Positions 1 through 33,601 of a stretch of 33,601 nt of DNA are shown piece after piece; position 1 is the stretch's first letter; every line of letters starts with the position of its first letter. A program made the position numbers and the translations under genes. Source of the DNA: a virus; IMG/VR virus record IMGVR_UViG_3300014720_000101, positions 1-33,601 of that record; one strand, given 5' to 3'. Below the pieces are notes generated by a model, which saw nothing but the letters and a program-made list of their open reading frames with translations, was not told where the DNA came from and did no database searches.

Positions 1-417
1 CAGATCCACCGCAAGACGCTCCGCGGCTCCGCCAACTTCATCGTTGTCGGCCCGGACCTCGCGACGATCCTCGAGGCCTCGGTGTACTACCGCCCCTCCT
101 ACACGCTCGACGGCCAGGGCCAGGTCTCCTCGCCCATGTCGATCGGATGCGAGAAGGTGGGCACGCTCTCGAACCGCTTCACCGTCTACAAGGACCCCTA
201 CTTCCCACGGAACAAGGTCCTCGTCGGCTACAAGGGCGGCTCCTACCTCGAGACCGGCTTCGTCTACGCGCCCTACGTTCCACTCATCGTCACCCCCACG
301 ATCTTCAACCCTGACGACTTCACCCCCCGCAAGGGCGTGATGACTCGGTACGGCAAGAAGATGGTGCGGTCGGACTTCTACGGCACTTTGACTGTGCTTG
401 ACCTCAATATCATCTGA
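1..417 (+). CDS. 23: Major capsid protein, gp23-like (5' truncated by window edge)
   Basis: This is the C-terminal 138 codons of a T4 gp23-type major capsid protein, the HK97-fold subunit of the head shell. The frame is open from base 1, so the start lies outside the window. Visible family features are GSANFIVVGPDLATILEAS near the left edge, then VYKDPYFPRNKVLVGYKGGS and FVYAPYVPLIVTPT, which match the gp23 pattern 'DPYFPRD-VTVGYKG ... GLFYCPYVPL', and a terminal TRYGKKM segment. Third codon positions are very rich in C and G, as expected for the most highly expressed virion gene. It is followed by two hairpins, the second a terminator, so it probably ends its own transcript. Identification is confident from the C-terminal signature; full length cannot be judged. 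Confidence 0.92.
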   Translation, partial: QIHRKTLRGSANFIVVGPDLATILEASVYYRPSYTLDGQGQVSSPMSIGCEKVGTLSNRFTVYKDPYFPRNKVLVGYKGGSYLETGFVYAPYVPLIVTPTIFNPDDFTPRKGVMTRYGKKMVRSDFYGTLTVLDLNII

Positions 418-424
418 CAAGTCT

Positions 425-447
425 CAACTAACCATCTAGGTTAGTTG
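425..447 (+). other. Inverted repeat (hairpin) after the capsid gene
   Basis: A perfect 9-bp stem, CAACTAACC (425-433) paired with GGTTAGTTG (439-447), encloses a 5-base loop. It starts 8 bases after the capsid stop codon and has no T-run, so it does not look like a terminator itself. It could protect the 3' end of capsid mRNA or be a processing site; the function is inferred only. Confidence 0.6.
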
Positions 448-460
448 AACACAACTGGAG

Positions 461-485
461 AGGCCGCCGCGAGGCGGCCTTTTTA
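461..485 (+). terminator. Rho-independent terminator
   Basis: An 8-bp GC-rich perfect stem, AGGCCGCC (461-468) with GGCGGCCT (473-480), is closed by a GCGA (GNRA-type) tetraloop and followed directly by TTTT. It ends the capsid gene transcript. Confidence 0.92.
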
Positions 486-521
486 GTTTTACATCCTTTA
501 AGCCTCTGGACCGACAACTTA

Positions 522-528
522 ATACTTA
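522..528 (+). promoter_or_regulatory. Candidate phage promoter heptamer ATACTTA
   Basis: ATACTTA lies just after the capsid terminator and 33 bases before the ATG at 562. The same heptamer is found at 4680 (31 bases before sheath gene 1) and 16270 (28 bases before the tape measure). Position and recurrence suggest a transcription start signal, but there is no direct proof. Confidence 0.35.
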
Positions 529-561
529 AGTGTTAGCGCCCCGTTACGCTGGAGTGTGTGC

Positions 562-1143
562 ATGACGAAGTCTGGCCGTGAGAGCCTTTTTAAACTTAAG
601 AGCCTCGTCGAGGAGCTGGAGGACAGGGATGTGGGCCTCAAGAGGGATGCCTCCCTGTTTGAGGCTGTGTTCAAGGACTTTCCAATACCGGTTGCCATAT
701 GGCTTGCCGATGAGAAGGGCCTCTGCGTGTCACAGAGGATCTCCGGCAGCAGCTCCAAGGGCTGGTCAGTGCCGCCGCCCGCAGCCGATCCCGTGCCCGT
801 TAAGGTCCTATCGCTTTACCAGTGCCCAGACCTGCAGCGTGAAGTCGAGCGTCACTTCAAGCGTGCCCTCAAGGGAAAGCAGCTGAGCTTCCTGAGCTCG
901 ATCGAGGGTGCCCACATATGGACGCGACTCACACCCAGGTTTAAGGAGGACGGCAAGTGCGCAGGAGTGATCGGTGTCTCCTGGGACCTGACCGCGAACT
1001 ACAGGATGTTCTCTCTCCTGTGCCAGATCTCTGAGTCCTCCTGCGGCGGAGGAGATCCAGAGGTCCAGGCACTGAAGGATGCCGCCCGCGATGCGGCAGG
1101 CACGAGCGTTATTAAGAGGCTTTTGGAGGAGGCAGAAAAATGA
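562..1143 (+). CDS. Stand-alone PAS-domain protein
   Basis: A 193-residue protein. Residues about 8-28 form a charged helix (LFKLKSLVEELEDRDVGLKR), followed by a PAS fold at about 32-145: VFKDFPIPVAIWLADEKG matches the PAS N-terminal strand region, and WTRLTPRFKEDGKCAGVIGVSWDLT matches the PAC end ('dG...GviGv..DiT'). The C-terminal tail is helical. PAS domains bind ligands or cofactors or mediate dimerisation. No kinase, cyclase or DNA-binding output domain is attached, so a signal-sensing or protein-protein role is only inferred. The start is the ATG at 562, with GGAG at 551-554; an in-frame GTG lies at 556 but is too near the SD. The stop overlaps the next gene by ATGA. Its place between capsid and neck genes is unusual for a sensor. 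Confidence 0.72.
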   Translation: MTKSGRESLFKLKSLVEELEDRDVGLKRDASLFEAVFKDFPIPVAIWLADEKGLCVSQRISGSSSKGWSVPPPAADPVPVKVLSLYQCPDLQREVERHFKRALKGKQLSFLSSIEGAHIWTRLTPRFKEDGKCAGVIGVSWDLTANYRMFSLLCQISESSCGGGDPEVQALKDAARDAAGTSVIKRLLEEAEK

Positions 1144-1487
1144 GCGACGATCCGAGCACTGACCGCAGGCAGAACGGTTGGAACGAGTACTCTAAGCTGG
1201 TCCTCAAGGAGCTTGAGACCCTGGCAGACAGCATTGACTCCCTTCGCACTGAGATCCAGAGCGTGAAGCAGGAGATAGCCAAGATGCAGGTCCGCGAGGA
1301 CAAGGTGAAGGACCTCGAGGCGTGGAAGTCCAAGATGGATGATGCCGCGACGCCCACCCAGGTGAAGGAGATCGTCAAGCAGGTTGAGGATCTCAAGATG
1401 TTTAAGACAAAGGCGATCACGGTGTTCGCCGTGGTCCAGTTCCTGATGGCGGTGTTCGCGCTGCTAGTTCGCTTTATAGACAGGTGA
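1140..1487 (+). CDS. Small coiled-coil protein with C-terminal membrane helix
   Basis: A 115-residue protein starting in an ATGA overlap with the PAS gene, so the two are probably translationally coupled. Residues about 20-85 are strongly charged heptad-like sequence (LKELETLADSIDSLRTEIQS, VKQEIAKMQ), predicting a coiled coil. Residues about 90-112 (AITVFAVVQFLMAVFALLVR) form one hydrophobic segment followed by a short basic tail, so it would be a tail-anchored membrane protein with the coil in the cytoplasm. Holin-associated or host-membrane roles are possible, but no family is recognised. Confidence 0.65.
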   Translation: MSDDPSTDRRQNGWNEYSKLVLKELETLADSIDSLRTEIQSVKQEIAKMQVREDKVKDLEAWKSKMDDAATPTQVKEIVKQVEDLKMFKTKAITVFAVVQFLMAVFALLVRFIDR

Positions 1488-1501
1488 TGAGGAGATAGAA
1501 G

Positions 1502-2671
1502 GTGGCAACATTCATACAGACAGTCGGGCCCACGCCCTTCGGATTCTTCGACACCGACGCCGCCTTCCAGACCGAGGCCGACGCGATGGTGGTGTTCGTT
1601 AAGCGCAAGCTGGGAGACGATATCCTGTCTGTTGAGCTCACGAAGAAGCAGATCTGGGCGTGCTTCGAGGAGGCGTGCCTCGAGTACAGCGCCCTCGTCA
1701 ATCAGTACCAGGCGAAGTCTCAGATGCTGAACCTGCTCGGGGCGTCAACGGGAACCCTATCGGGATTTGAGCAGAAGCTTCCACGCGAGAACCTCGAGTA
1801 TATGCTGCGCCAGGCTGAGCCCTACGCGATGGAGTCAGGAATGGGTGGATCATACACCGCCCTGTCTGGATCAATTCAGCTTGTGCAGCACCAGCAGGAC
1901 TATGACATTTATGAGACACTGAAGGACAGCGGAGGAAACCTCATATTCTCAAGCAGCGTCAATAATCCCACCACCAGAATGAAGATCATGGAGGTGTTCC
2001 ACTTCTCACCCCAGGCAGCGTACCGATTCTTTGACACAACTTCTGCAATTAACTACTTAAACAATGAGTTTGCTTTCGAGTCCTTCACGCCTGAGACTGT
2101 CTTCTACATTCTTCCCACTTTCGAGGACGTCCTACGGGGCGGCATGCTCAATGTCTCCGCAAGAGTGCGGCGGTCTCACTACTCGTATAGAATTGTTGGA
2201 ACGAAGCTGCGCCTCTTTCCAACACCCACTCAGGACAACCCGCAGCGTCTCTGGATTCGAGTTCAATTTGGCGCGACACCCTTCAATGCACCCTATAATG
2301 ACAGCACAATAAACGGAATCAATAATCTGTCAAATGTGCCGTTCGGAAACATCTCTTTTGGCAATCTAAACTCAATAGGTCGCCAGTGGATTCGCCAGTA
2401 CTGCCTCGCGCTGAGCAAGGAGCTGCTGGGTCTCATAAGGTCAAAGTTCTCCACCGTGCCAATTCCCGGATCTGATCTAACCCTTAACGGCTCTGATCTA
2501 GTGTCCCAGGGAAGAGAAGAGCAGACTGAGCTCACAACTCAGCTGAAGGAGATGCTCGACTCCCTTACATACAGTAAGCTGATTGAGCAGAAGGCGACTG
2601 AGGTCGACAACCTCCAGAAGATCCTGCGCAACATACCGATACCAAACGGCAGAGCGATCATTGTCGGGTGA
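1502..2671 (+). CDS. 13: Neck protein, gp13-like
   Basis: A 389-residue homologue of T4 gp13 (309 aa), a head-completion protein at the head-tail junction. The N-terminal part has FVKRKLGDDILSVELTKKQI, matching gp13 'LRRLG-PIINVELTPDQI', followed by the helix with EEACLEYSAL. The C-terminal part has WIRQYCLALSKELLGLIRSK, then VPIPGSDLTLNGSDLVSQG and EEQTELTTQLKEML, paralleling gp13 'WVKDYATALAKELNGQI ... LPGGVTIDGQRLIEEA ... EKEALREELY'. The middle is enlarged relative to T4. The start is a GTG at 1502 with AGGAG at 1490-1494. It is followed after 6 bases by the gp14-like gene, as in T4. Confidence 0.85.
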   Translation: MATFIQTVGPTPFGFFDTDAAFQTEADAMVVFVKRKLGDDILSVELTKKQIWACFEEACLEYSALVNQYQAKSQMLNLLGASTGTLSGFEQKLPRENLEYMLRQAEPYAMESGMGGSYTALSGSIQLVQHQQDYDIYETLKDSGGNLIFSSSVNNPTTRMKIMEVFHFSPQAAYRFFDTTSAINYLNNEFAFESFTPETVFYILPTFEDVLRGGMLNVSARVRRSHYSYRIVGTKLRLFPTPTQDNPQRLWIRVQFGATPFNAPYNDSTINGINNLSNVPFGNISFGNLNSIGRQWIRQYCLALSKELLGLIRSKFSTVPIPGSDLTLNGSDLVSQGREEQTELTTQLKEMLDSLTYSKLIEQKATEVDNLQKILRNIPIPNGRAIIVG

Positions 2672-2677
2672 TAAGTC

Positions 2678-3337
2678 ATGGCAAGACTATTCATAACACC
2701 TAGAGAGATAGACTTCATAAGTGACCTGACAAAGGAGATAACGAAGGACGTCAGGGGCCAGAAGATATTCTACTACGGAGTGCGCGAGGACCTCTCTAGT
2801 GTGCATGATGTGTACGAGGAGTCGAGGCAGAAGGTCTTCAATCCACCCATAGAGATAGAGGCGTCAGTTGAGTGGCAGCAGCCCACAGTGACATCAACAA
2901 AGTTTGGAACTGAGGCAATTCAGGTCTTGAAGGTCTACCTGCACACACGTGATCTCCTGGACAAGGACTTAAAGGTGAAGATGGGAGACTACTTCAGCTA
3001 TGGAACAGAGTACTTTGAGATCACTTCTGTTGTCATAGAGAAGCAGGTCTATGGGCAGATAGAGCACCAGGTTGGAAAGATCCTTACAGGATATCAGGCA
3101 CGCAAGGGTCTCATCGATCAGACACCAAACGGTCCCACTGCTGAGGAGGATCTCGACAAGGGTGCGGTCCAGAAGGTGTTCGATCAGCAGCGCGGATACG
3201 CTGTGAATGAGGCAGGAGAGACCAACGATAAGCGCGCGCTTGTTGAGGACGGAAAGCTGGATCCACCGCTCACAGGTCCCAAGCAGGTGAAGGAACAGGG
3301 CGAAGAGACTACTTCATACTTCTATGGAGACGAGTGA
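2678..3337 (+). CDS. 14: Neck protein, gp14-like
   Basis: A 219-residue protein in the T4 gp14 position between the gp13- and gp15-like genes. The central segment KMGDYFSYGTEYFEITSVVI and the following YGQIEHQVGKI resemble gp14 'KEGDLIYFP..NSLFEI..V' and 'YQLGQNAIRKISAG'. In T4, gp13, gp14 and the portal-side proteins complete the head before tail joining. The C-terminal third (about 150-219) is acidic and low in hydrophobic residues and is probably extended. The stop codon shares one base with the next ATG (TGATG), implying coupled translation. Family assignment rests on both order and weak sequence similarity. Confidence 0.68.
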   Translation: MARLFITPREIDFISDLTKEITKDVRGQKIFYYGVREDLSSVHDVYEESRQKVFNPPIEIEASVEWQQPTVTSTKFGTEAIQVLKVYLHTRDLLDKDLKVKMGDYFSYGTEYFEITSVVIEKQVYGQIEHQVGKILTGYQARKGLIDQTPNGPTAEEDLDKGAVQKVFDQQRGYAVNEAGETNDKRALVEDGKLDPPLTGPKQVKEQGEETTSYFYGDE

Positions 3338-4632
3338 TGAGCACAAGGCGCGACATCAAGGACGCACCCAACACAGTGCCGGGAGGCTTTGAGGGGACTG
3401 ACTCTCCCACTGACTTTAAGATTCCTCCCTGCACTATCGAGGACGTGGATCGCGCTGTGTTCAACCTCTTTGACAAGCAGCTTCCAATGCAGTCAAACAG
3501 CAAGCAGGGAAGGGCGAGCAAGAGGATACCTGTGATATTCGCCACAGGCGAGCGCTTCGCTGTCCTCCGAAGAAAGATTCCTTTGAGCGACAGGGGAGAT
3601 GATCACGGTGCGCTGATACTTCCGCTAATATCCATCACGAGGGGCAGCATAACACAGGACCCCGATAATGGGATAGGCCCAGGACAGGCAATGCCCATAG
3701 TGATCAAGCGTCGTCTCTCGAAGGACAGTCCCCTGTACAAGAGGCTGATCAATGAGAATCAGTTTGAGAATCAGGATGAGGTGGCATCCTCTGCTCACAA
3801 TCTCACCGGTGCAGGATCTGGATCACTTCCTGGCACAGTTGGAACAAGAAGGGAACAGGTGCCGCAGCCTCCTGAGAGCAGGGTGGGCAAGGTTCTCCGG
3901 CCCCAGCTTTCTAACAACATATATGAGACGCTGACGATCCCACCTGTCAAGTACTACACGGCGACCTACAGCATATCACTCTGGTCACAGTACACGCAGG
4001 AGATGAATGAGATGCTCATGACACTGATGAGCCTCTACCAGAACAACCACAGGCGGACATTTAAGCTTGAGACTTCTAAGGGCTACTGGTTTGTCGGGTA
4101 TGTTGCAAGCGATATATCTCCCGAGAACAACACTGACGAGTATACAGACAAGGAGCGTATTCTCAAGTACAACTTTGACATAAAGGTGAATGGTTACATC
4201 ATCGCGCCCGAGTATCCTGGGTCGCCCGCGTATGTCAGACGGTATGTCTCTGCTCCGAGCGTCGAGTTTGGAACATTCAGCATTGCAGGTAGGACATACA
4301 TCGGATCTCCTGCGCCCCAGAGAAATGATCCGAGCGTCTTTGTGATTGAGGACATTTACAGCGACACAAATGATCTGCCTGATTCAGGAGTCGCGGCAAA
4401 GTCTCCACAGGACGCTGTCACCTCTCTTGACTACCACAACGACAGGGGAAGCGCGACGGTGGGGTCCTATAACACACGTGACTTTCACTCCACGCTGAGG
4501 ACTGTCGTCACGAATAGAAATGTTTTCACGGGCGAGGAGAAGAACAACATTCTCACCGTTAAGTCTGTGAATCCTAGAAAGGGAGAGACTGTTTTTAGAG
4601 AGCAGTTAATTCCTAAGCTAGAGGACATCTGA
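3337..4632 (+). CDS. 15: Tail sheath stabiliser / tail completion protein, gp15-like
   Basis: A 431-residue homologue of T4 gp15 (272 aa), the hexameric ring that caps the tail and joins it to the neck. RIPVIFATGERFAVLRRK and ALILPLISITRG match gp15 'RVPITYASKEHFMMKLNK ... ILPRI'. KYYTATYSISLWSQYTQEMN and the later KYNFDIKVNGYIIAPEYPG match 'KMIYELSIFTRYEDDM ... WSLTFEVNGWMYPP'. An insertion of about 100 residues after the ILPLI strand and a long C-terminal extension explain the greater length. The ATG at 3337 is preferred over the GTG at 3334 because GGAG at 3326-3329 is 7 bases from it. Confidence 0.85.
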   Translation: MSTRRDIKDAPNTVPGGFEGTDSPTDFKIPPCTIEDVDRAVFNLFDKQLPMQSNSKQGRASKRIPVIFATGERFAVLRRKIPLSDRGDDHGALILPLISITRGSITQDPDNGIGPGQAMPIVIKRRLSKDSPLYKRLINENQFENQDEVASSAHNLTGAGSGSLPGTVGTRREQVPQPPESRVGKVLRPQLSNNIYETLTIPPVKYYTATYSISLWSQYTQEMNEMLMTLMSLYQNNHRRTFKLETSKGYWFVGYVASDISPENNTDEYTDKERILKYNFDIKVNGYIIAPEYPGSPAYVRRYVSAPSVEFGTFSIAGRTYIGSPAPQRNDPSVFVIEDIYSDTNDLPDSGVAAKSPQDAVTSLDYHNDRGSATVGSYNTRDFHSTLRTVVTNRNVFTGEEKNNILTVKSVNPRKGETVFREQLIPKLEDI

Positions 4633-4679
4633 ATCATTTTTTACATTTTTCTAAAGCTGGAACTATCATCTTGATTTCC

Positions 4680-4686
4680 ATACTTA
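4680..4686 (+). promoter_or_regulatory. Candidate phage promoter heptamer ATACTTA
   Basis: ATACTTA lies in the 85-base gap between gene 15 and sheath gene 1, 31 bases before the sheath ATG. This matches the spacing of the identical heptamers at 522 and 16270. The preceding gap (4640-4651) contains T-runs but no GC hairpin, so no terminator is called. Confidence 0.35.
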
Positions 4687-4717
4687 GAAGAGAATACGTT
4701 CGTAAGGAGTTTACTCG

Positions 4718-7700
4718 ATGCCTGAACAGACATTTAGATCCCCCGGATTCTTTGAGCAGGAGATTGATCTTTCCGCCCGTCGGGGATCGCCGCTCGGAAT
4801 TCCAGCTGGAGTAGTTGGCACCGCAAAGAAGGGCCCCGCGTTCGTTCCAGTCACACTTGGAACGTTCGTTGACTTTGAAAACAGATTTGGCACGCTTGAT
4901 CCTGAGAGATTTGGACCTTACGCAGTGCGTGAGTTCCTGAAGCACAGGAATGCTGTGACATTTATGAGGGTTCTTGGTGCAGGTGCAAATCAGACTGACG
5001 CTGATCTGTCCACTACTGAAATTCAAGGCACTGTGAAGAACGCAGGATTTAAGGTAGAGGCTGTTGCAGTTGCAGCCGGCGATATCGGCGGCGGACACCT
5101 AGGTGCTGTTCAGTTCCTCTGCGCTCGTCACGAGATTCCCGTTGATGAGACTTACGGCTATCCAATATTCAGCGATAATAAGTCATTCAGCGAGCGCGCT
5201 GCCGGAGACAACAGGGTTAATCTCGTTCGAGCTGTTCTGTTCACCGCAACAGGATCTCGGTTCGAGGTGATGAACTTCGATCAGGCATGGGCATCCCACA
5301 TTGCCTCAAGAGACTCTGTCGCAAACGTTGGTAACGGAGCTCTGGGTGAGCCCTACTTTAAGCTTGCGCTCACTTCGTCGTCAGGACTTAATTTCTCATA
5401 CGATGAGGGTGCACCCGGCGTAAGAATACTGACTGCGTCCTTGAACCCCACCAGCAAGCACTACGTTGGAAAGATTCTCAATACAAATCCTGATAAGTTC
5501 CAGGAGACCGAGCACCTTCTCTACCTCGACTTTCCAGTTGAGAATGAGGTTGCCGCTGTTTCTACCACTGCAGGGTCTGTCGGAATTCTCTCTGGGTCGG
5601 CGTCCACATCGACATCGGGCGGCGATACAACAACAGCTTACAGAAATCTCTTTGGAAAGTTTAACACTCGGTACACGACGCCAAAGACAACTGCAATCAT
5701 CTCACAGCCTTTCGGAACTGTCGAGTATGACCTGTTTCACTTTGAGACCATTGACGATGGCGCAGTATCAAATGAAGAATACAAGGTCTCTATTGCCAAT
5801 ATTCGCAAGTCCCTTGATCCAGCGAATGAGTTTGGAACTTTCGACGTCCAGATTCGCAGGTTCTCGGATGTTGACACACTTCCTGAGATCATCGAGATAT
5901 ATCCTGATTGCAACCTAAATCCTAAGAGTGACAATTACGTTGCTAGAAAGATCGGAGACAAGAAGGTCTACTTCAACTTTGATACGACAAATGAGGATGA
6001 GCAGCGTCTTATCGTCGAGGGAAAGTATTCAAATCGATCATCCAGAGTGAGGATCGTGATGAACGGCGCTGTTGAGAACGGAACAGTGCCGAAGCGCGCC
6101 CTACCTTTCGGATTTAGGGGTGTTCCTTCCCTCAAGACAAACAACACACTCACTGACACCGCGGTGTCAGTTATCTCTGATCGATTTGGAAATGCGATAG
6201 GCGATGTTGCAGTGAACAGGCTTGCAACGCTTGCAGGCACAGGTGCCACTCACGTTACATCGTCTATCGTGCCACCGCTTCCGATGCGTTTCAAGGTGAC
6301 AAGAGGCGACGTGAAGACATCCCCTGCTTGGATCGGTGAACCTGGAATAAATGAGCGAGTTGACAATCGTTTTTACTGGGGTGTAAAATTTGAGAGAATG
6401 CCTCTAACAGGCACAGTTGACAATGCACTTCTAAACACAAACGTGTCTGACGTGCCTAATCCCATCATCAGCGCTTACTCCAAGTTTCAGGGAATCAAGA
6501 AGCTTGATACTCTTGTGACAGGCGCTGCTGAGGATCTGTTCAATAACAATAAGTTCTCGCTCTCTCGCGTAGCTCTCTACAATCAGCTGCAGGGAGGACA
6601 CATAACCGATCTCACAGGCACAGCAAAGGAGCACATGCTTCAGGCAGCATACATCAGAAATGCTGAGCCCGATCCTGTTACCTACACTGTGTCTGATGGT
6701 ATCTTCTCGCGCATAACAATGGCGACACTGATACACAGCGCTGCGTCAGTCTTCAACAGGTTCCAGGAGTACAACAAGTTCACAACGATGTTCTACGGAG
6801 GATTCGACGGTGTCAATATTCTTGATAAGGACAATCGCCTCCTAACTGACAGAGGATCCTCCTCAGACTCAGGCGGCAAAGCAGGAGACACTTACATAGG
6901 TGGACTTGGACTCGTTGGAACAAACAACGCAGGGATGTCAGGCAAGGGCAAGGACAATAACGTTGTCTCTGCATACCGTGTTGCTACAAAGATCATGACT
7001 GACACAGTGGCATCAAACATCAACATCCTCGCAATTCCAGGCATTAGGGATGTGCTTGTCACTGACTACGCTCTCGAGCGCACCAAGAACTACAGCATGG
7101 CGATCTACCTCATGGATGTCATTAACTACGACTCTGATTCGAATCGCTTGTTCGATGACTCAACGACGAAGGTTGATGTTAGAGAGACAACTGAGCAGTT
7201 TGATTCTCGGGCAATCAACAATAATTACGCTGCGTCATACTTCCCAGACGTCTTTCTCCAGGATCCAGTCAACAATCGACCTGTGAGAGTTCCTGCCACA
7301 GTTGCAGCTCTTGGAGCTCTTGCATTCAACGACAAGGTCTCCTACCCCTGGTTCGCTCCCGCTGGATTTAACCGCGGTGCCCTCGCTGAGGTGACAAACA
7401 TCGATGTTCGTCTCAACTCTGAGGAGCGTGATGTCCTGTATGATGGCCGCATCAATCCGATCGCATCCTTCCCGACGGGAGGATTCGTTATCTTCGGACA
7501 GAAGACACTCCAGCAGGCGAAGTCTGCTCTCGATCGCGTCAATGTGCGCAGGCTCCTTCTTGAGGTTAAGCGCCTAGTCTCGAGCGTCGCGAAGAGGCTT
7601 CTCTTCGAGCAGAATGATGCAGCTACCCGCGCAAAGTTCGTGAGCCAAGTTTCACCCCTGCTCTCCCTTATACAGTCACAGTCAGGAATCGAGCAGTTTA

Positions 7701-7846
7701 GGATCGTGTGCGATGCGACAAATAACACAGATCTCGACGTCGAAGCGAACAGGATGAACGGTCGCATCATCCTCGTTCCCACACGCGCCGTGGAGTTCAT
7801 CTCTGTCGACTTCATCGTCACAAACAGCGGCGTGTCTTTCGAGTGA
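4718..7846 (+). CDS. 18: Tail sheath protein 1, gp18-like (long form)
   Basis: A 1042-residue tail sheath protein; T4 gp18 has 659 residues. Sheath subunits stack around the tube and contract to drive it through the host envelope. The N-terminal arm has FRSPGFFEQEIDLS and GIPAGVVGTAKKGPAFVPVT (about residues 27-46), followed by DFENRFGTLDPERFGPYAV. The C-terminal core, about 870-1042, has PWFAPAGFNRGAL, then FVIFGQKTL, ALDRVNVRRLLLEVKR and VPTRAVEFISVDFIV, the sheath signature that builds the inner contractile ring. The middle 600 residues carry extra domains expected on the tail surface. The start is supported by AAGGAG at 4704-4709. It is paralogous to the next gene. Confidence 0.93.
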   Translation: MPEQTFRSPGFFEQEIDLSARRGSPLGIPAGVVGTAKKGPAFVPVTLGTFVDFENRFGTLDPERFGPYAVREFLKHRNAVTFMRVLGAGANQTDADLSTTEIQGTVKNAGFKVEAVAVAAGDIGGGHLGAVQFLCARHEIPVDETYGYPIFSDNKSFSERAAGDNRVNLVRAVLFTATGSRFEVMNFDQAWASHIASRDSVANVGNGALGEPYFKLALTSSSGLNFSYDEGAPGVRILTASLNPTSKHYVGKILNTNPDKFQETEHLLYLDFPVENEVAAVSTTAGSVGILSGSASTSTSGGDTTTAYRNLFGKFNTRYTTPKTTAIISQPFGTVEYDLFHFETIDDGAVSNEEYKVSIANIRKSLDPANEFGTFDVQIRRFSDVDTLPEIIEIYPDCNLNPKSDNYVARKIGDKKVYFNFDTTNEDEQRLIVEGKYSNRSSRVRIVMNGAVENGTVPKRALPFGFRGVPSLKTNNTLTDTAVSVISDRFGNAIGDVAVNRLATLAGTGATHVTSSIVPPLPMRFKVTRGDVKTSPAWIGEPGINERVDNRFYWGVKFERMPLTGTVDNALLNTNVSDVPNPIISAYSKFQGIKKLDTLVTGAAEDLFNNNKFSLSRVALYNQLQGGHITDLTGTAKEHMLQAAYIRNAEPDPVTYTVSDGIFSRITMATLIHSAASVFNRFQEYNKFTTMFYGGFDGVNILDKDNRLLTDRGSSSDSGGKAGDTYIGGLGLVGTNNAGMSGKGKDNNVVSAYRVATKIMTDTVASNINILAIPGIRDVLVTDYALERTKNYSMAIYLMDVINYDSDSNRLFDDSTTKVDVRETTEQFDSRAINNNYAASYFPDVFLQDPVNNRPVRVPATVAALGALAFNDKVSYPWFAPAGFNRGALAEVTNIDVRLNSEERDVLYDGRINPIASFPTGGFVIFGQKTLQQAKSALDRVNVRRLLLEVKRLVSSVAKRLLFEQNDAATRAKFVSQVSPLLSLIQSQSGIEQFRIVCDATNNTDLDVEANRMNGRIILVPTRAVEFISVDFIVTNSGVSFE

Positions 7847-7854
7847 TGAATACC

Positions 7855-7862
7855 TATAAACA
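7855..7862 (+). promoter_or_regulatory. Late-promoter-like TATAAACA before sheath 2
   Basis: TATAAACA lies in the 42-base gap between the sheath genes, 26 bases before the ATG at 7889. It differs at one position from the T4 late consensus TATAAATA. Spacing would allow a short leader containing the AGGAG at 7876-7880. No other evidence of promoter activity is visible. Confidence 0.3.
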
Positions 7863-7888
7863 GAACTTAGCAATCAGGAGCAAGAATA

Positions 7889-10800
7889 ATGGCTGAGCTT
7901 ACCTTCAAGAGTCCAGGTGTGAGCACGAGGGAGATAGACCTTAGTGGTCCTGCTAACGTCACGCCCCAGGGAATTCCCGCGGGAGTCGTTGGAACTGCGC
8001 AGAAGGGTCGTGCCTTCGTGCCAATCACTGTGGCAACCTACCAGGACTTCGTTGCCGAGTTTGGGGGAACTGATGGTGAGAAGTTCGGTCCACTTGCAAT
8101 GTACGAGTGGTTTCAGAATGCACGCGCAGGAACCTATGTGAGAGTGCTCGGTGTTGGAGACGGCCTCAAAAGGTCTTCCACAGGCAACAACAAGGGCAGT
8201 GTTAATTACTCTGGATTTGTTGTCGGTGAGAAGCAGGTGCAGGCGAGTGGAGACCTCGGCGCGAATCCTTACGTGGGTGCATACGCAGCAGGTCTTCAGG
8301 GCGCTCCGGGCCGCGCTTATTTCCTCGGAGCTTTCATGTCGGAGTCGGCAGGCTCCACAGTTTTCCAGGAATCTGGGATCGAGACCTCGAAGGCAATGCC
8401 TATCATACGCGCTGTTGTGATGGCAGCCTCAGGCGTCGTGCTGGGCCTCTCATCGTCCTTCTCGTCCAACAACTCTCCCTCGTCGATCTACATGGCATCA
8501 GGCTCCTTCGCATCGAGCGGAACAACAGGAATAACAGACGCAGGCTCGAACCACGGAACTGTTGTGACGACTGACGGAAGGTCTGATTTCGTGCTATTTG
8601 TGAACGGCCTCGTTCCAACAGCTCGATACAGCAACGTGATCACGGCGTCATTCGATCCTAAGTCTGCCCAGTACATCTCAAGGGTCCTTAACACAGATCC
8701 TCTCCGCATTGAGGAGGCGGGACACTATCTGTATGCGTCGTGGGATGTCTACCCTGCCCTCGCAACTGTCACAGCGTCAGGCCAGCAGACAGGTCCCGAG
8801 TCGGGCGCAGGCCTCACAGAAGCAGCTTTCATACTCACAGGAACGCAGACGTATAACTCTGGTACGACATCAATTCCCAATTATGAGAACTACAGGGACA
8901 GGTACCGCACTGCTTTCTCCCCCTTTGTAGTGTCACAGAAGTTCGGTGGCAAGAACAAGAACTTGTTCAGGGTCCACGCCCTAGACGACGGTGCCTCAGC
9001 AAATGACCTCTTTAAGATCACAGTTGAGAATATCGCTGCTTCAAGAAATGAGAATAGCCCCTACGGAACTTTCGATCTTCTTGTGCGTGACTTCTACGAC
9101 ACTGATGAGGATCCTATTGTTCTCGAGTCCTTTAAGGCGCTCACTCTCGATCCATCGTCCGATCGGTACATTGCGAGAATCGTGGGTGACCAGCACATCT
9201 ACTTCGACTTCGATCAGCGCCTCGGAGCGCAGAAGCTTCGTGTAGAGGGATCCTACCCAAATGTGTCTAAGTACATTAGAGTCGAGATGGACGCGGACGT
9301 CGAGAGGGTCTCAATAGACAGCTCAGCGCTCCCAGTCGGATTCCGCGGTCCCTACTTCCTCCTCACGTCGGGCACGAACGCCGCAGGAAATGCTGCTCTT
9401 CACGGATTCACCACGGGGTCATCGGGCATCACAAACGCGAAGCTCCAGGCTGCGCAGACGCCACCGATTCCCTTCCGCGGAAATGTTGCGAAGGGCACAG
9501 GCCTCAACAAGAAGGCACTTGCAGCTCTCACATGGGGCGTTCAGTTCGAGATCAAGGACAGCGTGACAGATCCTAACGGCACTGCAGGCTCTGACTCATC
9601 GCGCTCAGCGTACACGAGGTACTTCCCACGGTTCCACACGGACTTCCGCAACGTCCACATTGGTGAGACTGTGGGCCTCGGCGACGACGGTGGCATGGTT
9701 CTCGACTCAGACGAGTTCCAGAACAGCCTCTTCACCCTTGAGAACGTGCAGGTGGTGACAGGATCCACAGACCGTCCCATTGAGACACGGTGGGCGGCTG
9801 CTTCCTACCGCAGGACCGCGGCGCTCGCCTCCACGCTCACGGACGCGGACGGCACGGCCTTCTCCTCCTCGGTCACACGGTTCCTAGATGCCTCCAAGGA
9901 CTTCGATCACATCCCAACGAGGAAGTACCTCAAGTTCTCATTCTTCGTCCAGGGCGGATTCAATGGAGACAACTTGTTTGACGGTCAGAAGAGCAAGTAC
10001 ACCGATATCGCTGTTCGCAGAGAGTTCGACAGCACAGCAGGTCAGGGCGGAATAGAGGGACCCACCCTCAACTCCTACCGCAAGGCGATCGACGTGATGG
10101 CAGAGAAGGCGGACGTAGACATCCAGCTACTCGCCGTCCCAGGCATCAGGCACTACTCGGTCACAGACTACGCTATCAACGCGGTTGAGAACAGGTTCGA
10201 CGCCTTGTTCATCATGGACATCGAGGAGAAGGATCAGGTGAACGCCTACGTGACAGGATCCGGTCAGCTCCCCTCGGTCTTTTACACTGTCAACAGGTTC
10301 GCTGACCGCAACATGGACACCAGCTTCGCGGCAGCCTACTACCCAGACGTCGTCGTCCAGGATCCCGCGACGCTCACAAACGTCGTCGTGCCGCCCACGG
10401 TTCCTGTCCTTGGAGCCTTCGCCCTGAACGACACAGTGGCACACCCCTGGTTCGCACCCGCAGGCTTCACCCGCGGCGCCCTTCCCCGGGTGCTGGAGTC
10501 ACAGGTGAAGCTGAACAGGTCCAACCTCGACGACCTCTACGAGGTCGACATCAACCCACTCACGAGCTTCCCAGACACCGACGGCGTCGTGGTCTTCGGC
10601 CAGAAGACGCTCCTCGCAGCGCAGAGCGCCCTCGACCGCGTGAACGTCCGCCGCCTCCTCATCGAGGTCCGACGCCGCGTCCGCCGCGTCGCCAACGCGA
10701 TCCTCTTCGAGCCTAACCGCGAGGAGACCCTCGCGCGTTTCTCCGCTGCAGTGAACCCCATCATGCAGCAGATCCAGTCGCAGCGCGGACTCGATCGGTA

Positions 10801-10945
10801 CAAGGTGCAGATCGACACCACCACGACAACACAGGCGGACGTTGAGAACAACACCATCCGCGGCAAGATCTACCTCCAGCCCACACGCAGCCTGGAGTTC
10901 GTCTCCCTCGACTTCGTGGTCACCAACCAGGGCGCGACGGTCTGA
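7889..10945 (+). CDS. 18: Tail sheath protein 2, gp18-like paralogue
   Basis: A 1018-residue second sheath protein. It shares with sheath 1 the N-terminal SPG...REIDLS and GIPAGVVGTA-KG-AFVP, FGP-A--E and RVLG-G segments, and the C-terminal PWFAPAGFTRGAL, VVVFGQKTL, ALDRVNVRRLLIEVRRR and PTRSLEFVSLDFVVTNQGA. The middle is highly diverged, consistent with different surface decoration. The start has AGGAG at 7876-7880. The last third (from about 9600) uses C/G-ending codons far more than the first half, an internal shift suggesting recombination or differing constraint. Either the sheath is a mixed polymer or one copy builds a special ring; which is not decidable here. A terminator follows. Confidence 0.92.
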   Translation: MAELTFKSPGVSTREIDLSGPANVTPQGIPAGVVGTAQKGRAFVPITVATYQDFVAEFGGTDGEKFGPLAMYEWFQNARAGTYVRVLGVGDGLKRSSTGNNKGSVNYSGFVVGEKQVQASGDLGANPYVGAYAAGLQGAPGRAYFLGAFMSESAGSTVFQESGIETSKAMPIIRAVVMAASGVVLGLSSSFSSNNSPSSIYMASGSFASSGTTGITDAGSNHGTVVTTDGRSDFVLFVNGLVPTARYSNVITASFDPKSAQYISRVLNTDPLRIEEAGHYLYASWDVYPALATVTASGQQTGPESGAGLTEAAFILTGTQTYNSGTTSIPNYENYRDRYRTAFSPFVVSQKFGGKNKNLFRVHALDDGASANDLFKITVENIAASRNENSPYGTFDLLVRDFYDTDEDPIVLESFKALTLDPSSDRYIARIVGDQHIYFDFDQRLGAQKLRVEGSYPNVSKYIRVEMDADVERVSIDSSALPVGFRGPYFLLTSGTNAAGNAALHGFTTGSSGITNAKLQAAQTPPIPFRGNVAKGTGLNKKALAALTWGVQFEIKDSVTDPNGTAGSDSSRSAYTRYFPRFHTDFRNVHIGETVGLGDDGGMVLDSDEFQNSLFTLENVQVVTGSTDRPIETRWAAASYRRTAALASTLTDADGTAFSSSVTRFLDASKDFDHIPTRKYLKFSFFVQGGFNGDNLFDGQKSKYTDIAVRREFDSTAGQGGIEGPTLNSYRKAIDVMAEKADVDIQLLAVPGIRHYSVTDYAINAVENRFDALFIMDIEEKDQVNAYVTGSGQLPSVFYTVNRFADRNMDTSFAAAYYPDVVVQDPATLTNVVVPPTVPVLGAFALNDTVAHPWFAPAGFTRGALPRVLESQVKLNRSNLDDLYEVDINPLTSFPDTDGVVVFGQKTLLAAQSALDRVNVRRLLIEVRRRVRRVANAILFEPNREETLARFSAAVNPIMQQIQSQRGLDRYKVQIDTTTTTQADVENNTIRGKIYLQPTRSLEFVSLDFVVTNQGATV

Positions 10946-10972
10946 TCGAAACTTAAATGCTTGATGTGAGAG

Positions 10973-10996
10973 AGGCACCGAATAGGTGCCTTTTTC
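10973..10996 (+). terminator. Rho-independent terminator after sheath 2
   Basis: The stem AGGCACC (10973-10979) pairs with GGTGCCT (10985-10991) around a 5-base loop, followed by TTTTTC. It ends the sheath transcript and separates it from the convergent minus-strand endonuclease gene, whose stop codon is at 11000-11002. Confidence 0.88.
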
Positions 10997-10999
10997 ATT

Positions 11000-12643
11000 T
11001 TAGACATCAACAGTTAGGACAAGATTAGGACAGCCCCAGATCTTCACAACGCCGTGCTGATCTGCTACTTGTTGCTCTGTTAGTCCTTGCTGTCTGTCAG
11101 CTCTGATCTTAAATCTATCAATTCTTACTCTTCCATCTGTCCACCAGAATCGATTGGGTGTCTGTGAAATGAGATCCCATCCAGCACTCAGGTAGCCCTT
11201 GCCTGTTCCCCATCTTGTGTCGACATAGGTCAAAAGTCCTACGAAACCCAGACTTCTTGCGTAGTCCTTTGCTGCTGCGGTGAGCTTGCTTAAGCCTCCG
11301 ACAATGTTCGTATCACACCTTGTGCTGTATCTTGCAATCTCTAATCGATTTGAGAATTTTTTGTGCAGAGGACGCCTAAGTGACATGCATGCCACAAGAT
11401 CGCCCAGTTCATTGATGAGGCCAAAGCACGCAGATGCCTTCACGTCACCATCGATGTGCGTCTCATTGAAGAATTTTTTTCTCTTCTGCGGATCAATGAC
11501 AACAGTCTTGCACTGTCTAGCGCCCATTGTTGATCTGCTGAGTCCTAACCTGTGTGCTATCATAGACTCACAAATGTCTCTTTTGTCCCGCCACTCGTCC
11601 TCAAATATGTGAATCAGATTGACACCGACTTCAGCACACAGTCTCGTCTTATTTGAGTGGTAATTTTTGCCCTTGAAGAGAGCACTGTGAAAATACAGCC
11701 CATTATACTCGATCGCAATCTTTTTAGGAGGGACATGAATGTCTAGCTCATAAGGACCGATGACAGACCTGTCGCAGACATATGTGGTTTCTCCCATTGA
11801 TCTAATAAATCTGTCAACTTCTATCTGCGCTCTAGAGCCGGCAGGAGAGCACGTAGAGCACCTGCCAGAGGAAGCCTCAATGAGACTTTTGATCTGAATG
11901 CTGTCGCACTGAACGCACTTAAACTTTAGGTTCTTAGTTCGATCCCTCACGTACTCATCCGGATCGCTTATAAGAACTAGTGATCCCTCAGCTGCAGACA
12001 ACCGATTTAGGACCTCTTCGTGCGAAAGTCTCTTAAGCGCGTCCAGTCGATCTCGAACATCACGACTCCTCATTGTCCGAGCTACCGACTGACTCATCAT
12101 GAGCACTCTCTCGTCCGACTCCTTAGTGAGGCCCTTCGCCCATGGTGAGTAGGATCCATCCTCATATCCCTCTATTAGCCGCTGTCGCTGGTCTGCCACT
12201 GATTTTGAAGTCTCGTGCGTAAGACCTTTATTCCACTGAGACCTCTCACCCGAGGCGAACTGAGCTGATACTGTCTCGCTCCTCGTCGCCGCCGCACGTC
12301 GCAGTGCATCCGATCCCTCCTTAGTAAGACCACGGGACCATCCCACTCTTCCCACGAGTTTTACCCTACGGGACTCAATAATCCGCTTTGCAGTATCCTC
12401 ATCGTGCACTGCGTATACTTTCCCGTTGTGGCCTGTGATGAATCGAGAATATCCCTTGCGCCACCCATAGAAAACTGTCTTCCGGCCGCATCCGCACTCA
12501 CACTCTGGTCGAACTCCGCTGAGAGTGAGTCGCACATACGCGTCCTCGATATCTTTGAATCCGTGAGATGTGAGGTGATCCTCAAACGGAGATGATCGGC
12601 CCGATGACCACTGGCAGACAGGACACACAAATCTCTTTCCCAT
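11000..12643 (-). CDS. Homing endonuclease 1: zinc finger, GLTKE repeats, Vsr/EDxHD-type nuclease, C-terminal GNAT-like domain
   Basis: A 547-residue free-standing homing endonuclease on the opposite strand to all neighbours. Residues 7-27 form a C2H2 finger (C7, C10, H23, H27), followed by CECGCG (48-53) and FITGHN (68-73). Three W-x-(R/K)-GLT-(K/H)-E repeats begin at W102, W137 and W168, probably DNA-binding elements. A CxxC...CxxC ribbon (243-265) leads into a nuclease core (about 270-351) with E275, YELDIHVPP (D301, H303), IAIEYNGLYFHS and LIHIFEDEW, typical of Vsr-like EDxHD enzymes of phages. The final 190 residues resemble a GNAT-type fold often joined to such nucleases. The ATG at 12643 is chosen because the finger begins there; an in-frame TTG lies at 12706. 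A good SD is not evident for either. Confidence 0.82.
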   Translation of the reverse strand: MGKRFVCPVCQWSSGRSSPFEDHLTSHGFKDIEDAYVRLTLSGVRPECECGCGRKTVFYGWRKGYSRFITGHNGKVYAVHDEDTAKRIIESRRVKLVGRVGWSRGLTKEGSDALRRAAATRSETVSAQFASGERSQWNKGLTHETSKSVADQRQRLIEGYEDGSYSPWAKGLTKESDERVLMMSQSVARTMRSRDVRDRLDALKRLSHEEVLNRLSAAEGSLVLISDPDEYVRDRTKNLKFKCVQCDSIQIKSLIEASSGRCSTCSPAGSRAQIEVDRFIRSMGETTYVCDRSVIGPYELDIHVPPKKIAIEYNGLYFHSALFKGKNYHSNKTRLCAEVGVNLIHIFEDEWRDKRDICESMIAHRLGLSRSTMGARQCKTVVIDPQKRKKFFNETHIDGDVKASACFGLINELGDLVACMSLRRPLHKKFSNRLEIARYSTRCDTNIVGGLSKLTAAAKDYARSLGFVGLLTYVDTRWGTGKGYLSAGWDLISQTPNRFWWTDGRVRIDRFKIRADRQQGLTEQQVADQHGVVKIWGCPNLVLTVDV

Positions 12644-12761
12644 AACCCTAATTATACTTCCACATTGTCCAATTACATCAAGCGCGCAGACTCCTGTGCA
12701 ATTCAATAATTAAAGTAGTGCCATCCAGATTGGGTGGAATTCTATAAATTAGGAGAAGAAA

Positions 12762-13250
12762 ATGGCAGATACGCTTTCAGTCTCAGAGATGCTACCAAAT
12801 AAATTCGAACCCAAGAGGAAGTTTCGGTGGGTCTTCGCCATCGAGGGCATCGACTCATTCCTCATGAAGACGGCCGCGCGGCCCACGATCAACACAGGTG
12901 AGGTCGAGGTGCCCTACCTGAACGCGACCCGCTACCTTGCAGGCAAGACCAAGTTCGACGCGGTCACCGTCACCCTGTACGATCCGATCGCTCCCTCCGG
13001 CGCGCAGCAGGTGATGGAGTGGGTGCGCACGCACTTCGAGTCAGTGTCAGGCCGCTCGGGCTACGCTGACTTCTACAAGCGTGACTGCCAGCTCAAGATG
13101 CTCGACCCCGTCGGCACGGTGGTTGAGCTCTGGGACCTGAAGGGCTGCTTCCTCACCGCAGCGCAGTTCGGCGACCTCGACTACGGCACAGAGGATCCCA
13201 CCGAGATCTCGCTCACGATCCGGTTTGACAATTGCGTTTTACAATTTTAG
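12762..13250 (+). CDS. 19: Tail tube protein, gp19-like
   Basis: A 162-residue T4 gp19-type tail tube subunit, whose hexamers form the inner channel for DNA passage. Features are KFRWVFAIEGIDSFLMKTAA, GEVEVPYLNATRYLAGKTKF, VTVTLYDPIAPSGAQQVMEW and the final TEDPTEISLTIRFDNCVLQF, all typical of the gp19/VgrG-like tube fold. Length is normal (T4: 163 aa). The start has AGGAG at 12751-12755. It lies between two homing endonuclease genes on opposite strands, so the sheath-tube junction, conserved in T4-like phages, has been invaded twice. Codons are strongly C/G-ending until the last few. The last codons are duplicated just downstream (repeat at 13227/13263). Confidence 0.93.
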   Translation: MADTLSVSEMLPNKFEPKRKFRWVFAIEGIDSFLMKTAARPTINTGEVEVPYLNATRYLAGKTKFDAVTVTLYDPIAPSGAQQVMEWVRTHFESVSGRSGYADFYKRDCQLKMLDPVGTVVELWDLKGCFLTAAQFGDLDYGTEDPTEISLTIRFDNCVLQF

Positions 13251-13281
13251 ACCTAATACTTCGACAATTGTGTTTTACAAT
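13227..13281 (+). repeat. Direct repeat of the tube gene 3' end
   Basis: GACAATTGCGTTTTACAAT (13227-13245), encoding the last codons of the tube gene, recurs as GACAATTGTGTTTTACAAT (13263-13281) with one mismatch, 36 bases downstream. The second copy abuts and partly enters the hairpin before homing endonuclease 2. It looks like a target-site or border duplication from endonuclease insertion. Confidence 0.75.
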
Positions 13282-13318
13282 CGCTCCTTGGAGGTTAAAA
13301 TACTTCCAAGGAGCGATT
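13279..13318 (+). promoter_or_regulatory. RBS-sequestering hairpin with AT-rich loop before homing endonuclease 2
   Basis: A 16-bp stem (13279-13294 with 13303-13318, one G-U pair) encloses the loop TTAAAATA (13295-13302). The right arm contains the Shine-Dalgarno AAGGAG (13308-13313) of the ATG at 13323, so a read-through transcript from the tube gene would hide it. The loop resembles the T4 late consensus TATAAATA; a transcript beginning a few bases downstream would lose the left arm and expose the SD. T4 regulates several homing endonuclease genes this way. No T-run follows, so it is not a terminator. Confidence 0.65.
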
Positions 13319-13322
13319 CATT

Positions 13323-14234
13323 ATGCAATGTCCCAAGTGCGATTATCAGTCTGACAGCCTAAACTCCCTTAGAATCCACGCTGCGAAGCAGCACAAGTTT
13401 CCATCCGAGGAACTATACCTCTCTGTAGTGTCTGGAGGTGTGAGAGGCACGTGCAAGTGCGGGTGCGGAGAGCCCACAGCATTCATGTCCCTTCAGAAGG
13501 GCTACAATGACTATATCCAGGGCCATGCATCCCGAGTGAACAACAACTGGGGCCACAATGATGCTGCTTTCCAGAAAAGTCTAGATACGCGACGAAAAAT
13601 GTGGGAGCGCGGCGATATCAAGGGATGGTGCACTGGTTTAACTAAAGAGGATCCAAGAGTTGCTGCTATAATTCATAAGATGAACACGCCTGAAAGAGCA
13701 GAAAAGATCTCTAAGTCCCTGTCTGGAAAGAAAAAGTCCGACGACCATAAAAAGAAGATTTCAGAGAATATGTCTGCTTACTGGTCAAGTGAGGTAAATA
13801 GAAGCAAGCAGAGCTTTAGACAGGCAGAGTGCATTAGAAATGGCATGTTGACAAAAGCAACACGTGTGCATGGATTCTACGAAAATCCTAGAAAGTCTTC
13901 GAGTGCTGTTTATTATCGTTCTCTTTTTGAGCTGAATGCTGTACTTCATCTTGAGAAGGATGAAAATGTTGCATCATACAAATTTGAACCGTTTAGAATT
14001 GAGTACACGCACGAAGAAAAAGTGCGGCACTACGTAGTTGATTGTTTGGTCGAGTATCACGATGGAAGAAAAGTAATCATCGAATTCAAACCGAATTGTC
14101 ATATTGGAGACGCTAAGAATCAGGCAAAGTTTAATGCTGCATCCGCATATGCGATCAGTGAAGGAATGACTTTTGAAGTGTGGTCTGAGAAGACGCACCC
14201 GTTTCTCTCCTCATCCATCCGTGACACCCCGTGA
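13323..14234 (+). CDS. Homing endonuclease 2: zinc finger, NUMOD3-like, PD-(D/E)XK nuclease
   Basis: A 303-residue homing endonuclease. Residues 3-24 are a C2H2 finger (C3, C6, H19, H24), followed by CKCGCG (44-49) and GYNDYIQGH (60-68), the same N-terminal DNA-recognition module as in endonuclease 1. A GLTKE motif is at 105-109 and a NUMOD3-like segment, GKKKSDDHKKKISENM, at 135-150. The nuclease is a different type: YRSLFELNAV (E203), YVVDCLVEY (D240) and IIEFKP (E254-x-K256) give a PD-(D/E)XK core like that of TnsA-type enzymes. The C-terminal half uses A/T-ending codons, unlike the flanking tail genes, supporting acquisition by transfer. Expression is likely controlled by the hairpin just upstream. 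Confidence 0.82.
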   Translation: MQCPKCDYQSDSLNSLRIHAAKQHKFPSEELYLSVVSGGVRGTCKCGCGEPTAFMSLQKGYNDYIQGHASRVNNNWGHNDAAFQKSLDTRRKMWERGDIKGWCTGLTKEDPRVAAIIHKMNTPERAEKISKSLSGKKKSDDHKKKISENMSAYWSSEVNRSKQSFRQAECIRNGMLTKATRVHGFYENPRKSSSAVYYRSLFELNAVLHLEKDENVASYKFEPFRIEYTHEEKVRHYVVDCLVEYHDGRKVIIEFKPNCHIGDAKNQAKFNAASAYAISEGMTFEVWSEKTHPFLSSSIRDTP

Positions 14235-14427
14235 CCCCCTGCGACACTCTCTCGCGCCGTCCAACCTTACACTCATCTCCCGCCCCGCACACACCGTCCT
14301 CATCCTGGTGATAGGGTCAATGACATGCATCCTCAAGGGCTGATCTGGCTTTCTCTCATTTGGAATCATATTTAGTTGCATCTAGCGCTCGATTGAGCAC
14401 TTGCAACAATTACAGAGAGGCATAGAC
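14235..14427 (+). other. Intergenic region, pyrimidine-rich, no gene seen
   Basis: This 193-base gap begins with a C/T-rich stretch (about 14220-14312) without open frames of note. Near its end GTTGCA (14375-14380) and GCTC (14387-14390) face GAGC (14395-14398) and TGCAAC (14402-14407), a possible weak two-part hairpin before the next gene. No clear promoter or terminator is present. Confidence 0.4.
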
Positions 14428-14754
14428 ATGAGAATCACAGCGGGACAGCTTCGTCGGATCATTCGTGAGGAGATCATTCGAGAGAGTGAGACAGGCCAGA
14501 GTGCAGAGCCCGCCGCTGATAGTACCCAAATTCAAGGGGGCGCTGCTTCATCACTAAAGCCATTGATGGGATTATTGGGAATGGATGACTCAAAACTCAG
14601 TCTTCTTGTTACTGCTCTAAAAGCAGGAGAAAAAAGATCAGCAGCACATAATGCAATACTTGCTACTGCCTTTGAAAAGTTAGTTGAGCTTGATCCGGCA
14701 CAAACAACTAGTGCAGCTTCGCTTCTTAAAAAAATCAAAACAGATGATAATTAA
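14428..14754 (+). CDS. Small unknown protein with LRRIIREE N-terminal motif
   Basis: A 108-residue protein of unknown function. It begins MRITAGQLRRIIREEIIRES, a basic-amphipathic helix motif of the form IT-x3-LR-x-(I/L)-(I/V)-RE, which also opens the protein encoded at 30209. The rest is a low-complexity linker (about 20-45) and a helical domain rich in Leu, Ala and Lys. The ATG at 14428 is preferred over the TTG at 14401 because GAGAGG (14415-14420) is correctly spaced. Third positions are A/T-rich, unlike the adjoining tail genes. It is followed by a terminator, so it may be a single-gene unit. Confidence 0.65.
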   Translation: MRITAGQLRRIIREEIIRESETGQSAEPAADSTQIQGGAASSLKPLMGLLGMDDSKLSLLVTALKAGEKRSAAHNAILATAFEKLVELDPAQTTSAASLLKKIKTDDN

Positions 14755-14778
14755 TTAGTCTCAATACATGCTCTAAAG

Positions 14779-14802
14779 CGGCGCTGAAAGGCGCCGTTTT
14801 TT
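14779..14802 (+). terminator. Rho-independent terminator
   Basis: An all-GC stem, CGGCGC (14779-14784) with GCGCCG (14791-14796), with a 6-base loop is followed by TTTTTT. It separates the small gene at 14428 from the gp26-like operon. Confidence 0.9.
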
Positions 14803-14861
14803 GTTTTACTGGTGCTGCTTAACTTTTACATTTATCCTGTTGTAACAACACAGGAGTCCAG

Positions 14862-15728
14862 ATGTCAGAAGAGGAACTTTCGAGAGCAGAGAAGAACGAG
14901 GTTTTCACCGCCGCTGATGCCGCCCGAGCCGGCTTCCAGGTGCGCAACGTCCTGAAGGACGACTTCAACTTTGAGATCCCAGTTGAGTCAGTGCCCCTGC
15001 CCTCCCTTGGTATTGTGTACGGCACTGACTCACCCCTCTTCAGGCAGGAGACGATTGACATCAAGGCGATGACGGCGAAGGAGGAGGACATCCTCACCTC
15101 TCGCGCCCTGATCAAGAAGGGCACCGTGATCTCTCACCTGCTCAAGTCATGCATCATCAACAAGCAGGTTGATCCGGATGAGATGCTCACGGGCGATCGG
15201 AATGCCATCATGACGGCGATCCGGATCACCGGCTACGGCGCGGACTACAACGTCGAGGTTGAGTGCCCCGCCTGCGGTGAGCGGTCCAAGCAGGCCTTCG
15301 ACCTCGCCGCGCTGCCGATCAAGCGGCTCACAGTGAGCCCGGTGGCGGAGGGCGCGAACCTGTTCGAGTTCGTCCTTCCCGTCTCCAAGAAGCGGATCCG
15401 ATTCAAGTTCCTCACAGGCGCGGACGAGGCGGAGCTCGCAGTCACGCAGGAGCGAAAGAAGAAGCAGGGCATGTCCGCTGACAACCTCGTCACCCAGCGC
15501 CTCATGTTCTCAATTCAGTCCATCGACGGCATCACCGATAAGTCCAAGATTGCTGCTTTCTGCAGGAGCATGCCAGCGCGCGACTCCCTCGACCTCCGGC
15601 GGCACATCGACGTCAACGAGCCTGGCGTTGAGATGAAGTCCTGGATGGACTGCCCCTCCTGCCTCGAGCACTCGGAAGTGAGGCTGCCAATTGGCGCCGC
15701 CTTCTTTTGGCCTGACTCCGACCGATAA
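14862..15728 (+). CDS. 26: Baseplate hub assembly protein, gp26-like
   Basis: A 288-residue protein of the T4 gp26 / T4 baseplate protein family, needed for hub assembly. After an acidic N-terminus it has VPLPSLGIVYG, then IDIKAMTAKEEDILTSRALIKKG and LLKSCIINK, the family signature ('LPS.G..Y...v.l..mt..eEdlLts'). CPACGE (about residues 133-138) and CPSCLEH (about 267-273) form a split zinc-binding pair. The start has AGGAG at 14852-14856. The 3' end overlaps the next frame by 38 bases in the +1 frame, an arrangement like tail assembly chaperone pairs made by frameshifting. It lies three genes before the tape measure, so a role as chaperone for hub or tape measure is consistent. Confidence 0.8.
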   Translation: MSEEELSRAEKNEVFTAADAARAGFQVRNVLKDDFNFEIPVESVPLPSLGIVYGTDSPLFRQETIDIKAMTAKEEDILTSRALIKKGTVISHLLKSCIINKQVDPDEMLTGDRNAIMTAIRITGYGADYNVEVECPACGERSKQAFDLAALPIKRLTVSPVAEGANLFEFVLPVSKKRIRFKFLTGADEAELAVTQERKKKQGMSADNLVTQRLMFSIQSIDGITDKSKIAAFCRSMPARDSLDLRRHIDVNEPGVEMKSWMDCPSCLEHSEVRLPIGAAFFWPDSDR

Positions 15729-15960
15729 AGACCTCTTTCTCGAGGTCATCTTCCTCTTGATGTACTACATGGGCTTCTCCTACCGGGAGGCCTTTGATCT
15801 GCCGATCTGGCAGCGTGAGTGGTTCATCAAGCGCATTAACAAGGAGCTAAAGGCCTCTCAGGGGCAGAGCCACGCTCCTCACGCAAACACACCTGACACT
15901 CGTGCAATGCTGGGACGTGCCCGTGCTCAGGTTCCCTCCAAGCTGAGGCGGTTCACTTAA
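15691..15960 (+). CDS. Small tail-assembly protein overlapping gp26-like gene
   Basis: An 89-residue protein (LFLEVIFLLMYYMGFSYREA, then LPIWQREWFIKRINKELK) that resembles small conserved proteins found next to gp26 in T4-like environmental phages; function unproven. The hydrophobic conserved part starts before the first ATG (15760), so initiation must be upstream. Either the TTG at 15691 is used, with GTGAGG at 15678-15683, or ribosomes enter by a +1 (or -2) shift from the gp26-like frame, for example at TTCTTTTGG (15702-15710). The position just before the tape measure fits a tail assembly chaperone. The final 25 residues are basic and flexible. Confidence 0.65.
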   Translation: MAPPSFGLTPTDKDLFLEVIFLLMYYMGFSYREAFDLPIWQREWFIKRINKELKASQGQSHAPHANTPDTRAMLGRARAQVPSKLRRFT

Positions 15961-15995
15961 TTTGGGATTTGAATAATTACGCGCAGGAGATTCGC

Positions 15996-16247
15996 ATGTC
16001 TGACAATGGATACAGGAACCTTATGCGTGCTGCTGCAAGATTTGTGCTGGGTGAGAGGACCGAGGTGAGGATCAAGGGGAGCGGCGAGAGGATCAGCGCC
16101 CTGAAGGAGGTCCTACATGCCTCCCGTGCTCTATACGAGGCGCTCGAGGGCCGCGCGCCCCTCGAAGCTGTCGTTCCCCTCATCGAGAGGAAGCACTCAG
16201 CTGCCAGAAAATTTCGCGAGGTGACAGGCCTCCAGTGGCTTCTGTGA
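15996..16247 (+). CDS. Small unknown protein before the tape measure
   Basis: An 83-residue, mostly helical, basic protein (MSDNGYRNLMRAAARFVLGE at its start). The ATG at 15996 is supported by AGGAG at 15985-15989; the longer frame from the TTG at 15969 has no SD. No family is recognised. Operon position between the gp26-like pair and the tape measure suggests a tail assembly role. Confidence 0.65.
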   Translation: MSDNGYRNLMRAAARFVLGERTEVRIKGSGERISALKEVLHASRALYEALEGRAPLEAVVPLIERKHSAARKFREVTGLQWLL

Positions 16248-16269
16248 CGCGGTGAGCCTGAGGTGCCCG

Positions 16270-16276
16270 ATACTTA
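16270..16276 (+). promoter_or_regulatory. Candidate phage promoter heptamer ATACTTA
   Basis: ATACTTA sits 28 bases before the tape measure ATG in the 57-base gap, the third intergenic copy of this heptamer at a near-constant distance from a start codon. Confidence 0.35.
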
Positions 16277-16304
16277 CAGAATGAGGCGCACCTAAAGACA
16301 GAAG

Positions 16305-19300
16305 ATGGCTGACACGAAGGAAACACAGGCACAGCTAGACCTTCAGCTGCAGATCAATCAGGTCCTGCTTGAGCGCCAGGCCCTTCTCAAGGCACAGGAG
16401 AAGTCGCTGTCTGGGCAGGTCCAGATCGCAATTGAGCTTTGCAAGGCGCTCAAGTGTGAGGGTCTCGATGAGATGGAGTCTCGCCTCAAGGGGATCACAG
16501 ACGCCCTGAATGAGACGTCTAACACTGCGGGAGGTATGGGCGCCGCTGTGCAGGGTGCCATGAATCAGGGCACGAACTCTGCAGGCCTATTTGGATCTGC
16601 GGTTAAAAAGTCAACTGACATGATGAGCTCTGCAAAGGGTGCAGCCCTCGGCCTGGGAGTTGGACTCGTAAAGGGATTTGCGAGCGCAATTGAGATTGTG
16701 ACAAACCTGGGCTCTGCTCTCGGCGGCATCCTACGAGGCCTCGGAAACCTCGCGCTGTCGATCATCGCACTGCCCTTCGACCTGCTCGGCGGGCTCATTG
16801 GGCTTGCCCAGATGGGAGGCGGCCCGTCACCCATCCTCATTGAGCTGGAGAAGATCAGAGGGCAGTTCGGATCTCTTGCCACTAACGAGGGAAAGGCGGG
16901 TGCCTCTGCCCTGAGGCAGTTTAGGAAGGAAGCGTCAGACCTCGCCGGAACAGGACTCCGTCTCAGGCGAGTGTTCGGCCCCGGCCCTGACGGTTACGCG
17001 AAGGCGCTCGCCTACAACGCTGAGCTGATGACTGCCCTCGGTGCCGCTGTGGGCAACTTTACGAGCATCATTGAGAATTCCGCACCCGAACTTGCCGTGT
17101 ACCGCAAGGGACTCGGTTTCACGGCTGAGCAGGGCGCCGCAATGCTGAAGCAGTTCCAGGCTGTTGGAAGGGATCCCGTTGATGCAATGCGTGAGTTTGG
17201 ATCCATGGCGATCAACATGGGGCAGCAGTTTGGTATAAACTCCAACTTGATCGGCAAGGACATGGCGGAGATGGCAGCCGACGTCGCGAACTTCGGAACC
17301 CTGTCTGTTCAGGAGCTAGGACAGGCATCTGTCTTCGCCCGAAAGCTGGGAATTGCTGTGAAGGAGCTCCAGGGCATCATCGGGAAGTTTGAGAACTTCG
17401 AGGACGCCGCGCAGAACTCCGCCAAGCTCGCCCAGTCATTCGGCATGAACATCGATGCGATTAAGATGATGAACGCTGCAAATCCCGCGGAGCAGCTCTC
17501 AATGCTGCAGAAGTCCTTCAAGGAGACTGGGCGCTCGGTCGACCAGATGACCCGAGCGGAGCTCAAACTGCTAGCGTCTCAGACAGGACTCTCTGAGGAG
17601 GCTGCGAAGCTCGCGTTTAGCCAACGCGGCCTGTCGATGTCCTACGATGACATTCAGAAGGCGGGCGATAAGTCCAACAAGAAGCAGCTGACCCAGGTGG
17701 AGGTGATGAAGCGACTCGCCGACAACATTGAGCGCGTGTTTGGCAGCGGCGGCAGCCAGTTCAAGTCCTTCTTCGACGCGTTCGTCCAAGGCTTCTCCCG
17801 AGGCATCCTGCGGACCAAGGAGTTCCGGGACGTGATGAGAGCGATTCGAAGGTCACTTCGCGAGGTGTTCTGGGCCGGCGTCGAGGTGGGAAAGATGTTC
17901 GTGAAGATGTTCCCAGGCATCAAGGACATGCTAAAGGGTCTCGCCGATCTCTTTAGCCCAGAAAGATTTGGGAGGCTGATGGACAACGTTAAGGCAATGT
18001 TCGCAGACTTCTTCAGTGACCTGAACACAGATCCAAAGGCAGGGGTCAAAAAGTTTATAGCGAGATTCAAGGCCGCCTTCACAGAATTTTTTAGAAGCGG
18101 AGGCACTGGCGCTTCTGAGATAATGAGCGGTGCGAAGGCGTTTGGGACCGCAATTTTTGAAATTTTTAAGGCCCTTCTTCCCATTGCTGCCGATGGGTTT
18201 GTCTCAATTGTTGAGACCCTTACCGAGATTCTCAGAAGTCCTCCTAAGTTTGACTCTGCCGTCGGAGAAATGCTTAGCAAGCTTGCCGACTCGATCTCTG
18301 ATCTTCTCGTCGCCCTCTGGACCAGAATACAGCCCTCGCTAAAGGAGCTGTTTAAGGTCCTGTTTGAAAAAACAAGCCCGTTCCTCATAGAGGCAGGTAA
18401 AGGACTGCTCGAGATTGTCATTGGAAGGATGATAATTCAGGGAGTCGCGTCTGCTATCACAGGCGCAGTCACTGGGTTTATCACAAAACAGATCGGAGCG
18501 CTCTTTGGAGGCGCCGCCGTCGAGGGCGCCGCATCGACAGGCCTTATGGCATCGATCAAAGGAGGATTTACAAAGGCGTCAGCAAAGATTGGAGAGCTTG
18601 GCGCTAGACTTGCTGGCGTTCTTCCCACAGGTTTAACTAAAGGACTGACTAGAGTGACTTCAGCGATAGCAACGTGGCCTGTTGCTATCGCTATTGCCAT
18701 AGGCTCAATAGGAATGAGCGTCTCAGAGCTCGCTGACACTCTTGGCCCTGATCTCCAGCAGAGGTTTGGCAAGACTGCAATGCAGGCGGGAATTAGCGTC
18801 GCGTCAATCATTGACGCAATAACTCTAGGTCTTTTGCCAGACCCAGCTGTTAAGGCAATCGCAGAGTTTGGCGCAAAGATCTATCAATCGATTGAGCATT
18901 TCCTTATTAAAGACTTAGGATTAGACAGTGTTGTTGAGACGGCGAAGTCCTACATTGACAGCTTTTTCAATCTCTTCAAAGGCATCGGAGACGTTTTGAG
19001 CGGAATATTCTCTCTGGACGTTGAAAAAGTGAGGAAGGGATTTCATGAAATACTTGATGGCATTATCAGTTCCATACAGACTTCAATTACAGACTTGCCC
19101 GCAATGCTTATGGATTTAGGGCTTTCAATTCTTGAGGGAATCATTTGGGGAATTACACAGGTTGTCCTGTGGATCGCAACCGACGGCGCAAAAATGTTTA
19201 TGAACGCTCTTTTTGGTTTAGGTACTGGGCTAGTGGGTTTTGGCGGATTTCTTGTGGATGTTGTTGTAGACGGTTTCGGTGCACTGTTCTCAGCTATAAA

Positions 19301-20558
19301 GTCTTTTTTTACAGATGAGTCATACAGACAGGATCTGTGGGAATCAGCAAAGAATTTTGGTTCTGATCTCATTGACGGAATTGTGTCAAGATTTAGTTCA
19401 TTCCTTGAAAAGACAAATAAAATATTTGATGACGCATGGAAGAGCTTCAAAGACTACTGGCAGATATCATCACCTAGCAAATTGATGGGCGAGCTGGGTC
19501 AAGCGCTGCTCGACGGTGTGATGGGAGCATTTGGCATCTTCCCAGATGATTTCCTAGAAGTCGGAAAGAAAGCCTGGGACTTTATAAAAGACCTGTTTAA
19601 CTCGTCTTCACTTGAAGAGTTTGGCGGAAAAATTATCGATGGAATCATGACGCTTGTGCTTGACTGGCCGCTGAGGCTGCTTTCTGTCGCAATGTCCGCG
19701 TGGAGCGCGATCTCTGCGTATTTCAGCGTCGACAAGCTCATGGCACTAGGCTCCTCAATTGTCGAAGGAATAGTGATAGGACTTTCTGCTCTCAAGGACA
19801 GGGTCCTGGAAAGTGTCTCTGGAGCGTGGACAGGAGTCAAGGAATTTTTTGGTTGGAATTCACCTGCAACTGAGGGCGTTGGTCTAGGAGAGGGAATAGT
19901 CGACGGCGTGTCTAATGGGCTCTCTAGCCTCATGCCAAGAATGCTCGAGGCGTTTAACTCAGCCTTCAGCCTCATCATTGAGGGAGCGCAAGCGAGCATC
20001 ATGAGCATCATTGACTCATTTACTGTGGGAATTCAAAGCATCTCTGAGATCATCACCAGCTCCGGCATTATTGACTCAATCACTGACATATTGGAGGGAA
20101 TTGCTTCAACTTTTGTGAGCTCATTCACAGACGCGTTTACTGGTGTAATTAATGCTGTGTCTGTGGGAATGACTTCTCTCCAGGCCGCGTTGCAGGCTGC
20201 GCCTCTCACTGCAGACAATCTACTGACAAGCATTTCAGGAATCGGTGCGGTCTTTGACATGTTCTCAGAGTTTCCTGATAATATTGTGTCAAGAATTAGG
20301 GGCGCAAGCAATGCGTTCAACGAGATCTCTGAGTTTATGATTCGTGCGGGCTCCGATCCTGGACTTGCGACTGTGATTCAGCTCAGCAATGCTCTTACGG
20401 GAGACGGTCGAGTTACTGTCGAGCATGAGAACGTGCAGATTAACGTCAATATTACTGTGAAGATGAGCGCTGAGCAGGTTGCTGCAGGCATACTAAGCAT
20501 TAACAACACGACAAATTTGCCAACCAAGAGATTTGCTGTTGACACATCGAGGGCGTGA
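16305..20558 (+). CDS. Tail tape measure protein
   Basis: A 1417-residue tape measure protein, the longest gene of the window, which sets tail length and is ejected with the DNA. The N-terminus is a charged coiled coil (about 1-75). A Gly/Ala/Leu-rich hydrophobic stretch at about 115-175 is a likely membrane-insertion segment. Long helical regions follow. The C-terminal half has more hydrophobic blocks and repeated amphipathic units with W...(N/I)SP motifs, such as YWQISSPSKLMGELGQALLD and FFGWNSPATEGVGLGEGIVD, characteristic of tape measures. At about 1.5 angstroms per residue it predicts a tail of roughly 200 nm, much longer than T4 (gp29, 590 aa). The stop shares a base with the next ATG. 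Confidence 0.93.
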   Translation: MADTKETQAQLDLQLQINQVLLERQALLKAQEKSLSGQVQIAIELCKALKCEGLDEMESRLKGITDALNETSNTAGGMGAAVQGAMNQGTNSAGLFGSAVKKSTDMMSSAKGAALGLGVGLVKGFASAIEIVTNLGSALGGILRGLGNLALSIIALPFDLLGGLIGLAQMGGGPSPILIELEKIRGQFGSLATNEGKAGASALRQFRKEASDLAGTGLRLRRVFGPGPDGYAKALAYNAELMTALGAAVGNFTSIIENSAPELAVYRKGLGFTAEQGAAMLKQFQAVGRDPVDAMREFGSMAINMGQQFGINSNLIGKDMAEMAADVANFGTLSVQELGQASVFARKLGIAVKELQGIIGKFENFEDAAQNSAKLAQSFGMNIDAIKMMNAANPAEQLSMLQKSFKETGRSVDQMTRAELKLLASQTGLSEEAAKLAFSQRGLSMSYDDIQKAGDKSNKKQLTQVEVMKRLADNIERVFGSGGSQFKSFFDAFVQGFSRGILRTKEFRDVMRAIRRSLREVFWAGVEVGKMFVKMFPGIKDMLKGLADLFSPERFGRLMDNVKAMFADFFSDLNTDPKAGVKKFIARFKAAFTEFFRSGGTGASEIMSGAKAFGTAIFEIFKALLPIAADGFVSIVETLTEILRSPPKFDSAVGEMLSKLADSISDLLVALWTRIQPSLKELFKVLFEKTSPFLIEAGKGLLEIVIGRMIIQGVASAITGAVTGFITKQIGALFGGAAVEGAASTGLMASIKGGFTKASAKIGELGARLAGVLPTGLTKGLTRVTSAIATWPVAIAIAIGSIGMSVSELADTLGPDLQQRFGKTAMQAGISVASIIDAITLGLLPDPAVKAIAEFGAKIYQSIEHFLIKDLGLDSVVETAKSYIDSFFNLFKGIGDVLSGIFSLDVEKVRKGFHEILDGIISSIQTSITDLPAMLMDLGLSILEGIIWGITQVVLWIATDGAKMFMNALFGLGTGLVGFGGFLVDVVVDGFGALFSAIKSFFTDESYRQDLWESAKNFGSDLIDGIVSRFSSFLEKTNKIFDDAWKSFKDYWQISSPSKLMGELGQALLDGVMGAFGIFPDDFLEVGKKAWDFIKDLFNSSSLEEFGGKIIDGIMTLVLDWPLRLLSVAMSAWSAISAYFSVDKLMALGSSIVEGIVIGLSALKDRVLESVSGAWTGVKEFFGWNSPATEGVGLGEGIVDGVSNGLSSLMPRMLEAFNSAFSLIIEGAQASIMSIIDSFTVGIQSISEIITSSGIIDSITDILEGIASTFVSSFTDAFTGVINAVSVGMTSLQAALQAAPLTADNLLTSISGIGAVFDMFSEFPDNIVSRIRGASNAFNEISEFMIRAGSDPGLATVIQLSNALTGDGRVTVEHENVQINVNITVKMSAEQVAAGILSINNTTNLPTKRFAVDTSRA

Positions 20559-20815
20559 TGACAGAACAGAAAAACAAGAGTCCCGCATTTGAGAGATTTC
20601 TCTCTTCACGACGCCACGATCCTATCTCTAAGCTTTTTTTTGACACCGTCGAGGGCGTCGAGGAGGATGCTAAAGAGCAGCTGATCACAACACAGCAGAA
20701 GATTATGCGTGCTTCTGATCTTCTGGAGGACGCCCTTAAAAAGATACTTAGCACCGAGCAGGGACGAAATCAGTTTGTTGAGGAAATGAGCAAGAGGAAG
20801 GGCACTGACCGTTGA
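20558..20815 (+). CDS. Small unknown protein between tape measure and baseplate genes
   Basis: An 85-residue, highly charged, probably helical protein (AFERFLSSRRHDPISKLFFD, then EDAKEQLITTQQKIM). The ATG at 20558 overlaps the tape measure stop by one base (TGATG), and its own stop overlaps the TTG start of the next gene, so it is embedded in the tail operon. No family is recognised. A baseplate or tape measure chaperone role is inferred from position only. Confidence 0.65.
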   Translation: MTEQKNKSPAFERFLSSRRHDPISKLFFDTVEGVEEDAKEQLITTQQKIMRASDLLEDALKKILSTEQGRNQFVEEMSKRKGTDR

Positions 20816-23800
20816 CAAGTCAAATTGGCACTCCTGATTCAGCAGCGGTCTCAAGCGCCGCAGACACAGCCGCGTCTGTTAAGTCAACAAATGAGACAGG
20901 GTACAGCATCGGAGTCGATCCTGAGTCTCTCTACAATCCTGGATTTCCAAGCTCAGGAGACGCAGATCAGCGGGAGGGTCTCTTAAGAACCTACTCAGAC
21001 CACGACATTTCGAACGCAGCAAAATCAACTCTAGGGAGCTACCTCAGCAACGCGTCAAGAGGCGCGGTCTACAGGTCTGGCCCAAACAAATTTCAGATTC
21101 CAGCCGAATCCGCTGATCTTCAAGGCACGGGTCTAACTGTTAACACAGGTCTCTCCTCAAGAACAGATCCGCAGACAGCGAGATCTCAAGTCGAGTCTGC
21201 AGGAACCACAATTGGAACATTTCTTGATCTAGCAAAAGCATACCAGCCTGACGCTGCAGATAGATTTAACAGCACAAAGGACTCACAGTACGCATCCAGG
21301 CAAAATCCCTTCACGGAGACAGACATAAAGAAGGTGGGCTCTCCAGAGCGGTCAAAGGGCTTAGACGGAAACTCTCTCTTGACCAATATTGTGCCCGTAG
21401 GACGCGCCGCCAGTGTGGACCTGGGAGCACCCACAGTGGGAGACGTTCCTCCAACTGCGCCCACTGTTCAAAAGAAAATATCCGCAGTGCTTTCACAGAA
21501 TCGATTTAATCCAATAGAGCGCGCTTTTATTCAGGATCACACCAGAAAGTCAATGGGCTACACAGTCCAGAAAAGAATGGGTTCATATATTCCCACAGAG
21601 GAAGCGCCTGAGGTCTCTGAGGACCGCCTCAAGAAGGTGGGCCTTCACCTGATGATAAGGTCGACCGGACACGGCATTCCTGGTGTCGACCTCCTCGACT
21701 CGACCAACGACATGACTGCGATGAATAATCTCGCACCCTTGCTTCCCACTCTGAGCCAGTTTTCGGGACTACCTGTAATAGACACAGTCAATTTGCGTGC
21801 AGGAAATGTCCCTGTGACAGATTCAGACGGAGATATGCGGGATTTCTCTAGGGCGGAGTACACAAATCCTGAGAATCCTGAGTGGAGCGTCTTTGCCAAC
21901 AAGTCGTACGGCGTCCTCAACTCTCATATTGAGCCTTTTGATGGCCCACTTCCCATTGGCACTCTAACAACCACAGTTGCAGGAATTCTCGCTATAGTGG
22001 GATTCTCAGCCCTAATCGGAGGTATAGGACTCCTATTTAACACTGGAAATATTCCAGGGCAGAGACAACAGTTCAACTATTCAAATCCAATCGATCTCAG
22101 ACTCGGCAGGAGAGGAAAAAAGAACGATGATCTCGCTGCAGAGTTCTTCCTTGAGCTCTTTGGAATTCCAAAGACAGATCACAATTGGGGAGAGTGCGTA
22201 TTTGCAGGAATTGGAGCGTTCTTTGGTCTCTCACAGAGCCCAGGTGCAGGAATTACACTTGAATCTGTGCTTGAAAGCGCTTTCAATATAGCAATGGCAC
22301 CCGGGTACTACGCAGTCGTGATCAGGAATGCGATACGTGACACAGAGCAGATAGTTGAGAGCATTGAGAATTTCGGCTCCAATTTTGCAAGTGAGAACAT
22401 TGTCAAGGCAATATCTGACTTTTTTAAGATCGTAGAGGCAATAACCTCCTCAGCAATTTACAAGTTCCTGATAGCGATGGTTCGACTGGGCAATCAGGTG
22501 CTGAACTCGAACATTACGCCACATTTTGGAAGCACTCCTATTGTCGACGATATTGTGTACAACGGCGCCACCAGGCAGATGAAATCTAGGATTGTGAAGT
22601 ACGATAATAACGCTGATGTGCACGACATAGGCAGAACAAATCCCGGTGCACTTGCTTGGAAGCACTCGTCGCCAGGATCACGCTATCTCGCGCCCGAGTC
22701 ATTCCTGCGAGCGCTCGACAGCTATCGATCAGCAGCAGGCGGCAACGCTGTTTCTTACAGCGCGTCCTGGAAAAATGCCGCATTCAGGCCGGGAGAGCCA
22801 ATTCCAAATTTGCAGAGTGGAAAGTCATCATCAGCTCGATCAGAGAATAAAAATCGACTGCCAGAAGAGTATGTGAGAGAGATAGAGGACACACTTGAGT
22901 CTGAGTATCTTCCCTTCTACTTTCAAGACCTAAGAACAAATGAGATTATTGCATTTCATGGATTTTTGTCAGACCTGTCAGACGGGTTCTCAGCCAATTA
23001 TAACAATACGTCTGGCTATGGTAGAATTGATGAGGTGATGGTCTACTCCAGCACAAAGAGGTCTATCTCTCTTGAGTTTATTGTTGCAGCCACCTCAAAA
23101 GAAGATCTCGATGTGATGTACTGGAATATCAATAAGCTTGTCACAATGTTGTATCCCCAGTTCTCGAGGGGCAGAACAATGGTGAATGGCATAGACAGGT
23201 TTATTCAGCCTTTCTCCCAGATTCCCACTGCTTCTCCGATGATAAGGCTTAGAGTGGGTGATATTGTCAAAGGAAACTACTCAAAATTTGGAATTGCTCG
23301 TCTGTTTGGCCTGGGTCAAGATCCTGAATACTTCAATATGGACAGGACAAAGGACAGGTCTCCCCCACCTACTCCCCCGCCCTCAGATGAGCTTCGAAGC
23401 CGCGCCGATCAATACGCCGAGACTCAGATAAACAACAGAATAAGCGCGGGATGGCAGCCAGGTGATGTTGTCAGTCTAGCTGATATACCAGAGGGTTACC
23501 TTCCGAGGAACGCGGCAGGACTCACAGCAGTCATAACTAGCCCCGACATCATTGCACCTCCAGAGGCACAGGCTGTTCACTATCTTGGAACTTCTCCTGA
23601 TGTTACCATTCAAAGAGTCGTGACTGACAGCACTGCGATTCCTTCTTCATCACCTCGACCAACAGGCGGTGCTGCAGGTGCGGCATCGAGGCGACGTCGT
23701 GGCAGGCGCGCACCTCCTGCTATTGATATGAATTTTGACGTAAACTATCTTGTAAGCGTCAATGAGTCATTCAGGTTAATTGACAACCCTGAGTATGCGT

Positions 23801-24306
23801 ATCATCAGGTAAGCATAGCTCAAATTGAGACAACAGGCCCAACAATTGAGAGACTACGTGAGTCATTTCGAGACCAGTTTATTGCTGCGAATTCATCACC
23901 TGCAGCTGCCTCACCCTCTGCAGTCGGACCTCCCAACGATCAAGCTTTACATGACTTCTTGAGCTCAGAGAACAATCCAATAATTAGATCATTTGAGTCC
24001 ACACGGGGCAGAGGACTTGCAGGTTTTATAACTGATATGAAATTTAACTGGCAGGAATCGACATGGGAGACATCATATGGGCAGAAGGCGCCAAAGATGA
24101 TAAAAATTTCTATGACATTCAACCCAATCCACGACATTCCCATGGGTCTTGACTCTGACGGCATGATGAGGAGTGTTGCATACAATGTCGGATCTTACTC
24201 AAACTCTGTGGGAAGAGACGCTTATGAGAACACGCAGGACGTTATTGCACGAATTGCCTCTACTAGCTCTGAGGCACTATCGGGTGATGAAGTCGAGCCA
24301 GGGTGA
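20812..24306 (+). CDS. Large baseplate structural protein (1164 aa)
   Basis: A 1164-residue structural protein directly after the tape measure, where hub and baseplate genes are expected. The first 350 residues are Ser/Thr/Gly-rich and probably extended. A hydrophobic stretch at about 382-407 (TTTVAGILAIVGFSALIGGI) and another helix near 545 are unusual for a baseplate subunit. The best defined domain is at about 700-830: YLPFYFQDLRTNEIIAFHGF, then YGRIDEVMVYSSTKRSISLE, AATSKEDLDVMYWNINKL and MVNGIDRF. A Pro-rich linker (PPPTPPP, near 850) precedes a basic SRRRRGRR segment and a final domain ending with MKISMTFNPIHDIP-like sequence. The start is a TTG at 20812 overlapping the previous stop; the first in-frame ATG lies far downstream. 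No exact T4 equivalent is assigned. Confidence 0.7.
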   Translation: MTSQIGTPDSAAVSSAADTAASVKSTNETGYSIGVDPESLYNPGFPSSGDADQREGLLRTYSDHDISNAAKSTLGSYLSNASRGAVYRSGPNKFQIPAESADLQGTGLTVNTGLSSRTDPQTARSQVESAGTTIGTFLDLAKAYQPDAADRFNSTKDSQYASRQNPFTETDIKKVGSPERSKGLDGNSLLTNIVPVGRAASVDLGAPTVGDVPPTAPTVQKKISAVLSQNRFNPIERAFIQDHTRKSMGYTVQKRMGSYIPTEEAPEVSEDRLKKVGLHLMIRSTGHGIPGVDLLDSTNDMTAMNNLAPLLPTLSQFSGLPVIDTVNLRAGNVPVTDSDGDMRDFSRAEYTNPENPEWSVFANKSYGVLNSHIEPFDGPLPIGTLTTTVAGILAIVGFSALIGGIGLLFNTGNIPGQRQQFNYSNPIDLRLGRRGKKNDDLAAEFFLELFGIPKTDHNWGECVFAGIGAFFGLSQSPGAGITLESVLESAFNIAMAPGYYAVVIRNAIRDTEQIVESIENFGSNFASENIVKAISDFFKIVEAITSSAIYKFLIAMVRLGNQVLNSNITPHFGSTPIVDDIVYNGATRQMKSRIVKYDNNADVHDIGRTNPGALAWKHSSPGSRYLAPESFLRALDSYRSAAGGNAVSYSASWKNAAFRPGEPIPNLQSGKSSSARSENKNRLPEEYVREIEDTLESEYLPFYFQDLRTNEIIAFHGFLSDLSDGFSANYNNTSGYGRIDEVMVYSSTKRSISLEFIVAATSKEDLDVMYWNINKLVTMLYPQFSRGRTMVNGIDRFIQPFSQIPTASPMIRLRVGDIVKGNYSKFGIARLFGLGQDPEYFNMDRTKDRSPPPTPPPSDELRSRADQYAETQINNRISAGWQPGDVVSLADIPEGYLPRNAAGLTAVITSPDIIAPPEAQAVHYLGTSPDVTIQRVVTDSTAIPSSSPRPTGGAAGAASRRRRGRRAPPAIDMNFDVNYLVSVNESFRLIDNPEYAYHQVSIAQIETTGPTIERLRESFRDQFIAANSSPAAASPSAVGPPNDQALHDFLSSENNPIIRSFESTRGRGLAGFITDMKFNWQESTWETSYGQKAPKMIKISMTFNPIHDIPMGLDSDGMMRSVAYNVGSYSNSVGRDAYENTQDVIARIASTSSEALSGDEVEPG

Positions 24307-24312
24307 TAGAGC

Positions 24313-24606
24313 ATGGCACTAGGCAGATATGATAATGTCACAAAAATTTTAGGTGGGCGTCAGTATGGCACCACGCGCTCGCACGTGAGCATCCGTCAGG
24401 CAGTCGAGAATGGCACAATCAGTGTCAAGGAACACATTCTTCAGGAGAATGAGCGTCTTGATATACTCGCTGGAAAGTCATATGGAAACTCTCGCCTGTG
24501 GTGGATTATAGCAGCAGCAAGCGGCATTGGCTGGTGTATGCAGGTGCCTCCTGGGACTAGTATAATGATACCCACAGATCTCACTCAGGTGAGAAGGTTC
24601 TTGTGA
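24313..24606 (+). CDS. LysM-domain baseplate protein (gp53 / tail protein X type)
   Basis: A 97-residue protein with a LysM-like domain at about 38-92: VKEHILQENERLDILAGKSY, then WWIIAAASGIG, VPPGTSIMIPTDL. This is the pattern 'v.eGErLD.iA..yyGd..lWwiIa..N.i....ia.Gt.l.iP' of phage tail LysM proteins such as gpX and the LysM domain of T4 gp53, which bind peptidoglycan or link hub and wedges. The N-terminal 35 residues are basic and flexible. Its stop overlaps the GTG start of the next gene, so the two are coupled. Exact T4 counterpart is uncertain. Confidence 0.78.
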   Translation: MALGRYDNVTKILGGRQYGTTRSHVSIRQAVENGTISVKEHILQENERLDILAGKSYGNSRLWWIIAAASGIGWCMQVPPGTSIMIPTDLTQVRRFL

Positions 24607-27600
24607 CAAATCCTTTGGAGAGCTCAATTGAGAGAATTGTCGCCGCCTTAGGACGGTACTACGGTGCTGTGTCCCGAGATGGATTTATATCTCTATTGCT
24701 GAGCAGAAATCAGAATCTTCCTCTTGATATTTTTGAGGCACCACCTCTCACTCCTGCCTCAATTGTTGCACGCGCTCTGCTGAATCTCACGGACGGAAGC
24801 CTCACAACCCCTAGACTCATTAATAGCATTAACGACCTCATAGCAGGATCTGGTAGAAGCGCAGGAGATCCCTCTCCAACGAGTGACGAGGTGTCAGACC
24901 TCATATCCACAATTAGAATCCTCTACGAGCCTAGGTTTAGCGACAGCTCAGGTATTATTTTGACGCCTAGTTCCGTTCCTACAGTTGGAGCCTCTCCTCA
25001 GGGTGTCCATCGCAGTGACGACCAGTTCTCAATGCGTGCAATTGCAGGCCTTCCTGAGACTTCGCCTGTCAACAGCAACAGCGGCTCTCCGGACCCAACA
25101 GGTCGAACGCTGTCCATGGTGCAGGTCTTCGCTAACAGGCTTTCTCCTGCGTCTAGAGATATGGGCGCGCTGTCCCTGTTCATGAACTCAATTCCGACAA
25201 TAGAGATAAGCAGGGCTGTTCCCTTTATTGACGTTGTGCTAATACAGGAGGGCGCACAGCTAGACTCAACAGGCAGAATAAATAGTTTATCACTAGGACA
25301 ATTTCTCCTTGGAAATGACACTGTCGATCCTGCAAGTCCTCAAGCAGTTATTCTCGGAGCAAATGATGCTGCAGTTGTTGCTGAGAACGACAGAGAGCCT
25401 ATGTTTGAGAGGACTGCTGCAGACTCAGAAGAGGTTCGACCCATGCCTATCTCAACAGCGGGTATGGAGCTCTTCACGTCGCCGCAGACGCTAGTTCCTG
25501 GTGATGAGTTTCACTACGAGGATGACTCTCCTGAGGTCGGAGGAGACGCTGCTCCCGGAGCGACTCCGAACTCAGTGCTGAGACGTCAAGCTCCTGTTAT
25601 TGATAGGTTTAGGCCTCTAATGACCCTCAAGAACCTTAGCCTCTCTGTCGTGCCATCTGGCGGAATGATGTCATACAAGTCAGCGAGAATGACGCTGGTC
25701 TTACACGACAGGTCACGTCTTGCTGAGGTTGCGGTGTTCGTGAGGCCCGCACTGTACGGAACTACTCACCTGATGATAGAGTACGGATGGGCACACCCAG
25801 ACGCGCAGCCGCAGAACTCTGAGACTTCTGCTGATCCCACCAATCTTTTTGCCGCCTTTATAGGCTCTCTGCGATCTCGTGAGAAGTATCAGATTGTAAA
25901 CTCAAGCTTCAGTTTTGATGATGCGGGACAAGTTGAGATACAGCTCACACTCTCCATGCTCTCATCACGTGCAGCCCGACAGGTGCACATTGGCCTCGGT
26001 CCTGATAATGATGACCATTTCAGGACTGTGACCAATATTACGAGGATGATCTCAGCAATTAGGGACAGGATGGACTCAACTACATATGAGTCAATAAGCG
26101 GCGAGGGAGATATTCTCGGTGCACTGACAAATCCTAGCAGCGTCTTAAGTCTCTCCGCAGACATGCGTCGAGCAATTAGACGCCTAATGACAGTCACAAA
26201 TGACAGAAATCAGACAAACACAACACTTACCGAGTTGGGAGAGCAGCTCACTGCGCTCTTGGGAACAACAGGAGGTGCTAGAAGCAGACCTGCAACGTCT
26301 ACATCAGGACAGGCAGACACTCCCGCTTCAGGACAGGCAGGCACTCCCGCTTCAGGACAGGCAGGCACTCCCGCTTCAGGACAGGCAGGTGCTGCAGCAT
26401 CTCCTCCAGCAGCATCTTCTGCACGAACGCCTAGAAGAGTTGGAGCGATCGAGGAGCTTCGTTCTAGCATTACAGAAAATATTAGAAGAAAGGTCGAAAA
26501 TTTGTGGAGGACTTCAGACCCATTCTTTACACCTGTCACGGTGGGCACACCAATAACAAATCCAGCTAACTACGTTTCTTTTGGCAAGGTGATGGCCTCT
26601 TTTGTAGGATCATCAGTAGCGGAGTCTGAGCACTATAAGGACGTTCAGATAATATTCTATAATTTCAATGACAAGGCCTCATTTATGGCGAACAGGAACA
26701 TCGCTTCGTTCCCAATACCCAAGGACGACTTTCAGAGCACGCTCGAGGGAGAGCTTGCTCAGCTTGTCAATATGCCTATAGAGACTTTTATAAGTTTTCT
26801 AAGCACCTACTTCCTTTCTGATCCTGGCGCGCATGCGTACGGATTTCAGTCGCTATATGAGTCGAGGAGAGACTCAGAGGACAGGTCGCTTCGTCAGTTG
26901 AGATCTAGATATAGAGACGACGATCCTCTTCTATTTAGCGATGAGCAGAGGGTCCTTCGTGATGCATATGGACCAGACGCTGCAGGGGATCTTGAGTTCA
27001 AGATGCCCACACTCCAGATGCACATGGAGGCGATTCCTGAGAACGGCGACGACAATGCACAGAACACAGTCCTCAGGATTCACATATTCGACTCTCAGGG
27101 CTCCACATATTCCACACTGCAGACCTTTTTGGACGCCTCGAGCAGCAGGTCTATAGGGCTGATAAACACTGCTGCTCAGAATGCGTCTATGTCGCTAAAT
27201 CGTGTCACGACAGACACGGGGACTTCCACTGCGTCCGAGTCTGTCTCTGATGTCGCAGAGTTTAATAGACAGATAGCAGAGGCGCAGAGAATTGGTCTGC
27301 TCGAGCAGTGGCCGCCAACGTCATCAGGTACACCCACAGCTTCTACACCAAGCCGCACCACTGCACCTCGATTTAGAATTGTGGGAGGATTCTCTGCCCT
27401 GAAGAGCTTTATTATGCGGACAATGCCCAGTGTGAGGTACGGGCAAGGAAGCTCTGGCATAATATCAGCTAAACTCTCATCTATGCAGGATCCTGCTCTC
27501 ACAACTGTCAACATGCAGCGTCAGGCTGAAAGCCCAGAGTCTCCGACGGGTGCCAGAGAGAGGGGTCTACCGCTTCAGGTGGCTCCTGTTGAGCTGACAC

Positions 27601-27860
27601 TGGAGACTTTTGGATGCCCTCTCTGGAACTTTGGTCAGCAGATCTTTGTTGACTTTGGCACGGGCACAACAGCAGATGGAATCTACGGTGTCATTGGAAT
27701 TGACCATGACTTGGAGCAGGGGCAGTTTAAGACCACTGTGAAGCTCACCATGATGAGCTCCTACGCGAGGTTCAACTCCCTGTTCAATAACCTCGAGAAC
27801 GCTCTCGCTGCAGTCGAGGGCATTGAGTCAGGAGCGAGCTCCGGAGACGGCGCCTCATAA
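24603..27860 (+). CDS. Large baseplate hub-like structural protein (1085 aa)
   Basis: A 1085-residue protein with a GTG start overlapping the LysM gene stop (GTGA). The region about 340-420 (LMTLKNLSLSVVPSGGMMSY, ARMTLVLHDRSRLAEV, THLMIEYGWAHPD) and the C-terminus (about 990-1060: VAPVELTLETFGCPLWNFGQ, IFVDFGTGTTADGIYGVIGI, FKTTVKLTM) resemble hub proteins of contractile tails, beta-rich domains that cap the tube. A Gly/Ala/Ser/Pro repeat stretch at about 565-600 is encoded by a 24-base tandem repeat and forms a flexible linker. It closes the tail operon; a 35-base gap without a clear terminator follows. Exact role (hub or wedge) is inferred. Confidence 0.68.
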   Translation: MTNPLESSIERIVAALGRYYGAVSRDGFISLLLSRNQNLPLDIFEAPPLTPASIVARALLNLTDGSLTTPRLINSINDLIAGSGRSAGDPSPTSDEVSDLISTIRILYEPRFSDSSGIILTPSSVPTVGASPQGVHRSDDQFSMRAIAGLPETSPVNSNSGSPDPTGRTLSMVQVFANRLSPASRDMGALSLFMNSIPTIEISRAVPFIDVVLIQEGAQLDSTGRINSLSLGQFLLGNDTVDPASPQAVILGANDAAVVAENDREPMFERTAADSEEVRPMPISTAGMELFTSPQTLVPGDEFHYEDDSPEVGGDAAPGATPNSVLRRQAPVIDRFRPLMTLKNLSLSVVPSGGMMSYKSARMTLVLHDRSRLAEVAVFVRPALYGTTHLMIEYGWAHPDAQPQNSETSADPTNLFAAFIGSLRSREKYQIVNSSFSFDDAGQVEIQLTLSMLSSRAARQVHIGLGPDNDDHFRTVTNITRMISAIRDRMDSTTYESISGEGDILGALTNPSSVLSLSADMRRAIRRLMTVTNDRNQTNTTLTELGEQLTALLGTTGGARSRPATSTSGQADTPASGQAGTPASGQAGTPASGQAGAAASPPAASSARTPRRVGAIEELRSSITENIRRKVENLWRTSDPFFTPVTVGTPITNPANYVSFGKVMASFVGSSVAESEHYKDVQIIFYNFNDKASFMANRNIASFPIPKDDFQSTLEGELAQLVNMPIETFISFLSTYFLSDPGAHAYGFQSLYESRRDSEDRSLRQLRSRYRDDDPLLFSDEQRVLRDAYGPDAAGDLEFKMPTLQMHMEAIPENGDDNAQNTVLRIHIFDSQGSTYSTLQTFLDASSSRSIGLINTAAQNASMSLNRVTTDTGTSTASESVSDVAEFNRQIAEAQRIGLLEQWPPTSSGTPTASTPSRTTAPRFRIVGGFSALKSFIMRTMPSVRYGQGSSGIISAKLSSMQDPALTTVNMQRQAESPESPTGARERGLPLQVAPVELTLETFGCPLWNFGQQIFVDFGTGTTADGIYGVIGIDHDLEQGQFKTTVKLTMMSSYARFNSLFNNLENALAAVEGIESGASSGDGAS
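26304..26390 (+). repeat. 24-bp tandem repeat, about 3.6 copies, in coding sequence
   Basis: A 24-base unit starting at 26304, 26328, 26352 and 26376 (last copy partial) encodes the octapeptide SGQAGTPA repeated; the first copy differs by one base (Asp for Gly). Being a multiple of three, copy number can vary without frameshift, so linker length is likely variable between relatives. Confidence 0.9.
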
Positions 27861-27895
27861 TTGTATTTCTCCCTCTTTTTGTCTAAAATTTAGCC

Positions 27896-29101
27896 ATGAG
27901 AGTGTGTATAGACAGATCCACACTGGGCACGCCCATGACGCTTATCGTGAACGACGATGGAACATTTGAGTGGGGAAGCCCCGATGCCTGTGACGTGTGC
28001 CTCTTTTGCAGGGACGCGTGCGACGTGCCCCTTGAGGACCTGGCACAGATGAGCGGCGTTGATCTCTCGCACCTGACCCTGTCTCCACCTGCGCAGGCTG
28101 TCGCATTTAAGACCTTGGGCGTTGATCCCGTCTCTGTGCCGTGGCATCTCGCCCTCGGACGTGAGGAGTTCTCGAGGCGAATGCGGGACATATCCCAGAC
28201 GGTCCAGGGTGTATCCAGAGATCATCAACTGATGAAGTATGTCCAAACATATAGGCAGTGTCGAAAGTTCCTCAGAGGCCTCTCTAGGCATCCCGTCGAT
28301 CCCGGCACTGTTCGCCAGCTTATCGCGGACTGTGAAAGCGGTCTCTCTGTCATTAAGACGCTCAAGAGCTTTATGCCGGAGGAGGACGGTCTGGCACCCA
28401 GGGTGGTCTACAGTCAGACGTCGACAGCGACGGGAAGGCTCATCGTCGAGAGGGGACCGTCGATCCTGACGCTCCCAAAGGACCACAAGCGCCTCATCTC
28501 ACCCAGGCCGGGCAGCATCATCTGTGAGGTGGACTACGTGTCCCTAGAGCCTCGCCTTGTCCTGCTCCTCGGAGGTCGCGAAGCACCCGATGACATCTAC
28601 GAACACATGGGAAGGACGCTTTTTGGCGGCGAGATCACAAGAAAGTCCGCCAAGCTCGCCACTCTCAGCGCTCTATACGGCTCCTCTGAGGGTCTTGTCG
28701 CGTCCTTCACAGGTTCTGCGACTTCAGCCAGGACCGCAGTCAAGCGGGTGGCAGACTACTTTGGGGTCGAAGACCTGTCTAGAAAGCTGAGGTATGAGAT
28801 AAGTCAGGGACCTCTAAGAAATTTCTACGGACGCCCACTCCTGGAGGTCACAGGTTCCGACAGGGACGCGAAGCTCATCAATCACTACATTCAGTCATCC
28901 GCGGTCGACACAGCCCTACTGGGCTTCGCACAGCTGTCTGGAAGGGTAAAGGATCTGGGCGCATCACCTATTTATGTGATACACGACTCGGTCATCTTTG
29001 ACGTTCCCACATCTCGCAGCGAGGATTTCTTGCGGGAGTGCGATCGAGGAGTTGGTCTAGACGTGGGAAGATTTAACCTGAAGGCGAGCGTGCTGTCATG
29101 A
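27896..29101 (+). CDS. Minimal family A DNA polymerase-like protein
   Basis: A 401-residue protein with the palm-fingers core of family A polymerases. TGRL (179-182) is the fingers/palm entry motif. Motif A is VDYVSLEPR with D213 and the steric-gate type E218 (Pol I DYSQIELR). Motif B is RKSAKLATLSALYG with R249, K253 and Y261 (Pol I RRSAK...YG). Motif C is VIHDSVIFDV with D364, where the usual Glu after Asp is Ser. The Glu in motif A suggests DNA rather than RNA synthesis. There is no 3'-5' exonuclease domain, and the N-terminal 170 residues are too short for a normal thumb; they contain a cluster C32, C35, C38, C42 that could bind metal or Fe-S. Its role (repair, priming or replication) is unknown. 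It overlaps the next gene by ATGA. Confidence 0.8.
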   Translation: MRVCIDRSTLGTPMTLIVNDDGTFEWGSPDACDVCLFCRDACDVPLEDLAQMSGVDLSHLTLSPPAQAVAFKTLGVDPVSVPWHLALGREEFSRRMRDISQTVQGVSRDHQLMKYVQTYRQCRKFLRGLSRHPVDPGTVRQLIADCESGLSVIKTLKSFMPEEDGLAPRVVYSQTSTATGRLIVERGPSILTLPKDHKRLISPRPGSIICEVDYVSLEPRLVLLLGGREAPDDIYEHMGRTLFGGEITRKSAKLATLSALYGSSEGLVASFTGSATSARTAVKRVADYFGVEDLSRKLRYEISQGPLRNFYGRPLLEVTGSDRDAKLINHYIQSSAVDTALLGFAQLSGRVKDLGASPIYVIHDSVIFDVPTSRSEDFLRECDRGVGLDVGRFNLKASVLS

Positions 29102-29619
29102 GAAATATTTCTAACAAGAGTAGCGTCACGGAGCATCTTATGGTTCTTTTTGAGAAAACAGATTCTCCAGCACCGACACCTCCAAAAAATGCACCTACAT
29201 CTGGTCGTCGTGCGTCTGGTCGTGATGCGAAGATTCAAGGACGTCCAGGCAGCGGAAGGGTCTCGGGCAGTGTCGCAGGACTTGCGAGCACAGATCCTAG
29301 TACACTTTTGTCTAAACTAAACATCACTCAAGAAAGAGTGACAGGTGAAAATGACATAGAAAAAGTGATGTCTATACTGAATGCTGCTCTTGAAAACGGT
29401 GTTATGAGTGAGGCATTTTCTAGTGTTGAGTCATTTAAAGGCAGAGACATGCTTAGAGTTGCAAGAAAGACAGAAGAGATAAGTGATAGAGACGCTTCAC
29501 TATACATTCGTTCGATACTTTCTGCAGCAGAACAATCTCTAAATTTAGGCTTACAAAATTCTGTAACGGTAAGCCCTTCTAAGGAAAGTGTTCTAATACA
29601 ATTCAGAAGCATCCCATAA
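29098..29619 (+). CDS. Unknown protein (173 aa)
   Basis: A 173-residue protein whose ATG lies within the ATGA overlap with the polymerase-like gene. The N-terminal 60 residues are Pro/Gly/Arg-rich and disordered (SPAPTPPKNAPTSGRRASGR). The C-terminal 110 residues are helical (ENDIEKVMSILNAALENGVM). A/T-ending codons predominate. No family is recognised. Coupling to the polymerase-like gene may point to a shared process, but nothing in the sequence specifies it. Confidence 0.6.
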   Translation: MRNISNKSSVTEHLMVLFEKTDSPAPTPPKNAPTSGRRASGRDAKIQGRPGSGRVSGSVAGLASTDPSTLLSKLNITQERVTGENDIEKVMSILNAALENGVMSEAFSSVESFKGRDMLRVARKTEEISDRDASLYIRSILSAAEQSLNLGLQNSVTVSPSKESVLIQFRSIP

Positions 29620-29629
29620 AATTGCTCTC

Positions 29630-30193
29630 ATGAGCACAGACAATATTGAAAAAAATTGGAATAAGTTCGACTCTCTCTGCAAGCGGTTTGATGATGAGGG
29701 GCTCAATGAGCTTCTCGACCAGCTTGGTGAGAGACTGGCAGTATGCCCAGCGTCCATCAAGACCGAGTATCCAGGCTGCTTTGCTGGAGGACTTGTAGAT
29801 CAAGCGCTGAGAGTCTCAAGTGTCATGAGAAAGATCAATGACACGCTGGACGAGGATCAGCGTGCTCCCGTTCCACAGATCCTGAAGGTAGGCCTGCTGC
29901 ACGACATTGGAAAAGTGGGAGATCTAGAAGCGGACCACTTTCTTGACCAGGACTCGGATTGGCACAGGGAGAAGCTGGGTCAGCTCTACAAGTACAATGA
30001 CGCGCTTCCAAAGATGACATACGCACATAGATCACTGTATCTCCTCCAGCACTTTGGTGTGAAGCTTGACGCTGTTGAGTGGGAGGCAATCGCAACCGCG
30101 GGAGGCCCACACCTCGAGGAGAACAGATTCTACGTAGGATCTAAAAACCGTCTCGCCAAGATTCTCTCGTCTGCTAGACTGCTCTCACAGTAG
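29630..30193 (+). CDS. HD-domain phosphohydrolase-like protein
   Basis: A 187-residue HD-superfamily protein. The core is ILKVGLLHDIGKVGD with the metal-binding pair H91-D92, preceded by YPGCFAGGLVDQALRV and followed by YAHRSLYLLQHFGVKL. HD proteins hydrolyse nucleotide phosphates or cyclic nucleotides and are common in T4-like environmental phages. The first metal-ligand His, expected in the GLVDHxLRV helix, is Gln (Q58, codon CAA), so activity may be altered or the ligand replaced. A nucleotide-pool or second-messenger role is inferred from family. The ATG has no strong SD. It starts 10 bases after the previous gene. Confidence 0.75.
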   Translation: MSTDNIEKNWNKFDSLCKRFDDEGLNELLDQLGERLAVCPASIKTEYPGCFAGGLVDQALRVSSVMRKINDTLDEDQRAPVPQILKVGLLHDIGKVGDLEADHFLDQDSDWHREKLGQLYKYNDALPKMTYAHRSLYLLQHFGVKLDAVEWEAIATAGGPHLEENRFYVGSKNRLAKILSSARLLSQ

Positions 30194-30208
30194 CAGATAT
30201 TTACTGAC

Positions 30209-30802
30209 ATGACACAGAGCGTGCTGCGAAGTCTTGTCAGAGAAATTTTGCTCCTTGAGAGGAAGCCCTCCCAGGGAGGAGTGAAACGTCCAAGAGTGAA
30301 ACGTCCAAAAGACAGAAATCCCCCTATAACTGTTGTGAAGAACGGCGAGGAGAAGCACATTCTGCTAGAGCCTGACTACACACGTCCACGCTACACACAT
30401 TCACTTAAAGATATTGATGAGGCCTCGAGCGCTGGCGCTGCATTTGGACCTGGCGTTGATCCTGCTGGAACGCACTCTGTCTCAGATGTCTCTGTCTCAG
30501 ATGGAAATAAGCCAGGACGCACCTCCTTTAAGACAGTTGACACAACAGGTGCATGTGAGGGGCCGCCGTGTGATGATGATGACTCCAGCGACATTGACAT
30601 TGACATTGACATTGACGTTGTCGAGGAGTCAGGCAGAGCCTTGCAAAATGATGTCGATGAGAATGACGAATCGTCAGGTGCAGGTGCAGTCGCAGGATTC
30701 ACAGCACCGCTTGGCTATGTTCCCATGTCTAACCAAATTGGTGTCGTTCGACGCGCATACGGCGGCAGAACTAGACGAAGAAAAAAGAAAAGTAGAAATT
30801 GA
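30209..30802 (+). CDS. Unknown, probably structural protein with LRSLVRE motif and Asp/Ile repeat
   Basis: A 197-residue protein. It begins MTQSVLRSLVREILLLERK, the same basic-amphipathic N-terminal motif as the protein at 14428. A basic segment (GGVKRPRVKRPK) follows, then a long acidic region with CDDDDSSDIDIDIDIDVVEE, encoded partly by a repeated ATTGAC hexamer. The C-terminus is hydrophobic then very basic (AGFTAPLGYVPM, then RRAYGGRTRRRKKKSRN). The opposite charge blocks and shared N-terminal motif suggest a virion-packaged or capsid-associated protein, but this is inference. No strong SD precedes the ATG at 30209, so the start is tentative. Confidence 0.6.
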   Translation: MTQSVLRSLVREILLLERKPSQGGVKRPRVKRPKDRNPPITVVKNGEEKHILLEPDYTRPRYTHSLKDIDEASSAGAAFGPGVDPAGTHSVSDVSVSDGNKPGRTSFKTVDTTGACEGPPCDDDDSSDIDIDIDIDVVEESGRALQNDVDENDESSGAGAVAGFTAPLGYVPMSNQIGVVRRAYGGRTRRRKKKSRN

Positions 30803-30914
30803 TTTCAACCACACATTTGACACTTTGGATTTGCTTGAACATTTGACGATTAGAGGCTAATCTTTAATAGCTAATGTCCAAGAACATTTGAGCATTAGAA
30901 AATGAGGTACTAAT
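30803..30914 (+). promoter_or_regulatory. Leader of the gp32-like gene with direct and inverted repeats
   Basis: This 112-base gap holds an 18-base imperfect direct repeat, GAACATTTGACGATTAGA (30837-30854) and GAACATTTGAGCATTAGA (30882-30899), 45 bases apart. It also holds a hairpin, GATTAG (30848-30853) with CTAATC (30857-30862). TTGACG (30843-30848) with TAATAG (30865-30870) could be a weak sigma70-like promoter. The repeats could be operator sites for ssDNA-binding protein autoregulation, as known for T4 gp32 mRNA; this is inferred. Confidence 0.4.
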
Positions 30915-31733
30915 ATGGCAATTAATTTTGATGCGATTCGTAAGAAGTTGAATAAGCTCTCTGGCCAGAACAGCAAGCGCGACATTATGTGGCGTCCTGC
31001 TGAGGGTGAGGAGCACACCGTTCGTTTGGTCGCGTTTCCTGACAACGACGGCCAGCCCTTCAAGGAGCGCTGGTTCTACTACAACATTGGAAATAGTCCG
31101 GGTCTCCTTGCACCGTACCAGTTCGGTCGTCCCGATCCGATCCAGGAGCTCATCAACAAGCTCCGCGACGACGACAACAAGGAGTCCTACGAGCTCGCCA
31201 AGAAGCTCTATCCCAAGATGCGTGCCTACGCTGCTGTCGTAGTTCGCGGTGAGGAGGACAAGGGCGTGCGACTCTGGGCCTTTGGCAAGCAGGTGTATCA
31301 GTCTCTCCTGAACATCATGCTCGATGAGGACTATGGTGATATCACCGACCCGAAGACGGGACGAGATGTCAAGGTCTCCTGCAGCAAGGCCAACGGTAAG
31401 ACATATGCGTCCACAGACGTCATGCCCCGCGGTAAGGCGTCTCCCCTCTCCGAGTCGCCAGACAAGGCGAAGCAGTGGATGTCCAGCATCCCGAACCTCG
31501 ATGAGCTCTTCACTGAGAAGTCGTACGAGGAGCTCGAGAAGATCGTCAATGACTGGATCAATGGAGACATGTCTGCCTCCTCTGACGGCACTTCAAGAGG
31601 TGAGTCGAAGATGGAATCTGCTCCTGCACCAGCTGATGTCTCCGCTGATGAGGCACCCAAGGCAAAGGCAAGCCAGAAGCCGGGCGGAAAGTTCAAGAGC
31701 CTCGAGGACGCGTTCGCTGACCTCGAGGACTGA
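30915..31733 (+). CDS. 32: Single-stranded DNA-binding protein, gp32-like
   Basis: A 272-residue homologue of T4 gp32 (301 aa), which coats ssDNA during replication, recombination and repair. A basic N-terminal arm (FDAIRKKLNKLSGQNSKRD) is followed by MWRPAEGEEHTVRLVAFP, the typical start of the OB fold, then KERWFYYNI and VRLWAFGKQVYQSLLNIM. A Ser/Ala/Pro linker leads to the acidic tail LEDAFADLED, the gp32 C-terminal partner-binding tail. The Cys/His zinc ligands of T4 gp32 are not evident. It lies just before uvsX, its functional partner, and ends with a strong terminator. Codons are C/G-ending, consistent with high expression. Confidence 0.87.
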   Translation: MAINFDAIRKKLNKLSGQNSKRDIMWRPAEGEEHTVRLVAFPDNDGQPFKERWFYYNIGNSPGLLAPYQFGRPDPIQELINKLRDDDNKESYELAKKLYPKMRAYAAVVVRGEEDKGVRLWAFGKQVYQSLLNIMLDEDYGDITDPKTGRDVKVSCSKANGKTYASTDVMPRGKASPLSESPDKAKQWMSSIPNLDELFTEKSYEELEKIVNDWINGDMSASSDGTSRGESKMESAPAPADVSADEAPKAKASQKPGGKFKSLEDAFADLED

Positions 31734-31758
31734 AAATAACTTAGAATTAGCTTAGTCA

Positions 31759-31796
31759 GCAAGCGTGCCTCCGCAAGAGGCACGCTTGCGCTTTTT
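31759..31796 (+). terminator. Strong rho-independent terminator
   Basis: A perfect 13-bp stem, GCAAGCGTGCCTC (31759-31771) with GAGGCACGCTTGC (31777-31789), and a 5-base loop are followed by GCTTTTT. It separates the gp32-like gene from uvsX, suggesting that SSB mRNA is made separately or in excess. Confidence 0.93.
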
Positions 31797-31807
31797 ATGA
31801 GGTTTGA

Positions 31808-32491
31808 ATGGCAAAAAACACAGAGCAGGACAGCTTCACAGACGATCTAATCAAGTCACTCAACAAGTCACACGGTTCCCGTGTCGCTTACAACCTGGCC
31901 TTCGATGAGTCACCCACTCACGTGAAGCGCTGGATCAGCACGGGGTCCAAGCAGCTCGACTACATCATCTCCAACCGCAGGTCGGGCGGCCTTCCCGAGG
32001 GGCGCATCGTCGAGATCTTCGGCCCTCCGTCGATCGGTAAGTCGCACATTGCCATCCAGATCGCGCGCTCCACCCAGAAGATGGGCGGAATCGTGGTCTA
32101 CATCGACACGGAGAACGCCACCTCGGTCGAGAACCTGGGCCTGCTCGGCGTCGACGTCAAGAAACGCTTCGTCTACGTGGACACCCACTGCACTGAGGAG
32201 GTCCTCTCCATCGCGGAGGAGACCGTCCTGAAGGCGAAGGCGATGGACAAGGACGTGCCCGTCACCATCATCTGGGACTCGGTGGCAGCAACCTCGCCGA
32301 AGGCGGAGCTCACCGGTGACTACGACAAGGACTCGATCGGCCTCCAGGCCCGCGCGATCTCCAAGGGCATGCGCAAGATCACAGGCGTCATCGCCAACCA
32401 GAACGTGCTGCTCATCTGCTTGAACCAGATCCGCACGAAGATTGGATGCGTCGGTCCTGACACCGAGGTTTCTGTAAGAAAAGTGTCATGA
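31808..32491 (+). CDS. uvsX: UvsX/RecA-like recombinase, N-terminal part fused to a very short N-intein
   Basis: The first 213 residues are a RecA/UvsX recombinase: Walker A GPPSIGKS (72-79), VVYIDTENA, Walker B VTIIWDS (152-158), and LLICLNQIRTKIG ending at residue 213, where the DNA-binding L2/MFG region of RecA should follow. Instead the frame continues C214-VGPDTEVSVRKVS and stops. CVGPDTEV is a typical intein block A with the catalytic first Cys, so this is an N-extein plus 14-residue N-intein. GAGG at 31799-31802 serves the ATG. The enzyme core is C/G-rich in third positions. On its own the product lacks the rest of the ATPase core; the remainder is expected from the gene at 33348 by trans-splicing. 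Confidence 0.85.
   Translation: MAKNTEQDSFTDDLIKSLNKSHGSRVAYNLAFDESPTHVKRWISTGSKQLDYIISNRRSGGLPEGRIVEIFGPPSIGKSHIAIQIARSTQKMGGIVVYIDTENATSVENLGLLGVDVKKRFVYVDTHCTEEVLSIAEETVLKAKAMDKDVPVTIIWDSVAATSPKAELTGDYDKDSIGLQARAISKGMRKITGVIANQNVLLICLNQIRTKIGCVGPDTEVSVRKVS
32447..32488 (+). other. Putative split N-intein (block A only, 14 codons)
   Basis: Codons 214-227 of the recombinase frame read CVGPDTEVSVRKVS and lie exactly after the conserved RTKIG. Cys1 and the G-x-D-T-x-V pattern fit intein block A. Block B is absent here but found in the downstream frame (33348 onward), so the split lies between blocks A and B, as in atypical split inteins such as AceL-TerL. Confidence 0.75.
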
Positions 32492-32494
32492 AGT

Positions 32495-32543
32495 TTTCAA
32501 TCAACCTCTGACAAAGTATATTTATTGTCGAGATTGATTGAAA
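32495..32543 (+). promoter_or_regulatory. Hairpin over the start of homing endonuclease 3 with AT-rich loop
   Basis: The perfect 10-bp inverted repeat TTTCAATCAA (32495-32504) / TTGATTGAAA (32534-32543) includes the first base of the ATG at 32543. Inside it GACAA (32510-32514) pairs with TTGTC (32525-32529), with a few more pairs between (TCT/AGA), leaving the loop AGTATATTTA. The structure would block initiation on read-through mRNA from uvsX. The loop contains TATATTTA, similar to a T4-type late promoter, repeating the design seen before endonuclease 2. Confidence 0.6.
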
Positions 32544-33388
32544 TGCCACCTGGGATATATCCGAGAAAAGGTCACTCCGAAGCCACAAAACTGAAGATCG
32601 CCGCCGGAAATACTGGCAAGGTCTTTTCGAGCGAAAGAAAAGAAGCAATATCGAAAGCTAACAAAAAGAAATTAGCACCAGATGTTGTCGATCGTGCTAA
32701 AAAACTTCTTTCAGAAAAGTGCTGTTCTTTCGACGCCGCTATCAAGCATCTAGGCCTTAAGCCCACGAAGGCGTTGAGACGGGCTTTGATCGACCAGGGA
32801 GTCGACGTATGCGACGATCTCAAGTTCTTCAATTGGAGCATTGACTACTCAACGGGCAAGAAACTTCTTTCGTATTTGAAACTGAACGTTCATTGGCGTG
32901 AGATACGAGAAAGAACGGGCCTCACACAAAAGCAAATACATGGAGCAAGACTCAAGCTTGAGAAAGCTCACAATTTTGTCTACTCACCCGAAAGAAAAAA
33001 GCCAGGTGGGTACGCCAAGTCAAAGATAGAGCTTCAGGTGCAAGCGATGCTAGATGAGCTAGGAGTAGAATACGAGTCGGAGTTTCCACATGACGCCTTC
33101 TTCTATGACTTTCGGGTAAAGCGTACGTCGCTTCTCATAGAAGTGAATGGTGACTATTGGCATGCAAATCCCAGTGTGTATCCTGACAAGGGAGCTCTAA
33201 ATGAAACACAAAGAAAGATGGTCAGAAGAGATCATTACAAGAGAAGAGTCGCCAAAGATCACGGATATTATGTTTTGTATCTTTGGGAATCTGATTTGAA
33301 AAGCCAGCCAGAAGCAGTTAGAATTACTCTAGAGAGGTACATCAAAAATGCATTCGAAAAAGCAGAAGCTCTCAAGCTTCTTCAGTGA
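32543..33388 (+). CDS. Homing endonuclease 3, Vsr-like EDxHD family, inside the fractured uvsX
   Basis: A 281-residue free-standing homing endonuclease placed between the two halves of the recombinase. The N-terminus has NUMOD3-type repeats: KGHSEATKLKIAAGNTGK (9-26) and SSERKEAISKANKKK (29-43). A helical DNA-recognition part follows, with a segment like a helix-turn-helix (HWREIRERTGLTQKQIHGAR). The nuclease core is SKIELQVQAML (E163), FFYDFRVK (D189), LLIEVNGDYWHANP (E200, H207) and VAKDHGYYVLYLWESDL, matching Vsr-like EDxHD enzymes found in fractured phage genes. The ATG at 32543 is chosen; an in-frame TTG lies at 32525. Its 3' end overlaps the next frame by 41 bases. It probably cuts uninterrupted uvsX alleles. 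Confidence 0.85.
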   Translation: MPPGIYPRKGHSEATKLKIAAGNTGKVFSSERKEAISKANKKKLAPDVVDRAKKLLSEKCCSFDAAIKHLGLKPTKALRRALIDQGVDVCDDLKFFNWSIDYSTGKKLLSYLKLNVHWREIRERTGLTQKQIHGARLKLEKAHNFVYSPERKKPGGYAKSKIELQVQAMLDELGVEYESEFPHDAFFYDFRVKRTSLLIEVNGDYWHANPSVYPDKGALNETQRKMVRRDHYKRRVAKDHGYYVLYLWESDLKSQPEAVRITLERYIKNAFEKAEALKLLQ

Positions 33389-33601
33389 AGCCGGATTCGA
33401 TTACAAGTCGATGGAGGTAGGCAGGTTCTACCCCTTGAATGAAAATTGGGAAATTCTAACGCGCGATTCTAGCGGCCGAGACGCTTGGTGTAGAGTGACT
33501 CACCTGGTCAGAAAAGAAGCAACCGTGCCAATCGTTGTCCAGTACATGGACACGCAACTCTTCGTAAGCCCAGAGCACAAGTTTTTTGCGAGAGTAAGCG
33601 G
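33348..33601 (+). CDS. uvsX: C-terminal intein fragment expected to carry the rest of UvsX (3' truncated by window edge)
   Basis: A frame different from the endonuclease opens at the ATG at 33348, with AGAGG at 33333-33337 (10-base spacing), and runs off the window after 84 codons. It encodes MHSKKQKLSSFFSEAGFDYK, then FYPLNENWEILTRD, CRVTHLVRKEATVPIVVQYM and LFVSPEHKFFARV. The last segment, S74-P-E-H77-K, fits intein block B ('T/S-x-x-H'), so this is the body of the intein whose block A ends the upstream recombinase fragment. The C-terminal intein blocks and the C-extein (rest of the recombinase) must lie beyond the window. If the insertion were simply destructive, an independent RBS and intact start would not be expected. 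Confidence 0.75.
   Translation, partial: MHSKKQKLSSFFSEAGFDYKSMEVGRFYPLNENWEILTRDSSGRDAWCRVTHLVRKEATVPIVVQYMDTQLFVSPEHKFFARVS

What the first reader, a model, noticed from the sequence alone, without database searches (positions are those of the whole stretch)
32447..32491. N-intein of only 14 residues ending in a natural stop
The intein fragment attached to the recombinase is CVGPDTEVSVRKVS, then TGA. Known natural N-inteins are mostly about 90-120 residues, with atypical ones near 25. If functional, this one supplies only the nucleophile strand, and all other catalytic elements including block B come from the partner. The stop TGA overlaps an ATG (ATGA at 32489) that opens only a 7-codon frame, so there is no hidden extension in that direction.
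Basis: partly seen in the sequence, partly recalled or inferred. Interest (0 to 1): 0.8.

Follow-up and report, generated by a model that had tools for sequence, protein, structure and literature searches.

The report
Fourteen-residue N-intein in phage recombinase
A phage DNA-recombination gene (uvsX) is cut in two by a naturally split intein whose first piece is only 14 amino acids long, one fewer than the shortest natural piece described as characterised, and related phages keep the same short piece, so it looks like a real working part rather than a broken gene.

Summary
uvsX (31808-32491) ends ...NQIRTKIG|CVGPDTEVSVRKVS-TGA. Downstream lie an EDxHD-type homing endonuclease gene (32543-33388) and the start of the C-intein gene (33348-33601, cut by the contig end). 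A second phage contig (L083) carries the same 14 residues plus the complete C-intein (144 aa, block B SPEH, ending SHN) and then TMYGDPTTTPGG, the missing half of UvsX. The module is 96-100% identical in DNA between the two phages while uvsX just upstream is 82-91% identical: it moved as a unit. At this uvsX/recA site I found at least ten further split inteins, all split at the same turn (13-18 residues; 14 is commonest), and contiguous mini-inteins at the identical site. A contiguous relative (L115) folds confidently as an intein; the split falls just after its first long beta-strand. No contig examined carries a second recA, so active UvsX must come from the halves. The kind is known: atypically split inteins in fractured phage genes (VidaL 16 aa, PolB16 OarG 15 aa). 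New: natural N-inteins of 14 and 13 residues, in a family mixing split and contiguous forms. Trans-splicing is inferred, not shown.

The parts
31808..32446 (+). UvsX/RecA-family recombinase, N-terminal part (N-extein), ending ...LNQIRTKIG just before the insertion point
   Evidence: PF00154 E 1.8e-41, profile positions 7-199 of 262; uninterrupted relatives continue RTKIG|VMYGDPTTTPGG
32447..32488 (+). N-intein, 14 residues CVGPDTEVSVRKVS: Cys1 and block A only
   Evidence: translation; identical peptide in L083; recurs as 14 residues in L086/L106, L108, L090, L113/L124, L123/L128
32489..32491 (+). stop codon TGA of the N-terminal half (overlaps an ATG at 32488 that opens only 7 codons)
   Evidence: homologous loci use TGA, TAA and TAG here
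32543..33388 (+). homing endonuclease of the EDxHD (Vsr-like) kind, 281 aa, between the two halves (ORF can also start at TTG 32525)
   Evidence: Foldseek match of the model to I-Bth0305I catalytic domain 3r3p (E 3.5e-4, TMt 0.87) and Vsr 1cw0; conserved E163, D189, E200, H207, D230 in 9 homologues; dN/dS 0.09 against L083
33332..33337 (+). possible ribosome-binding site GAGAGG for the C-intein gene
   Evidence: sequence upstream of ATG 33348; inference
33348..33601 (+). start of the C-intein gene (84 residues held, through block B ...FVSPEHKFFARVS); overlaps the endonuclease gene by 41 bases; runs off the contig end
   Evidence: 84/84 identical to L083, where the frame goes on to ...SYYSNGVLSHN|TMYGDPTTTPGG; an overlap with the endonuclease gene of 17-41 bases is kept in L083, L007, L086, L008, L124, L127 and L128, 4 bases in L126

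Best explanation
This is an atypically split (S1-type) class 1 intein in a 'fractured' phage uvsX gene. The first gene makes the N-terminal part of UvsX ending in a 14-residue N-intein (Cys1 and one beta-strand). The third gene makes a C-intein of about 144 residues fused to the C-terminal part of UvsX. Most likely the 14-residue tail docks into the nearly complete C-intein, completes the HINT fold and splices in trans by the usual Cys1 thioester, Thr+1 and terminal Asn steps, giving one UvsX chain with the junction KIG-TMYGDP. The endonuclease between them most likely cuts uvsX genes that lack the insert, so that the whole module is copied in. Shown: anatomy, conservation, purifying selection on the endonuclease, a DNA identity step that fits movement of the module as a unit, intein fold of a contiguous relative, absence of another recA on the contigs. 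Inferred: docking, trans-splicing, endonuclease target.
For: Same architecture in L083 with the full C-intein and the missing UvsX half. Module DNA 96-100% identical against 82-91% in uvsX just upstream; dS 0.147 in the endonuclease against 0.616 in uvsX, dN/dS 0.09 and 0.07. At least ten further distinct split inteins at the site, N-parts of 13-18 residues, none split elsewhere, including a scan on the C-side junction that did not use the N-intein sequence. C-intein invariant residues across 15 copies: S84, P85, H87 (block B), D137, Y146, L152-S153-H154-N155. Synonymous sites saturated between C-inteins while dN is 0.24-0.39. Contiguous relative L115 at the same site: mean pLDDT 95.8, strands 7-11 and 15-19 with the split falling between them; matches solved inteins including VidaL, Z 17.4. 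Only the two separate halves of recA/uvsX on eight contigs up to 161 kb. The split persists where the endonuclease is lost (L002, L110) or reduced to a 75-codon remnant (L090, L131).
Against: No splicing has been measured. The window's own C-intein is cut just after block B, so its splice junction is inferred from L083. The contigs are metagenomic and none is shown to be a complete genome, so an intact recA elsewhere cannot be excluded.
Confidence: 0.88

Rival explanations
1. The intein no longer splices: the two UvsX halves associate as separate chains, as described for split NrdA of phage Aeh1, and the intein remnants are passive tails.
For: Some endonuclease-split phage genes work as two chains without ligation (PMC2988022). 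No splicing data exist here.
Against: Cys1, block B SP-H, D137 and the SHN terminus are invariant in copies whose synonymous sites are saturated. The C-extein residue after the junction is Thr in every complete locus, whereas uninterrupted relatives have Val there, as expected if a +1 nucleophile is required.
Confidence: 0.08
2. A pseudogene or a sequencing or assembly error: a broken intein that truncates uvsX.
For: The C-terminal half lies partly outside the window; contiguous inteins exist in relatives.
Against: Identical peptide and stop in an independent contig whose uvsX differs at dS 0.62; recurrence of 14-residue forms in five other distinct loci; dN/dS 0.09 in the endonuclease.
Confidence: 0.02
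3. The halves are joined before or during translation: stop read-through, frameshift, or an RNA intron.
For: In the window and L083 the N-intein and the endonuclease are in the same frame, so read-through would fuse them.
Against: The frame relation is not conserved (frame 0 in window, L007, L008, L124, L128; frame 1 in L086, L108; frame 2 in L126, L127) and all three stop codons occur. No Rfam family reaches its gathering score in the window, L007 or L083, and the only hit in the N-intein region is a chance-level animal microRNA family. Genes of the window end in all three stops as in the standard code.
Confidence: 0.02

Closest known systems
VidaL split intein (PDB 6vgv, 6vgw; N-intein 16 aa)
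   Same: Natural, Cys1-dependent, atypical split with a very short N-part at the S1 position after beta-strand 2 (PMC13014065); same fold (Z 17.4, 132 residues aligned)
   Different: 19% identity in the structural alignment; profile E-value only 0.0056; N-intein two residues longer. Its host gene could not be checked here; from memory it comes from a Lake Vida metagenome.
PolB16 OarG split intein (N-intein 15 aa, 8CPN/8CPO)
   Same: Natural S1-type split with a very short N-part, reported in 2023 as the shortest characterised (PMC10189870)
   Different: Ser1/Ser+1, host gene a B-family polymerase; here Cys1/Thr+1, uvsX, N-part one residue shorter
AceL-TerL and GOS-TerL split inteins (N-inteins 25 and 37 aa)
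   Same: Natural atypical split with a short N-part (PMC11766414)
   Different: Split after helix 1 (S2) rather than after beta-strand 2 (PMC13014065); terL host gene
Fractured phage genes with gp41-1, gp41-8, NrdJ-1, IMPDH-1 split inteins (Dassa et al. 2009, from memory; paper not held)
   Same: Endonuclease gene between two gene halves that carry the intein parts; profile of this family matches gp41-1 (6qaz, E 2.3e-8)
   Different: Those have the canonical split with a long N-part
I-Bth0305I and Vsr endonuclease (EDxHD)
   Same: Catalytic fold and E, D, H, D residues
   Different: I-Bth0305I is described among group I intron endonucleases (PMC3943268); here the gene sits between intein halves

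Membership tests
Class 1 intein | Cys or Ser at position 1 directly after the N-extein | tested here: met
   KIG|C at 32447; uninterrupted relatives read KIG|VMYGDP
Class 1 intein | Block B histidine, penultimate His, terminal Asn, nucleophile at +1 | tested here: met
   SPEH, SHN and Thr+1 in L083; SP-H, SHN and Thr+1 in the other complete copies; in the window only block B is present, the rest is beyond the contig end
Class 1 intein | HINT fold | tested here: met
   Model of contiguous relative L115 (54-69% identical to the C-inteins of L083, L007, L002, L086): pLDDT 95.8; 82 solved chains at Z 8 or more, those listed being inteins or intein-like (hedgehog, BIL) domains
Atypically split (S1) intein | Split just after beta-strand 2, N-part about 15-20 residues | tested here: met
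   Split falls between strands 7-11 and 15-19 of the L115 model; N-part 14
Atypically split (S1) intein | Protein trans-splicing activity | not testable with these tools
   needs expression of both halves
Fractured gene with split intein | Host gene in two parts at a conserved site with an endonuclease gene between | tested here: met
   same order in L007, L086, L008, L124, L126, L127, L128
EDxHD homing endonuclease | Vsr-like catalytic fold with E, D, H, D residues | tested here: met
   3r3p TMt 0.87; invariant E163, D189, E200, H207, D230
EDxHD homing endonuclease | Site-specific cleavage of the insert-free allele and homing | tested here: inconclusive
   sharp identity step at the insertion point between window and L083 fits homing; cleavage not tested
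Group I intron | Catalytic RNA structure around the break | tested here: not met
   no Rfam match at gathering score in the window, and no group I hit in 32400-32640 at E up to 1
VidaL lineage | Close sequence relationship to VidaL | tested here: inconclusive
   no phmmer hit to VidaL; profile E 0.0056; 19% identity by structure

The most novel reading that the evidence does not exclude
The recA/uvsX site hosts an intein lineage that has switched between contiguous and S1-split forms at least two to three times, always breaking at the same turn, mostly with an EDxHD endonuclease gene at the break; its N-parts of 13-14 residues are the smallest natural functional N-inteins.
Probability: 0.5. 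Interest if true: 0.6.

Novelty: new member of a known kind. Interest (0 to 1): 0.45.

Why it matters
Very short natural N-inteins can be made by peptide synthesis and are sought for protein labelling; 13- and 14-residue natural ones, with partner C-inteins of known sequence, extend that set below the published 15. The close contiguous relatives at the same site, together with endonuclease remnants, give a direct way to test how split inteins arise and why the split outlives the endonuclease.

Tried and rejected
Close relatives of the C-intein in 50,697 annotated phage records: none. Phmmer of the L083 C-intein against solved structures gave only chance hits; a 15-sequence profile was needed to reach known inteins with confidence. 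Pfam and NCBIfam do not recognise the 84-residue window piece. Stop read-through as a mechanism: frames and stop codons vary. Group I intron in the window: none, although one exists in L002. The C-side junction pattern in 84,980 bacterial and archaeal genomes: 16 matches, none an intein on inspection, so the family was seen only in viral contigs. Papers on VidaL (Burton 2020), fractured genes (Dassa 2009) and GOS-TerL (2015) were not held, so their sequences could not be compared directly; a text search for the VidaL host gene found nothing. Direction of the contiguous/split changes: trees too weakly supported.

Full report
OBSERVATION. The recombinase ORF 31808-32491 ends ...LLICLNQIRTKIG CVGPDTEVSVRKVS TGA, exactly as described. 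It belongs to the RecA family (PF00154, E 1.8e-41, matching profile positions 7-199 of 262), so the C-terminal part is missing. Neither other reading frame after the stop gives an intein-like continuation; the ATG that overlaps the stop opens seven codons and starts at 32488, not 32489.

SURROUNDINGS. The window is a whole 33,601-base viral record and ends 1.1 kb after the stop. In that stretch lie an endonuclease gene (ATG 32543 or TTG 32525, to 33388) and, overlapping it by 41 bases, a frame from ATG 33348 that runs off the contig end. The 84 residues of that frame match nothing in Pfam or NCBIfam, but are 84/84 identical to a frame in another contig, L083 (IMGVR_UViG_3300013131_000209).

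THE COMPLETE LOCUS. In L083 the order is UvsX-N, the same 14 residues and stop, the endonuclease (97% identical), then a frame of 326 residues: a 144-residue C-intein ending SYYSNGVLSHN, followed by TMYGDPTTTPGGSAIPFHASVRIKL..., the missing part of UvsX. Uninterrupted relatives read RTKIG|VMYGDPTTTPGG, so the insert lies between Gly and Val/Thr; the interrupted versions carry Thr, a possible +1 nucleophile, where the uninterrupted ones carry Val.

MOVEMENT AS A UNIT. Between window and L083 the DNA identity is 85-91% through uvsX and 82% in its last 60 bases, then 97.8% in the N-intein, 98% in the spacer, 96% in the endonuclease and 99.6% in the C-intein piece. Endonuclease dS is 0.147 and dN/dS 0.09; uvsX dS is 0.616 and dN/dS 0.07. 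The step at the insertion point is what homing of the module would leave. The far side of the module cannot be compared, because the window ends inside it.

THE FAMILY. Six of the 80 loci fetched with UvsX alone carry an insert at this site; they represent three distinct split inteins, with N-parts of 15, 16 and 18 residues. A DNA pattern for K[IV]G-CVxP[DE]T found more. Because that pattern fixes part of the N-intein, I ran a second scan on the C-side junction HN|T[M/I][Y/F]G[D/N]P, which does not use the N-intein: it returned 26 viral loci, and all of them read as inteins at this site. Distinct split forms: 13 residues (L126, L127), 14 (window/L083, L086, L090, L108, L113/L124, L123/L128), 15 (L002, L110, L131), 16 (L007, L130), 18 (L008 group). 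No split lies anywhere else in the intein. Contiguous mini-inteins occupy the same site in L091/L097/L118, L092, L096, L101/L104, L115, L132 and L135. L115, CVSPETMVTVRKSD-AKKQKISKFF..., is closely related to the window's intein and shows that 14 residues plus the C-part leave nothing out.

STRUCTURE. AlphaFold2 on the L115 intein, with 14 relatives in the alignment, gives mean pLDDT 95.8: strands at 7-11 and 15-19, then helix 20-26. The split therefore falls in the turn after the first long strand, the position that PMC13014065 calls S1 and assigns to VidaL and PolB16. Solved inteins head the match list; VidaL (6vgv) scores Z 17.4 at 19% identity. A sequence profile of the family reaches gp41-1 at E 2.3e-8 and VidaL at 0.0056. 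Invariant residues include block B S-P-x-H, D137 and S-H-N at the end.

FUNCTION OR WRECK. The synonymous sites of the C-inteins are saturated between copies whose dN is 0.24-0.39, which fits purifying selection. Eight contigs with the split gene, up to 161 kb, contain the two recA/uvsX halves and no other copy, though none is known to be complete. In L002 and L110 no endonuclease lies between the halves, and in L090 and L131 only about 75 codons of its C-terminal end remain, yet both intein parts are kept. In L110 the last N-intein codons (GGA GGT) form a strong ribosome-binding site for the C-intein ATG, which follows the stop after three bases. These are the marks of a split that is itself maintained. 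I found no support for recoding: stops and frames vary.

ENDONUCLEASE. Sequence matches are weak (MTES_1575 E 1e-4, Vsr E 3e-4), but the predicted C-terminal domain matches I-Bth0305I (3r3p, TMt 0.87) and Vsr (1cw0), and E163, D189, E200, H207 and D230 are invariant among nine homologues. That is the EDxHD family described in PMC3943268.

EVOLUTION. In a tree of 20 inteins split and contiguous forms are interleaved; well supported branches force at least three changes between the states (two when four divergent rows are left out), but their direction is unresolved.

COMPARISON. Atypically split natural inteins with N-parts of 15-35 residues are known (PMC13014065); PolB16 OarG at 15 was called the shortest characterised in 2023 (PMC10189870), VidaL has 16. 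The present one is a member of that kind, one residue shorter, and L126/L127 are two shorter. Whether shorter uncharacterised ones are already listed in intein collections could not be checked.

LIMITS. No activity was measured; the window's own C-terminal junction is beyond the contig end; all relatives used are metagenomic.

Noticed in passing
L002:1433-2529: The same uvsX gene, already broken by a 15-residue split intein without endonuclease, is broken again at TTPGG|MAIPFH by a group I intron (RF00028, 41.6 bits, below the 50-bit gathering score, E 6e-9) that carries its own endonuclease ORF.
   Followed up: partly
L008:504-4800 (also L009, L010, L102, L114, L122, L129): uvsX in four pieces: an 18-residue split intein, a second split intein at GDPT|C (N-part CVDLDTEIEVEFDESSMFNKKYFNKNFK, C-part ending NHN|TTPGG), and a third break whose 5' flank resembles the L002 group I intron, with two endonuclease ORFs.
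   Followed up: partly
L092 (reverse strand), second site GDPS|C: A contiguous intein at the first uvsX site is followed by a second, split intein with a 15-residue N-part CVSPDTKIKVRRRNV, an endonuclease, and a C-part ending NHN|TTPGG.
   Followed up: no
L110:954-1004: The last N-intein codons double as the ribosome-binding site of the C-intein gene (CAACAAGGAGGTAAC TAA ACT ATG): the smallest gap between the halves seen, with no endonuclease.
   Followed up: partly
L085:2372-4400: A replicative-helicase-like gene is split at GVGK|CSVGDTYIKIKY... with a C-part ending SHN|SHFLVALG, apparently another split intein in the same phage group.
   Followed up: no
11000-12706 (-) and 13323-14234 (+): Two further endonuclease-like genes lie among the tail genes (PHROG homing endonuclease 3339, E 4e-72; TnsA-like N-terminal domain PF08722, E 2e-13).
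   Followed up: partly
27896-29101 (+): A 401-residue ORF matches only the C-terminal part of family A DNA polymerase; whether the rest of the polymerase is elsewhere was not examined.
   Followed up: no
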